From Paraburkholderia phytofirmans OLGA172 (GTDB lineage: Bacteria > Pseudomonadota > Gammaproteobacteria > Burkholderiales > Burkholderiaceae), in contig NZ_CP014578.1 in NCBI RefSeq assembly GCF_001634365.1, positions 2,356,001-2,420,000 on the forward strand: DNA of 64,000 bases, written 5' to 3'. Below the pieces are notes generated by a model that searched no databases, had not been told where the DNA came from, and saw only the letters and a list, made by a program, of their open reading frames with translations. Shown piece by piece: positions 1 through 64,000 of this stretch; position 1 is the stretch's first letter; every line of letters starts with the position of its first letter. The position numbers were made by a program, and so were the translations under genes.

Positions 1-433
1 CTGGGACGCGGTCGTTCGCACCAATCTGGATTCGGTATTCAACATGACCAAGCCGTTGTGCGAAGACATGGTCGCACGCGGCTGGGGGCGCATCGTCAAC
101 ATCTCGTCAGTCAACGGTTCGAAAGGTTCAGTCGGCCAGACCAACTACGCCGCAGCCAAGGCTGGCATGCACGGTTTCACCAAATCGCTGGCGCTGGAAG
201 TGGCGCGCAAAGGGGTAACCGTCAACACGATTTCGCCGGGCTACCTGGCGACGAAGATGGTCACCGCTATTTCGCAGGAGATTCTGGACACGAAGATCCT
301 GCCGCATATCCCGATGGGGCGTCTCGGCAAGCCCGAAGAAGTGGCGACGCTCGTGCTTTATCTGTGCTCGGACGATGCAGGCTTCGTGACCGGCTCCAAT
401 ATCGCGATCAACGGTGGCCAGCACATGCAGTAA
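1..433 (+). CDS. phaB: acetoacetyl-CoA reductase, C-terminal part (runs off the window)
   Basis: NADPH-dependent reduction of acetoacetyl-CoA to (R)-3-hydroxybutyryl-CoA for polyhydroxybutyrate synthesis, a cytosolic short-chain dehydrogenase. The frame is open from base 2 and gives 143 residues; about 100 N-terminal residues, including the Rossmann GxxxGxG, lie outside the window. Visible SDR landmarks are the NISSVNG strand with the catalytic Ser, the YAAAK catalytic Tyr/Lys motif, the SPGY loop and a C-terminal end typical of PhaB. A strong hairpin follows the stop. In Burkholderia low-oxygen loci a phaB paralogue sits beside UspA and dehydrogenase genes, which fits the neighbours here; 3-oxoacyl-ACP reductase (FabG) is the alternative reading. 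Confidence 0.88.
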   Translation, partial: WDAVVRTNLDSVFNMTKPLCEDMVARGWGRIVNISSVNGSKGSVGQTNYAAAKAGMHGFTKSLALEVARKGVTVNTISPGYLATKMVTAISQEILDTKILPHIPMGRLGKPEEVATLVLYLCSDDAGFVTGSNIAINGGQHMQ

Positions 434-449
434 CGTGAAGCGCGCGCCG

Positions 450-482
450 GCCGGTTCGTGCAGGGACACCGCACGAACCGGC
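450..482 (+). terminator. hairpin after phaB
   Basis: Perfect 12-bp inverted repeat (GCCGGTTCGTGC, 450-461; its complement at 471-482) with a 9-nt loop, 17 nt after the phaB stop. There is no clear T-tract, so it is either a terminator or an mRNA 3' stabilising structure. Confidence 0.6.
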
Positions 483-530
483 GTGATCCATTCACGCAAC
501 GCCCCTGTGCTTCCATGAGAGGAATGTGTC

Positions 531-689
531 ATGAGTGAAACCTGGATGGGCCTGATCATTGGGGGCTCGGCCCTCAGTATCGCGATGCTCATGGTGATTG
601 GTCACTATCGCCGTGAGCGGACACGGGCAAGAATGCTACAAAATCTGAATCATCATGAGCGGTGGCATCAAACGCGCAGGCGAATGTGA
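531..689 (+). CDS. small single-pass membrane protein (52 aa)
   Basis: Unknown function. The ATG follows a good ribosome site (GAGAGGA). Residues about 6-24 form one hydrophobic segment, followed by a strongly basic tail rich in Arg and His (HYRRERTRAR and a terminal RRRM), so the tail should face the cytoplasm. Such tiny proteins are common in Burkholderia stress loci. It lies between phaB and another small gene on the same strand and may be co-transcribed by read-through of the hairpin. No domain recognised. Confidence 0.55.
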   Translation: MSETWMGLIIGGSALSIAMLMVIGHYRRERTRARMLQNLNHHERWHQTRRRM

Positions 690-742
690 TCACGCCGCCC
701 GCGCGGATAACAAGACAAACACATCGGAGAGAGGGCTAGAGA

Positions 743-1009
743 ATGACACCCGAAATCGCTGGGCCATTGATGGCCACAAGCCATCAGATCACAGTTCGCA
801 CGAGAAGCGGCGGCATGCGGATCGCCGCTGTCTGGCAGGTGCTGATGCCGATTGCCTGTGACGTCGAGCGCGTCCGGATTGCGACTAGCTGCGAACGTGG
901 TTTCGAGGACATGACGATATCGTTTGCCGAAACGTTCTCCGGGTCGCTGAGCACAGTTCTCAGGCAGTTCGAGAAGATGACGTGGGTGGCCACCGCCGAG
1001 CTTTGCTAG
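743..1009 (+). CDS. small protein with possible ACT-like fold (88 aa)
   Basis: Unrecognised protein. The ATG is preceded by a purine-rich GGAGAGAGGG stretch. The order of short strands and helices (a strand with ITVRTRSGG, a helix with AAVWQVL, then a strand with VRIATS, a strand with ISFAETF and a second helix) is compatible with an ACT/beta-alpha-beta-beta-alpha-beta fold like the regulatory subunit of acetolactate synthase, but this is inferred from the pattern only. It is on the same strand as phaB and the 52-residue membrane protein. A profile search against ACT families would decide. Confidence 0.45.
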   Translation: MTPEIAGPLMATSHQITVRTRSGGMRIAAVWQVLMPIACDVERVRIATSCERGFEDMTISFAETFSGSLSTVLRQFEKMTWVATAELC

Positions 1010-1069
1010 ACATTCCCGGTGCCGTGCGTGCGATGGGCCACGTTGAGGCGTCGGTTGAAGCTGGCATCT

Positions 1070-1353
1070 CGGAGGGCGCATCTCGGCAAGTTCTTCAGTG
1101 CCCAGGATGACCCGAAGCAACCGTATCTGCGAGGATACGACCAACTCATCCGTGAATTTTTTTGCGTCTCCCATTCGCGGAAGCCGGAAAGCTTTGCGAG
1201 GATCATAAACATCTGCGCAGCATGTTCCTTGCGTAATGGCGCGGACGGAACGGCCGTTGTAACATCAACGTAATTGGCGCTTGCCCCTATCTGCCTCAAT
1301 GCTGCTTCGAATCTTTCGAGCTTCTGATCAACCTCGATAGGTATCCATAGCAC
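1070..1353 (-). pseudogene. hypothetical protein with a frameshift at a 7-A run
   Basis: The minus strand encodes a coherent N-terminus (MLWIPIEVDQKLERFEAAL, then ...FREWETQ). At a run of seven A (about 1158-1164) the coherent reading moves to another frame (KKFTDELVVSSQIRLL...ELAEMRPP). I read this as one gene broken or slipping at the homopolymer. No family recognised. The region is AT-richer than its neighbours, as expected near inserted DNA. It could still be noncoding. Confidence 0.3.
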
Positions 1354-1463
1354 GAGCTTGCGTCAAATATAGAAGACAGCGTAGATTCCTCCTGCTTCCA
1401 CGATCTGTTTGGTTCTATGCGTCTTCTTGTTGTGTTGCTCATGAATCGCTTTTGGTTTTGGCC

Positions 1464-1652
1464 TCATATTCCCTCGAATTCTTCCTGAAATGACCAGGCG
1501 TCGTTCGTGTTCTCGAACAGCAATCTGGCTTTCTGTGATTGGGACCAAAGATGTATCTCGACCGGAATATTCTGATTGAGAAGCCAGTGTGATATAGCTT
1601 TCCGGTACGTCATAAACGCTTCTGCAGACGTTGTTAGATACATTTTCGGCAT
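1464..1652 (-). CDS. hypothetical protein (62 aa)
   Basis: Short protein of unknown role, rich in Trp and aromatic residues, with a GAAAGG ribosome site 10-12 nt before its ATG. It has no signal peptide or membrane segment. Its base composition is lower in GC than the flanking core genes, so it probably arrived with the IS6-flanked segment. Confidence 0.4.
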   Translation of the reverse strand: MPKMYLTTSAEAFMTYRKAISHWLLNQNIPVEIHLWSQSQKARLLFENTNDAWSFQEEFEGI

Positions 1653-1863
1653 GCTGCTTTACCTTTCACGGCGAAATTGCCGGTCCGGATATTTATATTG
1701 ACAGACGCATTTATACTGGCCGAGAGACTTATAGTGGCATCTGCTAATGCCTATCGAGGCATTTCCTTTCAGAATTTTCTGGAATTCTTCGCGAGTGTCG
1801 CAAGCTCCCCAACCAATTCAATGGTAGATGATAGGGTGTAGATGTGATAGTGGTAATCTTTAA
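1653..1863. other. AT-rich gap, no gene seen
   Basis: About 210 bp of AT-rich sequence between a small minus-strand gene and the truncated IS6 copy. It has several imperfect short direct repeats (for example TTTATATTGACAGACG and TTTATACTGGCCGAGAG). I see no convincing coding frame. Confidence 0.4.
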
Positions 1864-2090
1864 GGTTTTGTCGCGATAAGGAAGAGAGAGCGAACGGGAT
1901 CGGCATGATGAGGAATGCTTACATCGCCAACAAATAAAACTGCTCGGCTGGAGTTTGGCCGCCACCACCGTCTTTCATCTGCCCCTTCGCAATCATGTGC
2001 ATGAGCTCGATACCGCCCAGCAAAATGCGGGCGCAACGAAAGGTCTTGAACCCGAGCATCGGCCGGGTACGGCGCTTGATAGCCCGGTGG
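1864..2090 (-). mobile_element. truncated, inverted copy of the adjacent IS6 element
   Basis: This 227-bp stretch is the exact reverse complement of 2682-2908, the last third of the neighbouring IS6 element. It runs from the right terminal inverted repeat inward and stops abruptly where the left terminus of the complete copy begins at 2091. Two head-to-head IS6 ends are a signature of replicative intramolecular transposition, with the element targeting its own second copy. Confidence 0.85.
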
Positions 2091-2908
2091 GGTTCTGTCG
2101 CAATAAGACGGTGCGGTATGATTCGAGCGAACGAGATGAATGACGTAACTGATGAAGCCGACCTTGACTCCGGCCTTGGCCCGCATATTTAAACGCCTGC
2201 ACTACCCGTTTGATGTAATGCTGATGTGCGTGCGGTGGTACGTGGCCTATGGGCTGAGTGTGCGAAATCTGGAAGAGATGATGGCTGAGCGCGGCATCCA
2301 GGTCGATCATTCGACCGTGCATCGTTGGGCCATCAAACTGCTTCCGGTGCTGGAGAAGGCGTTTCGGCGTCACAAGCGCCCTGTTGGCAGGAGCTGGCGC
2401 GTTGATGAGACCTACATCAAGGTCAAGGGTCACTGGAAGTATTTATATCGCGCCGTTGACAAGGCCGGCCAGACGGTCGATTTCCTGCTGCGTGCCCACC
2501 GTGACAAGGCTGCAGCCCAGCGCTACTTCGAGAAGTCGATCGATCAGAACGGCGAGCCCGAGACGGTCACGATCGATAAAAGTGGTGCGAATCTGGCAGC
2601 GCTCGAGGCCCTCAACGCGGAGCGCGACACGCCGATCAAGATCCGCCAGAACAAGTATCTGAACAACATCATCGAACAGGACCACCGGGCTATCAAGCGC
2701 CGTACCCGGCCGATGCTCGGGTTCAAGACCTTTCGTTGCGCCCGCATTTTGCTGGGCGGTATCGAGCTCATGCACATGATTGCGAAGGGGCAGATGAAAG
2801 ACGGTGGTGGCGGCCAAACTCCAGCCGAGCAGTTTTATTTGTTGGCGATGTAAGCATTCCTCATCATGCCGATCCCGTTCGCTCTCTCTTCCTTATCGCG
2901 ACAAAACC
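2091..2908 (+). mobile_element. IS6-family insertion sequence
   Basis: 818-bp element bounded by GGTTCTGTCGCAATAAG at the left and the complement of GGTTTTGTCGCGATAAG at the right, and filled by one transposase gene. The size fits the IS6 family (about 0.8 kb). No 8-bp target duplication can be checked on the left, because that end abuts a truncated inverted copy of the element itself. Confidence 0.88.
2152..2853 (+). CDS. IS6-family transposase
   Basis: 233-residue DDE transposase for replicative cointegrate formation. A helix-turn-helix near residues 35-65 precedes the catalytic core: first Asp in WRVDETYIKVKG, second Asp in VTIDKSGAN, and the Glu in IIEQDHRAIKRR. Length and motif spacing are those of intact IS6 transposases, so it is probably active. 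It fills the element between the two terminal repeats. Confidence 0.92.
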   Translation: MKPTLTPALARIFKRLHYPFDVMLMCVRWYVAYGLSVRNLEEMMAERGIQVDHSTVHRWAIKLLPVLEKAFRRHKRPVGRSWRVDETYIKVKGHWKYLYRAVDKAGQTVDFLLRAHRDKAAAQRYFEKSIDQNGEPETVTIDKSGANLAALEALNAERDTPIKIRQNKYLNNIIEQDHRAIKRRTRPMLGFKTFRCARILLGGIELMHMIAKGQMKDGGGGQTPAEQFYLLAM

Positions 2909-3059
2909 CGCCGGCAAGCCCTGGTGTGGTTTGAGATTAGGCCGGCACGGCGTCCTGTCGTTTGACATGGATCATCTCGAAGGCCGTTGCGTGCACCTGT
3001 CGATCCGTCCGCTGTGACAGCTCCCTGCGAAGCGATAGATAAGGCGGGTGTGACAGACA
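2909..3059. other. IS-flanking remnant, no intact gene
   Basis: A plus-strand frame from the IS edge to a stop at 3015-3017 reads like the tail of a protein (...LSFDMDHLEGRCVHLSIRPL). This could be the 3' end of a gene cut by the IS6 insertion. Nothing else is seen up to the next gene. Confidence 0.25.
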
Positions 3060-3326
3060 TCACTCAGGCTCAACAGAAGATTCGCGAGGCTGAATCGAAA
3101 ACGTGTTCGACATTTTGAGTTCCACCCAGTCCATGCCTTCGCGCAAACCGGCAAGCACGGCCTCGCGCTCCGTGGGAAATTCATTGCTGTGCATGAACTC
3201 ATGTTTGAAGATTCCCTCTGGCGTGTGATGGCTGAACTGGATCGAGCAATTGAAGCCGCCTGCTGTGCGATGTGTGGTTGCGGCGACCGACCAGTCACCG
3301 TCGCCCACGTTATCCGAGATTGTCAT
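3060..3326 (-). CDS. conserved-looking hypothetical protein (88 aa)
   Basis: Unknown small soluble protein with a GGAG ribosome site 8 nt before the ATG. The sequence looks like a compact beta-rich domain (DWSVAATTHRTAGGFNCSIQ) followed by a helix (FPTEREAVLAGLREGMDWVE). This pattern is often annotated as a UspA-locus hypothetical protein in Burkholderiales. It has no signal peptide. It is transcribed in the same direction as the alcohol dehydrogenase upstream (117 nt gap) and may be in its transcript. Confidence 0.6.
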   Translation of the reverse strand: MTISDNVGDGDWSVAATTHRTAGGFNCSIQFSHHTPEGIFKHEFMHSNEFPTEREAVLAGLREGMDWVELKMSNTFSIQPRESSVEPE

Positions 3327-3442
3327 GAGTCACTCCACAGATCATCCATGGACATCGTGAATACAGGATGGGTTGAATGCCGCGGCCGCGCGGATCGCCG
3401 GCCGGTTTTCTTGAAGGATCATGGGCCAAGTCTTCTCAACGG

Positions 3443-4483
3443 CTAGGACACCTCGATGATGACTTTCAGTGCATGCGTCTCGGCCGCGCGGCCGAAGGTG
3501 TCGTAAGCACCTGCGACATCTTCAAGTTGGAAGCGGTGCGTGATCAGCCGCGTGGGGTCGATGCGGCCCGAACGAACGGTTTTGAGCAGCATCGGCGTGC
3601 TCACGGTATCGACGAGGCGAGTCGTAATCGCGATGTTGCGATCCCATAGTTTTTCAAGGTGCAGATCAGCTTTCACGCCGTGCACGCCCACATTCGCAAT
3701 CACGCCGCCGGGCGCAATAAGCGCCTCGCACAACTCGAACGTAGCCGGTATGCCGACCGCCTCGATCGCGCAGTCAACGCCCGTCTGCTCCGTCAGCTTC
3801 ATTACAGCGGCGACCGGATCGGCGTGCCCGTTATCGATGCACGCGGAGGCACCGAAGCGCTTCGCAACTTCAAGACGGTTCGCATCGTGGTCGATCATCA
3901 CGATCTGCGCCGGTGAATAGAGCTGTGCGGTTAGCAGTGCAGCGAGACCGATCGGGCCCGCCCCGACAATCGCCACCGTGCTGCCGGGTTGCACCTTGCC
4001 GTTTAGCACGCCGCATTCGAAGCCGGTCGGCAGGATGTCCGAAAGCATCACGAGCGCTTCTTCATCGGCGTCGGCCGGAATCGGATACAGACTCGTCTCG
4101 GCGTGAGGAATGCGCACGAATTCAGCCTGGGTGCCGTCGATCTTGTTGCCGAGAATCCAGCCGCCGGTGGTGCAATGCGAATACATGCCACGCCGGCAGT
4201 AGTCGCATTTGCCGCACGACGAGATGCATGAAATCAGCACCCTGTCGCCTGGTTTGAACGCCGACACCGCCGCGCCGACCTCCTGCACGATGCCTACCCC
4301 CTCGTGGCCGAGAATGCGTCCCGGCTCACAAGTCGGCACATCGCCCTTCAGAATATGCAGATCAGTGCCGCAAATCGTGGTACGTGTCATCTTGACGATC
4401 GCGTCGCCAGGTGCGGCGAGCTTGGGAATGGGCCGATCGTCGAGCGATTTTTTGCCCGGACCGTGATACACGAGCGCTTTCAT
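3443..4483 (-). CDS. zinc-dependent alcohol dehydrogenase
   Basis: 346-residue medium-chain dehydrogenase, a cytosolic NAD(P)-dependent alcohol/aldehyde oxidoreductase. Catalytic zinc ligands are C38 and H60/E61 (GHE motif); the structural zinc lobe has C90, C93, C96 and C104. The Rossmann motif is GAGPIG at 174-179. The length is complete and it ends in a normal C-terminal strand. It belongs to the group annotated zinc-dependent ADH, near threonine and sorbitol dehydrogenases, so the substrate is not assured. A perfect FNR-type box is centred 78 nt upstream of the ATG, placing it at about -41.5 for a plausible start site. This suggests induction at low oxygen, where it would re-oxidise NADH or process short alcohols. 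Confidence 0.9.
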   Translation of the reverse strand: MKALVYHGPGKKSLDDRPIPKLAAPGDAIVKMTRTTICGTDLHILKGDVPTCEPGRILGHEGVGIVQEVGAAVSAFKPGDRVLISCISSCGKCDYCRRGMYSHCTTGGWILGNKIDGTQAEFVRIPHAETSLYPIPADADEEALVMLSDILPTGFECGVLNGKVQPGSTVAIVGAGPIGLAALLTAQLYSPAQIVMIDHDANRLEVAKRFGASACIDNGHADPVAAVMKLTEQTGVDCAIEAVGIPATFELCEALIAPGGVIANVGVHGVKADLHLEKLWDRNIAITTRLVDTVSTPMLLKTVRSGRIDPTRLITHRFQLEDVAGAYDTFGRAAETHALKVIIEVS

Positions 4484-4530
4484 AGGGGGTTACCTCCGTT
4501 GATCGAAACGAGCCTGCTGTACGATCGACT

Positions 4531-4749
4531 TTAGGCTGGCTCACGCCGCGCCGATTGATATGAATCAAGCGATACGTATCGACGGTCACGCAGCGGCAAA
4601 TCGACGGCCAGTTTGAAGTAGAAAGCGGGAATGGCGAGCAGGCTGAATCCCAACAGCACCCACTGTAGCCAGCGCCATGCACGCACCGCCCGCGCGTTGT
4701 CATGGGGATCGACAGCGCCGAGGCCCGCAATGCGAAAACGCTCGTTCAT
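4531..4749 (-). CDS. small membrane protein (72 aa)
   Basis: Unknown function. One strong hydrophobic helix (about residues 27-48, WLQWVLLGFSLLAIPAFYF) is followed by a short basic tail. I chose the ATG at 4749; an in-frame GTG at 4788 would add 13 residues. The N-terminus resembles the first segment of larger channel-like membrane proteins, so truncation is possible. A one-mismatch FNR box lies 97 nt upstream, and the FNR box serving the alcohol dehydrogenase lies inside its 3' coding end. Confidence 0.5.
   Translation of the reverse strand: MNERFRIAGLGAVDPHDNARAVRAWRWLQWVLLGFSLLAIPAFYFKLAVDLPLRDRRYVSLDSYQSARREPA
4555..4568 (-). promoter_or_regulatory. FNR box upstream of the alcohol dehydrogenase
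   Basis: TTGATATGAATCAA is a perfect match to the FNR/ANR consensus. It is centred about 78 bp upstream of the alcohol dehydrogenase ATG on the minus strand, a class II activation geometry if the transcript starts near 4520. Confidence 0.8.
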
Positions 4750-4838
4750 TTCGCCACCGAATTCGAGGTTAGGACGCTGATTGGCCACGCGGACGACGCC
4801 CTGTGGTGGACATCGTATGAACTTGCTTTCAGGTGTTC

Positions 4839-4852
4839 TTGATAAGGATCAC
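4839..4852 (-). promoter_or_regulatory. near-consensus FNR box
   Basis: TTGATAAGGATCAC has one mismatch to the FNR palindrome. It lies between the small minus-strand membrane protein (ATG 97 nt away) and the plus-strand oleate hydratase (start 226 nt away). The former is the likelier target. Confidence 0.6.
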
Positions 4853-5071
4853 AAAACAGCGAAATTCGCCGGATTTTCGCCGCATGAGCAGCCGCAGCGA
4901 ATGAAGCAAATCGCCCCGTGTCCGCCCCGATCAAAAGTCTTGCCGCGATCGCGGCTTGATCCAACTCAATCGGAACGCCGACACAGCGGGTATGTTGGAG
5001 CAACGTCCGCAATACGCCTCGGAGCGGTCCGACTGCATTCGGATAGTGGCGAACATGAAAAGGAAATCGAC

Positions 5072-6709
5072 GTGCAAAACTCTGACCCGATCCACGCAGC
5101 AGCACTGCGCGCAGACACCGACCTCGACGTCCGCGACCCTGCAAGTGGCAAGTTCTACCTCATCGGCGGTGGCATCGCTTCGTTAGCGGCAGCGGCGTTC
5201 CTGATCCGAGACGGGCACGTACGCGGTTGCGACATCACCATTCTGGAAGCGCTCGACAAGCCCGGCGGCAGCCTGGACGGCGCCGGCACCGCGGAAGGCG
5301 GCTACGTCGTACGCGGCGGGCGCATGCTCGAAAGCAAGTATCTGTGTACCTATGACCTGTTCTCGTCGATCCCTACGCTGGATGACAGCAAGAGCGTGGC
5401 GCAGGAGATCTTCGACTGGAACGAGACGATCAGAACCTCATCGAAGTCGCGGCTCGTCAGGAACGGCAAACGCGAAGACACGCCCGCCTATGGGCTCGAC
5501 GAAAAACATCTGCTGGCGCTAGGCCGCCTGTCGATCGAACCCGAAGTGATGCTCGGCAATAGCCGGATTTCGGACCACTTCGATTCGTCCTTCTTCGAAA
5601 CCAATTTCTGGTTGATGTGGTGCACGACCTTCGCTTTTCAGCCGTGGCATAGCGCGGTCGAACTCCGGCGCTATCTGCTGCGCTTCGCGCATATGTCGGC
5701 CGGGTTCAACCAGTTGCACGGCATCATGCGTACGGTCTACAACCAGTACGATTCGATGGTCCGCCCACTGCGCCGCTGGCTGGACGACCACGGCGTTGCG
5801 TTCCGGCCGGACACCCGGGTCACGAATCTGTTGTTCGACGAAACCGGTGTGGAAAAGCGCGTGCGCGGCATTGTCTGCGAAACCGCGCATCAGCGTATTG
5901 AACTGCCGGTAGGGCCGGCAGACAAGGTCATCGTCACGCTCGGCTCCATGACAGCCGCTTCCAGCCTGGGCGCCATGGACCGCCTCGCGGCTTTGAACAG
6001 CACCGACGACACCGGCGCCTGGCACCTCTGGAAAACCATCGCCGCGGGCCGCCCGGAGTTCGGCCACCCGTCCGTCTTCGCGGATCACGTCGACGCCTCG
6101 AAGTGGCTGTCGTTCACCGTGACCTTGCGAGACCCGACGCTGTTCCGGCTGATCCGCGACCTGACCGGCAATGTGCCGGGTGAAGGCGGCCTGATTACCT
6201 TTCCGGAGTCGAGCTGGCTGGCGTCGATCGTGCTGCCGCATCACCCGCATTTCATCGATCAACCCGCGGACGTGCAGGTGTTGTGGGGCTACGGCTTGCG
6301 GGTCGACGAGCCCGGCGATTTCGTCGGCAAACCCATGCAGGCCTGCACCGGTCGGGAAATCCTGACGGAGATGCTTGGCCATTTGCGGGTGGAGGCGGAG
6401 TCTGCCCGCATTCTCGAACACGCCAACTGCATCCCCTGCCTGATGCCATTCATCACGAGCCAGTTCCTGCCGCGCAGCCGTGGCGATCGGCCTGCTGTGG
6501 TGCCCGAAGGCTGGCAGAACCTCGCCTTCACCGGGCAGTTCTGCGAACTGCCCAACAACGTCGTGTTCACCGTCGAATACTCGGTGCGCTCGGCGCAGAA
6601 TGCGGTGTATGCGCTGCTCGGACTCGATCTCGCGGCGCCCGAGGTCTACAAGGGGCAGCACGCCCCCCGGATTGTCTACAAGGCGTTTTCGACGCTACGG
6701 GACCGTTAG
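5072..6709 (+). CDS. ohyA: oleate hydratase (MCRA family)
   Basis: FAD-dependent hydration of the cis-9 double bond of oleate and related unsaturated fatty acids to 10-hydroxy fatty acids, acting on membrane-derived or host fatty acids. I chose the GTG at 5072 because AAGGAAA precedes it and the family sequence starts soon after; the frame is open 97 codons further upstream. The 545-residue product has the N-terminal FAD motif (GGGIAS, residues 32-37) with the acidic end of strand 2 (ILEALDKPGG), the central GGLITFPESSW stretch and the C-terminal NNVVFTVEYSVRSAQ signature. All are typical of complete oleate hydratases. It converges on the N-ATPase operon. Its role here may be detoxifying or remodelling fatty acids under stress. 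Confidence 0.92.
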   Translation: MQNSDPIHAAALRADTDLDVRDPASGKFYLIGGGIASLAAAAFLIRDGHVRGCDITILEALDKPGGSLDGAGTAEGGYVVRGGRMLESKYLCTYDLFSSIPTLDDSKSVAQEIFDWNETIRTSSKSRLVRNGKREDTPAYGLDEKHLLALGRLSIEPEVMLGNSRISDHFDSSFFETNFWLMWCTTFAFQPWHSAVELRRYLLRFAHMSAGFNQLHGIMRTVYNQYDSMVRPLRRWLDDHGVAFRPDTRVTNLLFDETGVEKRVRGIVCETAHQRIELPVGPADKVIVTLGSMTAASSLGAMDRLAALNSTDDTGAWHLWKTIAAGRPEFGHPSVFADHVDASKWLSFTVTLRDPTLFRLIRDLTGNVPGEGGLITFPESSWLASIVLPHHPHFIDQPADVQVLWGYGLRVDEPGDFVGKPMQACTGREILTEMLGHLRVEAESARILEHANCIPCLMPFITSQFLPRSRGDRPAVVPEGWQNLAFTGQFCELPNNVVFTVEYSVRSAQNAVYALLGLDLAAPEVYKGQHAPRIVYKAFSTLRDR

Positions 6710-6714
6710 TCAGT

Positions 6715-6747
6715 GCCGTGCAGCGCGCGGCTGACGACTCGCACGGC
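6715..6747. terminator. hairpin between convergent ohyA and atpG
   Basis: Inverted repeat GCCGTGC (6715-6721) and GCACGGC (6741-6747) in the 58-bp gap between two convergent genes. It could act as a bidirectional terminator, though the stem is short and no T-run is present. Confidence 0.4.
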
Positions 6748-6767
6748 GCCGCAGGAGACATCGCTGC

Positions 6768-7613
6768 TCAGACGGCGGTGCCTGCACTCGCCGCCAGTTC
6801 CACAATATCCGCCGTGATTTCATCCTGACGGACCTGGCGGTAGCTTTGGGTCAGCACCTGGAGTGTCTCCTTCACGTTGGCGCGTGCGGCTAGCATGGCA
6901 CGCACGCGTGCTTCGTTTTCCGCGGCGAATGAGAGCATCAACGCCTCGCACAACTCGACATAGACATACGCTTCGACCAGTCCGGCAAGCAGGTGCTCGG
7001 AAGGCAAGGTGAGCAACGGCGGCTGACTGCGCCGCACTACCTGAAAACGGGAAAAATCAAACGGAATCAGACGATGCTCGACGATCTCGCTGTGGGCCGC
7101 GATGCCTGGCACCGCGTGGATGACCGAGACTTCGGTGACCACCCGTTGGTCGAGACGTAGATAAAGTGCGTCGGTTATACGGCTGGCGAGTGCGGGTACA
7201 TCGTCGGCATGTGAGGCGGCCGGTGAACGCCAGGCAAATGCGAGGCGACGTTCGTTTGCCGCGATCTCGCCGCGTGTGCCCACGAGCAGACACTCGCATG
7301 GCGCCGACGCGAGTCGGGACTGTACGCGGTCGAGGATCTGGTCATTGAACGAGCCGACAAAACCCTGCTCCGCGCACAGTGCGATGACGATCTGCGTGCC
7401 GCGCTCCGGCACACGCATTGGCGCCCCGGCACCGTGCGCGAGTACGGCGCCGATTGCGGCACCGACTGTCGAAGCCGAAGAACGGATGCCCGGCAACCGC
7501 CGTTGCGCCTCGCGCGAGCGGGCTGCCGCGATACCGCGCATTGCCCCAATCACGGCGTCGAGTTGCCGGGCAGTGGCGCTGCGCGATTCGATTTCGCTGA
7601 GTTTGCCGCTCAT
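6768..7613 (-). CDS. atpG: N-type ATPase gamma subunit
   Basis: Central rotor stalk of the alternative (N-type) F1Fo ATPase. 281 residues with the family's long N-terminal helix ([19 protein letters not shown], then [14 protein letters not shown]) and the C-terminal helix ([20 protein letters not shown]) that together form the coiled-coil axle. It is the last gene of the nine-gene operon and overlaps atpA by 4 nt (ATGA). N-type gamma subunits are diverged from the housekeeping form, as seen here. Confidence 0.92.
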
Positions 7614-9163
7614 CGCGCACTCCCGGTGCCCGACGTGCCGCTAGTGGCTGAGGGCGTCAACTGCTGAACAAGTTCACGAACCGTGGCGACCAGCGCGCGC
7701 TGTACATCGGCGTTAAACGGGGCGGATGGCGAGCCCGCGTGCGCTTTCGCCAGTTCGGATTGCACGCGCTGGCTCTGCAGTCGTGCGGCCAATTGCGTTC
7801 GCACCTGGGCAAGGATCCCGGCCGGCGCCGCATCGAATACGCCCGCCGACAGTGCGGTGAGCAGCGCGATCTCGTCGACGGTACGCAGAGCGCTGAAGCG
7901 CGGTTGTGCAATCAGCGCGCGGATACGTTCCCCGCGAGCGATCTTGCCGGCGACACGCGCGTCCGTCAGACCGCCGAAGCGGCTGAACATTTCCAGCTCG
8001 AGGAACTGCGCGTAATCGAGGCGCAGGCGGCCCGACACCTCGCGTAACGCCGGATTCTGCGCCTTTCCACCGACACGGCTCACGCTCAAGCCCACATCGA
8101 CGGCCGGCCGCTGGTTCGCGGCGAACAGTCCGGCATCCAGCACAATCTGGCCGTCCGTGATCGAAATGAGGTTGGTCGGGATATACGCGGACAGGTTGCC
8201 CATGTCGGTTTCCGCAATCGGCAGCACAGTCAGCGAACCGCCCCCCAGTTTTGCTGACAGCTTCGCCGCACGCTCGAGCAGGCGGGCATGAACATAGAAG
8301 ATGTCGCCGGGATAGGCCTCGCGTCCCGGCGGTTCGCGCGTCAGGAGCGCCAGTTCACGATGCGTCGCAGCATGTTTGGTGAGATCGTCGATGACGATTA
8401 GCGCGTGCTGTCCGCGATCGCGAAAGTACTCGGCAATGGTGAAGCCTGCGAACGGTGCGATCCATTGCAGCCCGGGCGCGGACGAAGCGGCGGCGACGAC
8501 AAAGATGCAGCGCTCGGGGGCGCCGTACTGACGGACGGATTCGATCACCCGCTGCACGGCGGTCGTGCGCTGGCCGATCGCGACATACACGCAGATCATG
8601 TCCGACTGTTTCTGATTGACGATGGCATCGATGGCCAGGGCGGTTTTGCCGGTGGCGCGATCACCGATGATCAGTTCCCGCTGCCCGCGGCCGATCGCGA
8701 AAAGCGCGTCGACGAGGAGCACACCGGTTTCGACCGGCTCGCTGACCAGGTCACGCTCGATGATCGCCGGCGCCGGTCGTTCGACTGCCATGCGCGTCGC
8801 CGCCACGATTGGCTCGTCACGGTCGAGCGGCCGCCCGAGCGGGTCGATCACGCGCCCGAGCAGCCCTTCTCCGACCGGCACCTCCAGCACGGTGCCGGTG
8901 CGTGTCACGCGCGCGCCCGCCTCGACCGCGGTCCCGTCGTCCAGCAGCACGACGCTGATCAGGTCAGCGTCAAGCGTGTGGGCAAAGCCCGTCGCGCCAC
9001 TGTCGAAATGGAGCAGTTCATTGAGGGCCGCGTCCGGCAGGCCCGAGACAAACGCGATGCCGTCGCCGCACCGCTCGACCCGTCCGAGCGTTTCGGCGTA
9101 TGGGGTCACAGCGGTGCGGGCCAGCGTGTTGCGCTGCGCCGCGAGCCACGGATCGTCGACCAT
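7610..9163 (-). CDS. atpA: N-type ATPase alpha subunit
   Basis: Non-catalytic nucleotide-binding subunit of F1. 517 residues from the ATG at 9163, one base after the atpF stop; in-frame starts further upstream exist but would run deep into atpF. The beta-barrel domain (1-90) is followed by the P-loop GDRATGKT (167-174), a DDLTKHA Walker B region and the C-terminal helical domain. It overlaps atpG. Full length and all motifs indicate a functional subunit. Confidence 0.95.
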
Positions 9164-9164
9164 G

Positions 9165-9914
9165 TCAGCTGGGCACATGCTCGCTACCCAGCAGCGCCGC
9201 CCTGATCTGCGCGAGATCGGCCCCGAAGTTATTGCGCACCACGGCGTGGGCGGCCCGCAGTTCCAGCCCGGCAATCAGTTGCGGATCGACCTCGACCTCA
9301 AGAGACACCGCCCGGTTCAGGCACGCTGCGAGCACAGTGCGGCAATGTTCCAACTCCTGCGGACTCAGCGCATGCGGCGCGGCTAGCGTGAGCGCCACGC
9401 CGTTTGCGCCGAGCTGCGCGCGAACCGGCTCGGGGAGTTGTGCAATGGCGTCGGCGAGACCGTCGATGAAGCCGCTCACACGCACGTTCTCCGGCAACTT
9501 CGCGAGCAGCTTTGCCGCGATATCGACGGCGAGCTGGGTGGCCCGAACCGCGACAAGTTTGTCCTGTTCGACGCGCGCGGCCTCAGCTTCGGCGTCGGCG
9601 GCCGCGCGCAGCCTGTCCGCATCGGCTTGCGCGACAGCCAGTAAGGCGGCCTTTTCCGCCGCCGCGTCCGCGGCCACCGCTTTCATGGCGTCGCCACGCG
9701 CGGCGACAAGCTGCTGCGTCTCGCGAACCGCTGTATCGCGCTCCAGAACCGCCGCGCGCTTCGCCGCTTCGGCGTCCGCGATCAGCGTCTGCGCCGCCTT
9801 CTGGCGCTCGGCGATGATCCCCGCGACCGGGCGGAACAGGAACCGCGCCAGTAGCCAGATCAGGACCAGGGCATTGATCGTCTGCAGCGCGAGCGTCGAC
9901 CAGTCGATTCGCAT
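9165..9914 (-). CDS. atpF: N-type ATPase b subunit, extended
   Basis: Peripheral stalk. One N-terminal membrane helix (about residues 8-30, [16 protein letters not shown]) is followed by a long Ala/Glu/Arg-rich coiled coil to about 130 and then a C-terminal domain. At 249 residues it is far longer than ordinary b (about 156). N-ATPase operons lack atpH (delta), and the b C-terminus is thought to replace it. No delta gene is present here, matching that pattern. Confidence 0.92.
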
Positions 9915-9923
9915 GACCGCCGC

Positions 9924-10172
9924 CTATTTCACGAACGGGTTGGCAAACAGCAGGAGCAATGCGATCACGAGGCAATAGATCGCCATTGTCTCGATCATGG
10001 CAAGCCCGACGAATAGCGTGCGAGACACGGTGCCGGCCGAGTCGGGCTGCCGCGCGATGGCATCCATCGCGGCTGCGACGGCGCGGCCTTCGGCAAGCGC
10101 CGGGCCGATCGCGCCGAACGATACAGCGAGCGCCGCGGCGGCGATGCTGACGATTTCAATGAGGTTATTCAT
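9924..10172 (-). CDS. atpE: N-type ATPase c subunit (rotor ring)
   Basis: 82-residue hairpin of two membrane helices joined by the RQP loop (41-43). The ion site is distinctive: Glu28 in helix 1 (PALAEG) faces Glu61-Thr62 in helix 2, with Tyr66 four positions on. Sodium-type rings have Gln in helix 1, then Glu-Ser/Thr and Tyr. Here the helix-1 ligand is a second carboxylate, as reported for the Burkholderia pseudomallei N-type ring, which was described as proton-binding with a large c-ring. The coupling ion therefore cannot be settled from sequence. It overlaps atpB by 4 nt. Confidence 0.94.
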   Translation of the reverse strand: MNNLIEIVSIAAAALAVSFGAIGPALAEGRAVAAAMDAIARQPDSAGTVSRTLFVGLAMIETMAIYCLVIALLLLFANPFVK

Positions 10173-10867
10173 GAGGCTTCGCCCTTTTTCACACTAACGG
10201 GATGATGGGTATCGCTGATCGCAGCACCGATGAACACCATCGACAGAACGGCAAAAATATAGGCTTGCACGGCGCCCGTCAGCAGGTCCAATGCCATCAG
10301 CGGAATGGGAACGAGCAGGCCGGCGAGCGAAAGAATGATGCCGATCACGAACACACCGCTCATCACGTTGCCGAACAGGCGCACCACGAGAGAAAACGTC
10401 CGCGTGATCTGTTCGACGACGTTGAGCGGAATCATGACCCAGCTCGGTTCGGCAAAAGCAGCGAGGTAGCCCGCCGTGCCGCGCGTGCGAATGCCGTAGA
10501 AAATCGTCGCACCTAGCACGATCAGGGCGAGCGCGGCATCCGTCTCGAGATCCGCGGTCGGCGGTGTCACACCCGGCACCAGTGCGGACCAGTTGGCGAT
10601 CAGCACAAAGAGAAACAGTGTGCCGATCAAAGCGCGATAGGTGGCGGGACCGGTTTGCATGGTGTCGCGGATCTGCTGATCGATCGTCTCGACCAGCAGC
10701 TCCAGCACGGTTTGCACCTTGCCCGGCGTGAGCGACAGGTTGCGGATCAGCCAGGCGGACACCGCGGTCATCAGGATGATGATTGCCCAGGTCGCGATCA
10801 CGGGCTCAGTGATCGAGAGCGGACCGAGATGCAGGAGCGGCGCGGTGGCCAGCGGCGAAGCGGTCAT
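10169..10867 (-). CDS. atpB: N-type ATPase a subunit
   Basis: Fo stator subunit forming the ion half-channels. 232 residues from the ATG at 10867, which overlaps the atpR stop. It has five to six hydrophobic helices. The essential Arg sits in FSLVVRLFGNVMSG, the canonical helix that faces the rotor Glu. A C-terminal basic tail (HHPVSVKKGEAS) ends the protein. It is complete and adjacent to atpE. Confidence 0.94.
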   Translation of the reverse strand: MTASPLATAPLLHLGPLSITEPVIATWAIIILMTAVSAWLIRNLSLTPGKVQTVLELLVETIDQQIRDTMQTGPATYRALIGTLFLFVLIANWSALVPGVTPPTADLETDAALALIVLGATIFYGIRTRGTAGYLAAFAEPSWVMIPLNVVEQITRTFSLVVRLFGNVMSGVFVIGIILSLAGLLVPIPLMALDLLTGAVQAYIFAVLSMVFIGAAISDTHHPVSVKKGEAS

Positions 10868-11142
10868 GGCTGGCCTCCATGGCGCCGCATTACGATGGCG
10901 CGTGCGAGCAGAAAGCCGGCCATGCCGGCAAGCAGCGCCAATGCGCCGACGTGCGCGAGCAGGAACAGCAGCGCGCCGGTGAGCGCGAAGCGGGCTAGCT
11001 GTAACGCCAGCGCCGCGGCCGCGCGGCCCTCGGCGAAGAGCGGCCAGTTCCAGCGCAGCGACATGAAGTGCCACGCGCCGGCCAACGTGCCGAGCGCGAG
11101 TCCCATGGCCAACTGCGCGATCAAGGGCAGCGGACTAGTCAT
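10864..11142 (-). CDS. atpR: N-ATPase accessory membrane protein AtpR
   Basis: 92-residue protein with three hydrophobic helices, found only in N-type ATPase operons between atpQ and atpB. It contains membrane-embedded Arg residues (LQLARFALTG, FLLARAIVMRR), the feature from which a role next to the rotor carboxylates or in ring assembly has been proposed. It overlaps both neighbours by a few bases, indicating tight translational coupling. Confidence 0.9.
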   Translation of the reverse strand: MTSPLPLIAQLAMGLALGTLAGAWHFMSLRWNWPLFAEGRAAAALALQLARFALTGALLFLLAHVGALALLAGMAGFLLARAIVMRRHGGQP

Positions 11143-11448
11143 CGCGCCCCCGTTGCTGACGATGCATCCATTTCCATGCCGACCAGAAACCGATCGCGGC
11201 GCCGATCATCAGCAGCGGTGCCGAGAAGAACACGCGCGTGCCGAAGGTCCGGTCCAGCCAGTGTCCGATCGCGAGTCCCATCAGCGTCGGCAGGACAATG
11301 GCCCAGCCGAGAATGCCAATCTGGCCGAGCCTGCTACCCAGCGACGGCTCCGGTTCAGCGCGTCCGCGCGAATCGAGTTCGGCGGCCTGGCGGGCCGCGC
11401 CGGCCATCCTGTCGTCAGGCGGTTTGCGCTCGTCGATCTGGTGTGGAT

Positions 11449-11452
<4 letters not shown>
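11135..11452 (-). CDS. atpQ: N-ATPase assembly protein AtpQ (AtpI-like)
   Basis: 105 residues. A charged soluble N-terminus (1-40) is followed by two membrane helices (about 47-64 and 76-92). The pattern LPTLMGLAIGHWLDRTFGT resembles AtpI/MgtC-like assembly factors. In N-ATPase operons it is the third gene, after atpC, as here. It probably assists c-ring assembly or ion supply. Confidence 0.88.
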
Positions 11453-13682
<2,230 letters not shown>

Positions 13683-13724
13683 TCACGCGTTCATGCGCCA
13701 CTCACCCACTTCTGGAGCGTTGCA

Positions 13725-14561
13725 ATGACCTACAAGACCATCGTCGTTCACCTGGATACGAGTCAGCGCGCGCACCCCAGGCTCGAACTCGCGCTGCGGC
13801 TCGCCAAGCAGTTCGACGCCCATCTGACCGGCGTGTTTGCCGTGTTCACGCCCGATCCGCGCTCGCTCTACGTGATGGCGGGAACCGCCGAATACTACGT
13901 TACGCATGAACAACTGCGCGAGGAACGCCGCGGCGCGCTCGAACGGCTCTTTCATGCGGAACTGAGCCGAGCCGAGGTTGCCGGCGAGTGGATCACCGCC
14001 GACGCCCCGGCCAGCCTCGCCGTGCCGCATCGCGGCCGGTGCGCCGATCTGATCATCGCCAGACAGGAAGATCCTAGCGATCCGGAATCGTACGTCGGCG
14101 ATTTCTTTCCTGAAAACCTGATCATGTCCGCAGGCCGGCCGGTGTTGCTGGTGCCGTACGCCAGCAGCGTCACGTCGCCCGGTGCGCATGTGATGGTCGC
14201 TTGGGACGGTAGCCGCGAAGCCACCCGTGCGGTACACGACGCGCTGCCGTTCATGCGCGCGGCGAAGACCACCACGATCGTCACCATCAACGGCGCGCGT
14301 GACGAGCCGCGCCCGCGCATTCCGGGCGCGGATATCGCGACGCTCATCGCGCGGCACGGCGTGAACGTCGAGGTCAAAGACATCGAAGTCGCCAGCGACG
14401 CGTCGATCGGCGACGCGCTGTTGTCGCAGGCATCCGCGATCGGCGCAGATCTGCTCGTGATGGGTGCTTACGGGCACGCCCGCTGGCAGGAACTGGTGAT
14501 GGGCGGAGCGAGCCGCACGATCCTCAAATCGATGACCGTGCCGGTACTGATGTCGCATTGA
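13725..14561 (+). CDS. tandem-domain universal stress protein
   Basis: 278 residues made of two UspA folds (about 1-140 and 150-278). The second ends with the ATP-binding signature G-x2-G-x9-G-S/T (MGAYGHARWQELVMGGASRT). The first has a degenerate loop. Cytosolic stress protein, ATP-binding type. It has a TCTGGAG ribosome site and an FNR box at -80, so induction at low oxygen is expected. It is one of three UspA genes in the window. Confidence 0.92.
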   Translation: MTYKTIVVHLDTSQRAHPRLELALRLAKQFDAHLTGVFAVFTPDPRSLYVMAGTAEYYVTHEQLREERRGALERLFHAELSRAEVAGEWITADAPASLAVPHRGRCADLIIARQEDPSDPESYVGDFFPENLIMSAGRPVLLVPYASSVTSPGAHVMVAWDGSREATRAVHDALPFMRAAKTTTIVTINGARDEPRPRIPGADIATLIARHGVNVEVKDIEVASDASIGDALLSQASAIGADLLVMGAYGHARWQELVMGGASRTILKSMTVPVLMSH

Positions 14562-14612
14562 TCTGACCATTCAGGAATTGCGCGGTAAAGCCCCTCGCGC
14601 AACTTTAAGCGC

Positions 14613-14626
14613 TTGATAAGGATCAA
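14613..14626 (+). promoter_or_regulatory. FNR box upstream of the histidine kinase operon
   Basis: TTGATAAGGATCAA, a perfect FNR consensus, centred 228 nt before the kinase ATG at 14848. The leader would be long (about 190 nt) if it activates from -41.5, so a further regulatory layer or a missed small gene is possible. Confidence 0.72.
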
Positions 14627-14847
14627 GCGCCGACGGCTCGCTGTCCGTCGACATTCGTGCACGGCGCGGCTTCCACGGTGAGTTGGCTGCCTACTGGCAC
14701 GATCCGTGCAATCCGCGCACAATAGGCTGCGCACGCGTTGTTCCGGCTGGCCGCAATTAACGAAAATCACGGTGATGTTTGCCGATCCGCGCCGCGCCTG
14801 CGCCATCAGCCAGCGTGGCGGATTGCCCACCATCCAATGAGGCGCAC

Positions 14848-16998
14848 ATGCCCTTTCGCGGTAAGACGCCCTTCACTAAAAAATTGCCTTTGCCCATGCG
14901 GGTTGCCCCGCCCGAACGGCGTCCCGTGCTTGTCGCGGCAGTCACATTTGCTGTCGTTCTTGTGGCTGCGCTCGCTGCGTGGCGCTGGGTCGGCGAGCAG
15001 TCATTGCGCGCCGCCAACAGCCGCTTTGATCAGAATACGGTGCATATCACCGCTGATCTGCAGCGCGAGTTCGCCACGGGCGATTCGTTGCTGCGCGGCG
15101 CGCGCAGCTTGCTCTCCGTCGCGCCGACGGCCGACGCCGACGCCGACGCCTGGCGCCGATATGTCGCGCAACTCGATCTGGATGAAACATCGTCGGTGGT
15201 GCGCGCGCTTGGCTATGCTGACGTCGACGCCGCCGGTGTCGCGCGCCTGACGGGCGGCACCGGTAACGTGACCGGACCAGCCACCATGTCTCAACCGGTC
15301 GCGCCGGTGACCCAGATGGCGCCAACCACCGCCGATGCGATGCCAGTCGGCTACGACCTAGCTAGCGCTCCCGCGAGCCGTACGGCGTTGCTGCACGCTA
15401 TCGATACAGGGGCAAGCGCGCTCGACGCGGACGCCGCGCCGTTCGGCGATACCGACTCGACCCCTCACCCTCGTCTTTACGTCTATTTTCCGGTGTATTC
15501 GGACGCCGGATTGCCCTCGACGCCACAAGCGCGCCGCGCGGGCATCAAGCGGCTGCTGGTAGCGGCGCTGGACACCAGCCGTGTATTCGATAACGCCCTC
15601 GCCCGGCAACGGCGCATTGATCTGCAGGTATTTAGCGGAACGCCTGCCACGCTGCTTTATTCGTCCGCCGCGGCAGACGACGACCTGGCGGAGACGACGC
15701 CTGTCATCCGTAGAACCGATACCTTGCACGTCGGCGGTGTACCTATCACGCTGTCCTACACGACGAGCAGCCGCTATCTGCGAGCCGAGGACGAATTTGC
15801 AGAAACCACGGTGCTGATCGCCGGCGTTGCGGCAGCATGCCTGTTCGGCGCCATGGCTTTCCTGATAGCCCGCGAACGCGGCGGCGGATCTGTAGCGACG
15901 AGCAAGGCGCGCAGCCAGTCATCCCTGAACGAGGCACGCATGATGGGAATCATCCGCTCTTCGATGGAAGCCATCATTACTGTCGACGAAAGGCAGAACA
16001 TCGTCATCTTCAATCCAATGGCTGAACAGGTTTTCGGATGCTCCGCGATGGACGCGGTCGGCGCCTCGCTCTCGCGATTCATTCCCGAGCGCTTTCGCGC
16101 AGGACACCAGCGGCATGTCGAACAGTTCGGCGTGACCGGTGTTTCAGACCGGCAAATGGGCAGGCAGCGCGTGCTGTTCGGCTTGCGGAGCAACGGCGAA
16201 GAGTTTCCGATTGAAGCATCGATCTCGCAGATCCGCGACGGCGATGGCAAGCTGTACACGGTCATGCTGCGCGACATCACCGAGCGGGTCAAAGCGGAAA
16301 ATGCTCAGCGGCAATCGCGCGAGGAACTACGCGAACTCTCTGCAAATCTGCAGAAAGTTCGCGAGGAAGAAAAAACCCGCATCGCACGCGAGCTGCACGA
16401 CGACCTTGGGCAGCAATTGACCGCCCTCAAGATGGACATCTCGTCGGTCGAACAGGCGCTTGAAACCACGGCTGAACCGCGCCTGCTGCAGCAACTGCGT
16501 GGGATGCGCCGGCTGATCGATGCGACGGTCGCCTCGGTGCGCCGGATCGCTGCCGATCTGCGCCCGGTCATGCTTGACGATCTCGGTCTGATTCCAGCGA
16601 TCGAATGGCTCGCCAATGACTTTACCAACCGCTACGGCATCGACGTGGAGCGCCGAATCGAAGTCGGCGACACCAGCTTTACGCCGACGGGCGCAACGAC
16701 GCTATTTCGTATCGTGCAGGAAGCGCTAACCAATGTCGCCCGGCATGCGGAAGCGACGCTCGTCACGCTGACGGTGCGCATCGCAGGGGGCGTTTGCGTG
16801 TTGCAGATCGCGGACAACGGCCATGGCGCGAACCGCTCGCCCACCTCCGGCGAGAAATCGTTTGGCCTGCTCGGTATCCGCGAGCGCGCACACATGCTGG
16901 GCGGCACCGTCGAAATTCATACTTCCAATGACACGGGCTTTGCGCTGACCGTTACCTTTCCGATACTGGCGGTTCAACAGCAGGAGATGCAAACATGA
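14848..16998 (+). CDS. CHASE-PAS hybrid-free sensor histidine kinase (NarL/UhpB class)
   Basis: 716-residue inner-membrane sensor. ATG at 14848 preceded by GAGG. Order: basic N-tail, membrane helix 1 (about 27-47), a roughly 270-residue periplasmic CHASE-like domain, membrane helix 2 (about 325-345), PAS domain (about 370-485, EAIITVDERQNIVIFNPMAE), then HisKA_3 with phosphorylated His517 (RIARELHDDLGQQLTALK) and an HATPase domain (DNGHG; SFGLLGIRERAHMLGG). The histidine motif is the NarX/DesK type, so its partner is the NarL-type regulator whose ATG overlaps its stop. An FNR box upstream ties it to oxygen limitation; the CHASE ligand is unknown. Confidence 0.9.
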   Translation: MPFRGKTPFTKKLPLPMRVAPPERRPVLVAAVTFAVVLVAALAAWRWVGEQSLRAANSRFDQNTVHITADLQREFATGDSLLRGARSLLSVAPTADADADAWRRYVAQLDLDETSSVVRALGYADVDAAGVARLTGGTGNVTGPATMSQPVAPVTQMAPTTADAMPVGYDLASAPASRTALLHAIDTGASALDADAAPFGDTDSTPHPRLYVYFPVYSDAGLPSTPQARRAGIKRLLVAALDTSRVFDNALARQRRIDLQVFSGTPATLLYSSAAADDDLAETTPVIRRTDTLHVGGVPITLSYTTSSRYLRAEDEFAETTVLIAGVAAACLFGAMAFLIARERGGGSVATSKARSQSSLNEARMMGIIRSSMEAIITVDERQNIVIFNPMAEQVFGCSAMDAVGASLSRFIPERFRAGHQRHVEQFGVTGVSDRQMGRQRVLFGLRSNGEEFPIEASISQIRDGDGKLYTVMLRDITERVKAENAQRQSREELRELSANLQKVREEEKTRIARELHDDLGQQLTALKMDISSVEQALETTAEPRLLQQLRGMRRLIDATVASVRRIAADLRPVMLDDLGLIPAIEWLANDFTNRYGIDVERRIEVGDTSFTPTGATTLFRIVQEALTNVARHAEATLVTLTVRIAGGVCVLQIADNGHGANRSPTSGEKSFGLLGIRERAHMLGGTVEIHTSNDTGFALTVTFPILAVQQQEMQT

Positions 16999-17642
16999 TT
17001 CGAGTGCTAATCGCAGACGATCACACGTTGGTGCGTGATGGCCTGCGGCATATCCTGCAAGGCGCAAGCGGCTTCGAGGTGGTCGGCGAAGCCAATGACG
17101 GCGTCAGCACGATTGCGCTGACCCGCTCGAACGCTGCAGACGTGCTCGTGCTGGATCTGTCGATGCCGGGACGAAACGGCGTCGAGCTGATCAAACAGAT
17201 CAAGGAGGAAAAGCCGGCGCTGCGGATTCTCGTGCTCACCATGCATGCGGAGCAGCAGTACGCGGTACGCGCTTTCAAAGCGGGGGCGTCGGGGTATTTA
17301 ACCAAGGAAAGCGCCAGTGCCGAACTGGTCACCGCAGTCAGCAAAGTCGCATCCGGGGGCGTCTACGTGAGCCTCGCGATGGCCGAACGTTTTGCACAGA
17401 GCCTGAATGAGCCCGCCGACACGTTACCCCATCAGCGCCTGTCCGACCGTGAGTTCGATGTATTCCGCCGTATCGCCGCAGGTCAGACCCTCACCGAGAT
17501 TGCCACGGAGTTGTGTGTCAGCAGCAAAACGGTGAGCACCTATAAAACGCGCATCCTCGAAAAAATGCAGATGCCGCACGAAGCCGCACTGGTGCGTTAC
17601 GCGCTGCGCCACAAGCTGCTCGGGGAAGACGACGAGATCTAG
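16995..17642 (+). CDS. NarL/FixJ-family response regulator
   Basis: 215 residues. The receiver domain has acidic pocket D8/D9, phospho-acceptor D54 (LVLDLSMPG), switch Thr in VLTMHAEQQYAVRAF, and Lys in GYLTKESA. A LuxR-type HTH follows (about 150-205, LSDREFDVFRRIAAGQTLTEIATEL). The start overlaps the kinase stop (ATGA), so they are co-translated and should form one two-component system. The target genes are unknown. Likely candidates are the neighbouring UspA, FNR and acetate genes. Confidence 0.93.
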   Translation: MIRVLIADDHTLVRDGLRHILQGASGFEVVGEANDGVSTIALTRSNAADVLVLDLSMPGRNGVELIKQIKEEKPALRILVLTMHAEQQYAVRAFKAGASGYLTKESASAELVTAVSKVASGGVYVSLAMAERFAQSLNEPADTLPHQRLSDREFDVFRRIAAGQTLTEIATELCVSSKTVSTYKTRILEKMQMPHEAALVRYALRHKLLGEDDEI

Positions 17643-17732
17643 TTCCGGGTCGGCGCACGGGCCGCAGAGCCCGATCGAATCGTCACATCAATTCGCCAGC
17701 CGCGCGGCTACCTCTACCCTCACATTCGTCGC

Positions 17733-17752
17733 GTGTAGGAAATCCCCTACAC
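17733..17752. promoter_or_regulatory. inverted repeat upstream of the lone receiver gene
   Basis: GTGTAGG (17733-17739) and CCTACAC (17746-17752) with a 6-bp spacer, 76 bp before the next gene. The two half-sites look like a dimer operator, perhaps for the NarL-type regulator just upstream, but a weak hairpin terminator is equally possible. Confidence 0.4.
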
Positions 17753-17827
17753 ACCTTCGCGCTCGCCTACCCGAAGTTCGTTCGCCACCGATTTTATTTT
17801 GAGACAGCACGGCCGATACTTCGAGCC

Positions 17828-18259
17828 ATGAACTCCAGCCCGTCCCTGCAAGCACTGCGTGTTTTCCTCGTCGAAGACACGATCCCGATCAGACAACGGA
17901 TGGCGGCTCGCTTAGGCGCAATCGATGGTGTCGAGATCGTCGGCGAGGCTGAGGAAGCTGGCGCCGCGCTCACCGGCATCGACACCACCAGAGCCGACGT
18001 CGTGGTCCTGGATTTGCGCCTGACTGTTGGCACCGGTATCGAACTGCTGGTTAGTCTCGCGAAGAGCATGTCGCCGGCAATCACGATCGTGCTGACAAAT
18101 CACTCAAGTATGTGGTTCAGGCAGGCATGCGTCGCGGCGGGCGCGCAGTACTTCTTCGACAAGACCAGCGAGTTCGATCTTGCATGCGACACGATCACGC
18201 GGATTGCCCACGCGCATTGCGCGCGTGGCCTCAATTACACAGGAGCACATCATGTCTGA
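17828..18259 (+). CDS. single-domain response regulator
   Basis: 143 residues, receiver domain only. Phospho-acceptor D62 (VVVLDLRLTVGTG), acidic pair E17/D18 (FLVEDT), switch region VLTNHSS and Lys in FFDKTSEF are all present. No output domain. Its end overlaps the start of the FNR-type gene by 8 nt, so the two are translationally coupled and probably functionally linked. A phosphorelay or protein-binding role is likely rather than DNA binding. Confidence 0.88.
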   Translation: MNSSPSLQALRVFLVEDTIPIRQRMAARLGAIDGVEIVGEAEEAGAALTGIDTTRADVVVLDLRLTVGTGIELLVSLAKSMSPAITIVLTNHSSMWFRQACVAAGAQYFFDKTSEFDLACDTITRIAHAHCARGLNYTGAHHV

Positions 18260-19034
18260 CGTCGCCGAATATTCTGAAATCATGCCGCTGCAGCGTGTAC
18301 CACTGCCGGCGTCAGGCCATTCCGCGCTCGCGCCGTCAGTACCGGCCCGGGCTGCAGCGCGCTGCTCGAGCTGCTCGCTGTGCTCGAGCTGCATGCCAGA
18401 AGGCGTGACGCCGGCCGAACTGGAGCGCATGGAGTCGCTGATGTGCGTTTCGCACACAATCAAGCATGGTGAATCGCTATACCGTGCCAACGATTCGTTC
18501 CAGAGTATCTATGCGGTCCGCGCCGGTTCGTTCAAGACCATCGTCATGCATCGCGACGGTCGAGAACAGGTCACCGGTTTTCATCTGCCCGGCGATTCGC
18601 TCGGTCTCGACGGCGTATGTTCAGGCAAGCACAGCTGCGACGCGATCGCCATCGAGGACAGCAACGTCTGCATCATCCCGTTTCATCTGCTCGAAGTCAT
18701 GTGCCGCGAGGTGAAGGTGGTGCAGCAGCACGTCCATCGTCTGATGGGCGGCGAGATCGTTCGCGAGGCGACACTCATGATGCTGCTCGGCACGATGTCC
18801 GCCGACCAGCGGGTCGCCGCATTCCTGTTGAACCTGTCAGGAAGGCTCAAGACGCGCGGCTACTCGCCTGCCCGTTTCAATTTACGCATGACACGCGAGG
18901 AGATCGGCAGCTATCTGGGGATGAAACTCGAAACCGTCAGCCGCATGTTTTCTAAATTTCAGAAAGACGGCCTTGTCGACACGCATGGCAAGCAGATCAG
19001 GATTCTCGACCTCGAAGGCCTCGCGCGCGTGTAG
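18252..19034 (+). CDS. fnr: FNR-type oxygen-responsive transcription regulator
   Basis: 260 residues from the ATG at 18252 (AGGAG site). The N-terminus has C38, C41, C44 and C47. C38-x2-C41-x5-C47 reproduces the E. coli FNR cluster spacing, and the fourth ligand C140 (SNVCIIPF) is in place, so an oxygen-labile 4Fe-4S cluster is expected; C44 is extra. The cyclic-nucleotide-like beta-roll spans about 65-180. The C-terminal HTH has E227, S230 and R231 (LETVSRMFSKF), the residues that read TTGAT half-sites in E. coli FNR. It should bind the eight palindromes found in this window. It overlaps the lone receiver gene. Confidence 0.94.
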   Translation: MSDVAEYSEIMPLQRVPLPASGHSALAPSVPARAAARCSSCSLCSSCMPEGVTPAELERMESLMCVSHTIKHGESLYRANDSFQSIYAVRAGSFKTIVMHRDGREQVTGFHLPGDSLGLDGVCSGKHSCDAIAIEDSNVCIIPFHLLEVMCREVKVVQQHVHRLMGGEIVREATLMMLLGTMSADQRVAAFLLNLSGRLKTRGYSPARFNLRMTREEIGSYLGMKLETVSRMFSKFQKDGLVDTHGKQIRILDLEGLARV

Positions 19035-19100
19035 ATGAGTCAATCGCGCGGGCGGCACCGACCCTACACTGAACTCAGAACCTGTCCTGGAGTGTGTCTC

Positions 19101-19442
19101 GTGAATGCCCTGCACCCGCACTATCTCACTGCAAGCACACTTGCGCTGTTGCTCGCAGCAAGCGGCGCAGCGCTTGCCCAGTCCGAGCCGACGGCACTCG
19201 TCGATCAACAGCATTGCATGTTCTGCCACACCCGGGACGCGCCTTTTCTCGCACCTTCGTTCCAGCAGATCGCGGACCGTTATCGCGACGTGCCAAACGC
19301 CGGCGTGATGTTCGAGCACAAGTTGCGACTCGGCGGCAAAGCCCACTGGGGCGACATGGCAATGCCGCTGCCCGCGGATCGCGGCGGCCCGTTGACACCC
19401 GAAGATGCTCGCACGTTGATCCAGTGGGTGTTGAGTCAATAG
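19101..19442 (+). CDS. periplasmic c-type cytochrome
   Basis: 113 residues from a GTG start with CTGGAG 9-10 nt upstream; longer in-frame starts exist but would precede the signal peptide. The signal peptide (about 1-27) ends in ALAQ. One haem motif C39-M-F-C42-H43, and a likely axial Met in WGDMAMPLPADRGG. Size and pattern fit cytochrome c551/c552 class I electron carriers. It follows the FNR-type gene and may supply electrons to a microaerobic oxidase or peroxidase not in this window. Confidence 0.85.
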   Translation: MNALHPHYLTASTLALLLAASGAALAQSEPTALVDQQHCMFCHTRDAPFLAPSFQQIADRYRDVPNAGVMFEHKLRLGGKAHWGDMAMPLPADRGGPLTPEDARTLIQWVLSQ

Positions 19443-19488
19443 CCACCCAGTTCGTTTGCACATGTTCCTGAAATGTACGGAGAACCTC

Positions 19489-19863
19489 ATGCGCCTCACC
19501 ATCCACCTCGACACGTTCGATCGTGTCAATCCGATGGCATTCGCCATCCTGTGGCTCGACAATGAAACACGTCAGTGGTCACGCGAGGGTCATACGGGGC
19601 TCGAACTGCCTGAATGGGGCGCGTTGCACGTCGATTGCGGCAACACGCTCGTCTGCGGGCCGCACGATTCGACGCCCTGCTGCGTACTCGAAGGGCTCGA
19701 TCTGAACGCCACGTCCGGGCCATTCGAGGGCGAAACCGGACGTGCGCAACGGTGCTCGGATGCGGGCAGATCGCTGATGGCGGGCCATTGGCACGTGCAA
19801 TGTGTCGACCACGAGAACACGGAGCCGGAAGACGGCATCTTTGCCGCCCACGATAACCCGTGA
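19489..19863 (+). CDS. hypothetical protein (124 aa)
   Basis: Unknown. I chose the ATG at 19489 with ACGGAG upstream; starts at 19456 and 19462 are also in frame. The sequence is acidic, with several Cys (GNTLVCGP, STPCCVLEG, QRCSDAG, HVQCVD) that could bind metal or form disulfides, but it has no signal peptide. It sits between the cytochrome c and the acetyl-CoA synthetase promoter region. Confidence 0.55.
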   Translation: MRLTIHLDTFDRVNPMAFAILWLDNETRQWSREGHTGLELPEWGALHVDCGNTLVCGPHDSTPCCVLEGLDLNATSGPFEGETGRAQRCSDAGRSLMAGHWHVQCVDHENTEPEDGIFAAHDNP

Positions 19864-19965
19864 GCGTTGTCGACACTGCCACCAGCATGAAGCGATTCCG
19901 TACCGGCGTGACATTCGCGAACAGTCAATGACGAACTCATCATCGCCCCGCCGGAGATATTGCGG

Positions 19966-19979
19966 CTGATTTGCATCAA
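19966..19979 (+). promoter_or_regulatory. upstream FNR-like box for acetyl-CoA synthetase
   Basis: CTGATTTGCATCAA, one mismatch to the FNR palindrome. It is 45 bp centre-to-centre upstream of a perfect box, a spacing compatible with two FNR dimers on nearby helix faces. Confidence 0.6.
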
Positions 19980-20010
19980 GCACCGGCCGCTCTCCCCCTC
20001 AGTCCTTCCC

Positions 20011-20024
20011 TTGATGTGCATCAA
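20011..20024 (+). promoter_or_regulatory. FNR box upstream of acetyl-CoA synthetase
   Basis: TTGATGTGCATCAA, a perfect consensus, centred 141 nt before the acs ATG. The expected start site would be near 20059. Confidence 0.8.
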
Positions 20025-20158
20025 CCGCACGATCGGCCGCGCGGTCATAGTTGACCTGCACGCACGCATCTGCACCACGGCCATCAAGAGCCTTCCTTCA
20101 AGCGACTCGCCGTTTCAGGCCTCGCCCTATCCTTGACTTTCACGTGAGGAGACACCGG

Positions 20159-22135
20159 ATGTCTACCATCGAACTTAATCAACCCAGCACTACGGCGCAA
20201 CAGATCCCCGCGCTCAAGCACGCAAGCATCGACGGTATGGAGGCTTACCATGCGCTCGTGGCCGAGGCAGAACGCGATCACGAAGGGTTCTGGGCGCGCC
20301 TTGCCAGAGAGCATCTCGAGTGGCGCCGGCCCTTCACGAAAGTGCTGAACGATACCAACGCGCCCTTCTATCAATGGTTCGAAGACGGCGAACTCAACGC
20401 TTCATACAACTGCCTGGATCGCAACCTCGCCAACGGACTCGCCGGCAAAACGGCCATCGTGTTCGAGGCGGACGATGGCAAGGTCACGCGCGTCACCTAT
20501 CAGGAGCTCTATCACCGCGTGTGCAGACTCGCCAACGCGCTGCGCGCGCGCGGCGTCAAGAAAGGCGACCGGGTGGTGATTTACATGCCGATGTCGGTGG
20601 AAGGCGTCGCAGCCATGCTGGCGTGTGCACGCATCGGCGCGCCGCACTCCGTCGTGTTTGGCGGTTTCTCCGCCAAATCGCTGCATGAACGGATGGTCGA
20701 TGTCGGCGCGGTGGCCGTGATGACGGCCGACGAACAGGTGCGCGGCGGCAAGACACTGCCGCTCAAGACGATCGTCGACGAAGCCCTTGCGATGGGCGGC
20801 GCCGAAGCCGTCAAAACGGTCGTCATCTATCGGCGTACCGGCGGCCGGATCCCCTGGATCGCCGGACGCGACGCGTGGTTGCACGAGCTCGAACGAAACC
20901 AACCTGATACCTGCGAGCCGGAATGGGTCAGCGCTGAACATCCGCTATTCGTGTTGTACACATCAGGGTCGACCGGTGCGCCCAAAGGCGTTCAGCACAG
21001 CACCGGCGGTTATCTGCTGTGGGCCGCCGTGACGATGAAATGGACCTTCGACATCAAGCCGGCCGATGTCTTCTGGTGTACCGCCGATATCGGCTGGATC
21101 ACCGGTCACACGTATATCTGCTATGGCCCGACCGCAGTGGGTGCAACCCAGGTCATCTTTGAAGGCGTGCCCACCTATCCGAATGCGGGCCGCTTCTGGG
21201 ACATGATCCAGCGCCATCAGGTCAGCATCTTCTACACCGCACCCACTGCCATCCGGTCTCTCATCAAGAGTGCCGACGCTGACACCGCCGTGCATCCTGG
21301 CAGCTTCGACCTGAGCAGCTTGCGCATTCTCGGCACGGTCGGCGAGCCGATCAACCCGAGTGCATGGAACTGGTACGCCGAACATGTCGGCGGTGGCCGC
21401 TGTCCGGTGCTCGACACGTTCTGGCAGACCGAGACAGGCGGCCACATGATCTCGCCGTTGCCAGGCGCTACCCCGCTCGTGCCGGGATCGTGCACGCTGC
21501 CGATGCCGGGCATCGATGCGGCGATCGTCGACGAAACCGGCCATGAAGTGGCCAACGGACAAGGCGGCGTGCTCGTTATCCGCAAGCCGTGGCCGTCAAT
21601 GATCCGCACGATCTGGGGCAATCCTGAGCGCTTTCGCAACGGCTATTACCCCGACGAACTCGGCGGCAAGCTGTACCTCGCCGGCGACGGCGCGATTCGC
21701 GACCGGGACACAGGCTATTTCACGATCACCGGTCGTATCGACGACGTGCTGAACGTGTCCGGACACCGCATGGGCACGATGGAAATCGAGTCGGCGCTGG
21801 CGGCCAATCCGCTGGTCGCCGAGGCTGCGGTCGTCGGCCGTCCGGATGAAACGTTCGGAGAAGCCATCGTCGCCTTCATTGTTCTGAAAACGGCGCGGCC
21901 CATCGGTGCAGAGGCGAAGCGCATAGCGGACGAGTTGCGCGCCTGGGTCGCCAAGGAAATCGGTCCAATCGCAAAACCGAAAGACATCCGGTTCGGCGAC
22001 GCAATGCCCAAGACGCGCTCCGGCAAGGTCGTGCGCCGGTTGTTGCGCTCAGTCGCGAAAGGCGAAGCGATTTCGCAGGACACGTCGACTGTCGAGAATC
22101 CCGCCGTGATTTCCCAGTTCGCCGATTCGATCTGA
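20159..22135 (+). CDS. acs: acetyl-CoA synthetase (AMP-forming)
   Basis: Converts acetate, ATP and CoA to acetyl-CoA via acetyl-AMP in the cytosol. ATG at 20159 with GTGAGGAG upstream; an in-frame extension of 36 codons is rejected. 658 residues, the normal length. Motifs: P-loop-like [54 protein letters not shown] and the C-terminal [11 protein letters not shown], whose Lys is the acetylation-controlled catalytic residue. Propionyl-CoA synthetase is a close alternative, but the acetate carrier downstream supports acetate. Two FNR-type boxes precede it, an unusual control for a gene normally tied to respiratory acetate use. Confidence 0.93.
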
Positions 22136-22269
22136 ACGGTCCGGCGCTCCGGCGGCCCGGCGCTCCGGCACTCCGGCGTTCGATTGCGATGTGACCCTTG
22201 CGCGGCACTAGTCTTCACGACAGTCGCGCAAGCTATGTCTACTTCTGTTTTTTGCATGAGGAATTCATC

Positions 22270-22875
22270 ATGAATATCAAAGCCCCTAATCCCGCCGCAC
22301 TCGGCCTCGCCGGTTTTGCCTTGACGACCTGGTTGCTTAGCATGATCAACGCCGGCTGGTTCAGCGGCGATTCGATGGGCATGGTGCTCGCCGTCGCTTT
22401 CGCTTATGGCGGCACCGCGCAGGCACTCGCCGGACTCATGGAAATACCGCGCGGCAATACGTTCGGCGCGACGGCCTTTCTGAGCTACGGTGCGTTCTGG
22501 TGGTCGCTCGCCCTCTTCGTGCTGTTCCTGCACGGTACCGTCCCTGCGGCGTTCGTCGGCTGGTATCTGTTCCTGTGGGGCATGTTCACGCTTTATATGT
22601 GGGTCGCGACATGGCATGCGCCGAGCGCATTGCAACTGGTGTTTCTGTCTCTGTGGATCACGTTCTTCGTGCTGGCAGCGAGCGAATGGACCGGCCTCGT
22701 GTGGTTGCACCACGCTGGCGGTTACCTCGGTCTGCTGACGGCGCTGCTGGCTTTCTACCTGTCGGCGGCTGAGATCATCAACGAAACTCATGGGCACACG
22801 GTGCTGCCGGTGGGAACCGGCGTTCAGAAGATCGACGTGACCATCACGGTCACCGAGGGACTCCGCGGCGCCTGA
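22270..22875 (+). CDS. satP: acetate uptake protein, GPR1/FUN34/YaaH family
   Basis: 201-residue inner-membrane protein with six hydrophobic helices. ATG at 22270 after GAGGAATT. The family signature NPAALGLAGFALTTWLLS at the N-terminus (NPxPLGL type) and the GNTFGATAFLSYGAFW stretch in the middle identify SatP-like acetate/succinate channels. It lies directly after acs, so the pair should import and activate acetate together. Confidence 0.9.
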   Translation: MNIKAPNPAALGLAGFALTTWLLSMINAGWFSGDSMGMVLAVAFAYGGTAQALAGLMEIPRGNTFGATAFLSYGAFWWSLALFVLFLHGTVPAAFVGWYLFLWGMFTLYMWVATWHAPSALQLVFLSLWITFFVLAASEWTGLVWLHHAGGYLGLLTALLAFYLSAAEIINETHGHTVLPVGTGVQKIDVTITVTEGLRGA

Positions 22876-22880
22876 AAGCA

Positions 22881-22902
22881 GGCGGCGGCCATCGCGCCGC
22901 CG
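22881..22902 (+). terminator. GC-rich hairpin after satP
   Basis: GCGGCG and CGCCGC arms around CCATCG just after the satP stop. Short but very GC-rich; likely a weak terminator. Confidence 0.4.
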
Positions 22903-22924
22903 CTCACACTGATAAAATGCCGGC

Positions 22925-23668
22925 ATGCCGATCAACTATCTTCGAGGATTCACGAAACCCGAGCGCAGCGACGCGGCGAATCTGCGCCTCGGACGATCGC
23001 TAGCTTTCGTCGCCGGTGCGGCCAATGCCGGCGGATTCCTCGCTGTGGGGCAGTACACCTCTCACATGTCCGGTATTGTGTCGTCGCTCGCCGACAACCT
23101 CGCGCTCGGCGAAATCAATGCGGTCGTTGCGGGATTGAGCGCCCTGTTGTCGTTTCTTTTCGGGGCCGCCACGTCCGCCATCCTGATCAACTGGGGGCGT
23201 CGCCGGCAATTGCACAGCCTCTATGCAATGCCGTTGATGCTCGAGGCTACGCTGCTCCTCTGCTTTGGGCTGCTTGGCACCCATCTCGAGACCCATCGCG
23301 TCCTTTTCGTACTGGCGACCGTCTGTCTTCTGTGCTATGTGATGGGTTTGCAGAATGCCATGATCACCAAGATCTCAAAAGCGGAGATCCGCACCACGCA
23401 CGTCACCGGCCTCGTGACGGACATCGGCATCGAACTCGGCAAGTTCTTTTACTGGAACGTTGGCGCAACGAGCGGGAGCGCAGTCCGTGCGGATCGCCAG
23501 AAACTGCGCATCCTCGGATCGCTCTTATTGTCGTTCCTCGCAGGCGGCCTGACAGGCGCCGTAGGCTTCAAGCACTTGGGGTTTATCGCGACCATTCCCC
23601 TTGCGCTCGTACTGCTTACTCTCGCTGCTGTTCCGGTCGTCGACGATATGCTCACGCAGCGCCGGTAG
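22925..23668 (+). CDS. DUF1275 (YoaK-like) membrane protein
   Basis: 247-residue membrane protein with six predicted helices. Family features include an N-terminal SLAFVAGAANAGGFLAVGQYTSHMSG stretch (GxxNAxGFxxxxxxxSHxSG pattern) and the central CYVMGLQNAMITKIS motif. DUF1275 proteins are uncharacterised; some are linked to transport. The gene ends 20 bp from the convergent uspA. Its ribosome site is weak. Confidence 0.85.
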   Translation: MPINYLRGFTKPERSDAANLRLGRSLAFVAGAANAGGFLAVGQYTSHMSGIVSSLADNLALGEINAVVAGLSALLSFLFGAATSAILINWGRRRQLHSLYAMPLMLEATLLLCFGLLGTHLETHRVLFVLATVCLLCYVMGLQNAMITKISKAEIRTTHVTGLVTDIGIELGKFFYWNVGATSGSAVRADRQKLRILGSLLLSFLAGGLTGAVGFKHLGFIATIPLALVLLTLAAVPVVDDMLTQRR

Positions 23669-23688
23669 CGTATTTTTTCGCGATGCCC

Positions 23689-24165
23689 TTATTTCGCGCC
23701 GTTCGACCGGGTTTCAACGATCGCGTCACGAACCAGCAGCACCGGGCAGGTCGAGGACCGAAGAAATCGCTCAGCGACACTCCCTATTGTCATGCGCCGC
23801 ATTCCGCGACGTCCGTGGGTGCCCATCACGACAAGATCCACGCTGTGCCCCTGTACGTACCGCAGCAAGCAACTCGCGACGTCTTCGCTGATGTTGTCCG
23901 TCTCGGCGGTATCGACCTTGCACGCAACGTTGCTCTCAGTCGCCTCCTTATGCGCCTCCGCCAGTATTCGATCGCCTTCAGCGCGTAGTGCCTCGACCAT
24001 CGCAAACTGGTCGTAATTGGCCGAATAGGCAAACATCGCGAAACGGTCGAGCACGTACACCGCCGTCATCGTTCCGCCAGCCAGCTTTGTCATGCGGATC
24101 GCTTCCTTTAGCGCACCCTTCGACGCGTGACTGCCATCCAGTGCCACCAGAATATCTTTGTACAT
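23689..24165 (-). CDS. single-domain universal stress protein
   Basis: 158 residues, one UspA fold with the ATP-binding signature near the C-terminus (MGTHGRRGMRRMTIGSVAERFLR). ATG at 24165 preceded by AGAGGGTGG. Two perfect FNR boxes lie upstream (centres 162 and 252 nt away), in the region shared with the divergent regulator, so anaerobic induction is expected. Confidence 0.92.
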   Translation of the reverse strand: MYKDILVALDGSHASKGALKEAIRMTKLAGGTMTAVYVLDRFAMFAYSANYDQFAMVEALRAEGDRILAEAHKEATESNVACKVDTAETDNISEDVASCLLRYVQGHSVDLVVMGTHGRRGMRRMTIGSVAERFLRSSTCPVLLVRDAIVETRSNGAK

Positions 24166-24320
24166 GACCACCCTCTCTGGTAAGTCGATTACGAATTCGC
24201 TCGTCATGGCGGATCAACCGCGCTGTCGGCGCAACGTCTGTTCGAGCCGCACTGACTGCGCGCCACGCCCAAGCTGACGGCAGTCACACATTCATCATCT
24301 GCGCTTGCCTCACCCGTGAA

Positions 24321-24334
24321 TTGATTTGTATCAA
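24321..24334. promoter_or_regulatory. FNR box in the uspA/regulator divergent region
   Basis: TTGATTTGTATCAA, a perfect consensus, 156-169 nt upstream of the uspA ATG and about 305 nt before the regulator ATG. Confidence 0.8.
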
Positions 24335-24410
24335 TGGCGCACACGCTGTCGCAGGCGTCACTGGCCGCGAACCCGACCTTTCTCGAAGACGGCAACGCAT
24401 TTCACCAACA

Positions 24411-24424
24411 TTGATTCAAATCAA
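24411..24424. promoter_or_regulatory. second FNR box in the uspA/regulator divergent region
   Basis: TTGATTCAAATCAA, a perfect consensus, 90 bp centre-to-centre from the previous box. It may serve the divergent regulator gene. Confidence 0.78.
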
Positions 24425-24638
24425 GCCGCTTAGGCGTATCGGGACGAATATGCGTAATCTCGCATCGCCTGAGCGGCTGCGGCAAACCGGCTAGACCGAC
24501 CGCCCCGCCAAGGCGCAACCACAAGGGCAATGACACTCTGCCGGCGCGCGATGACCGCCAACCTGGCCCAGGATTTGCTTATTGTTGTACCAGTACGACC
24601 CCGGCGAAGCGACCGGGGCTGACCAGCAGGAGGAGACA

Positions 24639-25489
24639 ATGCGCGATGATGTCGGTCACGCCGTAACGCCAATGACGGCTCGTGAGGCCGGCTGGCTCAC
24701 GCCGTCGATTCAGAAATCCCACGAACGCTCCGAAACTTTCGGCTTGAGCGCCGCGATGCGACCGGACTATGACGTGCTGCCGGCGGCTGAACTCACGTTA
24801 AAACTCGAGCAAAGCCGCGTCCTGTGCGCGCATGCCACGCCTGTGATGGAAACGCTGCACGAGCAGATCGTCAACACGCAAAGCATGATCATGCTGACCG
24901 ACGCCGAAGGACTGATTCTTCACTCGATCGGCGACGATGATTTTCTCCGGCGAGCCGAGAAAGTCGCGCTGCGTCCGGGCGCGAACTGGGCGGAAGACCG
25001 GCAAGGCACGAACGCAATCGGCACGGCGCTCGCCGAGCGCTGTCCGACGGTCGTTCATGGCGAACAACACTATCTGGCTGCCAATCGCTTTCTCACCTGC
25101 TCCAGCGTGCCGATCCTCGATCCGTACGGCGATCTGATCGGCGTGCTCGACGTGACCGGCGACCATCGCAGCTATCACCAGCACACCTTGGCGCTGGCAA
25201 AAATGTCCGTACAGATGATCGAGAATCATCTGTTTACCAATACCTTTCGCGAGACGTTGCAAATTGCCTTTCACGGCAGGCCCGAATTTCTCGGCACCTT
25301 GATGGAAGGCATCGCCGCGTTTACCTGCGATGGCCGCTTCCTGTCGGCCAATCGTAGTGCGCAATTCCAACTGGGATTGCCGCTCACCGGTTTGCGCGCG
25401 CATACCCTGTCCTCGCTATTCGGCCTCAGCAGCGAGCAACTGATCGACCGTCTGCGCGTCAGCCGGGACCGGCATCTGTCGCTGTACCT
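24639..25489 (+). pseudogene. AcoR-like sigma-54 regulator, truncated by a Tn3-family transposon
   Basis: ATG at 24639 after AGGAGGAGA. The first 283 residues are native: an N-terminal linker, then a GAF-type sensor domain (about 80-215, QSMIMLTDAEGLILHSIGDD; NRFLTCSSVPILDPYGDL) typical of acetoin-type enhancer-binding proteins. At 25490 the terminal repeat of a transposon begins and the frame ends 12 codons later at 25526. The AAA+ and Fis-type HTH domains are missing and are not found elsewhere in the window. It is therefore no longer an activator; residual sensor protein could still be made. Confidence 0.85.
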
Positions 25490-25527
25490 GGGGTCGTCTC
25501 AAGATTCGGAAATTTGCGCACGTTAAG
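25490..25527 (+). repeat. left terminal inverted repeat of the Tn3-family transposon
   Basis: 38 bp, GGGGTCGTCTC... to ...CGCACGTTAAG. It overlaps the tnpA stop codon (TAA on the minus strand at 25523-25525). Confidence 0.9.
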
Positions 25528-26568
25528 GATTAGAAGGCCTGACCGCGCGCAGGGGCCGGAAACGTCCCTTCGCAACCCGTTTATTTGTGTGCCAGATATA
25601 GTCGCCTGTCAAATTAATGTGCTCCCAGCCCAGCGGTGATATGTGCGGTAGGTGCTTTTCGTCTACCGTGCCGTGCTGTCTCAACGCATCAATCGCTTTC
25701 TCCAGATAGACGGTATTCCACAGCGTGATTGCGGCGACGACGAGATTCAACCCACTCGCACGGTAGCGCTGGTTTTCATACGAGCGGTCGCGAATCTCGC
25801 CGAGTCGATGAAAAAACACGGCCCGCGCGAGTGAATTGCGTGCTTCCCCCTTGTTCAGTCCGATCTGCACACGCCTGCGCAACGACGGGTCGCGCAACCA
25901 TTCCAGCATGAACAGCGATCGCTCGATGCGCCCGACTTCGCGCAACGCCACTGCGAGACTATTCTGGCGAGGATAGGCGCCGAGCTTGCGCAATATCAAG
26001 GATGCGGTCACCGTCCCCTGTTTGATCGAAGAAGCCAGGCGCAGCACCTCGTTGAACTGCTGTTCAATCAGCTTCTGATTCAAGCTGCCGCCAATTAGGG
26101 GTGCCAGTGCTGGCCATTGAGTCGCCGCGCCGGGAACGTATAGCCGCTTGTCGGCCAGATCTCGAATGCGTGGTGCGAACCGGAACCCGAGCAGATGACA
26201 GAGCGCGAAGACGTGCTCGGTAAAGCCCGCCGTGTCCGTATAGTGTTCTTCGATCCGCAGGTCAGATTCGTGATACAGCAGACCATCAAGAACGTGGGTC
26301 GCATCACGCACGGTTGCGTTGATCACCTTGGTGTGGAACGGGGCGTACTGATCCGAGACATGCGTGTAAAACAGGATGCCTGGCTCGTTGCCGTATTTGG
26401 CATTGACCTGACCACCTGCTTCGCCACGGCCGCCGGCCCGATACCTCTGGCCATCCGAAGACGACGTAGTGCCCTCGCCCCAGTATGCAGCGAACGGCAT
26501 CTGGTGATGGTAGTTGACCAGTTCGGCGAGCGCTTTGCTGTACGTTTCGTCCCGGACGTGCCACGCCA

Positions 26569-27384
26569 CTAGAGGGTGTTAGGCACCTGGACAGCCGGCG
26601 CGACATGTACAAGCATGAGCATGGCGAAGACAACAAAGTGCAGGCCGGCTAACGTTTCGGGCAGACGTTCGTAGTCTCGCGCCAGTCGCCGGAACCGGTT
26701 GAGCCAGCCGAAACTACGCTCGACAACCCATCGGCGCGGCAGCAGCACGAAGCCCTTCTTTGCCTCTGGCAGTTTGATAATCTGCAGTTCGATGCCTTCG
26801 TCATGCGCAGCCTGTCGAGCCGTATCACCGGTATAGCCTTGGTCAGCGAATGCAAGCTTTACCGTCTGACCGGTTGCTTGCTGAACCTGACGGGCAAGCT
26901 CGGCTACCTGTGCGCGCTCCTGCTCGTTGGCCGGCGTGATGTGCACCGCCAGCAACAAACCTAACGTGTCGACAGCCATATGGACTTTGCTGCCTCGCTT
27001 GCGCTTATGACCGTCGTAACCCGCGCGCGGTCCGCTCTCGCAGGTGGACTGCAGAGTGCGCCCATCCAGAATCACCGCACTGGGCTGGCCCTGACGCTCC
27101 TGCGCGACCCGAATTACGGATCGCAGATCACTGACCATTGCCTCGAAGCAGCCCGCGTTCAACCAGCGTTGCGTTTGCTGGTAGACCAACTCCCATGGCG
27201 GAAAATTGGTCGGCAGCATACGCCACGACGCACCCGCCCGCGCCATCCAGCGCAACGCATTGAACATCTCGCGCAGTTCATACCGCCGCTGTGGAGCATC
27301 TTCATTCATCAACGTTAGATAGGGAGCGGCAAAGCTCCACTCTTCATCCGAGACATCTGTCGGGTATGGCTTGCGTTCTGTCAT
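26569..27384 (-). CDS. IS5-family transposase (IS427-like)
   Basis: 271 residues from the ATG at 27384. N-terminal DUF4096-like domain ([33 protein letters not shown]), then the DDE core: [20 protein letters not shown] and the [18 protein letters not shown]lu region. The stop codon TAG is completed by the flanking target bases. It appears intact in one frame. Confidence 0.9.
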
Positions 27385-27427
27385 TCCGCCAGGGTACCAG
27401 GTCTGGCGAAAAGTGCCTAACACCCTC
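26572..27427 (-). mobile_element. IS5-family (IS427-like) insertion sequence in tnpA
   Basis: 856 bp between GAGGGTGTTAGGCAC and its inverted copy GTGCCTAACACCCTC. The target dinucleotide TA is duplicated (TGGCTA on one side, TAGTGG on the other, minus-strand reading). Confidence 0.88.
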
Positions 27428-29359
27428 TAGCCAGGACAGCTTCGCCATGCTGGTACCGGGACAGGCCTCGGCCATCTTGGTGATTCCGAGATTCAATGCG
27501 TCGCCGAGTACGGCGGTCAGCAGCAGCGCTCCATCCTTGGGCGGTTCGCCGGTCTTCAGGTGATTGAAATGTTGCGAAAAATTCGTCCAGCGATCCACTT
27601 CAAGGAGGAGATCGGTGATCTTGATGTGCGGCAAAATCGCGTATGCCCGTTCCCTCAAGGCCTCTGCCTCATCGGGAACGTCCGCGTCGAGTGGGGAGAT
27701 CTTCAGTCCATCGGCTTTCAGTATTGCATCTGGCAGTTGATCGGCCTCGGCCAGGCGGTTCACCTCGTCGAGTGCGGTGCGCAAGCGCTCCAACCGCTCG
27801 GCGAGATAGGCTTGTGGGGTATCAGCGACGGGTACCGCCAGCGTGCCCGTCTCGCGTTGCCCATCAAACGTGGAACGTGGCATGAGGTAAGCATCGAAGT
27901 CCTTGAACTGACGGCTGCCGGCAACCGATACGTCACCCGCACGTAAGCTGTTCTTCAGTTCAGCCACCGCACATAACTCATAGAATTTCCGGTCGATGCC
28001 GCCGTCAACGAACACGAGCGGTTGCCAGCGCTTCCGAACAAAGCCAATCGGTGCGTCTGCTGGCACCTTACGGGCCGATGTGCGGTTCAATGTTCGCAGG
28101 GTCTGGATGGCATCAATCACGCCCTGTGCGGCGGGTGCAGCGCTGAACTCGAAGGTGTCGAGAAACGCCGGTGCATAACGGCGCAGCTGCTGATAGTGTT
28201 GGCCGACCAGCACGAGATGGTCGAAATCCTCGGTACGCGCCAACCTCTGCGCGTCCTTCACCGTCTCGGCAAACTGATCCCAGGGCATGATGGCTTCGAT
28301 CGCGACGAACGGATCGGTACCCGACGTCTTTGCGTCGACCAATGCGCCGCCGATGCGCGCGTAGAGTCTGACCTTGTCGTTGATCGCCTTGCCGGCGGCG
28401 GCGAATTCCCGTTCGTGCCGATGTTTAGCCTTCGTAAAAAACGAACCAATCAGCCGGTCAAGAAGATCAAGCGTTTCATCGATTAGTGTGGCGGCAGTAT
28501 CCAGCAGGATGGCTACGAGCGTCGCGTGACGACGATCAGGCTCATATTCTTCAAGTTGGTAGACCGCCGTCTGTGCACCTTCCCGAGCCAGGCGAATCAA
28601 TCGGTTCTGGTGCACATCGCAGCCTAGATCGATCGGCAAAGCGATTGCGCGGATGGCCTGCAATCGCTCGATGTGGGCCAGCACTGCTTTGGCGGAGGGC
28701 GCACCGGGCGACTGCCGGATCCAGGTCAGCGTGCTGACTCGGCGACCTTCGCGAAGCAACAATAGACTATCGAGGGCCTTGCGTTGTCGTGCCGCGAGAG
28801 GATCAGTCAGCAGACGGTACACCTGGCGTTGCGCGCGTGTTGCCACCTCGGCGCAGAGCCGTTCAATGGTTGCGACGGGTGGCAGCACGATGTGCCGGCG
28901 GCGCAGTTCATCGACGACGGCCTGCGCGAGCGCCATCCCCTGAGTGGTTTGTAATGCGATTGGCAGGAGCCAGTCGGCCACTGCACGATAGTGGGTTCTA
29001 TCGAATTGTGAGAGTTGGAGCCAGTCGATGAGTTCCTGCAGGTGTTCACGCCGCGTCTGGTCGCGCTCGGCGTAAATGTCCCAGATGGAAGCAGAAAGCT
29101 TCAGCTGCACAGCCACCATGCCGAGCAACGGCGGATACGGCCGTTCACCCTCTGCCAAAACGCGGCCCGGGAAACGCAGGTAGCCAATTTGAACCGCTAC
29201 CCCGAGTCGGTTATGGTCGCCTCGATGCTGCCGCACGAAAGCGAGGTCCGATTTCGACAGGCTGTAGTGCCGGATCAATTCGCCTTCATCGGCTGGAAAG
29301 GCAAGCAGTTGCGCGCGCTGGGCAGAGGTGAGCAGTTCCCGGCGCGGCATTGCATGCCT

Positions 29360-29938
29360 CTATGATTTCGTCGTCGCCGACCCGGTACGGGTCTGGGCAA
29401 GTAGCCGCGAAATTGTCGCAGGACGGACGTTGAACAGGCGCGCGGCATCGGCCGCGGTCTTCTTCCCGGTCGTCACCATGCGTACGATCTCCTGTTGCTG
29501 TTGCGGCCGCAGCTTCGGACGGCGGCCGCCAATTCGGCCTTCGTTGCGCGCGGACTCCAGCCCGGCCTTGGTGCGTTCGCGTAGCATCGCACGCTCGAAT
29601 TCCGCAAACGCGCCGACCATTTGCATCATCATCCGGCCAGCCGGAGTGGTGGTGTCAACGGCTTCGGTCAAGCTACGAAAGCCAGCCTTCGCATCCTGGA
29701 CTTGCTCCATGAGAGCCAGCACGTCGCGTAACGAGCGCGAAAGTCGGTCGAGCTTCCAGACGACTAGCACATCTCCTGATCGTAAATGGTCGAGCAGCTT
29801 ATGCAGCTCTGGCCGGTCCCATCGACCGCCGGATGCTTTCTCGTGAAAGATGCGTTCGCAGGCAGCCGCCTTGAGGGCGGCCGCCTGGGCGGCCGTTTCC
29901 TGGTCGTGGGTCGAAACCCGTGCATATCCGATCAACAT
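29360..29938 (-). CDS. tnpR: serine resolvase of the Tn3-family transposon
   Basis: 192 residues from the ATG at 29938. Site-specific recombinase resolving cointegrates at res. Catalytic Ser in MLIGYARVSTHDQ (S10), the KLDRLSRSLRD motif, GRMMMQMVGAFAEFERAMLRERT, and a C-terminal Hin-like HTH (QQQEIVRMVTTGKKTAADAARLF). Same orientation as tnpA, 9 bp before its start. Confidence 0.94.
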   Translation of the reverse strand: MLIGYARVSTHDQETAAQAAALKAAACERIFHEKASGGRWDRPELHKLLDHLRSGDVLVVWKLDRLSRSLRDVLALMEQVQDAKAGFRSLTEAVDTTTPAGRMMMQMVGAFAEFERAMLRERTKAGLESARNEGRIGGRRPKLRPQQQQEIVRMVTTGKKTAADAARLFNVRPATISRLLAQTRTGSATTKS

Positions 29939-30060
29939 AATTGCATAAACCTGTTGCCAAGCACTTGTGTATTGCAATACGTTTGTGCAACCCGCCGCAG
30001 CACTTCGCGTCTTGAGATCTGTATTGTTGCACAAACGTTCGTTTGCGCAATCCCCATTCA
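29939..30060. promoter_or_regulatory. probable res site and tnpR promoter
   Basis: Upstream of the resolvase lies a 13-bp perfect inverted repeat, ACGTTTGTGCAAC (29979-29991) with its complement at 30026-30038, plus the related GTTTGCGCAA at 30041-30050. Repeated dyads before tnpR are the layout of a res site. Confidence 0.65.
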
Positions 30061-30181
30061 GCGCCAAAGGGGCGGGTTCGGCCACGAGCGGCCAATCGAC
30101 ATCATTGCTTAGCTCGTCGACAATCGGCCCGGGTGGGGTTCCCCTGGGTAAAGATTGATGCCGGCAGAAATAGACCTCCGG

Positions 30182-31525
30182 CTAGAGGCTTAACGTCTCA
30201 GCCACTATTTGAAGCCCAATTTCGAGTTGCTGAATGGTTGCGGGAGCTGCCGTTGCGATTCTTACCGTACGGCTCACCGACGCGTTTGAAGTCTCAAACG
30301 CTGCCAAAGGTGTGATGTTCACGCCTCGTTGTGCCAACGCGAAGACGAGATCATCTGGTCTCCAGTGTTTCGGAAGGTCAAGTAACAGATGGAAGCTACC
30401 GGGGTGGGCTGTGATGGGCCACGACCCGAGAATCCTTCTCGCGAGATTCTGGCGCAACGTAGCTTCTTTGCGTTTCGCTGCGATCCAGCTTCCAAGTGTA
30501 CCGTCCCGCATCCAGGAGGTGGCAAGTGCAACCGCAATGGCGCTTGCAGACCACATCGTGGCGCGAAGCCCCTCATGAAGCCGTTGTCGAACCCGTTCAG
30601 GTGCGACGATGTAGCCCACTCGCAGTCCGGGTGCGGCACTTTTCGACAGGCTATGAATTTCGATCACGCGATCCGGCGCCAGACTACGGAGCGACGGTGG
30701 AGGCGAAGCTTCGAGAAAGCCGTATACGCTGTCATCAACCACTAGCAAGTCGTGGCGTCGTGCAACCTTGATTAATGCGAGCCTTCGCTCAAGCGGCATC
30801 ACTGCCCCTGTGGGATTGTGAACCGTTGGTATCGTGTAGACCATGCGGACCCGGCCTGCATGCTTCCGGCAGACAACATCAAGCGACTCCGGCACGATTC
30901 CAGCATCGTCGATTTGCACGCCGACCAACGGAATGCCCAACAGCTTCGCTGCACTCATGAACCCGGGGTAAGTCAGGGATTCGACGGCGACCAGGTCACG
31001 ACCAGTGACTAGCGTTGCCAAGACAACGCTAAGAGCATGCTGACTGCCTCCGCAAACCATAATGTCCGCAGTGTCGATTCGGTCGCTGCCGGTGGAAAAC
31101 CAGTTTGCCGCCGCCTCTCTGTCCTCGCGACGCCCCGGGTGAGGGTGATAGTCGAGAAGAGTCGACAGATCCCCCTTATCTGACAAATTGCGCAGCGCAT
31201 GGCGCAACTGCGCCGCCTGCTCAGGCAGGACAGGGTAATTGAACGCCAAATCGATTAAATCGGGTTCGCGTTCACGAGTTTGTGCGAAATCAGCCGCGAC
31301 CTGCGTTTCGAGCGAGCGGACGAAGGTGCCTCGGCCTACTTCGCCAACCGCCAGACCACGCTCAATGAGCGTTCGATAAACCCGCGCAACGGTCGCGGCG
31401 GCGATGCCGTGTTCGTCGGCATAGTCCCGATGTGGCATCAGACGGCTGCCAGCGACGAGAGAACCATCCTGGATGAGCGACGCAAGTCTTTCGACGTGTT
31501 CCCGGTATCGAGCAGGGGCAGCCAT
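30182..31525 (-). CDS. MocR-type GntR/aminotransferase transcription regulator
   Basis: 447 residues. N-terminal GntR winged helix (about 1-70, DEHGIAAATVARVYRTLIERG) fused to a class I aminotransferase fold (about 90-440). The PLP-binding Lys is K295 in HSLSKSAAPG, with TIPTVHNPTGAVMP and VVDDSVYGF as further fold markers. MocR proteins sense PLP-linked amino acids and control the adjacent gene. It is divergent from the desulfhydrase across 409 bp and is probably its regulator. No IS damage. Carried inside the transposon. Confidence 0.9.
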   Translation of the reverse strand: MAAPARYREHVERLASLIQDGSLVAGSRLMPHRDYADEHGIAAATVARVYRTLIERGLAVGEVGRGTFVRSLETQVAADFAQTREREPDLIDLAFNYPVLPEQAAQLRHALRNLSDKGDLSTLLDYHPHPGRREDREAAANWFSTGSDRIDTADIMVCGGSQHALSVVLATLVTGRDLVAVESLTYPGFMSAAKLLGIPLVGVQIDDAGIVPESLDVVCRKHAGRVRMVYTIPTVHNPTGAVMPLERRLALIKVARRHDLLVVDDSVYGFLEASPPPSLRSLAPDRVIEIHSLSKSAAPGLRVGYIVAPERVRQRLHEGLRATMWSASAIAVALATSWMRDGTLGSWIAAKRKEATLRQNLARRILGSWPITAHPGSFHLLLDLPKHWRPDDLVFALAQRGVNITPLAAFETSNASVSRTVRIATAAPATIQQLEIGLQIVAETLSL

Positions 31526-31616
31526 GTATTCCTAGATTGATATTAGTTCAATTTAATCATTGCACTAAAAATCGCGAATGGCAATACTCTCTCCCTTGAT
31601 CATCAACAACGAACCC

Positions 31617-31775
31617 ATGCGCGCTCCTGCACTCCCCCTCACCACGAAGCACGGCGTGTGGCCTGTCCGGGTGGTGGCATTTACGCTTTTCCTTATCACC
31701 GGCGCAGTCAATCTGCAGGCGCCTCTTTATGCCACTTACGCGCGGGCCAGTCACATGGGTAGGCACATGGCTTAA
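31617..31775 (+). pseudogene. N-terminal remnant of an MFS transporter
   Basis: The plus-strand frame starts MRAPALPLTTKHGVWPVRVV and continues with one hydrophobic helix (FTLFLITGAVNLQAPLYATY) typical of the first helix of MFS efflux proteins, then stops about 50 codons in. The other helices are absent. It sits between the MocR gene and the desulfhydrase, so a regulator-transporter-enzyme module seems to have lost its transporter. Confidence 0.5.
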
Positions 31776-31934
31776 CCGAAGGCTTCAGCCATTTCGTTAC
31801 CTCCATAGTTACTCCGGTTGCTTCCGGCAGGAGCGGTTGCGAGGCAGGTCGGTACCTTTGCGCGGCGCACGCTAAATTCGACTGCTCGACATTGCTGAGC
31901 ATATCGGCTACGTAATTCAACAATCTGCGAAATC

Positions 31935-32954
31935 ATGATCACTGCATCAGTACCCAAGGTCGACCTCTCAAAGTTTCCGCGTCGTGCCCTTCTGGAGGGA
32001 CCGACTCCAATTCAGCATCTTCCCCGCCTGAGTGCTCATCTTGGTGGCGTGAACGTTTTCGTCAAGAGGGAGGATCTGAACGGTCTCGGTGGTGGCGGCA
32101 ACAAGTTGAGAAAGCTTGAATTCTTGATCGGAGAAGCATTGGCTGTCGGTGCAGACACGATCATTACCGTAGGTGCCCGGCAGTCGAATCACGCTCGGCT
32201 GACGGCCGCCGCAGCGGCGCGCGTCGGTCTCAAATGCGAACTTGTCCTGACAAGGGCAGTGCCGCGCTTCGATGCCGACTATCTGGACAACGGCAACATT
32301 TTGCTTGATGACTTATTCGCTGCTCGCGTGCATGACCTTCCCGGTTCCGCCAATTCTCTGCAATTCGCCGAAGAGCGCGCGAATGAGCTGCGTGCGCAAG
32401 GCCGGAACGTCTACGTGTGCCCGCTTGGTGGCTCAAGTGCCATTGGCTGCTTGGGATATGCAGATTGTGCGGCCGAAATCATGGCTCAATCGAGTGCCGC
32501 GGATTTGTCCTTTGATCGTATCGTAGTGCCCAACGGAAGCAGCGGAATGCACGCTGGACTCGTCGCTGGTTTTGTTGCTCTCGGTTTGGATCCGTCGTTC
32601 GTTACGGGGTTCACCGTGTATGGAAATGCTGAGCAGGCTTACTCCATCACACTCGATAAAGCCAATCAAACAGCTCGCCTCATCGATCCAAATCTGCGAG
32701 TGAACGGTAATGCGATTTCGATCAATGAAGGGCAACTCGGGCCCGGCTACGGAATTCCAACCGACAGTATGCGTGCGGCTGTTCGCCTGCTTGCATCGAC
32801 GGAAGGTCTCCTGCTTGATCCGGTATATAGCGGAAAGGCGTTTGCGGGGCTCGTGGAAAGCGCCACTTCCAGAAAATATCTTGCGGGGCAAAATATTTTG
32901 TTCGTAATGACTGGTGGCCTTCCCGGGTTGTTCGCTTACCGAAGCGAGTTCTAG
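31935..32954 (+). CDS. D-cysteine desulfhydrase / ACC deaminase-family PLP enzyme
   Basis: 339-residue fold-type II PLP enzyme. The Schiff-base Lys is K57 in GGGNKLRKLEFL; GARQSNHARLTAAAA, a phosphate-binding glycine loop VPNGSSGMHAGL and the C-terminal LFVMTGGLPGLFAY match the DcyD/ACC deaminase/cysteate sulfo-lyase family. Closest pattern is D-cysteine desulfhydrase (D-cysteine to pyruvate, sulfide and ammonia), but L-cysteate sulfo-lyase or another beta-substituted D-amino acid cannot be excluded. It is cargo of the Tn3-family transposon, divergent from MocR. Codon use is less GC-rich than the chromosomal genes around, consistent with transfer. Confidence 0.88.
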   Translation: MITASVPKVDLSKFPRRALLEGPTPIQHLPRLSAHLGGVNVFVKREDLNGLGGGGNKLRKLEFLIGEALAVGADTIITVGARQSNHARLTAAAAARVGLKCELVLTRAVPRFDADYLDNGNILLDDLFAARVHDLPGSANSLQFAEERANELRAQGRNVYVCPLGGSSAIGCLGYADCAAEIMAQSSAADLSFDRIVVPNGSSGMHAGLVAGFVALGLDPSFVTGFTVYGNAEQAYSITLDKANQTARLIDPNLRVNGNAISINEGQLGPGYGIPTDSMRAAVRLLASTEGLLLDPVYSGKAFAGLVESATSRKYLAGQNILFVMTGGLPGLFAYRSEF

Positions 32955-33044
32955 CGCCTCATTTTGATCAGGAAGTTGAACGGCCGCTTTGGATCGATCT
33001 GAAGGTCTCTTGTGGGTTGCGGATTCAACCGCAGGACGCAAACG

Positions 33045-33082
33045 CTTATCGTGCGCAAATTTCCGAATCTTGAGACGACCCC
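33045..33082 (-). repeat. right terminal inverted repeat of the Tn3-family transposon
   Basis: 38 bp ending ...GAATCTTGAGACGACCCC, identical to the complement of the left end except for one base (CTTATCGTGCG versus CTTAACGTGCG). Confidence 0.9.
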
Positions 33083-33211
33083 AACAAGCACGCGCGCATC
33101 CTGTGGGCGATTCTGGCCAAGGGCGAGCGCTTCGATCCCTCGTATGTCTCCACTCCCTCAACACTGAGGCCAGCCACGGTAGGACAACAGCACGAACAGG
33201 TAAATTCGTAG
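33083..33211 (+). pseudogene. C-terminal fragment of an IS110-like transposase
   Basis: The frame directly at the transposon edge reads NKHARILWAILAKGERFDP and stops at 33211. This matches the tail seen in IS110-family transposases. It is cut by the transposon terminus, so the transposon inserted into, or recombined with, an IS110 copy. Confidence 0.5.
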
Positions 33212-33516
33212 CGTCACCTAAAAGTGTGACTTCGTAACCCAGGACGCAAAGGCAAGGATAGCGACAGGTCAGACCGGCAGCGGGCGAACTCGAACAACCT
33301 TCAGGCGCTACATCGCATGTATTCGCCGTCATCCGGATGGAGTCCTGCTGCGCGGTTACTATCCGGGCCCGGGCACCCGCAACGATGGTGCTCAACAAGG
33401 CCGCTTATAGGTGTGCAGTCTGTCTCGCCGCTGAATGCCGAATGTGTCCCCGATGACATGGGAATCGAATGGATGAATGGATAAATCAACCCCAGCTTGC
33501 AAAAAAGGGAAAGTCC
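33212..33516. other. no gene seen
   Basis: About 300 bp between the IS110-like fragment and the next transposase. No frame with plausible content on either strand. Confidence 0.4.
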
Positions 33517-34491
33517 TTATAGGAGGTTGTGGCCCGCGCCGCACAGCACCGCGTGCATCGCATCGCCGAGCGCCCCTTTGAGCCAATTTCTGTCGAGTTT
33601 TCCGTCGGTCTTCATGTGACCGATGGCTGGCTCGATCGCGCTGCGCCGCCTGATCATCGCGCGTAGTCCGCGTGTGATGCCCCGCCGCAAGCCCGGGTGG
33701 TAGATCTTCACGCCGTCGATCGCGACACCCTTGTAGCCGCGATCCACAATCGCCACCTCTGGCGTCGTGTCGCTCAGGATTGCCGCCTGCTCCAGCGCTT
33801 CAGCCAGCGTATGACCGTCGTACGGATTGCCCGGCATCGAGCGCATGCCAACTACCAGTCCTTCCTTGTGGGTCGTCGTGATCGACACTTTCACGCCGAA
33901 CTCGTAAGGGGTGCGTGCCTTGCCTTTGGCCAGACATTCGACTTCCGGCGCATGCAGCGCGTACAGCTTGTTCTTGTCCTTTGGCTTTTGCGACAGAATC
34001 CGCTTCGTGCTCGCGATCAGTTCCAGCAACACAGTACGACCTGAGTCTGCCACCTGAGCGACCTGTCGCTCAACATCGCGCATGACACGGCCAACGCGCG
34101 AACGCAGCGTGCGCAATGCCTTCCTCATGCGCTTGTACTGCTTCGCGTGAGCGTAGCGGCCAATCTGCAGCCCCAGACGCGGCGCCTCGCGGTTGTAGTT
34201 CTGCCGCAGCTTCAGGCCATGCCGTGCCGCGGCCTTCACCAGATGTTCGCGACACCGCTCGAGCAAGCGCGAATCGGTTGGATGGGCAATCGCCTTCTCC
34301 ATGACGGTCGTATCTACAATCACGCGCTTCACGCTCGATGCCTTGATCACGCCGGCACGTTTGGCCGCTTCGATCGTCTCGGCCAGCAACTCTTCAACGC
34401 CGGCCTCACCCAGTCGCTTGCGCCAGCGTGTCAGGCTCGACGGGTCGATCGGCGGTTCGGTCTGCAAATAGGTCTCGCCGGTGAACACCTG

Positions 34492-36402
34492 ATCGCGGTA
34501 GGAATACCGGTTACCCGATACCCCCCGCACAGATCCGAACGTGCCCAATTTAGGCATTCGGCTCCCACCTCGGGTGATTGACGGCAAATCGGCGATCCGG
34601 CCATGCATGAAGAATCTGCGGTTGGGGTAGCCACTCGTCTGCCAGACGCTGGATACGCTGCCACGTCATCGTGTCCTTCTGGCTGCGCCGCCGAAGCGTC
34701 CGCCGCCAGATATTCATGATGCCGTGTCTGAACGCATGTAGCGCCCGGATGTTGGTCGGGACCGCATGGTACGCAAAGTAGCCCCGAACGATCTGCGCCA
34801 GCCAGCGCCCTTGTGAGGCGATTGGCTCGTGCATCCGGCGGTGCATCTGCTCTTTAACCTGCTTGAGCTTCGCGCGCAGCCGATCCTTGCGGCTCTTTCG
34901 TTTAAGCTGGAAAGCACCGTTGCGTGACCTGCCGCTTATGTGGGTGAAACCCAGATAAGCAAACGTCTCCGGCCTCTCCATACCCTTACGCCTTCGCCGC
35001 TCGGCGGCATACCGACCAAACTCCAGCAGACGGGTCTTCTCCGGGTGCAGCGTGAGATCGAATTCCTCCATGCGCTGCCGCAGGTCCTTCATCAGCAACA
35101 ACGCATCTGCTTCGTACTGGAAGCCCACCACCGTATCGTCCGCGTAACGCGACACAATGACCGTGCCACGTGCCCGCTGACGCCGCCATTTCTCTATCCA
35201 CAGATCAAACACATAGTGCAGGTAGATATTGGCGAGTAGTGGGGAGATCACCGAACCCTGGGGTGTACCGGCTTGTACCGACATCAGCCGGCCATCATCC
35301 AGCACCCCGGCATCGAGCCATTTACCGATCAGGCGAATGACTCTCGGGTCCGCCACCCGATGCTTCACGAAACGGATCAGCCATTGCCGGTTGACGGTGT
35401 CGAAAAAGCTTCGGATGTCGGCATCCAGAATCCAGTTCACAGGCCGCCACTGAATCGCTGCAGCCAATGCATCGAGCGCATCGTGCTGGTTGCGACCCGG
35501 ACGGAATCCGTACGAGAAGCCGAGGAAGTCTTCCTCATAAATGGCGTTCAGAACATCAACCATTACGCTCTGCACAAGCTTGTCTTCCAGTGCGGCCACA
35601 CCCAACGGTCTGAGGCCTCCATCGCCCTTGGGTATGTAACGTCGCAACACTGGCAGGGCACGGTAGCTCCCTGTGTGAACCCGCCTGTGCAGATCCCGGA
35701 GATTGCTCCCCAGTCCTGCTTCGTAGCTTTGCCACGTCACTCCGTCGACACCGGGCGTCGCCTTGCGTTTAAGCGCATAGAACGCATCGCTCAAACGCTC
35801 GACCGTGACGTGGTGTAGCAACGTCGTGAAGCGCATCTTCTTATGCTGCTTCGCCAACTGCCGTACGCGCTCCAGCCCCTGTGACACGCTTCCCCGGTTC
35901 TGCGCCCGGCGCGTGCGAGTCTGGTTCGCGTTCCCTTCGGTCCCCGCCCTTGGCTCCACCCGCTCCGCAGCCGGTTTCCCAGCCTTGTTCGCAGGCTTCG
36001 TCGCTACTATGGCGGAGTCTGACTTCTCACGTCCGTACATCATCGGCTTCGGCTCCTCACCTTCCCGATGCGGGCCTGGCCAATGCTACTGAGCCAGGTC
36101 AGACGTGAGATCTCCCGGTTCCCGCGCAAGGCGCTTGCGTGCATGCCAGGTTCTACGACCACGCCGGATCGGCAGGCACTCGCGATGTCGCGCCCGCTCG
36201 TATTGCCTTCCACGTACTGGAGCGCGTCGGCATCCGGGATATAAACCATTTCGTGGCTCCATGGCTGGCCTGCACATTCCCCTGCCGACGCTTCGCTGAC
36301 CTCCTCACGGATGCCCGCGCACGGCTCGGGGGCGATGTGGCTCGCTATGCCTTCATCGTAGTGGACTCTCACCACCTACACCTTGCCGGTCTCCCGGCGC
36401 AC
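34492..36402 (-). mobile_element. group II intron (1911 bp)
   Basis: Minus-strand intron with the 5' consensus GTGCGCC at 36402-36396 and a 3' end CTACCGCGAT at 34501-34492. Domain V is at 34564-34530 (starts GAGCCGAA with the AGC triad, ends TTCGGATC), followed by a domain VI-like hairpin. It encodes an intron RT/maturase. Excision joins the transposase codons exactly. The domain V loop is not a plain GNRA tetraloop and one base pair is mismatched, so splicing activity is uncertain. Confidence 0.88.
34550..36043 (-). CDS. ltrA: group II intron reverse transcriptase/maturase
   Basis: 497 residues. The RT domain (about 75-330) has VLRRYIPKGDGGLRPLGV, YGFRPGRNQHDAL, AGTPQGSVISPLLANIYL and the catalytic YADD box (RYADDTVVGF). 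A maturase X domain (about 380-470, RWLAQIVRGYFAYHAVP) follows. No clear HNH endonuclease is present. The reading frame ends inside domain V of the intron RNA, whose GAGCCGAATGCC encodes the last codons. It should promote splicing and retrohoming of its host intron. Confidence 0.94.
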   Translation of the reverse strand: MMYGREKSDSAIVATKPANKAGKPAAERVEPRAGTEGNANQTRTRRAQNRGSVSQGLERVRQLAKQHKKMRFTTLLHHVTVERLSDAFYALKRKATPGVDGVTWQSYEAGLGSNLRDLHRRVHTGSYRALPVLRRYIPKGDGGLRPLGVAALEDKLVQSVMVDVLNAIYEEDFLGFSYGFRPGRNQHDALDALAAAIQWRPVNWILDADIRSFFDTVNRQWLIRFVKHRVADPRVIRLIGKWLDAGVLDDGRLMSVQAGTPQGSVISPLLANIYLHYVFDLWIEKWRRQRARGTVIVSRYADDTVVGFQYEADALLLMKDLRQRMEEFDLTLHPEKTRLLEFGRYAAERRRRKGMERPETFAYLGFTHISGRSRNGAFQLKRKSRKDRLRAKLKQVKEQMHRRMHEPIASQGRWLAQIVRGYFAYHAVPTNIRALHAFRHGIMNIWRRTLRRRSQKDTMTWQRIQRLADEWLPQPQILHAWPDRRFAVNHPRWEPNA

Positions 36403-36696
36403 CCAATACGGGTTCTCCACCCATTGCCAGACGACCTCTTCGTCTGACAGATCGAACGCGTGCTGCAAATACAGCAGCCCCGCAATCAGGCGCGGCGCGC
36501 TCGCCGGTCGACCCTTGCCCGACACGAAGCTCTCGCTCATCGATGCGCCCAATCGCTCCCAGTTGATCAGGTCGGCCAAACCGACCAACGGGTGCTTCAG
36601 GTTGATCTGTTCGCGCAGCGGTTGCCGGAAGAAATCTCCCTCCGTCACAGGCGTCTTCGGACCCATCTGCACCTCGTCAAGAATTGCAGGTTTCAC

Positions 36697-37004
36697 GCAT
36701 TAATATGCCAGGTCCCTGCAATTCCCACAACCTCATTTCGGACTCAAAGCCTCACCCCGCAAGGCTTTTAAGATTGTTCAGGTCCGACTAAGTCCGGCCA
36801 CGCGGAACAGCGCTATCGCTGAAGTTCTCGGCGAATTTCGCGAACTGCACGGCGAACGGGAAGAAACACTCTTTCAAAAACTGCTTGCAGAGGATCTGCA
36901 ACGTCGAGGCAAACCGGACGCCGCTTCGGCAGTGCTCGCCTTCAAATTCCTCAGCCCGTGAGCGTGGCCAGCCTGTCTCCACTGAACGTCTATAGCTGCT
37001 GTCG
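36697..37004. other. IS edge plus short gene fragment
   Basis: Upstream flank of the IS5-type transposase. From about 36797 to 36961 one plus-strand frame reads like a protein tail (AIAEVLGEFRELHGEREET, then [20 protein letters not shown]) ending in TGA, with no start. I could not name the family. Probably the 3' remnant of a disrupted gene. Confidence 0.3.
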
Positions 37005-37373
37005 TTGGCCTCGGTAGAGCACTCACGAATATTGCTGGCGACAGAGAAGCGCGTACCTTGTTCAGCCCCCTACAACAGTACCATCGGGATCGCGTTCGGG
37101 GCGTTGCGCGAAAGTCCGCCTGGTGAACCCGGTTTTCTGGCCGCCCGCGAACAGTTCTCGACGCGCATCCTCGCGGCCAGCGGCAATCCCCTGTTCTCGC
37201 AGATGGCGCCGCTCGTGTGCGGCGCACTCGCCGTGTCCGGGAGGCCGGCGCTGCAACGCAAACAGGACTGGCCGCAGACCACCAGCCTGTACGAGCGGCT
37301 CGCCGACGTGACCAGGCGGGCGGAAGCCAACGAAACGCAGGCCGCTGCGCTCGCGCTGATCGACCACACCTGA
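37005..37373 (+). pseudogene. FCD-domain remnant of a GntR/FadR-type regulator
   Basis: From about 37100 the frame reads EQFSTRILAASGNPLFSQM, APLVCGALAVSG, TTSLYERLADVTRRAE and ALALIDHT. This is the C-terminal ligand-binding FCD domain of GntR-family regulators ending at its normal stop. The DNA-binding half is missing and the first 25 codons look unrelated. A broken chromosomal gene stranded between mobile elements. Confidence 0.55.
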
Positions 37374-37418
37374 CCCTGGTAACGACGGTTGACCGGGTTC
37401 TCACGAGCGATGCCGCGT

Positions 37419-37624
37419 TTACGCAGCCGGTGCGTCGCGCTTCCTCCGTGCTTCCGTGCAGCGCCGGTTCACGCTCAGGCAGAGCGCGCGATCAACGAAC
37501 AGCCGGCGCGCCTCGATCACACCGTACCGGGTGCACAGAATGCCCTCGATCGCCTGCCAGTCGGCATAGCGACCGCTGTCAGCCAGGCTGTATGCAGCCT
37601 GCCGTATGCTTGCACGCCGGCCAT
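37419..37624 (-). pseudogene. frameshifted small hypothetical protein
   Basis: ATG at 37624 (MAGVQAYGRLHTA) runs into another frame that reads AYSLADSGRYADWQAIEGI, LCTRYGVIEARRLFVDRALC and ends at 37419. The second part is typical of a short Burkholderia protein family with a YGVxEARRLF helix. The length between start and stop is not a multiple of three, so a frameshift near 37570-37590 is needed. Confidence 0.4.
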
Positions 37625-37689
37625 TTGTTACGTCCCGGCCTAAATTAGGGTTGTCGTCGCGAGCTATGTGGCGTGAGATTGCGAGGGGC

Positions 37690-37736
37690 GTCGCGCACTA
37701 AATGAGGAATGGAATGGGCCTCGTTTAGTGCGCGAC
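37690..37736. repeat. long hairpin near the end of the four-gene transposon
   Basis: GTCGCGCACTAAATGAGG and CCTCGTTTAGTGCGCGAC form an 18-bp stem with one G-T pair around 11 nt, 8 bp after the last gene of the element. It may be a terminal repeat or a terminator. Confidence 0.55.
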
Positions 37737-37743
37737 GGCGGCG

Positions 37744-37944
37744 CTAGATTGGAGGGTCGGTTTTACGGCGCCAAGGTTGATCGGGATCCATTGTCTCGCG
37801 ATAGCGTTTGTCGGAGTCGCGACGCAGTTCGTGCTCGTATCGTTGTTCGCATACAAGGGCGAGGCGGTAGAGGAAGTCGGTCAGAGCACGAGCACAAGAA
37901 TCAGGGATACCATGGGGGAATAGCGTGTCAAACTCGGGCGTCAT
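37744..37944 (-). CDS. small third protein of the DDE/AAA+ transposon (66 aa)
   Basis: Starts at ATG 37944, overlapping the stop of the AAA+ gene (ATGA). The product is Arg/Asp-rich with an aromatic core (FLYRLALVCEQRYEHELRR) and ends ...RKTDPPI. No domain recognised. The tight overlap and its place at the end of the gene row show it belongs to the transposition module. Confidence 0.6.
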   Translation of the reverse strand: MTPEFDTLFPHGIPDSCARALTDFLYRLALVCEQRYEHELRRDSDKRYRETMDPDQPWRRKTDPPI

Positions 37945-38735
37945 TTCAACTCCTCGATCGCCTGTTGTAGCAGCTCGTCGGGTAGATGGTTCAGTCCTTT
38001 GGGCACGGCCATCTGCATAGAGGTGCGCAGAATCCGCCCCGCTTGCCGGGGCAAGCCGCGAGAGGCCTGGCGAAGTAACTCCAGGCCAGATTCGGCCAGC
38101 AACGTATGACTGCAGCCGGCGCTCTTCAATGCGTGTTGGATGAACAGGGCGAAGCGCTCGCGTTCGATCACGGGTTTGAGTTGAACGCGTGCCTGGATAC
38201 GTCCATATAAAGCTGCGTACGGCGCACGCTCGAGCGTTTGGCCCAGACTCGGATGGCCTGCGAGCCAGACAGTGAGCAGGTCGCGCGAATCGAAGGCGAA
38301 GTTCAGGAAGGCCGGGAAGTCGCGGAAGAATTCGAGGGGCAGGTTCTGCGCTTCGTCGATAATCCACACGGGCAACAACTGTTTGCTCTCGACGAGCTCC
38401 AGGATGCGCAGCTTCAGATCCCGCCACAGGTCGGCACGCCGATAGGCGGGCTCCAGACCCAGCGCCCGAGCTAGGCTGCGGTACAGATCGATGCGCCCGA
38501 ACTCGGTTTCAGCCAGATAGATGACCTGGTAGCGATGGGGATTCAAGGCCAGTGCTGCGTGGCGTAACGCGGCAGTCTTGCCCACACCGGGCTCGCCCGT
38601 GAGCAAGCCAATACCGGGACTGTGCAGTAGCCACTGGAAGCGCTCGTTGAATTGCGCCAAGGCGCCGTCGTCCCACAACTCACTATGTTCTTTGGAAAGC
38701 GGCGCGCAACGTAGACCGAAGTGTTGTCGATACAT
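37941..38735 (-). CDS. AAA+ ATPase, ExeA/TniB-like transposition helper
   Basis: 264 residues from the ATG at 38735, with 1 bp between it and the transposase stop. N-terminal YRQHFGLRCAPLSKEHSELW is typical of ExeA-like ATPases. Walker A is GEPGVGKTAALR (about 48-59), Walker B VWIIDEAQNLP, and a sensor region LLTVWLAGHPSL. By analogy with TniB and IstB it would load the transposase at a target site using ATP. Confidence 0.88.
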   Translation of the reverse strand: MYRQHFGLRCAPLSKEHSELWDDGALAQFNERFQWLLHSPGIGLLTGEPGVGKTAALRHAALALNPHRYQVIYLAETEFGRIDLYRSLARALGLEPAYRRADLWRDLKLRILELVESKQLLPVWIIDEAQNLPLEFFRDFPAFLNFAFDSRDLLTVWLAGHPSLGQTLERAPYAALYGRIQARVQLKPVIERERFALFIQHALKSAGCSHTLLAESGLELLRQASRGLPRQAGRILRTSMQMAVPKGLNHLPDELLQQAIEELK

Positions 38736-39313
38736 GTCACAGCTCCCGGGCGTAGTGACGTTGATAGGCAAGCTCGATAAGATTGGGACCGTGCGCTGCG
38801 TTCTCGATCGGCGCGTCGTGTCCTGTCACGGCCGGCTCGACGGTCTCAGGCTGAGATTTGCGCCGCTTGCGTGTGCGATTGCCGACAGCGTCGAGCAGGG
38901 TTGCGGCGCCCAAGGGCTCGCCCGCCTCACTTTCTACGCCCTTGACGGTTCCCGTATGGGGATCCACCACGAGCAACACGGTCTTGCCGACCAGCTCGTA
39001 TGGCACTTCGAAGCGCTTGCCCTGAAATGACACGGTGCCGTCGCGGCGCACGTAGCGCTCGATACGGTGCAGGAACAGTTCGTCCAGTTGTGCGGCGCGT
39101 GCGCCGAGTGTGCCGATACGGGGTAGGTCCTGCTGATAGCGGGCGAGCGGCGTCTGGTTACACAGGCCGCTGTGTTCGGTGCGATGGTAAATCTGTTCGA
39201 CCCAAGCCCACAGGCGCGCGTTGAGGTCCGCCAGATCATGGACGTGCGTGGTGTCGAGCTCGCTCAGGAATTGAGCCCGTAAGCTGCGATGCCAGCGCTC
39301 CAACTTGCCCTTG

Positions 39314-39345
39314 CCCTCGATATGGACTCGAGTCCATATCGAGGG
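39314..39345. repeat. 32-bp perfect palindrome at the left RIT junction
   Basis: CCCTCGATATGGACTC followed by its exact reverse complement. The outer CCCTC is the target sequence; the central 22 bp belong to neither the host transposase gene nor the inverted repeat. There is no counterpart at the right junction, so it may be coupling DNA brought from a previous site. Confidence 0.85.
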
Positions 39346-39376
39346 TTATGTGCCGGCCAAATATATGTCGCGGCGG
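39341..39376 (+). repeat. left 36-bp inverted repeat of the RIT element
   Basis: Begins GAGGGTTATGTGCCGGCC and ends GTCGCGGCGG; an exact inverted match to 42703-42738. Probable binding arm for the recombinases. Confidence 0.92.
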
Positions 39377-39475
39377 ATGATGAAGGGCAGACCTGAAGCG
39401 GTGAATGGCCAGAACTATGCGACATATTAAATTGGTTCGATACTGGTAAGCCCCCGTTTCAAAGGACGGCACGCC

Positions 39476-40720
39476 ATGTTGGAAACCCTATTCACTCGCC
39501 CTTGTAGTCTGGCTCGACACTGCTCCAACCCGTTCGCCGCATCTATAGATCAGTATCTTGAGCATTGCTTGGAGCAAGGCTATACACGGTCGTCATTGAG
39601 GAAGATCGCCTGGGTGTTGATGGCCTTTTCGCAAAGCCTTGACCTGTCTCGAACGAGCCGGATTACCCGTCAGGAGATCGCGTTTGCGGTAGATCGCCGC
39701 GCTCGTTTTGCCCGGCGACCTGAGCACGCCCAGGATTCGAGAAGCTCACGACTGTTGTTCATCCATATCGCGACCGCGTGGCTGCGTTTTCTCGGCTATC
39801 TGGAGGAGGATATAGTCGAGCCGCGGCCATTCGCACACCTGGTCGATGATTTCGTAAATTTCATGGCCGAAGAGCAAGGCCTGACCGCCGCGACAGTAGC
39901 GTTTCGTCGTGAACAGGTCACGCATTTCCTGGACATGACCTGGCCCGCAAGTGGCTCTCTGAATACGATCTCGATTCAGGACGTCAATGCCTATCTTGCC
40001 CGGCAAGGCAATCACGGCTGGAGCAGAGTGTCGCTGCATACACTCGCGGACGCATTGCGCAGTTTTTTCCGCTATGCGCAGGCCCAGGGATGGACCAGCA
40101 ACATCGCGGCGGCCATCATGACGCCGCGTATCTATGCCCACGAAGCTTTGCCCCTCGGGCCACGCTGGGACGAGGTGCAACAACTCATTGAGTGTTTCAC
40201 CGGTAACAGTGCAGCAGACCTTCGCGATCGGGCTATCGTACTGTTGCTCGCAGTCTACGGACTGCGTCGTGGCGAGGTTGCCCGACTTCGCCTGGAGGAT
40301 CTGGACTGGGCCGGTGAGAAGCTCTATGTGACGCGCCCAAAGCAACGCTGCACGCAACAGTACCCCCTGGATTCGGTCGTTGGCGACGCGATCATCCGGT
40401 ACTTGAAGGAAGCGCGGCCACGATGCGTTCATCGCCAGCTGTTTCTGAGTCTTGACGCGCCCATTCGCCCCCTTTTGCCGGCCTGCATTAGTCCCATTGT
40501 GCGTTCGCGCCTGGCCGCTCTCGGCATCCACCCCCCACGGCGTGGCGCCCATTGCCTGAGACATGCCTGTGCCCGGCAGCTGTTGGCTGGAGGCTTCTCC
40601 CTCAAGCAAATCGGTGACCATCTCGGTCATCGTAGCGCCGCAGCGACCAGAGAGTACGTCAAGGTCGACCTCGACGGTTTGCGGCAAGTGGCCGAACTCA
40701 ATCTGGAGGCGCTGTTATGA
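39476..40720 (+). CDS. RIT tyrosine recombinase A
   Basis: 414 residues; AAAGGA ribosome site. N-terminal SAM-like core-binding domain (about 95-200), then a catalytic domain with the Arg in VYGLRRGEVARLRL, the HxLRH box (HCLRHACARQLL), the LGHRS helix and the Tyr in ATREYVKVD. All catalytic residues are present. It overlaps recombinase B by 4 nt (ATGA). The longest of the three, as usual for the first gene of a RIT trio. Confidence 0.93.
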   Translation: MLETLFTRPCSLARHCSNPFAASIDQYLEHCLEQGYTRSSLRKIAWVLMAFSQSLDLSRTSRITRQEIAFAVDRRARFARRPEHAQDSRSSRLLFIHIATAWLRFLGYLEEDIVEPRPFAHLVDDFVNFMAEEQGLTAATVAFRREQVTHFLDMTWPASGSLNTISIQDVNAYLARQGNHGWSRVSLHTLADALRSFFRYAQAQGWTSNIAAAIMTPRIYAHEALPLGPRWDEVQQLIECFTGNSAADLRDRAIVLLLAVYGLRRGEVARLRLEDLDWAGEKLYVTRPKQRCTQQYPLDSVVGDAIIRYLKEARPRCVHRQLFLSLDAPIRPLLPACISPIVRSRLAALGIHPPRRGAHCLRHACARQLLAGGFSLKQIGDHLGHRSAAATREYVKVDLDGLRQVAELNLEALL

Positions 40721-41655
40721 AACTCTCCGATCTTGCGCACGAGTATGTGGCGTACAAACGCGCGCTGGGCATGCGTTTCGATACCGAAGCAGAGACACTG
40801 GCTGCGTTCTGCCGGCGTGTCGGTGATGTAGCGTTGGTCGAGGTCACCGCGGATCAAGTAAGGAGCTATCTTGATGGCCGCCTGCCCACATCCAGCTACT
40901 GGGAGCGCAAACACACGGTGCTCAACGGCCTGTTTCGATTTGCCATGCAGTGCGACTACATCAAGATTTCGCCGGTTCCTTGCCGCCATCCGCAAATTCC
41001 GCCCCCTCTGATTCCCTACATCTATTCGCAGGAGGAGTTAAAGCGCCTGCTGGATGCAACACCAGCTGTGTGCGGCCCGCAAGTTCCAATGGAGGCGTTT
41101 GTATTCCGCACTCTAATCCTGTTGTTATATGCAGCCTGCCTTCGACTCGGCGAAGCGCTGCGACTTACGATGAACGACGTCGATCTCGATCAGGCCGTTC
41201 TTTGTGTTCGAGAGACCAAATTTTACAAGACGAGGATGGTCCCTCTTGGCAGAGATTTGAGCACGGCGTTGCGCCATTATGTCCAGCAACGCAATCTGGT
41301 TCATGCGCACGATCCGGAGTCACCATTCTTTTGTTTTCGCGATGATCGTCCCTTGAGCCAATCAGCAGTACGAAGCGCTTTCCGGCGACTGCGTGCGCTC
41401 GCCCGTGTCAGTCGCCACGATGGTGCCCGCTATCAGCCACGGATTCATGATCTTCGGCACAGCGGCACGGTGCATCGACTAGTGGCCTGGTATCGCAGCG
41501 GCTCGGATCTACAGCGGCTTTTGCCCCAGCTTGCAACGTACCTCGGCCATATCGATCTCTCTGCCACGCAACGCTATCTCACGATGACCCCGGAACTTTT
41601 GCGCGAAGCAAGCCTTCGCTTCGAGCGGTATGCCAAGGAGCCCCGTCATGAATGA
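40717..41655 (+). CDS. RIT tyrosine recombinase B
   Basis: 312 residues. N-terminal SAM-like domain, then Arg in ACLRLGEALRL, HDLRHSGTVHRL, LGHIDLSATQRYLTM with the nucleophilic Tyr. Active site complete. It overlaps A by 4 nt and C by 8 nt, so the three are translationally coupled. Confidence 0.93.
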   Translation: MKLSDLAHEYVAYKRALGMRFDTEAETLAAFCRRVGDVALVEVTADQVRSYLDGRLPTSSYWERKHTVLNGLFRFAMQCDYIKISPVPCRHPQIPPPLIPYIYSQEELKRLLDATPAVCGPQVPMEAFVFRTLILLLYAACLRLGEALRLTMNDVDLDQAVLCVRETKFYKTRMVPLGRDLSTALRHYVQQRNLVHAHDPESPFFCFRDDRPLSQSAVRSAFRRLRALARVSRHDGARYQPRIHDLRHSGTVHRLVAWYRSGSDLQRLLPQLATYLGHIDLSATQRYLTMTPELLREASLRFERYAKEPRHE

Positions 41656-42643
41656 CACAATTTTGCTCGGACCTTGGGTCCGGCGTTTCCTGCTCGAACA
41701 CTTGGTCGCTGAGCGCAATCTCGCCGTGAATACCAGAAAGAGCTATCGTGACATGCTCACGCTGTTACTTCCCTATGTAGCCGGAAAGGTCGAGAAGCCA
41801 ATCGATCGTCTGACGGTCACCGATCTATCGGCGCAAATCGTGCGTCTGTTTCTGACTCACGTGGAGCAGCAGCGCGGTTGCACGGTCGCGACGCGCAATC
41901 AGCGCCTGGGTGGTATTCACGCATTGGCGCGATTCATCGGCGAGCATAGCCCCGAGCATATCGAGTGGTGCGGCCAGATTTGTTTGATTCCTTTCAAAAA
42001 GGCCAGCCAGCCCTCGATTACCTATCTGGACAGGCAGGAAATGGATGCGCTTCTTGCTGCACATGACGAGCATAGCGCGCAAGGGCGGCGTGAACAGGGT
42101 TTGCTACTATTTCTCTACAATTCTGGCGCGCGGGCCAGTGAGGCCGCGCAGGTCAAGATCAAAGATATCGATTGGCACGCGGAGTGCGTCCGCATTGTCG
42201 GCAAAGGAAACAAGCAGCGCCGCTGCCCGCTCTGGACCGACACCCTCGATCAATTGCGTGTCTTGGCGGGCGAACGAGACGGGTCAGAGCCGGTATTCCT
42301 CAACCGCTGCGATCGACCGATGACCCGATCAGGCATCCATACGTTGGTAAAACGCTGTGCCGGCCACGCTGGTGATCGCATGCCATCACTCAAAGACAAG
42401 AAAGTGGGACCCCACGTGATTCGCCACAGTACTGCTTCCCATTTGCTGCAGTCGGGTGTCGACATCAACACCATTCGGGCCTGGCTTGGACATGTCTCGC
42501 TGACCACCACGAATGTCTATGCCGAAATCAATCTGGAGACCAAGGCTCGCGCATTGGCAACGTGCGCAGTATCCGGGACGATGAAGGCAAGAAAGCGCTG
42601 GCGCGACCAGCCCGACCTGTTGGAGTTCCTGCGCACGCTGTAA
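41648..42643 (+). CDS. RIT tyrosine recombinase C
   Basis: 331 residues from the ATG at 41648. SAM-like N-terminus (ERNLAVNTRKSYRDML), Arg in NSGARASEAAQVKI, PHVIRHSTASHLLQ and WLGHVSLTTTNVYAEI with the catalytic Tyr. Resembles XerC/D-like phage integrases. Full length; 59 bp from the right inverted repeat. Confidence 0.93.
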   Translation: MNDTILLGPWVRRFLLEHLVAERNLAVNTRKSYRDMLTLLLPYVAGKVEKPIDRLTVTDLSAQIVRLFLTHVEQQRGCTVATRNQRLGGIHALARFIGEHSPEHIEWCGQICLIPFKKASQPSITYLDRQEMDALLAAHDEHSAQGRREQGLLLFLYNSGARASEAAQVKIKDIDWHAECVRIVGKGNKQRRCPLWTDTLDQLRVLAGERDGSEPVFLNRCDRPMTRSGIHTLVKRCAGHAGDRMPSLKDKKVGPHVIRHSTASHLLQSGVDINTIRAWLGHVSLTTTNVYAEINLETKARALATCAVSGTMKARKRWRDQPDLLEFLRTL

Positions 42644-42702
42644 CCCAAAAATTATGTGCTGGCCGCATCTCGCAAATCCATGCGGCATGCCGGTATAAAA
42701 GG

Positions 42703-42738
42703 CCGCCGCGACATATATTTGGCCGGCACATAACCCTC
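42703..42738 (-). repeat. right 36-bp inverted repeat of the RIT element
   Basis: Begins CCGCCGCGACATATATTTGG and ends ...ACATAACCCTC; exact inverted match to the left copy. The last 5 bp continue directly into the host transposase gene. Confidence 0.92.
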
Positions 42739-43636
42739 GGGAGCATACGGTCTACAATAAACCAGCCTGATCGACAGCCGTGCACAAATGCCCTGCAATG
42801 TCGCCGCCCGATAAGCGGCGCCGTTATCGACGATCAACATCTTGGGCACACCGCGTTTGAGCAAGGCCTGCTTGAGTACGCCCTCGATGTCGATCGCGCT
42901 CTCCGAGAAGCAGAACGCGCTATGGGCGATGAGCCGCGAGGCGTCGTCCATCAACGAGACCAGGTAGGTCTTGCGGCGCCCTCGGCCAAGCGACAAGTGC
43001 GGGCCATGCAGGACATCGCCGTACCAGATGGAGCCGGCGTGTTCGGCCACGAAACTGCGTTTCTCCTCGGGCAAGCTGGCCGAGCCAACGATGCGCGAGA
43101 GCCCGTGGGCTTGCAGCAGCCGATGAACGGCGCAGCGCGAGAGTGTGTCGTGCGCCACGATACCCGCAGATTCGAGCAGCAAACGGATCTGGCGGATCGA
43201 GCGTCGCGGATTCTCGCGCTTAGCTGCAAGGATCGCAGCTTGCACGGCCGATGGCAGCTTCGATTGCCCGCGATCCACACGGGGCTTGCTGCACAGGCCC
43301 TCCAGCCCGTGCTGTTTCCAGGCGTAATACCAGGACTGAAGCGTCTTCTCGCCGATATGGCGACGACGAGAACCGGGAATTGCGTACTCCTGCTGAGCCA
43401 GTTGGCGGATGATCTGCTGCAAGTCGCCGCGATCAAGCCGTTCGCGACTGACAAGTGGTCCGAGTACGGACAGGCGAAACAGGGCCTTCGGGTCGATGTC
43501 CTTCATGCTCACTCCTATGGTTAAAAAGGGAGTGCCATGAGAACCGCGAACCGAATTCGGCGCGAGTGGGCAAAGTGTGTGGAGAGCCCGGAATGACGAA
43601 AATTAGGTCGTCGCGTACCCAATCAGGATAAACGGA

Positions 43637-44209
43637 TCACGGGACGCAAACGCCGTCGCCGTCGAGCCAGGCCATGGCTTCGCACAACGGCATGCGCTGC
43701 AGGCAGCGCAGCCAGAATTCAGTGATATCGACTGATCGCCCGAGTTCGCCGAAACGGCTTCGCAAATGAAATTCGAACGAGAGGCTACGCTCGCCAAGCC
43801 GCTGCCACCAGCGCCGTACCGTATGTCTGCCGAGCGCGAAGATCGCACTGGCGCGGCGCTGCGAGCAGCCGGCCAACAGAAGGAGTAAGACACGCTGTTG
43901 GTCCGCCCAGTTGTACCAACGGTGGGGAGCTATGCACAGCGGCAGGCGCGAACACGTGCGGCTGCAGGTTCGACAGCGAAAGCGCAAAACGGGAATCGGA
44001 TTGAGAGCGCCAGCGGCGCTGCGGTCGGCCTTGCGATGGTAACGACCGTGACACCACACATCCGAGCAGCCGCAATGTACGCAAGCGACAGGTCGATACA
44101 CTTGCGGCGTGCGATCGACCGCATTGAGATGTTGTTCAAGAACAGGAAACGCGAATACAATTCGATGCATAGGCCGGTCTACTTTGTTGTTCGTGTGGGG
44201 CTTCGTCAC
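43637..44209 (-). CDS. zinc-ribbon/HTH protein of the DDE transposon
   Basis: 190 residues from a GTG at 44209 (GGGAAG upstream); an ATG at 44170 (MHRIVFAFPVLEQHL) is an alternative. Two CxxC pairs (CVHCGCSDVWCHG; FRCRTCSRTCSRLP) form a transposase-type zinc ribbon, followed by an HTH (CSQRRASAIFALGRHTVRRWWQRLGER). This resembles DUF6431-like accessory proteins encoded beside DDE/AAA+ transposases. Its place 130 bp before the DDE gene on the same strand supports an end-binding or targeting role. Confidence 0.7.
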   Translation of the reverse strand: MTKPHTNNKVDRPMHRIVFAFPVLEQHLNAVDRTPQVYRPVACVHCGCSDVWCHGRYHRKADRSAAGALNPIPVLRFRCRTCSRTCSRLPLCIAPHRWYNWADQQRVLLLLLAGCSQRRASAIFALGRHTVRRWWQRLGERSLSFEFHLRSRFGELGRSVDITEFWLRCLQRMPLCEAMAWLDGDGVCVP

Positions 44210-44272
44210 TTCCCACGATAACAGAGCAGTACTGGCCTTCTTTACGTCCGTCTCATCTCATGATGTTCAGGG

Positions 44273-44377
44273 TTAAGTTCCAAACTTCATCCTATTTGAT
44301 ACCGAGATAAACACCTCCGCTGGAACCCAGATATAGCGGGACGTAACACCATTACGCAACGTGTATCGCGTCGCCAT
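44273..44377 (-). CDS. possible small protein (34 aa)
   Basis: ATG at 44377 with CAGGGGGC upstream; reads MATRYTLRNGVTSRYIWVPA and ends at 44273. Too short to classify. It lies outside the transposon genes and may be a fragment. Confidence 0.25.
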   Translation of the reverse strand: MATRYTLRNGVTSRYIWVPAEVFISVSNRMKFGT

Positions 44378-44566
44378 GATTCAGCCCCCTGCGAGGTAGG
44401 CATGTGTCATGATAGACGTCGTAGAGCGGGCGGCCGTCATCCGGTCGTGGATTGCAGCGGTCCCACTCCGACAGGCCGGTGCGTATGCCGACTTCACGAC
44501 ACCTTGTCCAGAGCGATCTACACAAAGCGGTGTCAGGCCATCCCTTTCAGCGACCCAGAATATTGG

Positions 44567-44860
44567 TCAGGGAATCATGCCGCATTCAAACATCTTGTTG
44601 GCAATCGGCGCCGCCACCTTGTTGAGAAAGGCCGCGCGCGTCTGCGGATCGTTGCGCAGCATCTGTCCCGCCTTCTGCCCTCCCTCGGACTTCGGCTGGC
44701 CCTGTTGCTATGCTTTTTCCTGCCGTAGTTGTTCACAACTGGATTGCTGGTATTTCTGAACGACCTCGTCCGCAATCCGGTCCATGACCGGATACTGCGC
44801 GACGGCCACTCCCGCGAACAGCAGCGTCGGTGCCATCGCAAACCACAGGAAACGTTTCAC
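44567..44860 (-). pseudogene. secreted small protein with an in-frame amber stop
   Basis: GTG start at 44860 with GGGAGGA 6-10 nt before it; signal peptide VKRFLWFAMAPTLLFAGVAV ending in AQ. The mature part reads YPVMDRIADEVVQKYQQSSC, then a TAG at 44708-44710 interrupts the frame, and coherent sequence resumes in the same frame (QQGQPKSEGG; QMLRNDPQTRAAFLNKVAAP; IANKMFECGMIP) to a TGA at 44567. Similar secreted Burkholderia proteins are continuous. A nonsense mutation, sequencing error or amber suppression could explain it. Confidence 0.7.
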
Positions 44861-45111
44861 GGGCTTGTCCTCCCGTTTTTTTTGCTGCGCCAGGTACGTG
44901 ATCAAGTTTTGCAGGGGAAGGGTATGGCGCAAGCGAGCTTGAATCCGGGTTTTCACTGACATCCATTCTGGTTCCTGATCCGTTCAATCAAAAAGCGGAA
45001 CATGGTGCAGCCTCCTGGGGCAGCGGATGAACGTTGTCAGTCGATGGAGCAGTACCACGATCCACTTCCGGATCGGCACATGATGATCACTGCAATAACA
45101 GGAGAAGCAGC

Positions 45112-45498
45112 ATGAAGACCACTCATCGGCTCAAGCTGGCAGGCAGCGTGTTGCTTGTCACGTTATCTGCCCACGTATATGCACAGTCCGCTGCCTCGGA
45201 GCCCGCAAGCGGACCGACTGCAGCAGCGAAGGCGCAATATCAGGAGTCGAAGTCGCAATACAAGGCAGCAAAAGCGGCAAACCGCGCACTGGCCAAAAAG
45301 GTGCGCAACGCACTCGTGAAAGACATGGGTGTCAACGCCAACACGGTGACCGTGCGCGCGCATGATGGCGCGGTCGTCCTGCAGGGCAGCGTGCCTGAAG
45401 CGTCACAGTCCGACCGGGCCACCGAGGTCGCCAAGGGTGTGACCGGTGTGAAGTCGGTGAAGAATGCGCTGTCGGTCCATCCGGCCGGCGGGTCCTGA
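45112..45498 (+). CDS. periplasmic BON-domain protein
   Basis: 128 residues. Signal peptide (about 1-25, MKTTHRLKLAGSVLLVTLSA...YAQS), an Ala/Lys-rich linker, and one BON domain (about 60-125, LAKKVRNALVKDMGVNANTV, HDGAVVLQGSVPEASQSDRA). BON proteins bind lipid or the cell envelope and respond to osmotic stress (OsmY-like). Clear AGGAGAA ribosome site. Confidence 0.9.
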   Translation: MKTTHRLKLAGSVLLVTLSAHVYAQSAASEPASGPTAAAKAQYQESKSQYKAAKAANRALAKKVRNALVKDMGVNANTVTVRAHDGAVVLQGSVPEASQSDRATEVAKGVTGVKSVKNALSVHPAGGS

Positions 45499-45504
45499 GA
45501 CATC

Positions 45505-45721
45505 AGGCCGCAGCGAAGGAAGCGGACAGCCTGTGCGCCGCGCACAGATCCGGTAAAGGTTCGACGGATCGCGCGGCGACTGGACACGCCTGCCGCGCAA
45601 CCTGAAGCAGTTCGGGCACCACGTCCCGGCGTAAATGACCTTGGCGGGCGCCGCGTCCCAGACATGCCCGAGATGGCACTTCCCACGTCAGCTTGGCTCC
45701 AGGAACGCTTCGCCACATGGC
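45505..45721 (-). pseudogene. degraded zinc-ribbon domain protein
   Basis: Pieces in different minus-strand frames read KCHLGHVWDAAPAKV, AGTWCPNC and DLCAAHRLSAS. This is the repeating CxxGHxW...GTWCPxC zinc-ribbon pattern of phage or transposon-linked proteins. At least two frameshifts, so nonfunctional. Confidence 0.4.
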
Positions 45722-45813
45722 ATGGTTGGACTGTCACTGCTGCAGTCGATAAAGTTATCTAATAAGGATAACTACTCTTAATCCACACGGGTATTCTACG
45801 CCCGTCAACTTGA

Positions 45814-46056
45814 CAAATCATCACCATTAGCGCCGACGCCGGCGCGCTCCGCGTCATCGCCATCTGGCAAAATTTGCAGGAATGTGCAGCTAACGTTTGC
45901 ACATGGACGGCGCATGTTGATGCCCAGCGTGGTGCAGAGTCGCTCACCCTCGAGTTCGCCGACGTTTCAGATGCGCGCCTTCAAAACGTCGTGGCAACGT
46001 TGAAAGACTCGACGTTTCCAATGAAAGCGACGATCAGGCACACGCCCGACGTGTGA
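45814..46056 (+). CDS. small hypothetical protein, start uncertain
   Basis: The open frame after a TGA at 45811 reads ADAGALRVIAIWQNLQECAA, then VCTWTAHVDAQRGAESLTLE, ending at 46056. The first ATG is at 45874, but coherent sequence starts earlier, which suggests a non-ATG start near 45820-45840. No ribosome site is obvious. No family recognised. Confidence 0.4.
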   Translation, partial: QIITISADAGALRVIAIWQNLQECAANVCTWTAHVDAQRGAESLTLEFADVSDARLQNVVATLKDSTFPMKATIRHTPDV

Positions 46057-46463
46057 TCGCCGGCCGGATGGCATTCATCTTGCTGTACGCCGGTGTTATA
46101 TGACGGGTCACTGTAGCGCCAAAAACAGACGGGGCGGTGTTCGCGTGCCTGCGTGGCGTCTTCAATCCTGCGGGTACGTCATGCACATTCCCACGACATC
46201 GCTCTCTTCTTTCGCGGTTTTCGCGCGTCAATACGTCTGGCTGTCTGGAGCGCCGGCGAAAGCCGCGTGCGACGTCAGGCGTGGTCACTTACGCCGGGCG
46301 GGATCCGGACACCCGCACTTCGAAAAAAATCGACGAGCGGCGAGTCCGCAAGTCCGCGTGTCGCAGGCGATGCCGACCATGACGGTCCCTCACCGTTCGT
46401 CCATGGTGGTGCCGCCCAGATCGTCAGCCGCCCGCGGCGTCGCATCAAAACCGGTGGCAGCCG
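46057..46463. other. no convincing gene
   Basis: About 400 bp with only low-quality frames on both strands. Confidence 0.35.
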
Positions 46464-46856
46464 TTACTCAGGCGCGTACTTGAACTCTGGCAATGACTTC
46501 AGGGACTCCCTAGTCGCGTCCGGCAGCCGCATCTGCTTGTCGACGACCTGAAGGCTGCCAAACGGTACAGCGACGAGATGGGTTCCCATCCCGAGAAACC
46601 CGCCTACCGAGAGAATGACGTAGGGAACCCGATCGGTTGGGCTGACGATCAGATCGTCAATTGTTCCGATGTTGTCCTTGTTGCGGTTATAGACGGGCGA
46701 TCCGTTGATCCTGGAGGCCCGATACCCCGTCGCCAGCTGGACGACATCAACGCGCTTCGCCGTGATGGATTGTGGCGTTCCCTGGGCCCACAGCGTTCCC
46801 GTGTTCAGGGCCGTTCCGAGCACAGCCACCGATACCAGCGTGATAACCCGTTTCAT
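46464..46856 (-). CDS. secreted PRC-barrel domain protein
   Basis: 130 residues from the ATG at 46856. Signal peptide (MKRVITLVSVAVLGTALNTG...WAQ), then a PRC-barrel (about 45-115: ASRINGSPVYNRNKDNIGTI, DDLIVSP, YVILSVGGFLGMGTHLVAVP). Periplasmic PRC-barrel proteins of this type are common in stress-responsive loci of Burkholderiales. Function unknown. Confidence 0.88.
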   Translation of the reverse strand: MKRVITLVSVAVLGTALNTGTLWAQGTPQSITAKRVDVVQLATGYRASRINGSPVYNRNKDNIGTIDDLIVSPTDRVPYVILSVGGFLGMGTHLVAVPFGSLQVVDKQMRLPDATRESLKSLPEFKYAPE

Positions 46857-46954
46857 CGTGCACCCCCGCGGTTCGAAAGCATATGTTGAGAAAGGCGTCA
46901 CGCGAGCACTCTGATCCACTACGTGGCGCCTCAAAACCTGTCGGCGCGAACAGC

Positions 46955-47131
46955 CTACGGCTGCTTCTTCAATTGCTCCTTTGCATCGCCGTACGCGGCC
47001 CGTGTCTTGCCAACGACCTGTTCGACCTTACCCTTCACCTGGGTCGTTTCGCTTCCCGTGACTTTGCCGACAGCTTCCTTGACTTTTCCCTTTGCTTCCT
47101 CGACGCGGCCTTTCACCTGATCCTTGTTCAT
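46955..47131 (-). CDS. CsbD-like stress protein (58 aa)
   Basis: ATG at 47131. The product (MNKDQVKGRVEEAKGKVKEA, VGKVTGSETTQVKGKVEQVV) is the charged, helix-forming repeat of CsbD-family proteins, general-stress proteins of unknown action. Same strand as the PRC-barrel gene. Too short for most gene callers. Confidence 0.88.
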   Translation of the reverse strand: MNKDQVKGRVEEAKGKVKEAVGKVTGSETTQVKGKVEQVVGKTRAAYGDAKEQLKKQP

Positions 47132-47255
47132 GACATTGCTCCTTGAAAATGCGGATGATCGAGCTTACTGACGCTTGCCGCCCGCTCGTTTTCCGAGGGC
47201 ACTGTGCGACAACGACTGCCCGTGAACGGATCATCCAAACAGGAATTTTGCGCTC

Positions 47256-47411
47256 TTATATTCTGCCCAGAAGCAGCAACAGAAGAACGAGGACCAGCAG
47301 CACACCCAGCACCCCGCTTGGCATATAGCCCCACGAACGGCTGTGCGGCCAGGTCGGCATCACTCCCATCAACAAGAACGCCAGTACGACTATCAATAGT
47401 ATGCTCAACAT
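47256..47411 (-). CDS. DUF3309-like small membrane protein (51 aa)
   Basis: ATG at 47411 with AAGGA upstream. Two very hydrophobic helices (MLSILLIVVLAFLLMGVMP; VLGVLLVLVLLLLLLGRI) around a WPHSRSWGYMPSG loop are diagnostic of DUF3309. Function unknown; often next to CsbD and other stress genes. Confidence 0.88.
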   Translation of the reverse strand: MLSILLIVVLAFLLMGVMPTWPHSRSWGYMPSGVLGVLLVLVLLLLLLGRI

Positions 47412-47937
47412 GAGACGAGTCCTTTCCGACCCCGTGTTACGACGAGCCCTTCGCCGCTCTCTCACCACGTGCCCGGAATCTTCAGGCCTTTCGCGAGGTA
47501 TCTTCGCAAAAAAAGTGATGATGACCGGCATCCTCACAACCCGGAAAAGACCCACCCTGTAGTGTGAGGCTGGCATTGATTTGCCACGCAGTCGGTACGG
47601 TGGTGGACATCGGGATTTCTTTTTTTACGCCTGGAGTTCGCGACTGCCGCATGCAGGATGCGCCCGCGCGGGGGGCATTGCCAGGCTGTCAGTCCGGCTG
47701 CACTTCGACAGGCCCGGAGATCGTTCGGCGCGATCCAGATGACGCTCTGCAATACACCAGCCAAAGCGCGGTATTCCGTTCAGCAGCGGTCCAGTCGCGA
47801 ACAAAAACTTCTCCCTTTCACGCCATGGTTCAATTGCGTGCCCGCCCTGGTAAAGAGCGCCAGCCGTATCCGCCGGGAATGCTGCAGGGGGTATTGCGGT
47901 AGCCCTGCGCTGCTCGGCCGCGCAGGAAAGATACGTT
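47412..47937. other. no convincing gene
   Basis: About 525 bp with weak frames only. It includes the promoter region of the minus-strand small stress genes. Confidence 0.35.
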
Positions 47938-48108
47938 TTATATCGCCTTCAGACCAGGCAACAGCCGATCGAACTCCCGCTTTACCACGCCATAGCATTC
48001 GCACACGCGCGTTTCGAATCCCGGTCGATCCAGCACCTCGATGTGGCCATGACTGTAACGAATCAGCCCCGCATCCTGCAGTTTCAGTGCCGCTTCCGTC
48101 ACGCCGGC
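47938..48108 (-). pseudogene. C-terminal fragment of a Crp/Fnr-family regulator
   Basis: The minus-strand frame reads GVTEAALKLQDAGLIRYSHG, HIEVLDRPGFETRVCECYGV and VKREFDRLLP to a TAA. This is the winged-helix tail of Crp/Fnr proteins lacking a cluster. The rest is missing; the fragment is joined directly to a kinase fragment. Confidence 0.6.
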
Positions 48109-48738
48109 TCACCAGCCGTGCGCCGTTCCAGCACGATCGGCAGCCGTAGCGTGAATTCGCTGCCCGTATCGGGGCCGGCACTGGTAGCCGACACCGTGCC
48201 GCCATGCGACTCGGCGACCGCTTTCACGACGGCAAGACCCACCCCCAAACTGCCGGCACTCGCCGCAATCGTTCTGCTGGATTGAGCGAAGAGGTCGAAG
48301 ATATGTGGCAGGAGCGCCGCCGATATGCCCAGGCCATTGTCCTTGACGGACACCACAAGGTCCTTCCCGTCCGCGAGCACGTTCACGGCGATGCAACCCT
48401 TCTCCGGCGTGTATTTCACTGCGTTATGCAGGAGGTTGTCGACGGCCTGTGCGAGACGGACCGGATCGCCTTCAATGCGTACTGTCCGGTCGGCAATCTG
48501 CACGGTGAGTGTCTGGCCGCGTTGGGCGGCCACCAGTGCGGCTGCGGTGAGAGGGGCGGCCAGAACCGCAACGACTTCGATGGGGGTCTTGCCCACACGG
48601 AGCGCGCCACGGTCGATCCGCGTTGCATCCATCAAGTCCTCAGCAAGCCGGCTAATCTGTGTGACCTGCCGGTCGAGCATGTCGATCGACAGTAACACCT
48701 CTGGATATTCAAACAGGGAAGTGGCCAGCCCATTACGC
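48099..48738 (-). pseudogene. histidine kinase C-terminal fragment
   Basis: Partial dimerisation region (PEVLLSIDMLDRQVTQISRL) and a full HATPase domain (LLHNAVKYTPEKGC N-box, DNGLGIS G1 box, SLGVGLAVVKAVAESHGG G2 box), ending at 48099. The input domains and phospho-His are lost upstream of about 48738. It could express an orphan ATPase domain, but is best read as a remnant. Confidence 0.65.
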
Positions 48739-49137
48739 CGTCAGCATATGGCGCTGTAGTCCTTGGCCCCGCCGAGGCAGTAGAAGCCCGCGCACGCGAG
48801 GCTGGCAGCGACGCTGTCGTTCGCCAAGTCGCCCCCCTCCTGCTCACGGCCATCTTCTGCAGCGAGCACTGACGCACTACCCGCGTCATGTGTTGACTGG
48901 CATCGCAGGCCTTCGGTTGCGCTTCGTGAAGGACGTGGGCAGCTTTGGTGGTGCGAGGAAACAGGGTTGGCACCGCAACGTCGCAAAACACGTGCGGGGC
49001 CCATTGTAAGAGCCGCCAGTGCCAGGCGGCTAGTGACCACAATGGCCGACGGCACGCCGGACAGGATCGGGCCGCGACGGTCCGTTAGCTTGGCGAAAGC
49101 CGACGGCCGCAATGTGAACGGAACGTGCACCGAATGG
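48739..49137. other. no convincing gene
   Basis: About 400 bp on the truncation side of the kinase remnant. Fragments of minus-strand frame look hydrophobic near 49000-49060, but no start-to-stop gene is supported. Confidence 0.35.
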
Positions 49138-50448
49138 CTATCCAGGGATGAACATCGCCACGGCCGCCGCGCCCATAATCGCTGTCGCAATCCAGCCAAG
49201 AATAATAAGCGGCCGACTCGCCGTGAAAGCGCCCATTACCGATTTCTTCGAGACCAGGATGATTATTACAACCATCAGCGGCACGGCGACGAGTCCGTTG
49301 ATTACCGCGCTCCAGAACAAGGCTTTCATCGGACTGATTGGCGAATACTGGATACCGAGTCCGGCGAGCACGCTGACGGCGATGATGCCGTAGAACCCTT
49401 GCGCATCGCCCACCCTGCGTTCGAGCCCTTCCTTCCAACCCATCACCTCGGAAAGGGCGTATGCCCCGGAACCCGCCAGCACCGGCACGCCAATCAGGCC
49501 CACGCCGAGAATGCCAAGGGCGAAGAGCATGTATGCAAAGTCACCCGCGAGCGGCCGCAGTGCACTGGCTGCCTCCGCCGCCGTGTTGATGTCGGTGATT
49601 CCAGCCACATGGAGTGTGACGGCGGTCGCAAGAATGATGAAGTAGGCGGCAACGTCGGAGTAGAGCATGCCGCTCCAGGTATCCCACCGGATGCGCCGAA
49701 GTTCCGTGCCTGCGGCACGTGCGTCACGCACAAGCGGCGCACTGCCGTGGTTCGCCTCCATGTCCTCGACCTCCTCGGACGCCTGCCAGAAAAACAGGTA
49801 TGGGCTGATGGTCGTGCCGAAGACACCGACCACCACGGCGGCAGCGCTGGCATTGGGTGTGAAGCTGGGCCAGACCGTGCGCAGTGCGACCTGCCCCCAC
49901 GGAACATGAACCGTAAAGAGAACTGCTCCATAAGCAAGCAGGGAGAGGGTCAGCCACTTTAGGAAGAAGACGTACCGATGGTACGGAACGAATATCTGCA
50001 GCAGAAGCGTCGCGAACACGAAGAACGCTGTCATGAGGTGACGATTGACACCTGAGACAAGCTCCGCCACTTCGCCCATGGCTGCTACGTCGGCAGCGAT
50101 GTTGAGCGTATTGGCGATGAGCAGTAGCAGCACTACGCTCCTTACAACGATCGGCGGGAATGCGGTTTTTATGTTGGCTGCAAGTCCTTTCCCCGTGACC
50201 CTGCCGAGGTTCGCGCACATCGATTGAACGGCAACCATTAAAGGGTAAGCCAGCGGCATCGTCCAAAGCATGTTCAGGCCGAATTGAGCGCCCGCCTGGG
50301 AATATGTGGCGATCCCGCTAGGGTCATCGTCGGCGACGCCGGTGATGAGCCCTGGCCCGATCCGCGATAGCGGGTGCTCCTTCAGACGCCGCAAAAGAAC
50401 CCCAAAAATGCTCGTGTGCTGCGGTCCCTGCTGTCCATTAACGTCCAT
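49138..50448 (-). CDS. NRAMP-family divalent metal transporter, atypical
   Basis: 436-residue inner-membrane protein with about 11 helices; AGGTGA before the ATG. Helix 1 carries DDDPSGIATYSQAGAQFG in place of the classical DPGN, and helix 6 has TTISPYLFFWQASEE where classical transporters have the metal-binding MPH. The Met that favours Mn/Fe is thus absent. Related clades lacking it have been tied to other ions such as magnesium, so the substrate is open. It is followed 12 bp downstream on the same strand direction by a UspA gene upstream in transcription order, suggesting one transcript. Confidence 0.85.
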   Translation of the reverse strand: MDVNGQQGPQHTSIFGVLLRRLKEHPLSRIGPGLITGVADDDPSGIATYSQAGAQFGLNMLWTMPLAYPLMVAVQSMCANLGRVTGKGLAANIKTAFPPIVVRSVVLLLLIANTLNIAADVAAMGEVAELVSGVNRHLMTAFFVFATLLLQIFVPYHRYVFFLKWLTLSLLAYGAVLFTVHVPWGQVALRTVWPSFTPNASAAAVVVGVFGTTISPYLFFWQASEEVEDMEANHGSAPLVRDARAAGTELRRIRWDTWSGMLYSDVAAYFIILATAVTLHVAGITDINTAAEAASALRPLAGDFAYMLFALGILGVGLIGVPVLAGSGAYALSEVMGWKEGLERRVGDAQGFYGIIAVSVLAGLGIQYSPISPMKALFWSAVINGLVAVPLMVVIIILVSKKSVMGAFTASRPLIILGWIATAIMGAAAVAMFIPG

Positions 50449-50460
50449 TCATTCACCTCG

Positions 50461-51285
50461 CTAGTGGGAAACCAGCACGGGTATCTTCGACGACAGGAGA
50501 ATGGATTGCGTGACGCCGCCGAAAATGAATTCCATCCACATGGGGCGAGAGTAGCCGCCCATCACCAACCAATCGTATGGCCCTTTCTCAATGTGTTCAC
50601 GCAGTGAAGCATGCTCTTCTGTGGTCCTGATCCGGAGCACGTCTGGTCCGACCGCGATGGCATGTCTGGCAAGGTGCGCGAGAAGACTCTCCGCGTCGTC
50701 CTCGCGGCTATCCGCAGACGGGGAAATGATCGTGATGATTTGAACCGACTGCGACAGCCGCAGTAGCGGAATGGCGTCGTGGATTGCCCTCACGGATTCA
50801 CGGCTACCGTCCCACGCAACAGCGACGCTGGCCAGTGAGCTCGACCGTACGGCGGCAGGCACGACCAGGACCGGGCGACCACATCGCACAGCGACCGGGT
50901 GGGCGATCGGCAAGGGATGGGTTTCGGGTGAGCCTTGCCATTCGTATTGGCCAAGGACGACAAGGTCCGCGTAGCGGGCCCTGTCGCTGACGCCCTCAGC
51001 TACGTCGCCTTTCGCCTCGAACCAGCATGCGTCAGCCAGGCGCTCCATCGCTTCTTCCCTGAAGACCGTCGTTGCTGTCCGTGCGTCCAGGGCCAGCCTG
51101 GAGGAGAGATGTGCGGCCACTTCCGCCACGCGAGTCGGTTTGTACAGGGGTGGAACCTCCACCGGCGGGGTCACATGTATTCCGCTAAGGCGCGCGCCCG
51201 TGCTCATTGCCAGGTCGACGGCGAATCGCACCCTGCGCCGCCCCGACTCGCTCCCGTCTACATGCACCAGCAAATCGCGTAGCAT
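50461..51285 (-). CDS. tandem-domain universal stress protein
   Basis: 274 residues, two UspA folds (about 1-140, 150-274). The second ends in the ATP-binding signature MGGYSRPMWMEFIFGGVTQS, the first has a degenerate site. ATG at 51285 with GGGAGG. It lies 12 bp upstream of the NRAMP-type gene in the same direction, so the two are likely co-transcribed. No FNR box was found upstream. Confidence 0.92.
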   Translation of the reverse strand: MLRDLLVHVDGSESGRRRVRFAVDLAMSTGARLSGIHVTPPVEVPPLYKPTRVAEVAAHLSSRLALDARTATTVFREEAMERLADACWFEAKGDVAEGVSDRARYADLVVLGQYEWQGSPETHPLPIAHPVAVRCGRPVLVVPAAVRSSSLASVAVAWDGSRESVRAIHDAIPLLRLSQSVQIITIISPSADSREDDAESLLAHLARHAIAVGPDVLRIRTTEEHASLREHIEKGPYDWLVMGGYSRPMWMEFIFGGVTQSILLSSKIPVLVSH

Positions 51286-51332
51286 GTCCAGCCTCCCGAT
51301 TGCTTCCCGTCCGAACCCGGGTGGAGATGCGC

Positions 51333-51529
51333 CCCTGATCCGACCGCGCTAGCGATCGGCGCATAGGTCCCGACGTCCGACAGGCTGTCGCCGAACGAGA
51401 CAACTTGCAGACTAACGCCGCCCGGCGGGGTGGCCGCGCCACTACCGTTATTCGAGCCGCCTCCACCCCCGCCGCATGCGGTGAACAATGAAATCACCAA
51501 GGCAAGAATTGCAACACATACCTTGTCAT
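51333..51529 (-). pseudogene. GDSL-lipase lipoprotein, 5' fragment
   Basis: A lipoprotein signal (AILALVISLFTACGGGGGG with lipobox FTAC) followed by the GDSL block (SLQVVSFGDSLSDVGTYAPI), then the match stops at about 51333. The best ribosome site and ATG (51529) are in a different frame from the body, so a frameshift near the start plus a 3' truncation is likely. Confidence 0.5.
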
Positions 51530-51567
51530 TGCTTCCTTGCTTAGCTCCTCTCTTGCTGGCCGACCGG

Positions 51568-52197
51568 CTATCCGCCTGCGACGGTGAGGGCGGACGTGTC
51601 AACGCTCTTCACGCCTTTCACTTTCTCAGCGATGTCCTTCACGTGATCGACGGCGTCCTGGTTTGACAGAGCCCCCTTCAGAACCACCACGCCGTGAATC
51701 GTCTCCACGCTTACATCGAAACCCTTGCTGACGCTGTCCGCAAGGATCCCTGACTTCACCTTGGTGGTAATCCAGCTATCGGATGCGACCCGCTCTGTCT
51801 TTGTGACGGCCTCGTGCGTCCGGGCCGATGCCTTGCTGCTCGCGGGTGTTTTCAAGTTGTTGTCGACACTCTTGACGCCATCGACTAACATTGTCGCCGC
51901 CTCAGCCACGGTCTTCGCGTTTGAGTTGCTTGCCGAGCCGTCAAGCGTGACCACGCCGTTGGTGGTAGTCACGCTGATGTCAGATTTTTTTAGGCTGTCA
52001 CTACCCATAAGTTTAGCCTTCACCCTGGTCGTGATGACGGTATCGGTGAGCGTCGCGCTTACGCTGTCGCTGTGGGGCTGCGGGATGGTGTCATCCCCCG
52101 AGGCTGCGCCAGCCGTGCCGATGCTAACCCCGGCAACCAGACCGACTGCAATCAACATGTTGAGAACTGCGGTTCTGCAAACATAGGTACTGCTCAT
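51568..52197 (-). CDS. OsmY-like protein with two BON domains
   Basis: 209 residues. Signal peptide (about 1-31), then two BON domains (about 50-115, TVITTRVKAKLMGSDSLKKS; about 140-205, WITTKVKSGILADSVSKGFD). Periplasmic osmotic/envelope stress protein. ATG at 52197 with GGAGAAG. Close in type to the single-BON protein at 45112. Confidence 0.92.
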   Translation of the reverse strand: MSSTYVCRTAVLNMLIAVGLVAGVSIGTAGAASGDDTIPQPHSDSVSATLTDTVITTRVKAKLMGSDSLKKSDISVTTTNGVVTLDGSASNSNAKTVAEAATMLVDGVKSVDNNLKTPASSKASARTHEAVTKTERVASDSWITTKVKSGILADSVSKGFDVSVETIHGVVVLKGALSNQDAVDHVKDIAEKVKGVKSVDTSALTVAGG

Positions 52198-52473
52198 GAT
52201 TCTTCTCCGATTTGCTTTCTATACGACTTGATTCACGAAAAGTGACTCGCCGGTGTCCAAAAGAGCCGTTATTGCGAAGATGTCCATCTTGAGCACAGAG
52301 CCCAGGACCCACGCACGCCGCTATCGACGCGCAGCACATGTCGAAAAGTTCCTAGCCACTGCGAAACCGCACTCGACGTCACCCTGAACGGTCACCATCT
52401 TCCATTCCCACCGTGGTGTCACCCTACCGGGGAGATATCCACGGATGATCTGACTCAGTCCAGGCGCGCCGGG

Positions 52474-52689
52474 CTATTTACCGATCTGGTTGCCGACCAC
52501 GCCACCTACGACCGCGCCGCCAACTGTGCCTACCGCGCTACCGCCTGTAAGCACCGCTCCCCCGACGGCGCCTATCCCGGCACCAGCAGCCGTGTCGACG
52601 CCTCGCTGGGACATGCCGGAGCAACCCAAGCCTCCAATCGCGACAATGAGCGTTAGCGTACCTATTGAAAATAAGCGAGTGCTGTTCAT
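52474..52689 (-). CDS. glycine-zipper lipoprotein (OsmB-like, 71 aa)
   Basis: Lipoprotein signal with lipobox GLGC (about residue 23), then a glycine zipper repeat (GAGIGAVGGAVLTGGSAVGT, VGGAVVGGVVGNQIGK). Outer-membrane osmotic stress lipoproteins have this layout. Complete and intact. Confidence 0.85.
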   Translation of the reverse strand: MNSTRLFSIGTLTLIVAIGGLGCSGMSQRGVDTAAGAGIGAVGGAVLTGGSAVGTVGGAVVGGVVGNQIGK

Positions 52690-52997
52690 TTTGATACCAC
52701 CTATATACGTAAATGACGCGATCCGACGCGTCTGCCACCAAGATCCACGGATACAGGTTTCACTCGCCCGCCAGTAGACACTTTCTTGTTACACGAATTG
52801 CCGGTTCCCGTCGGTCCGGCAGCGTACATGTGCGGCCGGTCCCATCTTTGAGATGTACGGTGGTAAAGGAAGCCGCTAAAAATAAATCGCAGGCGCGTCC
52901 GAATACGGTTTAGTCGAATCCCAACGCAATCAATTGCTACACGAAAAATCGCTTTAATCTTGACAGACGGCCGGCGACATCTGCTTAAGCGCGGCAA

Positions 52998-53426
52998 CTA
53001 CATTGCCCAGACAAACGTCTGGCGCGCGTGAGCGGCATTTGAAATATTCATCGTACGATGTTCCGCTTGCCCCTTATAGCTAACGCTGACCGTGTAATGT
53101 CCACTGGGGAGAGAAACCAGCATGAATGGGCCATCCGAACTCGTCTCCAGAACGGTGTTCCCTTTGCCATCCGTGATCGTGACGGGGACATCCGAGAGAT
53201 ATTGATTCTGGTTGCTCGTCTTGCCGACGAACGTCAACACCATGGGGTAGTTGTGCATGACGTCTTTGATCGCTCGTGCCTGGTCGCTCCCGATCCCCCC
53301 CGATAGATATGTCACGTCCCCGGCATGCTGTATCGCCGGGAGGTCCGTCTCCGCCGCAATAGCGATATTCACGCCGAAAGCCGCACCTAGAACCACTACC
53401 CATTGCAAGACGTTGCGCTTTTTCAT
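52998..53426 (-). CDS. secreted protein with carboxypeptidase-regulatory-like domain
   Basis: 142 residues from the ATG at 53426 (GGAG upstream). Signal peptide about 1-24 (ending IAIAAE). The C-terminal half reads DVPVTITDGKGNTVLETSSD, GPFMLVSLPSGHYTVSVSYK, a beta-sandwich of the CarboxypepD_reg type. Periplasmic, function unknown. Related proteins are found beside UspA genes in Burkholderiales. Confidence 0.8.
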   Translation of the reverse strand: MKKRNVLQWVVVLGAAFGVNIAIAAETDLPAIQHAGDVTYLSGGIGSDQARAIKDVMHNYPMVLTFVGKTSNQNQYLSDVPVTITDGKGNTVLETSSDGPFMLVSLPSGHYTVSVSYKGQAEHRTMNISNAAHARQTFVWAM

Positions 53427-54054
53427 GTCAGACTCCAATGAACACATCCATCCCGCGGCGCATCGGCCTGCTCATGCCTCGGGTAGTGTGATCATCGCGA
53501 CATCAGATTGAATGCGCACATTGCGCTGTGCTTCAACTTTTAACGAGTATGGTGTTCACCATTGCCGGCATTGCCTTGATGCATCGCATCCGCAGAGCAT
53601 AAATCAGCTCTCTTTGAATGTTTCGCCGTAGTGGCAGCAGCGGCCATTGCAAACGATCGAAGATTGCCGTTCTTTGTGCGGCGTGTCATGGGAAGTCCAC
53701 GACACTCACGCACACGGTACGCGCAACACGAACAGTAGTCGGTACGGTGCCGTACTGGTTCCGGAGCGGCATGGTCGACCTGCACCGATGCAGCCCAAAT
53801 TGGCAAGTACACAGGTATCTACATCAATAAGTACCGGCGGGTTTTGGCAAACCGGCTGACACGCCGTGATATGGATTGATTCCGCCGTTCAGGTCACTGT
53901 GCAAACCAGTAACATATCCGTCGAAACAGCTTCCGCAGTATGTCTTTGTGCGGTTTGCTCAAGTGATTCTCAAAAGAGGGAGTCGAGTAGACGCTACCGT
54001 ACAGACGAAAGAATTTCGGCCGGATCAAGATGTTCTCAATAACAGGAGGCCACC
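53427..54054. other. no convincing gene
   Basis: About 630 bp between a minus-strand and a plus-strand gene. Several weak frames, but none with good composition or start. It should contain the promoter of the secreted protein. Confidence 0.35.
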
Positions 54055-54249
54055 ATGTACATCCAACTTTCACCCGAGGCCATCCAGACTCTCAAATCGC
54101 TTGATCGAATTCCAGATCCACAGGCGCAGACACCGTGCCCCGTGGCGGTGGAGGTATTGACGCTCGGGCTTGCATACGAGTCGCACAGCTATGGCGCCAT
54201 CAATATGACCGCTGCGGGCCGGCTCTGGCTGAACCAGCATGCGGTGTAG
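54055..54249 (+). CDS. small hypothetical protein (64 aa)
   Basis: ATG with AACAGGAGG 6-10 nt upstream, a strong site. MYIQLSPEAIQTLKSLDRIP, then PVAVEVLTLGLAYES. Soluble, no motif. The quality of the ribosome site makes it a real gene. Confidence 0.55.
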   Translation: MYIQLSPEAIQTLKSLDRIPDPQAQTPCPVAVEVLTLGLAYESHSYGAINMTAAGRLWLNQHAV

Positions 54250-54302
54250 CTCGCAATTGCACGCCGAACCAATTGCGCTGCCTGCAGTGAATATGCTCAG
54301 CC

Positions 54303-55004
54303 GGCACTGTCAACTTGCGGGACTTCGTCGGTGTTGAAGGATGAGGCACAGTAGCTCAGAAAGCATTCGATGGAGTTTGGGTGACGTTAGTAAATTCGCG
54401 CCATGCGGCGAACCGGGCCGCGAGGTGTTTGCGACAAAGAGAAGCGCGCAGCAGATGTCGTTTCAATGCGAAGTGCTGACGGATCGGACCGAATCTCGAC
54501 AGGAAAGCCTGCGTGCGCTTCGGGTCGCGAAAGCCGCGCATACGCCGCTCGCGCTCCCGCGTGGGCTGATGGCTGTTCTCTGCACGATTGTTGACACGGG
54601 CCGCAGCCTTGACGAACACATGCTTCACGTTTGCCAATTCCGGGATGTCGGCTTTCGCGGCCGGATAGCTGCGCAATTGATCGGTAACGATCTTGCGTGG
54701 CGCCGGGTTCGAGCGCAGCACACGCTTGAAGAAACGTTTGGCGGCGGCCTTGTCGCGCCGCTTTTACCCGATGGTCAAAGCCCGCGCCGAACTTCTCGCA
54801 CCAGCGGCGAATCGTCTCGTAGCTGACCGTCACGCCGCGCTCGAACAGCAACTCTTCAATGTCGCGCAGACTGAGCTGGAACCGGAAGTACCACCGCACC
54901 GCATTACTGATGGTCGTCGCCGGGAACCGGTGGCCGTGATAAAGCGATTTCGTTTTCGTCATCGCATCATGTTACGCGAACACCCCGCCCAACGTGACAG
55001 CGCC
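54303..55004 (-). mobile_element. internally deleted IS6-family element
   Basis: Termini GGCACTGTCAACTTGC (left) and the inverted GGCGCTGTCACGTTGG (right). 702 bp instead of about 800, because part of the transposase gene is missing. Different from the IS6 element at 2091. Confidence 0.75.
54356..54962 (-). pseudogene. IS6-family transposase with internal deletion and frameshift
   Basis: N-terminus intact (RWYFRFQLSLRDIEELLFER, TIRRWCEKFGAGFDHRVK). The frame then jumps to RRDKAAAKRFFKRVLRSNPA and KIVTDQLRSYPAAKAD, losing about 70 residues that contain the first catalytic Asp. The Glu region (RAENSHQPTRERERRMRGF) remains. Inactive. Confidence 0.8.
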
Positions 55005-55239
55005 CTCTTAATGAGTATGTGCAGGAACCGTATTCATGTCGTCCTATTCGTGCCGAGCCTCGGACAAAGGAACGGTTTTCCTGAACGTCGCGTGGTCATC
55101 CCGCCAGCGCCAACGCCAATGAGACAACTGTGTAAGCAGTCGTCCTTCGCGCTGGCGCTACCGTGCCTGAGTGAGCCGGGAGCAACACGTTTGTGGGCCA
55201 CCTCCATCTCCAGGCGCACCGCGAGCATGCAACTTCCGT

Positions 55240-55575
55240 TCACTCGTCGAAAAGGTCGCAGCACGGCCCGGCGTATCGAACATCGAGCGAAGACCCGTCC
55301 TTGAAAGCGAGTCGTTTCACAACCCCGCAGTCCCGAACAACGTGAATGGCGTCGCGTTTCACGAAGACACCGGGGCGTTCGTCGGGCAGAACCAGCTGCA
55401 ACAGCGGACCGAACTTTTGCATGACGTCGAAAAAGCAGGGTTCGCGCGATGGTTCCGAGACCCCAAGCCAATAAATAAGAGCGGCGCTGGGGTTTCTGGA
55501 GTCGCGTGCGAGGAACCGCAGCGTCTGCCGGGTAAGGAGATACGACGACGGTTCGACGCGTGGGACATCGCGCAT
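55240..55575 (-). CDS. hypothetical protein (111 aa)
   Basis: ATG at 55575 preceded by GGAGACC. Reads MRDVPRVEPSSYLLTRQTLR, FLARDSRNPSAALIYWLGVS and LLQLVLPDERPGVFVKRDAI. No signal peptide or known domain. It is 56 bp downstream of another small gene on the same strand, so a two-gene operon is likely. Confidence 0.5.
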   Translation of the reverse strand: MRDVPRVEPSSYLLTRQTLRFLARDSRNPSAALIYWLGVSEPSREPCFFDVMQKFGPLLQLVLPDERPGVFVKRDAIHVVRDCGVVKRLAFKDGSSLDVRYAGPCCDLFDE

Positions 55576-55631
55576 GGAGGTCTCCGTTGGTTGCCTGTCC
55601 ATATTCGTGATGCTTGAACCTGAGGCAGGTC

Positions 55632-55844
55632 TCAAGTCTTCATGTCGACCCAGATGCGTCCCCAGTGGGTGGCATATTTCAACGCCTGCTGGTCGTCGAA
55701 GAAGTAATCGAGCGCAGAAAAAGATTCTGGCGAACGACCGGGCTTTTCGATTACAAGGTCCGCGGCATGCAGACCGCCGTGCACAGGACATGTGCTGGCC
55801 GTGAGTTGATAGCCTCGATGCGTCGTCGCAACGACTGCCTTCAT
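55632..55844 (-). CDS. small conserved-type hypothetical protein (70 aa)
   Basis: ATG at 55844 with GGAG 8 nt before it; an upstream in-frame ATG is possible. MKAVVATTHRGYQLTASTCP, then GGLHAADLVIEKPGRSPESF, DYFFDDQQALKYATHWGRIW. This two-strand/helix pattern is recurrent in Burkholderia stress loci. Function unknown. Confidence 0.6.
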   Translation of the reverse strand: MKAVVATTHRGYQLTASTCPVHGGLHAADLVIEKPGRSPESFSALDYFFDDQQALKYATHWGRIWVDMKT

Positions 55845-56714
55845 GAACGGTATCTCCATCGTGTGCCTTGGCTTGAGGGGCGTGGACACCTTCGGCTTCC
55901 CGGCGTCACCACGCAACTATTGCGGCAGACCATTACCCGCCTGCGACAGCCCATCTTTTGGAATTTTTTCCGTCACTGGCATTCTGGGTGAAAGCCATGG
56001 TCATCAAAACCGGGGTTAACGCCAAATAATACCGGGCATATCAACCACACAATGATGGAGCGCGTACGCTGAGCCGAGAGACGGCCTGCTTCGGGTAGCT
56101 AAATACCAGCCCTGACGATTTCGCGCCCGTCACCGTCGACGTTCCGGTCAGGTCCGCACCTGAGCCGGTGCCACTGCACGGCTCGATAGGGTAATTAGCT
56201 ATCGACGTAATAATCGTTCCGGAGAGGATTTTCAGCAATGACGTGAGGCAGTCCATGTGTCGCTGGCGCCGGTTGCTTCAGCAAGGATTGCATGACCTGA
56301 GCGGTATGTTCTGTACACTCGTCGCTGGGTAAAAACCGCACCGTAGAGTCTCCATGACCGGAACGCCTGCGTTATCCGCGGCGGACCGCGCACAGCGCGC
56401 GCGTGTCCGGATTACCGCGGTACTCGATGAATGTCCTCATCGCGCGCCGGAATTCGCCGCAGAGAGCAACCCGATGCATCGGCTGGCGCAGTCGCACAGC
56501 TCGTCAGCCGGTGCTGTGCTGCAAACGCACGGCGAAATAGCACTGGACCTGTGCGGCGCGGGCAGTGCCGGCATCAAATTTGTACAGCGCCAAGCTGGCC
56601 TGGATTCGGAGCACCACCATTGCAGACCCGGCGCGGCTGCTATAGCCGTTTTGCCACCAGGACTGGAAGCAGGGACTAAAATTCAACCGGGTATTTCTTT
56701 CCCAAACCTACGAG
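55845..56714. other. gene-poor stretch with remnants
   Basis: About 870 bp. From 56354 a plus-strand frame starts [20 protein letters not shown], perhaps a DNA-binding protein fragment, and runs in a different frame into transposase remnants. No intact gene is supported. Confidence 0.35.
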
Positions 56715-57035
56715 ACAAAAGCCCGCAACTCACTGGCGCGGGCGGTGTTCTTCTCTCGGCTGGGCGAGATACGGGACCGTTCGTATGTAACCAACGCTAC
56801 CGGGCCAGTGGCCTGAATCGGGTGGTGGCTGCGATCACACTGTGGAACACGGCGTATCTGGAGCGGTCGATGGCAGCCTTGCGGCAGCAGCGCGAGATCG
56901 ACGACAGGTTGATCCCGCACGTCGCGCCACTGGGCTGGACTCACATCAACCTGACGGGCGACTATGTGTGGCCCGCCAACAAACGCATCGCCAAGGGGCA
57001 ATTCCGGCCGTTGCGTGCTGTTAAATCGACCAGAG
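56715..57035 (+). pseudogene. Tn3-family transposase C-terminal remnant
   Basis: Reads [20 protein letters not shown] in one frame, then after a small deletion [40 protein letters not shown] in another. This is the end of a TnpA related to, but different from, the one at 25523. No terminal repeat found. Confidence 0.75.
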
Positions 57036-57225
57036 TGCGGCCTTATTCGGGCATCGGCGCGGCGCGGCGATACGTTGCTGCTACCCGACTAAGGCAGGAT
57101 GGACTCGACGCGCCGTTGCTCTCGCTTGCGCATCGATGGGAGCCATTCTATCGTGGTCGCATAGCCTGGCTGGATTCGCCGCCGGTGTTGCGATCGCGAG
57201 CCGAGACAAGACGACGTCGCGATAC

Positions 57226-58749
57226 TCACGACGGCTGGGATTGTGACACCCTGTTCCGGCCGGTCGCTTTCGCGTTATAGAGCGCCTCGTCAGCGGCCTT
57301 GATCGCCGTCGTCAAGTCGTCGTTTGTCAGCGGCATCCGGCTTACCACGCCGATGCTCGCAGTCACGCGTCCGTACTCGCTGCCTGCGTGCTCGATGGCA
57401 CACTCGCCGATGGCGTTGCGGATCCTTTCGGCGATCTCCGACGCACCGGACGCGGGTGTGTCGGGCAGCACCACCACGAACTCCTCGCCGCCATAGCGCG
57501 CCGCAGTGTCCGCCGGACGCCGGATGCTTTCGCTGATACAGCGCGCCACAGCCGCGAGTGCGTCGTCACCGGCCTGGTGGCCATAGGTGTCGTTATAGGC
57601 CTTGAAGCGGTCGATATCGACGAACAGCAGCGACATCACGCTGCGTGTGCGCTTCGCGCGGCGCCACTCGTGGTCGAGGATCTCGCCGAGACTGCGGCGG
57701 TTGTTCAGCCCGGTCAGGCCGTCGGTGCGCGCCAGTAGCTGCAACTCGGACTCCGCCCGCATGCGGCGGCGCAGCTGCACGCCGAGCAGCACCGAGAGTC
57801 CGACGAAGGAGGCGCCAAACGCGAGCATCAGCAAACCGATTGTCAACGCGCGGCGCCACCATGCCGCGTAGAAATCCTGCTCGGCGGCCGCGACCATGAG
57901 AATCAGCGGCGCGTGGGGAAAATTCTGGAACCAGTAAAGGCGGCGGATGCCGTCAATCGATGCCGTTTCGCTGAAACTCCCTTCCGGCGCGGACATGAAC
58001 CGGCGAAACGTGCTGGCCCCGCTGATATTGCGCCCAATGATGCGAGGGTCATACGGTTGCCGCATGATCATGACACCGTCCCTGCCGATCAGCGACATCG
58101 AGCCGTGCGGGCCGAGCGACAGACCGGCAAACAGGGTGTGGAAGTACTCGAGATTGACCGCCAGCAGCACAATGCCGGCGAACGAGCCGTCCGGATGGGA
58201 CAGGCGCCTGGTGAGCGCGATGCTCGGCGAGCCGCCACGCAGGCGCGATTCGTACGGATCGCTGATATAGAGACCCGCATCAGGGTGATCGCGTTGCACG
58301 ATGAAGTACGGTCGGTCCGCGAAATTGCCGTGCCGGGGTGTGTCGCTTCCAGAGTCAATGACGATATTGCCGGTTTCGTCCAGCACCAGCATCGAACCGA
58401 GATACTTCGCGCTCGCCGCACGGTCAAACAGGACCTCCCGGCGCAGACGAGGCGGCAAGGCCATCACGTCGGCCTGCTGGAGGCCGTCCACGACCGCCTG
58501 TAACGAAAGTTCGTACAGTTCGAGATTGCGCTCGATGTCGCGCTGTGCGATCAGCGCAATGTCACGCAACGTATCGCGGGTGTGGTCCTGTGCATCCAGT
58601 CGCCCCTGATACAGCGTTACCGCGCACAGGCCGACCATGACGATTGCAATCATGGCGCCACAGGCAGCGACAACCAGCGAGGACGCTGCCAGTTTTTGCC
58701 GGATGCTACCAGTTAAACGGGCGATCCGGTTTCTCTCGGTTTTTGACAT
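57226..58749 (-). CDS. membrane diguanylate cyclase (Cache-GGDEF)
   Basis: 507 residues from the ATG at 58749 (an upstream ATG at 58800 is in frame). Membrane helix about 20-45, a periplasmic double-Cache sensor to about 285, a second helix about 290-315 and a C-terminal GGDEF domain with the active GGEEF at 420-424 and an inhibitory I-site RPAD at 411-414. It makes c-di-GMP from GTP with product inhibition. The sensed ligand is unknown, perhaps an organic acid or amino acid. Confidence 0.93.
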
Positions 58750-59040
58750 TGATATTGGGGGACGCTGAATTGAATAATAACTACTCCGACGACTCTCCAT
58801 GCAAAAGGCATGAAAATGCCGGTTGAAGAAATATAGCTGGCCGAGCGCGCCTCGCGTACCCGATTTTGAAATCCGGCAGAACAATCTGCGAGTTGGAGGC
58901 GCTGCGCGTGTCATCGGCAAGCCGACGAACGTCCGGGCGTTCAGCATCGCACAGAGTTTCTGCCTCGCATTGTTCATATTCACTGGGCGCCGCGTCACCA
59001 TTCGTCGCGGGGAAACAGAAACCATCAAGGGGATGACGTT

Positions 59041-59478
59041 ATGGCCGGACGCCTGTTTCGAACCCACAAGGAGGCGGGTGAACTGCCTCACATCGCGACG
59101 GCGCGCAAGGTGGCGGGAATCGTCGCGACATTGACTGCGGACAGGATCACGTGCTCTATGCCCGACGGCGGATCACTACCCAATGGCCTGACTGCCGGGC
59201 TGCTCGGTTACTTCAATGGCTTTTCGGTGGCCATCTGTTCGGCGTGGGCCGTCACGGATGCAAGGGTCGCCCATGAAGCGGCCCGTTTCGTCGCCACATC
59301 GATTTTTCCGCAGACGGGCGGAGGCTTCGTGGAACCCCTCACCGGTCGCGCCCCGGCAGCGGGCGCCTTCATCAGCGGCAACACAGCTGGGCTGGCCGAT
59401 GGGGAGCGTTACGTCGCCAGTGGGTGCAGTGGCGCCGCGTTACTCGAAATGCTCGCGGGGGACCCGGCAACAATATAA
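59041..59478 (+). CDS. hypothetical protein (145 aa)
   Basis: ATG with CAAGGGG upstream. A soluble protein with Gly/Ala-rich strands (MPDGGSLPNGLTAGLLGYFN, GFSVAICSAWAVTDARVAHE, GCSGAALLEMLAG). No domain recognised. Divergent from the diguanylate cyclase across 291 bp. Confidence 0.55.
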   Translation: MAGRLFRTHKEAGELPHIATARKVAGIVATLTADRITCSMPDGGSLPNGLTAGLLGYFNGFSVAICSAWAVTDARVAHEAARFVATSIFPQTGGGFVEPLTGRAPAAGAFISGNTAGLADGERYVASGCSGAALLEMLAGDPATI

Positions 59479-59633
59479 ACAAGCGCGCCCGGATGGAGTC
59501 CACCCTACAAACAGTTGGCTTATCGACGGTCAACGAAAAAGAGCCCTCTTCGGGGTGCTCTCAAAATCAGGACTTCCTGGAACGGTCCACCCCGGATAGG
59601 TGGTGCCGTCCGCCACGTTTCCGCCTGCGGCAG

Positions 59634-59819
59634 CTATTCATCCCGATAGCCAGGTAGCCCACGCCAAAAATCAACCACGCAGCAGCGATTGCCAATCGCG
59701 AACACCTGCGGCCATTCAACCACATTAAAAAATCCCTCGGAAATCTCTCTCTCCGTGCGGTCGGAGCCGCCCTTTTCTTCGAACTGCTGAATGTACACGG
59801 TCAAACGTGCGTTCAACAT
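59634..59819 (-). CDS. small hypothetical protein (61 aa)
   Basis: ATG at 59819 with AGAGAAGG before it. MLNARLTVYIQQFEEKGGSD, then ISEGFFNVVEWPQVFAIGNR. Soluble; coherent composition. Unknown. Confidence 0.5.
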   Translation of the reverse strand: MLNARLTVYIQQFEEKGGSDRTEREISEGFFNVVEWPQVFAIGNRCCVVDFWRGLPGYRDE

Positions 59820-60045
59820 ACCTTCTCTTTCCGCACACTTCCGCGAATCACGAAACACGCTCGCGGCCTGACTGTCGAAGAGGGTACGTCTCGAGCGTGC
59901 GGTGACAGGAGATCTGTTGGCCGGTGTTACGAGCGGATTGTCCGTTGCCGCAAAAAAATGCCATTAAATGGGTAGCAGGATTGACAAGTCCGCCGCAGAG
60001 CGTTATGAAACCTGCCGCGTCATTGATTAGGGATGGTCTCGTGCC

Positions 60046-60183
60046 ATGGCTGCGTGCGTCGACATCATTGACGCTGCTTCTGCCATCGGCGTAAGAAACG
60101 AGCTGCACGCTGTTCGCGATGAATTGCAGCGACTCCACGCTGCCCTACGGCCACACACGACGAGGCGGCCAGGACCAGACTGA
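60046..60183 (+). CDS. possible small helical protein (45 aa)
   Basis: ATG at 60046. MAACVDIIDAASAIGVRNEL, then HAVRDELQRLHAALRPHTTR. Amphipathic helix pattern; weak ribosome site. Tentative. Confidence 0.25.
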   Translation: MAACVDIIDAASAIGVRNELHAVRDELQRLHAALRPHTTRRPGPD

Positions 60184-60188
60184 ATTGA

Positions 60189-61237
60189 TCAGCTACGGCG
60201 TCTTGTAAGCAGGTCCGCCACCCCGGCGCGGGTGGCGATTTCCCATATATATCCGCGAGAATAATCGACGCCCACCCGGCGACGAAGCACGGTGCGCAAA
60301 CGCGCGTTCGTCCAGTGATCAGCGTCTATGCCGTGTACCCGAGGCACTGCCTGACCGTCGCGGCGTCCCATGCCAGCGTTCCATCATTGATTGTCAGGCG
60401 CTTCTTCTCCGTGCGCGGCTTTGGTGGTCGCATTCTGTGCTCCAGTCCGAGCTTTCCGACGAGGGTCCTCACATGTCCGCTGGAGTGGTATACGTTGAAT
60501 CTCTCCTTGATCAGCTTTTGAACATCTACGTTTCTCCAAAGTTCGGATTCGTATCCGTGGGCCATGAGGCTGCGCTTCAATGCCGCTCGTAACCATTCAA
60601 GAGCCTCGGGGCCAAGTGTCGCTTTCCGCCCAGATGACCTGAGCTGTTCAACAGTCTCAATGCCGCCTGCAACTACCATCGATCAGTATTTCGCAATCGT
60701 CCGCTCGCTGATATTGAGCGCTTTTGAGACGCGCTCGGCGCCTTCTCCGTCCAGAAGCATTTTTGCAGCAACCTTTCGGCGCGCAGCATAGACGTCGCAT
60801 TGCGACTTCTCAGTTGCAGCACGAGACGGCTTTTCGGAAGTTGGATAAGTGAGGCGATATGCGAGACCATAACCCCGCACGAGGTAACCAACATGCGAAG
60901 CTGAAAACTGGACTCCGAAACGTCGAAAGATCAATTTGCGCAGTTGACGTATAGTCCAGGTCGGCCCTGGATAGCCGTGAAGTCCAGGTGAGTGCTTGAT
61001 CGCGCTAACAAGCCAGCTTTGCGAAGCATCATCCAGTCGCGGGACATTCCCGTGAATACGAAGGCGCGCAAGAACCTCAGGTCCGCCCCTTTCTATCAGG
61101 TCCTTATATTTGCTCACGGTCGGAAGACTCAGTCGGGCCTTCCTGGATACGTCGCTAACCCCTTGACCATTCAACAGGAGCTCAGCAGCGAGAGCCCTAC
61201 GGCGCGCGAGCAGAGCGTCGTCCATATTTTTGCTCAT
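60189..61237 (-). pseudogene. three-unit winged-helix protein, IS630-like DNA-binding repeats
   Basis: ATG at 61237 with GAAGGA upstream. Unit 1 (SDVSRKARLSLPTVSKYKDL; PTWTIRQLRKLIFRRFGVQF), unit 2 (ERVSKALNISERTIAKY | stop | MVVAGG...; ALKRSLMAHGYESELW, YHSSGHVRTLVGKLGLEH) and unit 3 (HGIDADHWTNARLRTVLRRR, GYIWEIATRAGVADLL) each resemble the HTH plus winged-helix head of IS630-type transposases, without any DDE domain. An in-frame TGA at 60683-60685 and a frameshift near 60340 break it. Probably a domesticated transposase-derived DNA-binding protein, now inactive. Confidence 0.7.
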
Positions 61238-61271
61238 CGTCCTTCGGGGAATTGGTTTGGTGGTTATGTCG

Positions 61272-61353
61272 CACTGGCACTGGCACTGGCACTGGCACTG
61301 GCACTGGCACTGGCACTGGCACTGGCACTGGCACTGGCACTGGCACTGGCACT
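61272..61353. repeat. hexanucleotide CACTGG tract, about 13.7 copies
   Basis: Perfect tandem CACTGG repeats, 82 bp, between the ATG of the winged-helix gene (61237) and the stop of the receiver gene (61356). On the minus strand it lies in the 5' region of the winged-helix gene. Slippage would change promoter-to-start distance by 6 bp steps. Confidence 0.95.
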
Positions 61354-61355
61354 AT

Positions 61356-61769
61356 TTATACACGATTTCCTACGACCGTCGAGACGGGAATCGGCGTAGC
61401 GCCCAGCGCTATTTCCACGGCCTTGAGCAATATGGCGTCGTTGAATGGTTTTCGCAGATAGCCTGCAGCGCCTGACGCAAGAGCCTTCTCGCGAACGGCG
61501 GGATCGTCGTGCGCGGTGATGAAGATGACGGGCAAGTCAGTCGGGGCAAGGCGACGCTGTAGCTCCAGCCCGTTGATTCCCGGCATCTGAAAGTCCAGGA
61601 TCACGCACGCGGGTCGATACGAAGCTGTCGACGAAAGCGTGCCTAGAAATTCCTCACCACTCGAAAACGTCTCTGCCTTTATCCCAATGGAACGCAGCAA
61701 ACGCTTGATGGCGCGGCAAACTGATTCGTCATCGTCGACCACAGCGACGATTTGGTTGAGATTGGCCAT
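61356..61769 (-). CDS. FixJ-like single receiver domain protein
   Basis: 137 residues. Receiver only: acidic VVDDDESV (11-18), phospho-acceptor D59 (VILDFQMPG), switch Thr in VIFITAHDDP and Lys in GYLRKPFNDAIL. No output domain, so a single-domain regulator or a truncated FixJ-type protein; the sequence ends 25 residues after the receiver. A CACTGG tract directly follows its 3' end. Confidence 0.88.
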   Translation of the reverse strand: MANLNQIVAVVDDDESVCRAIKRLLRSIGIKAETFSSGEEFLGTLSSTASYRPACVILDFQMPGINGLELQRRLAPTDLPVIFITAHDDPAVREKALASGAAGYLRKPFNDAILLKAVEIALGATPIPVSTVVGNRV

Positions 61770-62097
61770 ATGAGGGGTCTATGACGACGCGATCGCGCCC
61801 GGTGAGGAGACCCTATGTAGCTTGAGCCTAACAGGGGGGCGAGTGATGTGCCATAGGGCTTTGGTCCGATAGCAGCGCCGCACGGGAGCGATCCGTTCGG
61901 CGCCTCCCGGGGTCCAAGGACTCTCAGACGCTACCGGCTCAAGCTCACAGGTACGCGGAGCATTCACAAATGCTCTTCGAACGGCGGTCGATGGCCGAAC
62001 TCCGCTCGACGCAGACAAACCGCGAAGAGTTTTCGAAAATCGCTCGATGTGCCAGGCCGATTCAGTGGGACGTGCCAGTCGCGCGTCCGAGCGGCCC
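61770..62097. other. no convincing gene
   Basis: About 330 bp upstream of the receiver gene. Open frames exist on both strands but without good starts or recognisable content. Confidence 0.35.
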
Positions 62098-62337
62098 TCA
62101 CGAAAACAGCGACAAAGATTCGACGGCGGTTTGGCGCCGACGTCGCGAGGACGTGGATCGACTGGGCCGTGCAGCAGTTTTCTCGCTGGTCGAACCGAGC
62201 CGCCGGTTCAGATCCGACAGCGCCCGACAGACGGACGCGAGAGCAGGCGTCCCCGTCAGCGCCAGTTCAAGCTGGTCCAGCAGTTCCGGCAGACTCACTC
62301 CCCCTGCTCTCTTTCCTGCGAACTTCCGCTTCTGCAT
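62098..62337 (-). CDS. hypothetical protein (79 aa)
   Basis: ATG at 62337 with GGGGAG upstream. MQKRKFAGKRAGGVSLPELL, DQLELALTGTPALASVCRAL, then a basic Ser/Arg-rich tail. Plausible small protein, unknown. Confidence 0.35.
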   Translation of the reverse strand: MQKRKFAGKRAGGVSLPELLDQLELALTGTPALASVCRALSDLNRRLGSTSEKTAARPSRSTSSRRRRQTAVESLSLFS

Positions 62338-62599
62338 AAGGCCGCTCCCCTATAGCTGTCGAGATACGCGCTGGCATCGACGTCACCACCAATCGTCAAG
62401 CTCCAGCGACATCTGTTTCTTCATGTCATGTTTACGCCAGGAGCACCGTCGGATACATCGCCCTTTGGCAACGGCGGTTTCAGCACATCGGGATGAAAAA
62501 CCACATCCACGCCGATCCGGACAAATCCATCTTTCTCCCGCTTCGGGCCTCATCGATTTTCGGGATAGCGATGCTGCCCACTAGCTCCTCAAACCCTGT

Positions 62600-63040
62600 T
62601 CACGCTGCGTTAGCCAGCATTGAGTGACGACAGTCCGCCGCGGCGCATCGACACGCGTACTGCGCCCGAACGTCTTCATCCAGAGGATCGTCGGTAGCCA
62701 GCAGATATTCAATAAACAGTTCTTCACCGGCCCCGATCGGCCGAAGCGTGTAAATGAAAATCCGCCCCTCATCCTCGATGGTCTCGCAGTTAGGCGCACA
62801 GGCGTGATTGAGCCAGCGCGCGCTGTTGCCGCCACGGCTGCCGTCGATCACGCGCCCATCCGACAGCCCGAAGAGAAACGTATGACCTGCGATGCCTTCG
62901 CGCTGGTGACGCCGCACCGCATTGCGCCACGACGTTATTTCACCCTTGTACTGGAGCACGCGCTCACCCGCCGCGAGCGGACGAATGGCGAACACGCCTT
63001 TGCCGTGAACTGCAGACCGCCGGACAATCACGCGCCGCAT
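62600..63040 (-). CDS. SET-domain protein lysine methyltransferase
   Basis: 146 residues from the ATG at 63040 (AAAGGAAAG upstream). A complete compact SET domain: GKGVFA (13-18), GHTFLF (52-57), the knot motif NHACAPNC (78-85), GEELFIEY (105-112) and a post-SET zinc cluster C130/C132/C137. S-adenosylmethionine-dependent lysine methylation of an unknown protein; HU, whose gene is 0.6 kb away, is a plausible but unproven substrate. Confidence 0.88.
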   Translation of the reverse strand: MRRVIVRRSAVHGKGVFAIRPLAAGERVLQYKGEITSWRNAVRRHQREGIAGHTFLFGLSDGRVIDGSRGGNSARWLNHACAPNCETIEDEGRIFIYTLRPIGAGEELFIEYLLATDDPLDEDVRAQYACRCAAADCRHSMLANAA

Positions 63041-63225
63041 ACTCTTTCCTTTCCCGATGTCAGCGCCAGTATACGAGCAGCAAATTTTCACATCCAGTGC
63101 GATGGGACGAGCAGGAACTCGCCACGTTCAGGCGCCGACGGGCATATCGAAGCTGGAGAATCGAGGCATTTGACCCGCAGGTATCCCGGAATGACCGACC
63201 GATCGGCCCGCGAAGAGATCCAGCT

Positions 63226-63432
63226 TCAGAAAAGCTGATTGCCCAGCTCACGCAGGCTGACCCACTTCACCGTGCTCACAAAGGTCCTGCCTGTGACGTC
63301 GAGCGATTCGATCATCGCGCGTTGCCCGCGGGCTTCCGCAATGACGCGCACGATGCGCTTCCGGTAGCGCAGTAACGCACCGATCGTTGGGCACGAGATT
63401 TCGCGCCCGGTCCGCGATCGTTTCTTTTCCAT
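63226..63432 (-). CDS. small basic hypothetical protein (68 aa)
   Basis: MEKKRSRTGREISCPTIGAL, LRYRKRIVRVIAEARGQRAM, then a beta-like end (TFVSTVKWVSLRELGNQLF). Basic, perhaps nucleic-acid binding. Between the SET gene and HU. Confidence 0.5.
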   Translation of the reverse strand: MEKKRSRTGREISCPTIGALLRYRKRIVRVIAEARGQRAMIESLDVTGRTFVSTVKWVSLRELGNQLF

Positions 63433-63634
63433 ACGGCTATCTATCTAGACATGCAGCGAATCGCAGGGGCCGCGGTACATCGCGGCATCTCGCACTGATG
63501 CTACCAGGCCGGCTGCCCGAGGTCCAGGCCTTGCCCGATCACTCCGTGCCGTTGCTGTCGCCAGCATGTGTAGCGGCTACCCTGCCGCCGCCCCGCGCCA
63601 TCGGTGGATTCCGGCCGACGGCTTGCGGCCGGTC

Positions 63635-63913
63635 TCAGGCGCCGTTCACTGCATCCTTGAACGCCTTGCCCGCCGTGAACTTGACGGTCTTCGCGGCCGG
63701 GATCTGAATTTCGGCGCCGGTCGACGGGTTGCGGCCGACCCGCGCGGCGCGTGCGCCCGTCGAAAACGATCCAAAGCCGATCAGCTGCACGGTGTCACCT
63801 TTCGTGACGGCTGCGGTGACCGTGCCGATAAATGCATCGATCGCCTCGCCGGCGGCCGCCTTGCTTGAGCTGGTCTTCGCGGCGACCGCATCCACCAGTT
63901 CCTGCTTGTTCAT
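63635..63913 (-). CDS. hupB: HU-family DNA-binding protein
   Basis: 92 residues from the ATG at 63913. [21 protein letters not shown]-terminal helices, [20 protein letters not shown] saddle and the arm motif [20 protein letters not shown] with the DNA-intercalating Pro. Nucleoid-associated dimer that bends DNA. It is likely a secondary HU paralogue, because the main hupB usually lies elsewhere. Confidence 0.92.
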
Positions 63914-64000
63914 TGCTTTTCCTCGCTGTGGTTGTGAGTGTTGCCACCCTACCCGATCGGCGTACTTCCGCGCAATCGGCACGCAACGGCGCTGTGCCGG

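Follow-up and report, generated by a model that had tools for sequence, protein, structure and literature searches.

Described RIT elements and related systems

RIT (recombinase in trio) elements of Cupriavidus metallidurans CH34 and its relatives have been described as overlapping ritABC genes in about 3.5 kb of DNA, with an inverted repeat of 28-29 bp and an overlapping palindrome (PMC2864759, PMC3414803). Published copies lie in IS66 tnpA and in radC (Janssen 2010, PMC2864759) and in a Tn6049-like transposase of Acidithiobacillus ferrooxidans (Van Houdt 2012, PMC3414803). In the accessible text of these two papers the sites are treated singly, and a palindromic double att plan, a 17-bp arm repeat and a catalytic-motif rule are absent. 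For RITs, a 2023 table, in the accessible part of its source, marks the specificity for targets, the empty site and movement as untested (PMC10214605). The att plan and the target rule described here give exact testable substrates for the question of how the RIT trio cuts and joins DNA. Single RIT insertions into transposase genes are already known. Neither a general target rule nor the att plan was found in the searchable literature, outside which lie Van Houdt 2009 and Ricker 2013, two papers that reportedly treat the RIT elements of C. metallidurans CH34 and relatives.

Two other systems are similar. According to the accessible text of PMC5385486, GInt islands also have three tyrosine recombinases, proposed 6-nt staggered cuts, circular intermediates and target specificity, but they carry a fourth gene, reach at least 76 kb and have imperfect repeats in direct orientation. 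SE elements and Tn554 share tyrosine recombinases, a 6-bp footprint and imperfect inverted repeats with RITs; however, SE carries intA, tfp, intB and srap and Tn554 carries tnpABC, with no ritABC trio, in the accessible text of PMC10214605.

Structure of the element and its host transposon

The window analysed here is a stretch of 64,000 nucleotides from Paraburkholderia phytofirmans OLGA172 (contig NZ_CP014578.1). It contains a complete RIT element at 39314-42739, 3426 bp from core to core (Table 1), which in its length of about 3.5 kb, its inverted repeats and its overlapping palindrome agrees with the description in the accessible text of PMC3414803. The inverted repeats are perfect, as the original prediction held, over 37 bp (39340-39376 and 42703-42739), one more than the 36 bp it gave, and the sequence repeated at both junctions, which it read as CCCTC, is in full the 6-bp CCCTCG. 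A perfect 32-bp palindrome (39314-39345) occurs at the left end only. If the two ends were joined the result would be a perfect 94-bp palindrome, in which two inverted 6-bp core sites have a common 20-bp palindromic spacer.

Table 1. Features of the RIT element and its host transposon in the window
Feature	Position	Strand	Evidence or remark
Target duplication of the window transposon, 5-bp CCATT	37621-37625 and 44349-44353		
Host transposon; inverted repeats of 12 bp at its termini, TGTTACGTCCCG / CGGGACGTAACA	37626..44348	.	Identical second copy
Host transposon AAA ATPase partner	37941..38771	-	Pfam AAA_22
Host transposase C-terminal piece, starts KGKLERW, holds catalytic Glu	38740..39312	-	
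Near junction core CCCTCG	39314..39319	+	
20-bp palindromic spacer P20, ATATGGACTCGAGTCCATAT, one end only	39320..39339	.	Shifted control run
Inner core CGAGGG, inverted copy of core	39340..39345	+	
Left arm, with TTATG (39346) and, 17 bp inward of it, ATATG (39363)	39346..39376	+	Perfect inverted repeat; 17-bp repeat general
ritA, tyrosine recombinase, 414 aa	39476..40720	+	ORF, Pfam Phage_integrase, alignment
ritB, tyrosine recombinase, 312 aa	40717..41655	+	ORF, Pfam Phage_integrase, alignment
ritC, tyrosine recombinase, up to 337 aa	41630..42643	+	ORF, Pfam Phage_integrase, alignment
Right arm	42703..42733	-	Perfect inverted repeat
Far junction core CCCTCG	42734..42739	+	
Host transposase N-terminal piece (rve, IS481-like), both catalytic Asp, ends ...YCRPYA	42742..43512	-	
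Host transposon DUF6431 protein	43637..44209	-	DUF6431 in equivalent place in relatives

The three genes are adjacent, overlapping and of the RitA/B/C type, and the R-K-HxxR-H-Y residues can be read in alignments of all three proteins. The prediction of three overlapping tyrosine recombinases with complete active sites is borne out, and so is the prediction that this copy looks complete. RitA has been reported to have two core-binding domains, and RitC an extra C-terminal helix (PMC8138268). In window RitA, Pfam recognises one SAM-like domain at residues 123-205, preceded by 122 residues without a Pfam match. Between the repeats there is no ORF of at least 100 aa clear of ritABC that could represent a fourth gene like those of GInt and SE.

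The RIT lies directly before the KGKLE motif of an IS481-like transposase, between the second catalytic Asp (VDNG) and the Glu (KGKLE), which are 35 residues apart as counted by eye. In alignments with three uninterrupted homologues, 437-441 residues long, the two transposase pieces join end to end; the homologue from Acidithiobacillus caldus reads PYAPEGKGKLER across the insertion site. This agrees with the original placement of the RIT between the catalytic Asp and Glu, and also with its claim that removal of 3420 bp restores the transposase frame, since the distance between the two cores (42734 - 39314) is 3420 and is divisible by 3. We call the host IS481-like because NF033577, which scores best among NCBIfam models for both pieces, falls below its cut-off and an ATPase partner is present; two intact relatives have an ATP-binding protein in the equivalent place. 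Without the RIT the host transposon would be 6723 - 3420 bp, or 3.3 kb, ATPase included. Tn6049, with which the host was compared by description, is a 3.5-kb transposon with a gspA-type ATPase in the accessible text of PMC2864759.

A common att plan among relatives

We surveyed 100 RIT trios, of which 33 had no inverted repeat by the method used, six were at contig ends and six had unconvincing repeats; trios without usable repeats could behave differently from the rest. Many relatives have a common plan, with arms of TTATG-N12-TTATG and a spacer of TTATG-N10-CATAA. At least eight of the ten spacer positions pair in 40 of 52 elements and in 58 of 1963 shifted controls; the figures are 32/52 and 5/1963 for at least nine, and 20/52 and 0/1963 for all ten. 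The palindromic spacer is not due to chance. This set includes the second copy of the window element (L021) and excludes L167, L169, L170 and the loci at contig ends or with poor repeats. Twelve of the 52 elements have fewer than eight pairs, four of them seven; in five of the twelve an IS91-type element replaces the spacer, and the other seven are without explanation. Among 23 arm families the arm sequence repeats itself at an offset of 17 bp (0.78 match vs 0.16-0.36 at other offsets), and this repeat played no part in the choice of register. The near and far cores agree at 4.8 of 6 positions vs 1.8 for random pairs, but this agreement and the TTATG consensus are both inflated, because core agreement, together with TTAT in the arm and the spacer, helped to decide the register.

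In a hold-out set, three of six usable loci had at least eight spacer pairs, where most had been predicted, and in 11 of 18 loci no repeat was found. A search by arm motif of trios without repeats, covering 43 of 44 entries, gave ends for six (L151, L154, L155 and L157, and from the hold-out L187 and L198). Matches in blastx, Pfam or NCBIfam place all six in mobility genes, the target of L154 by one blastx match and that of L155 without a Pfam match; they are outside all counts because the palindrome helped to choose them. Five contigs (L078, L111, L147, L150 and L161) were considered as candidate circles, being near RIT length and beginning and finishing in or near the repeats, and were rejected as having the look of collapsed repeats.

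The cores also bear on the mode of movement. In eight of 40 elements the near core equals the inner core and is unlike the far core, as if element sequence had been carried to one junction, and this, with the 6-bp core itself, would fit RITs that move like SE or Tn554, by copying out with a 6-bp footprint and no empty donor site, and not by cut and paste. We consider such copying possible but somewhat doubtful, since near and far cores are the same in 17 of the 40, no intermediates were seen and RITs lack the additional genes that SE and GInt carry.

Target sites

The RITs interrupt mobility enzymes or ribozymes in 44 of the 54 insertions with locatable ends. These include IS66, IS21, IS481-like, ISAzo13 and IS256 elements, tyrosine recombinases and group II introns, and the split points often recur at the same conserved motif, such as residues about 323, 332 and 452-468 of IS66 TnpC and 231|235 of IS21 IstA. 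For L072 and L073 the target, domain V, was assigned by the Rfam consensus and alignment by eye; a 22-bp search of the fetched loci found no intact domain V. Two 5' halves in L028 and one in L026 were likewise recognised by eye. The other targets are T6SS TssF (L114), an HU-like protein (L165), DUF3489 (L148), DUF932 (L139), toprim/DUF7146 (L169, L170), a SRAP-like protein by eye (L145) and three without assignment. Five of six hold-out targets are mobility enzymes, one of them by eye, and one is a toprim protein (Pfam/NCBIfam). Comparison of these positions suggests that RIT elements tend to choose catalytic motifs within other mobile elements as insertion sites.

Target choice follows the Rit phylogeny: 20 label changes are needed, where the minimum is 19 and 300 shuffles gave 32-39. 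An alternative is that RITs insert with little specificity and that the survivors are copies in dispensable mobile DNA. RIT flanks are indeed rich in mobile genes, which cover 0.24-0.54 of flank bases, and in the accessible text of PMC3414803 about 68% of the chromosomal RITs whose context is known, 19 in number, are on predicted islands. Survival alone does not, however, predict recurring split points, lineage-specific targets or a spacer on a fixed side in each site class, and we consider it very unlikely as an explanation. The spacer is on one side of the target in each of the seven site classes with at least two elements (26 elements, some sides read by eye), while the rit genes of these elements are in both orientations, 14 A-side and 12 C-side. 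Among 39 elements, with L021 left out, the counts are 22 and 17.

The same target can hold RITs in opposite orientations, as in L061 vs L062. A RIT of Caballeronia sp. dw_19, 92% identical to the window RIT, occupies the same site in the opposite orientation. Window and L027 hosts are 96.3-96.6% identical, whereas their RITs, again oppositely oriented, are 91.6% identical, so that the L027 insertion looks independent of the one in the window. This argues against the recurrent positions being old insertions inherited with a transposon family. Inheritance does account for the window copy and L021, a single insertion copied with its host, and it fits the close pair L104 and L105, which share both RIT and target family. 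Near-identical RITs are nevertheless found in different targets: L114 is in TssF and L115 and L116 are in IS66, and L060 to L063 are in tyrosine recombinases while L064 is in an unassigned ORF. As a general explanation, we consider inheritance very unlikely.

Proposed mechanism

We propose, with a probability of about 0.8, that the RIT is a site-specific transposon with this att plan, which would be excised by its cores and in most cases enters the enzymes or ribozymes of other mobile elements. Recombination between the two junction cores would excise the element as a circle with the joint CATAA-N12-CATAA-[core]-TTATG-N10-CATAA-[core']-TTATG-N12-TTATG, that is, two inverted recombination sites with one common spacer. 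Recombination with the target, at a 6-bp core there, could then use either site, so that the rit genes would enter in either orientation, whereas the target core would decide on which side the spacer lies. For the lineage of the window element, comparison places the target at PEG|KGKLER, immediately ahead of the catalytic Glu in an IS481-like transposase. The unused inner core may retain a record of an earlier target; TCATTT is both the far core of L024 and the inner core of L025, and TTTCGT both the far core of L116 and the inner core of L115. RitA, reported to have two core-binding domains, may grip the paired 17-bp motifs.

By analogy, two of the Rits may act on the core sites as a XerC/XerD-like pair. 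The core of XerCD/dif has the layout CATAA-N6-TTATG. The RIT sites would share the CATAA/TTATG layout, and RitA, RitB and RitC match XerC/XerD models, all below the model cut-offs, but the RIT joint differs in being a double inverted site with a common 20-bp spacer. Two dif-like patterns had no match in the host genome.

Such insertion would spare host genes and allow the RIT to travel with its host transposon. We think it probable, though with less confidence than the mechanism itself, that RITs are specialised parasites of mobile elements, that the double, symmetric att site of each lineage matches the DNA for a conserved catalytic motif, or for group II intron domain V, in one family of transposases, recombinases or ribozymes, where escape by mutation is hard, that they act as natural transposon brakes and that the unused core records an earlier target. 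A whole class of elements would then check other mobile elements at the DNA that these can change least, and RIT lineages would offer differing natural target specificities for integration.

Movement of the host transposon

A second, 100% identical RIT copy (L021) is present in the genome because the whole host transposon is duplicated. The 6.7-kb transposon with its RIT is identical from end to end in both copies, which have different 5-bp target duplications (GCAAG in the second copy); it has moved with the RIT inside. Searches of the genome with the transposase pieces found only the two interrupted copies, which leaves movement in trans, movement after transient RIT excision or movement driven by an intact copy that has disappeared since.

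The original prediction was that one mobile system reversibly disables another. The transposase is split as predicted; for reversibility, the sequence holds no evidence of excision (no empty site and no circle was seen). A reversible switch, in which RIT excision restores the host transposase, would gain from the frame-neutral excision over 6-bp cores and from movement of the host after the RIT arrived, but no uninterrupted copy was found in the genome, movement in trans or by a lost copy explains the data equally well, and SE elements make circles without an empty site in the accessible text of PMC10214605. We regard it as unlikely.

The proposed search for identical repeats elsewhere in the genome is answered by the second copy, whose repeats are intact, as they are in many relatives, and not degenerate. 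Both this second copy and the left-end palindrome had been overlooked in the earlier reading.

The window element and its host transposon

The original prediction placed a RIT (recombinase in trio) element inside a transposase gene, and this was borne out by three Phage_integrase ORFs, inverted repeats and a split DDE transposase. The rit genes overlap, catalytic residues can be read in alignments of all three Rit proteins, and the trio is enclosed by inverted repeats that are perfect, as predicted, although 37 rather than 36 bp long. The best model for the split transposase is IS481, with a score below its cut-off. A restored transposase had also been proposed, and the two pieces together do match, from end to end, three uninterrupted homologues (Paraburkholderia sp. 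PGU19, Cupriavidus necator N-1 and Acidithiobacillus caldus), in the last of which PEGKGKLER spans the insertion site. The observation holds, with an ordinary RIT element at this site. What makes it valuable is the comparative result, a common symmetric att plan together with lineage-specific insertion.

Features of the window element and of other mobile DNA in the window
Feature	Position	Description
39-bp inverted repeat	25489-25527 / 33045-33083	97% identical; flanks the stretch containing the Tn3-family transposase ORF
Tn3-family transposase ORF	27344-29350	Only first part of DDE domain matched; looks truncated
Reverse transcriptase ORF	34550-36043	Pfam RVT_1; top PADLOC model general RT, DRT-type models lower
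Host transposon unit	37626-44348	12-bp terminal repeats, 5-bp duplication CCATT
Palindrome	39314-39345	Perfect, 32 bp; overlaps left inverted repeat only
ritA	39476-40720	Tyrosine recombinase ORF, Pfam Phage_integrase
ritB	40717-41655	Tyrosine recombinase ORF, Pfam Phage_integrase
ritC	41630-42643	Tyrosine recombinase ORF, Pfam Phage_integrase

A second copy of the host transposon lies on another contig, is identical across the unit and has its own duplication, GCAAG. The transposon has moved while carrying the RIT. Searches at DNA level with both transposase pieces, and at protein level with the N-terminal one, returned these two copies and no third. As both are interrupted, the transposon may have been mobilised in trans, the RIT may have been temporarily absent, or an intact copy may have been lost.

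A common att plan

Candidate places were picked from the RitB and RitC matches listed, and are a selected sample rather than a census. The 95 loci (17 + 59 stretches, 16 named plasmid stretches and three further loci), all processed by a single script, hold 111 RitB-like places, seven of them without a RitA or RitC neighbour. Dropping these seven, one hit on the window itself and three duplicates left 100 trios; 33 had no repeat found, six were at contig ends, six had poor repeats and one was a transposon copy (L021, the second copy of the window element), leaving 54 for analysis.

Unrelated RITs again have terminal repeats, with a palindrome at one of the two ends. This palindrome, here called the spacer, measures 20 bp and is separated from the terminal arm, on its outer side, by 6 bp. 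In a set of 52 elements (the 54 minus L167, L169 and L170, plus L021), at least 8 of 10 spacer positions pair in 40 elements, versus 58 of 1963 shifted control positions, and all 10 pair in 20 elements versus none of the 1963. Across 23 arm families the arm consensus is TTATG-N12-TTATG and that of the spacer TTATG-N10-CATAA. The register was picked partly through agreement in TTAT and the cores, which somewhat inflates the first TTATG, the core agreement and the two ends of the spacer. The second motif, 17 bp on, played no part in that choice, and in the same families 17 bp is the one prominent offset (0.78 versus 0.16-0.36 at other offsets). The window ends, if joined, would give a perfect 94-bp palindrome of 31-bp arm, CCCTCG, 20-bp spacer, CGAGGG and 31-bp arm. 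These sequence comparisons show a common symmetric att plan among RITs.

With a symmetric joint, the rit genes would be expected to face in either direction, the target fixing the spacer side. The spacer is at the ritA side in 22 of 39 elements and at the ritC side in 17 (L021 excluded). Each of the seven target classes with at least two scored elements has one spacer side, and rit orientation in these classes is 14 versus 12; of these 26 elements two have spacers of 7/10 pairs, L061, L062 and L063 have a common near (spacer-end) flank and so are not independent, L123 had its near flank identified from the far one, and the sides of L072, L073 and some tyrosine recombinases were assigned by eye. 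Caballeronia sp. dw_19 has a RIT at exactly the same transposon site as the window, in the opposite orientation. This orientation, with host DNA 96.3-96.6% and RIT DNA 91.6% identical, points to independent insertions.

An att site unused during insertion would retain the core from its previous location. If so, the inner core of one element (between spacer and arm) is expected to match the far core of another, as seen for TCATTT on contig C3, the window host's own (L025 inner, L024 far), and for TTTCGT in genome G317 (L115 inner, L116 far), where the near junction of L114 is also TTTCGT. Among 40 elements including L021, near, inner and far cores are all equal in 13 and all different in 12; only near and inner agree in eight, only near and far in four, and only far and inner in three.

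Insertion targets

Flanks were searched separately by blastx against enzymes of the fetched loci, with Pfam (chosen flanks) and with NCBIfam. A mobility enzyme or ribozyme is interrupted in 44 of 54 insertions: IS66 TnpC (16) and TnpB (2, L172 by eye), IS21 IstA (8) and IstB (1), IS481-like (2), ISAzo13 (1), IS256 (1), tyrosine recombinases (9) and group II introns (4), some assigned from a single flank, including L071, both L118 elements, L129 and L168, whose other flank is replaced. The remaining ten are toprim/DUF7146 (2), DUF932 (1), DUF3489 (1), HU-like (1), T6SS TssF (1), an SRAP-like start by eye (1) and three unassigned. The flanks of L069 and L120 (core GGGTCG) had no match among the reference enzymes.

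Split points recur at IS66 TnpC residues near 323, 332 and 452-468, and at IS21 IstA 231|235. In L060, L062, L109 and L143 the Phage_integrase match stops at position 120-133 of 172; L110 and L067 split a tyrosine recombinase elsewhere. Read by eye, the split motifs are conserved or catalytic ones: DxYxG, GCWAH and ENxIRP for IS66, GNE|KGRVER and GHE|NGSVE for IS21, VDTK for ISAzo13 and HDLR|H for tyrosine recombinases. Group II introns adjoin L026, L072 and L073 (Rfam), and L072 and L073 split domain V (by eye against RF00029).

The same enzyme set covers 0.54 of flank DNA at the junction, 0.24 at 2-2.75 kb and 0.29-0.38 farther away. RIT surroundings are thus rich in mobile genes, and this richness does not account for the fixed split points. 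On a RitB + RitC tree of 45 trios (near-identical copies omitted, L065 added), the target label changes 20 times, the minimum being 19, versus 32-39 in 300 shuffles. The branch of the window and dw_19 elements adjoins a lineage targeting the matching motif in IS21 IstA. On this sequence evidence, insertion is lineage-specific and falls mostly in conserved motifs of other mobile elements.

A prediction written beforehand was applied to 18 new loci with thresholds unchanged; 11 had no repeat, one was at a contig end and six were usable. Five of the six targets are mobility enzymes. Three of them have Pfam or NCBIfam support, namely ISL3 (L194, Rhodococcus opacus), IS256 (L189, Cupriavidus sp. 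KK10) and a phage integrase (L181); the other two are RitB of another RIT (L192, Mesorhizobium sp. AR02) and a RitB-like ORF (L197, Polaromonas sp. P1-6, by eye). The one exception, L191, lies in a toprim gene, at almost the same locus as L170 from the first set. Spacers have at least 8 pairs in three of the six and 7 in one. The targets came out as predicted, the spacers only in part.

Single published insertions are consistent with the target rule. In PMC2864759, C. metallidurans rit1 sits in an IS66 tnpA, and radC holds rit2 and a Bordetella petrii copy; in PMC3414803, a Tn6049-like transposase contains the A. ferrooxidans copies, and a RIT inverted repeat with an overlapping palindrome is described. 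PMC8138268 assigns two core-binding domains to RitA, and PMC10214605 tabulates the target specificity, empty site and movement of RITs as not tested. A general target rule or double att site was not found stated in the partial texts searched, whose scope did not extend to Ricker 2013 and Van Houdt 2009; part of the rule or plan may already be in print.

Other arrangements

L114 (G317:C1:889500-897500) splits the type VI secretion gene TssF, its sister copies being in IS66 genes. In L061, L062 and L192 a RIT has inserted into the ritB gene of another RIT, splitting its HDLR|H box. The same target half is found, inverted, at both flanks of L167, L169, L170, L191 and L028 (by eye), as if by recombination between two insertions, and the flanks of L063 derive from two different targets. 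An IS91-type unit end, CGCG(T/C)CAGCGGTTTAGTAC, occurs seven times in the searched loci; in L071 and L168 the unit is annotated with an IS91 transposase and a tyrosine-type integrase. In five of the seven (L071, L118 with two RITs, L129 and L168) this end is exactly 8 nt outside the RIT arm, a shared position that would fall 2 nt within the 20-bp spacer. An IS91-like element may target RIT att sites.
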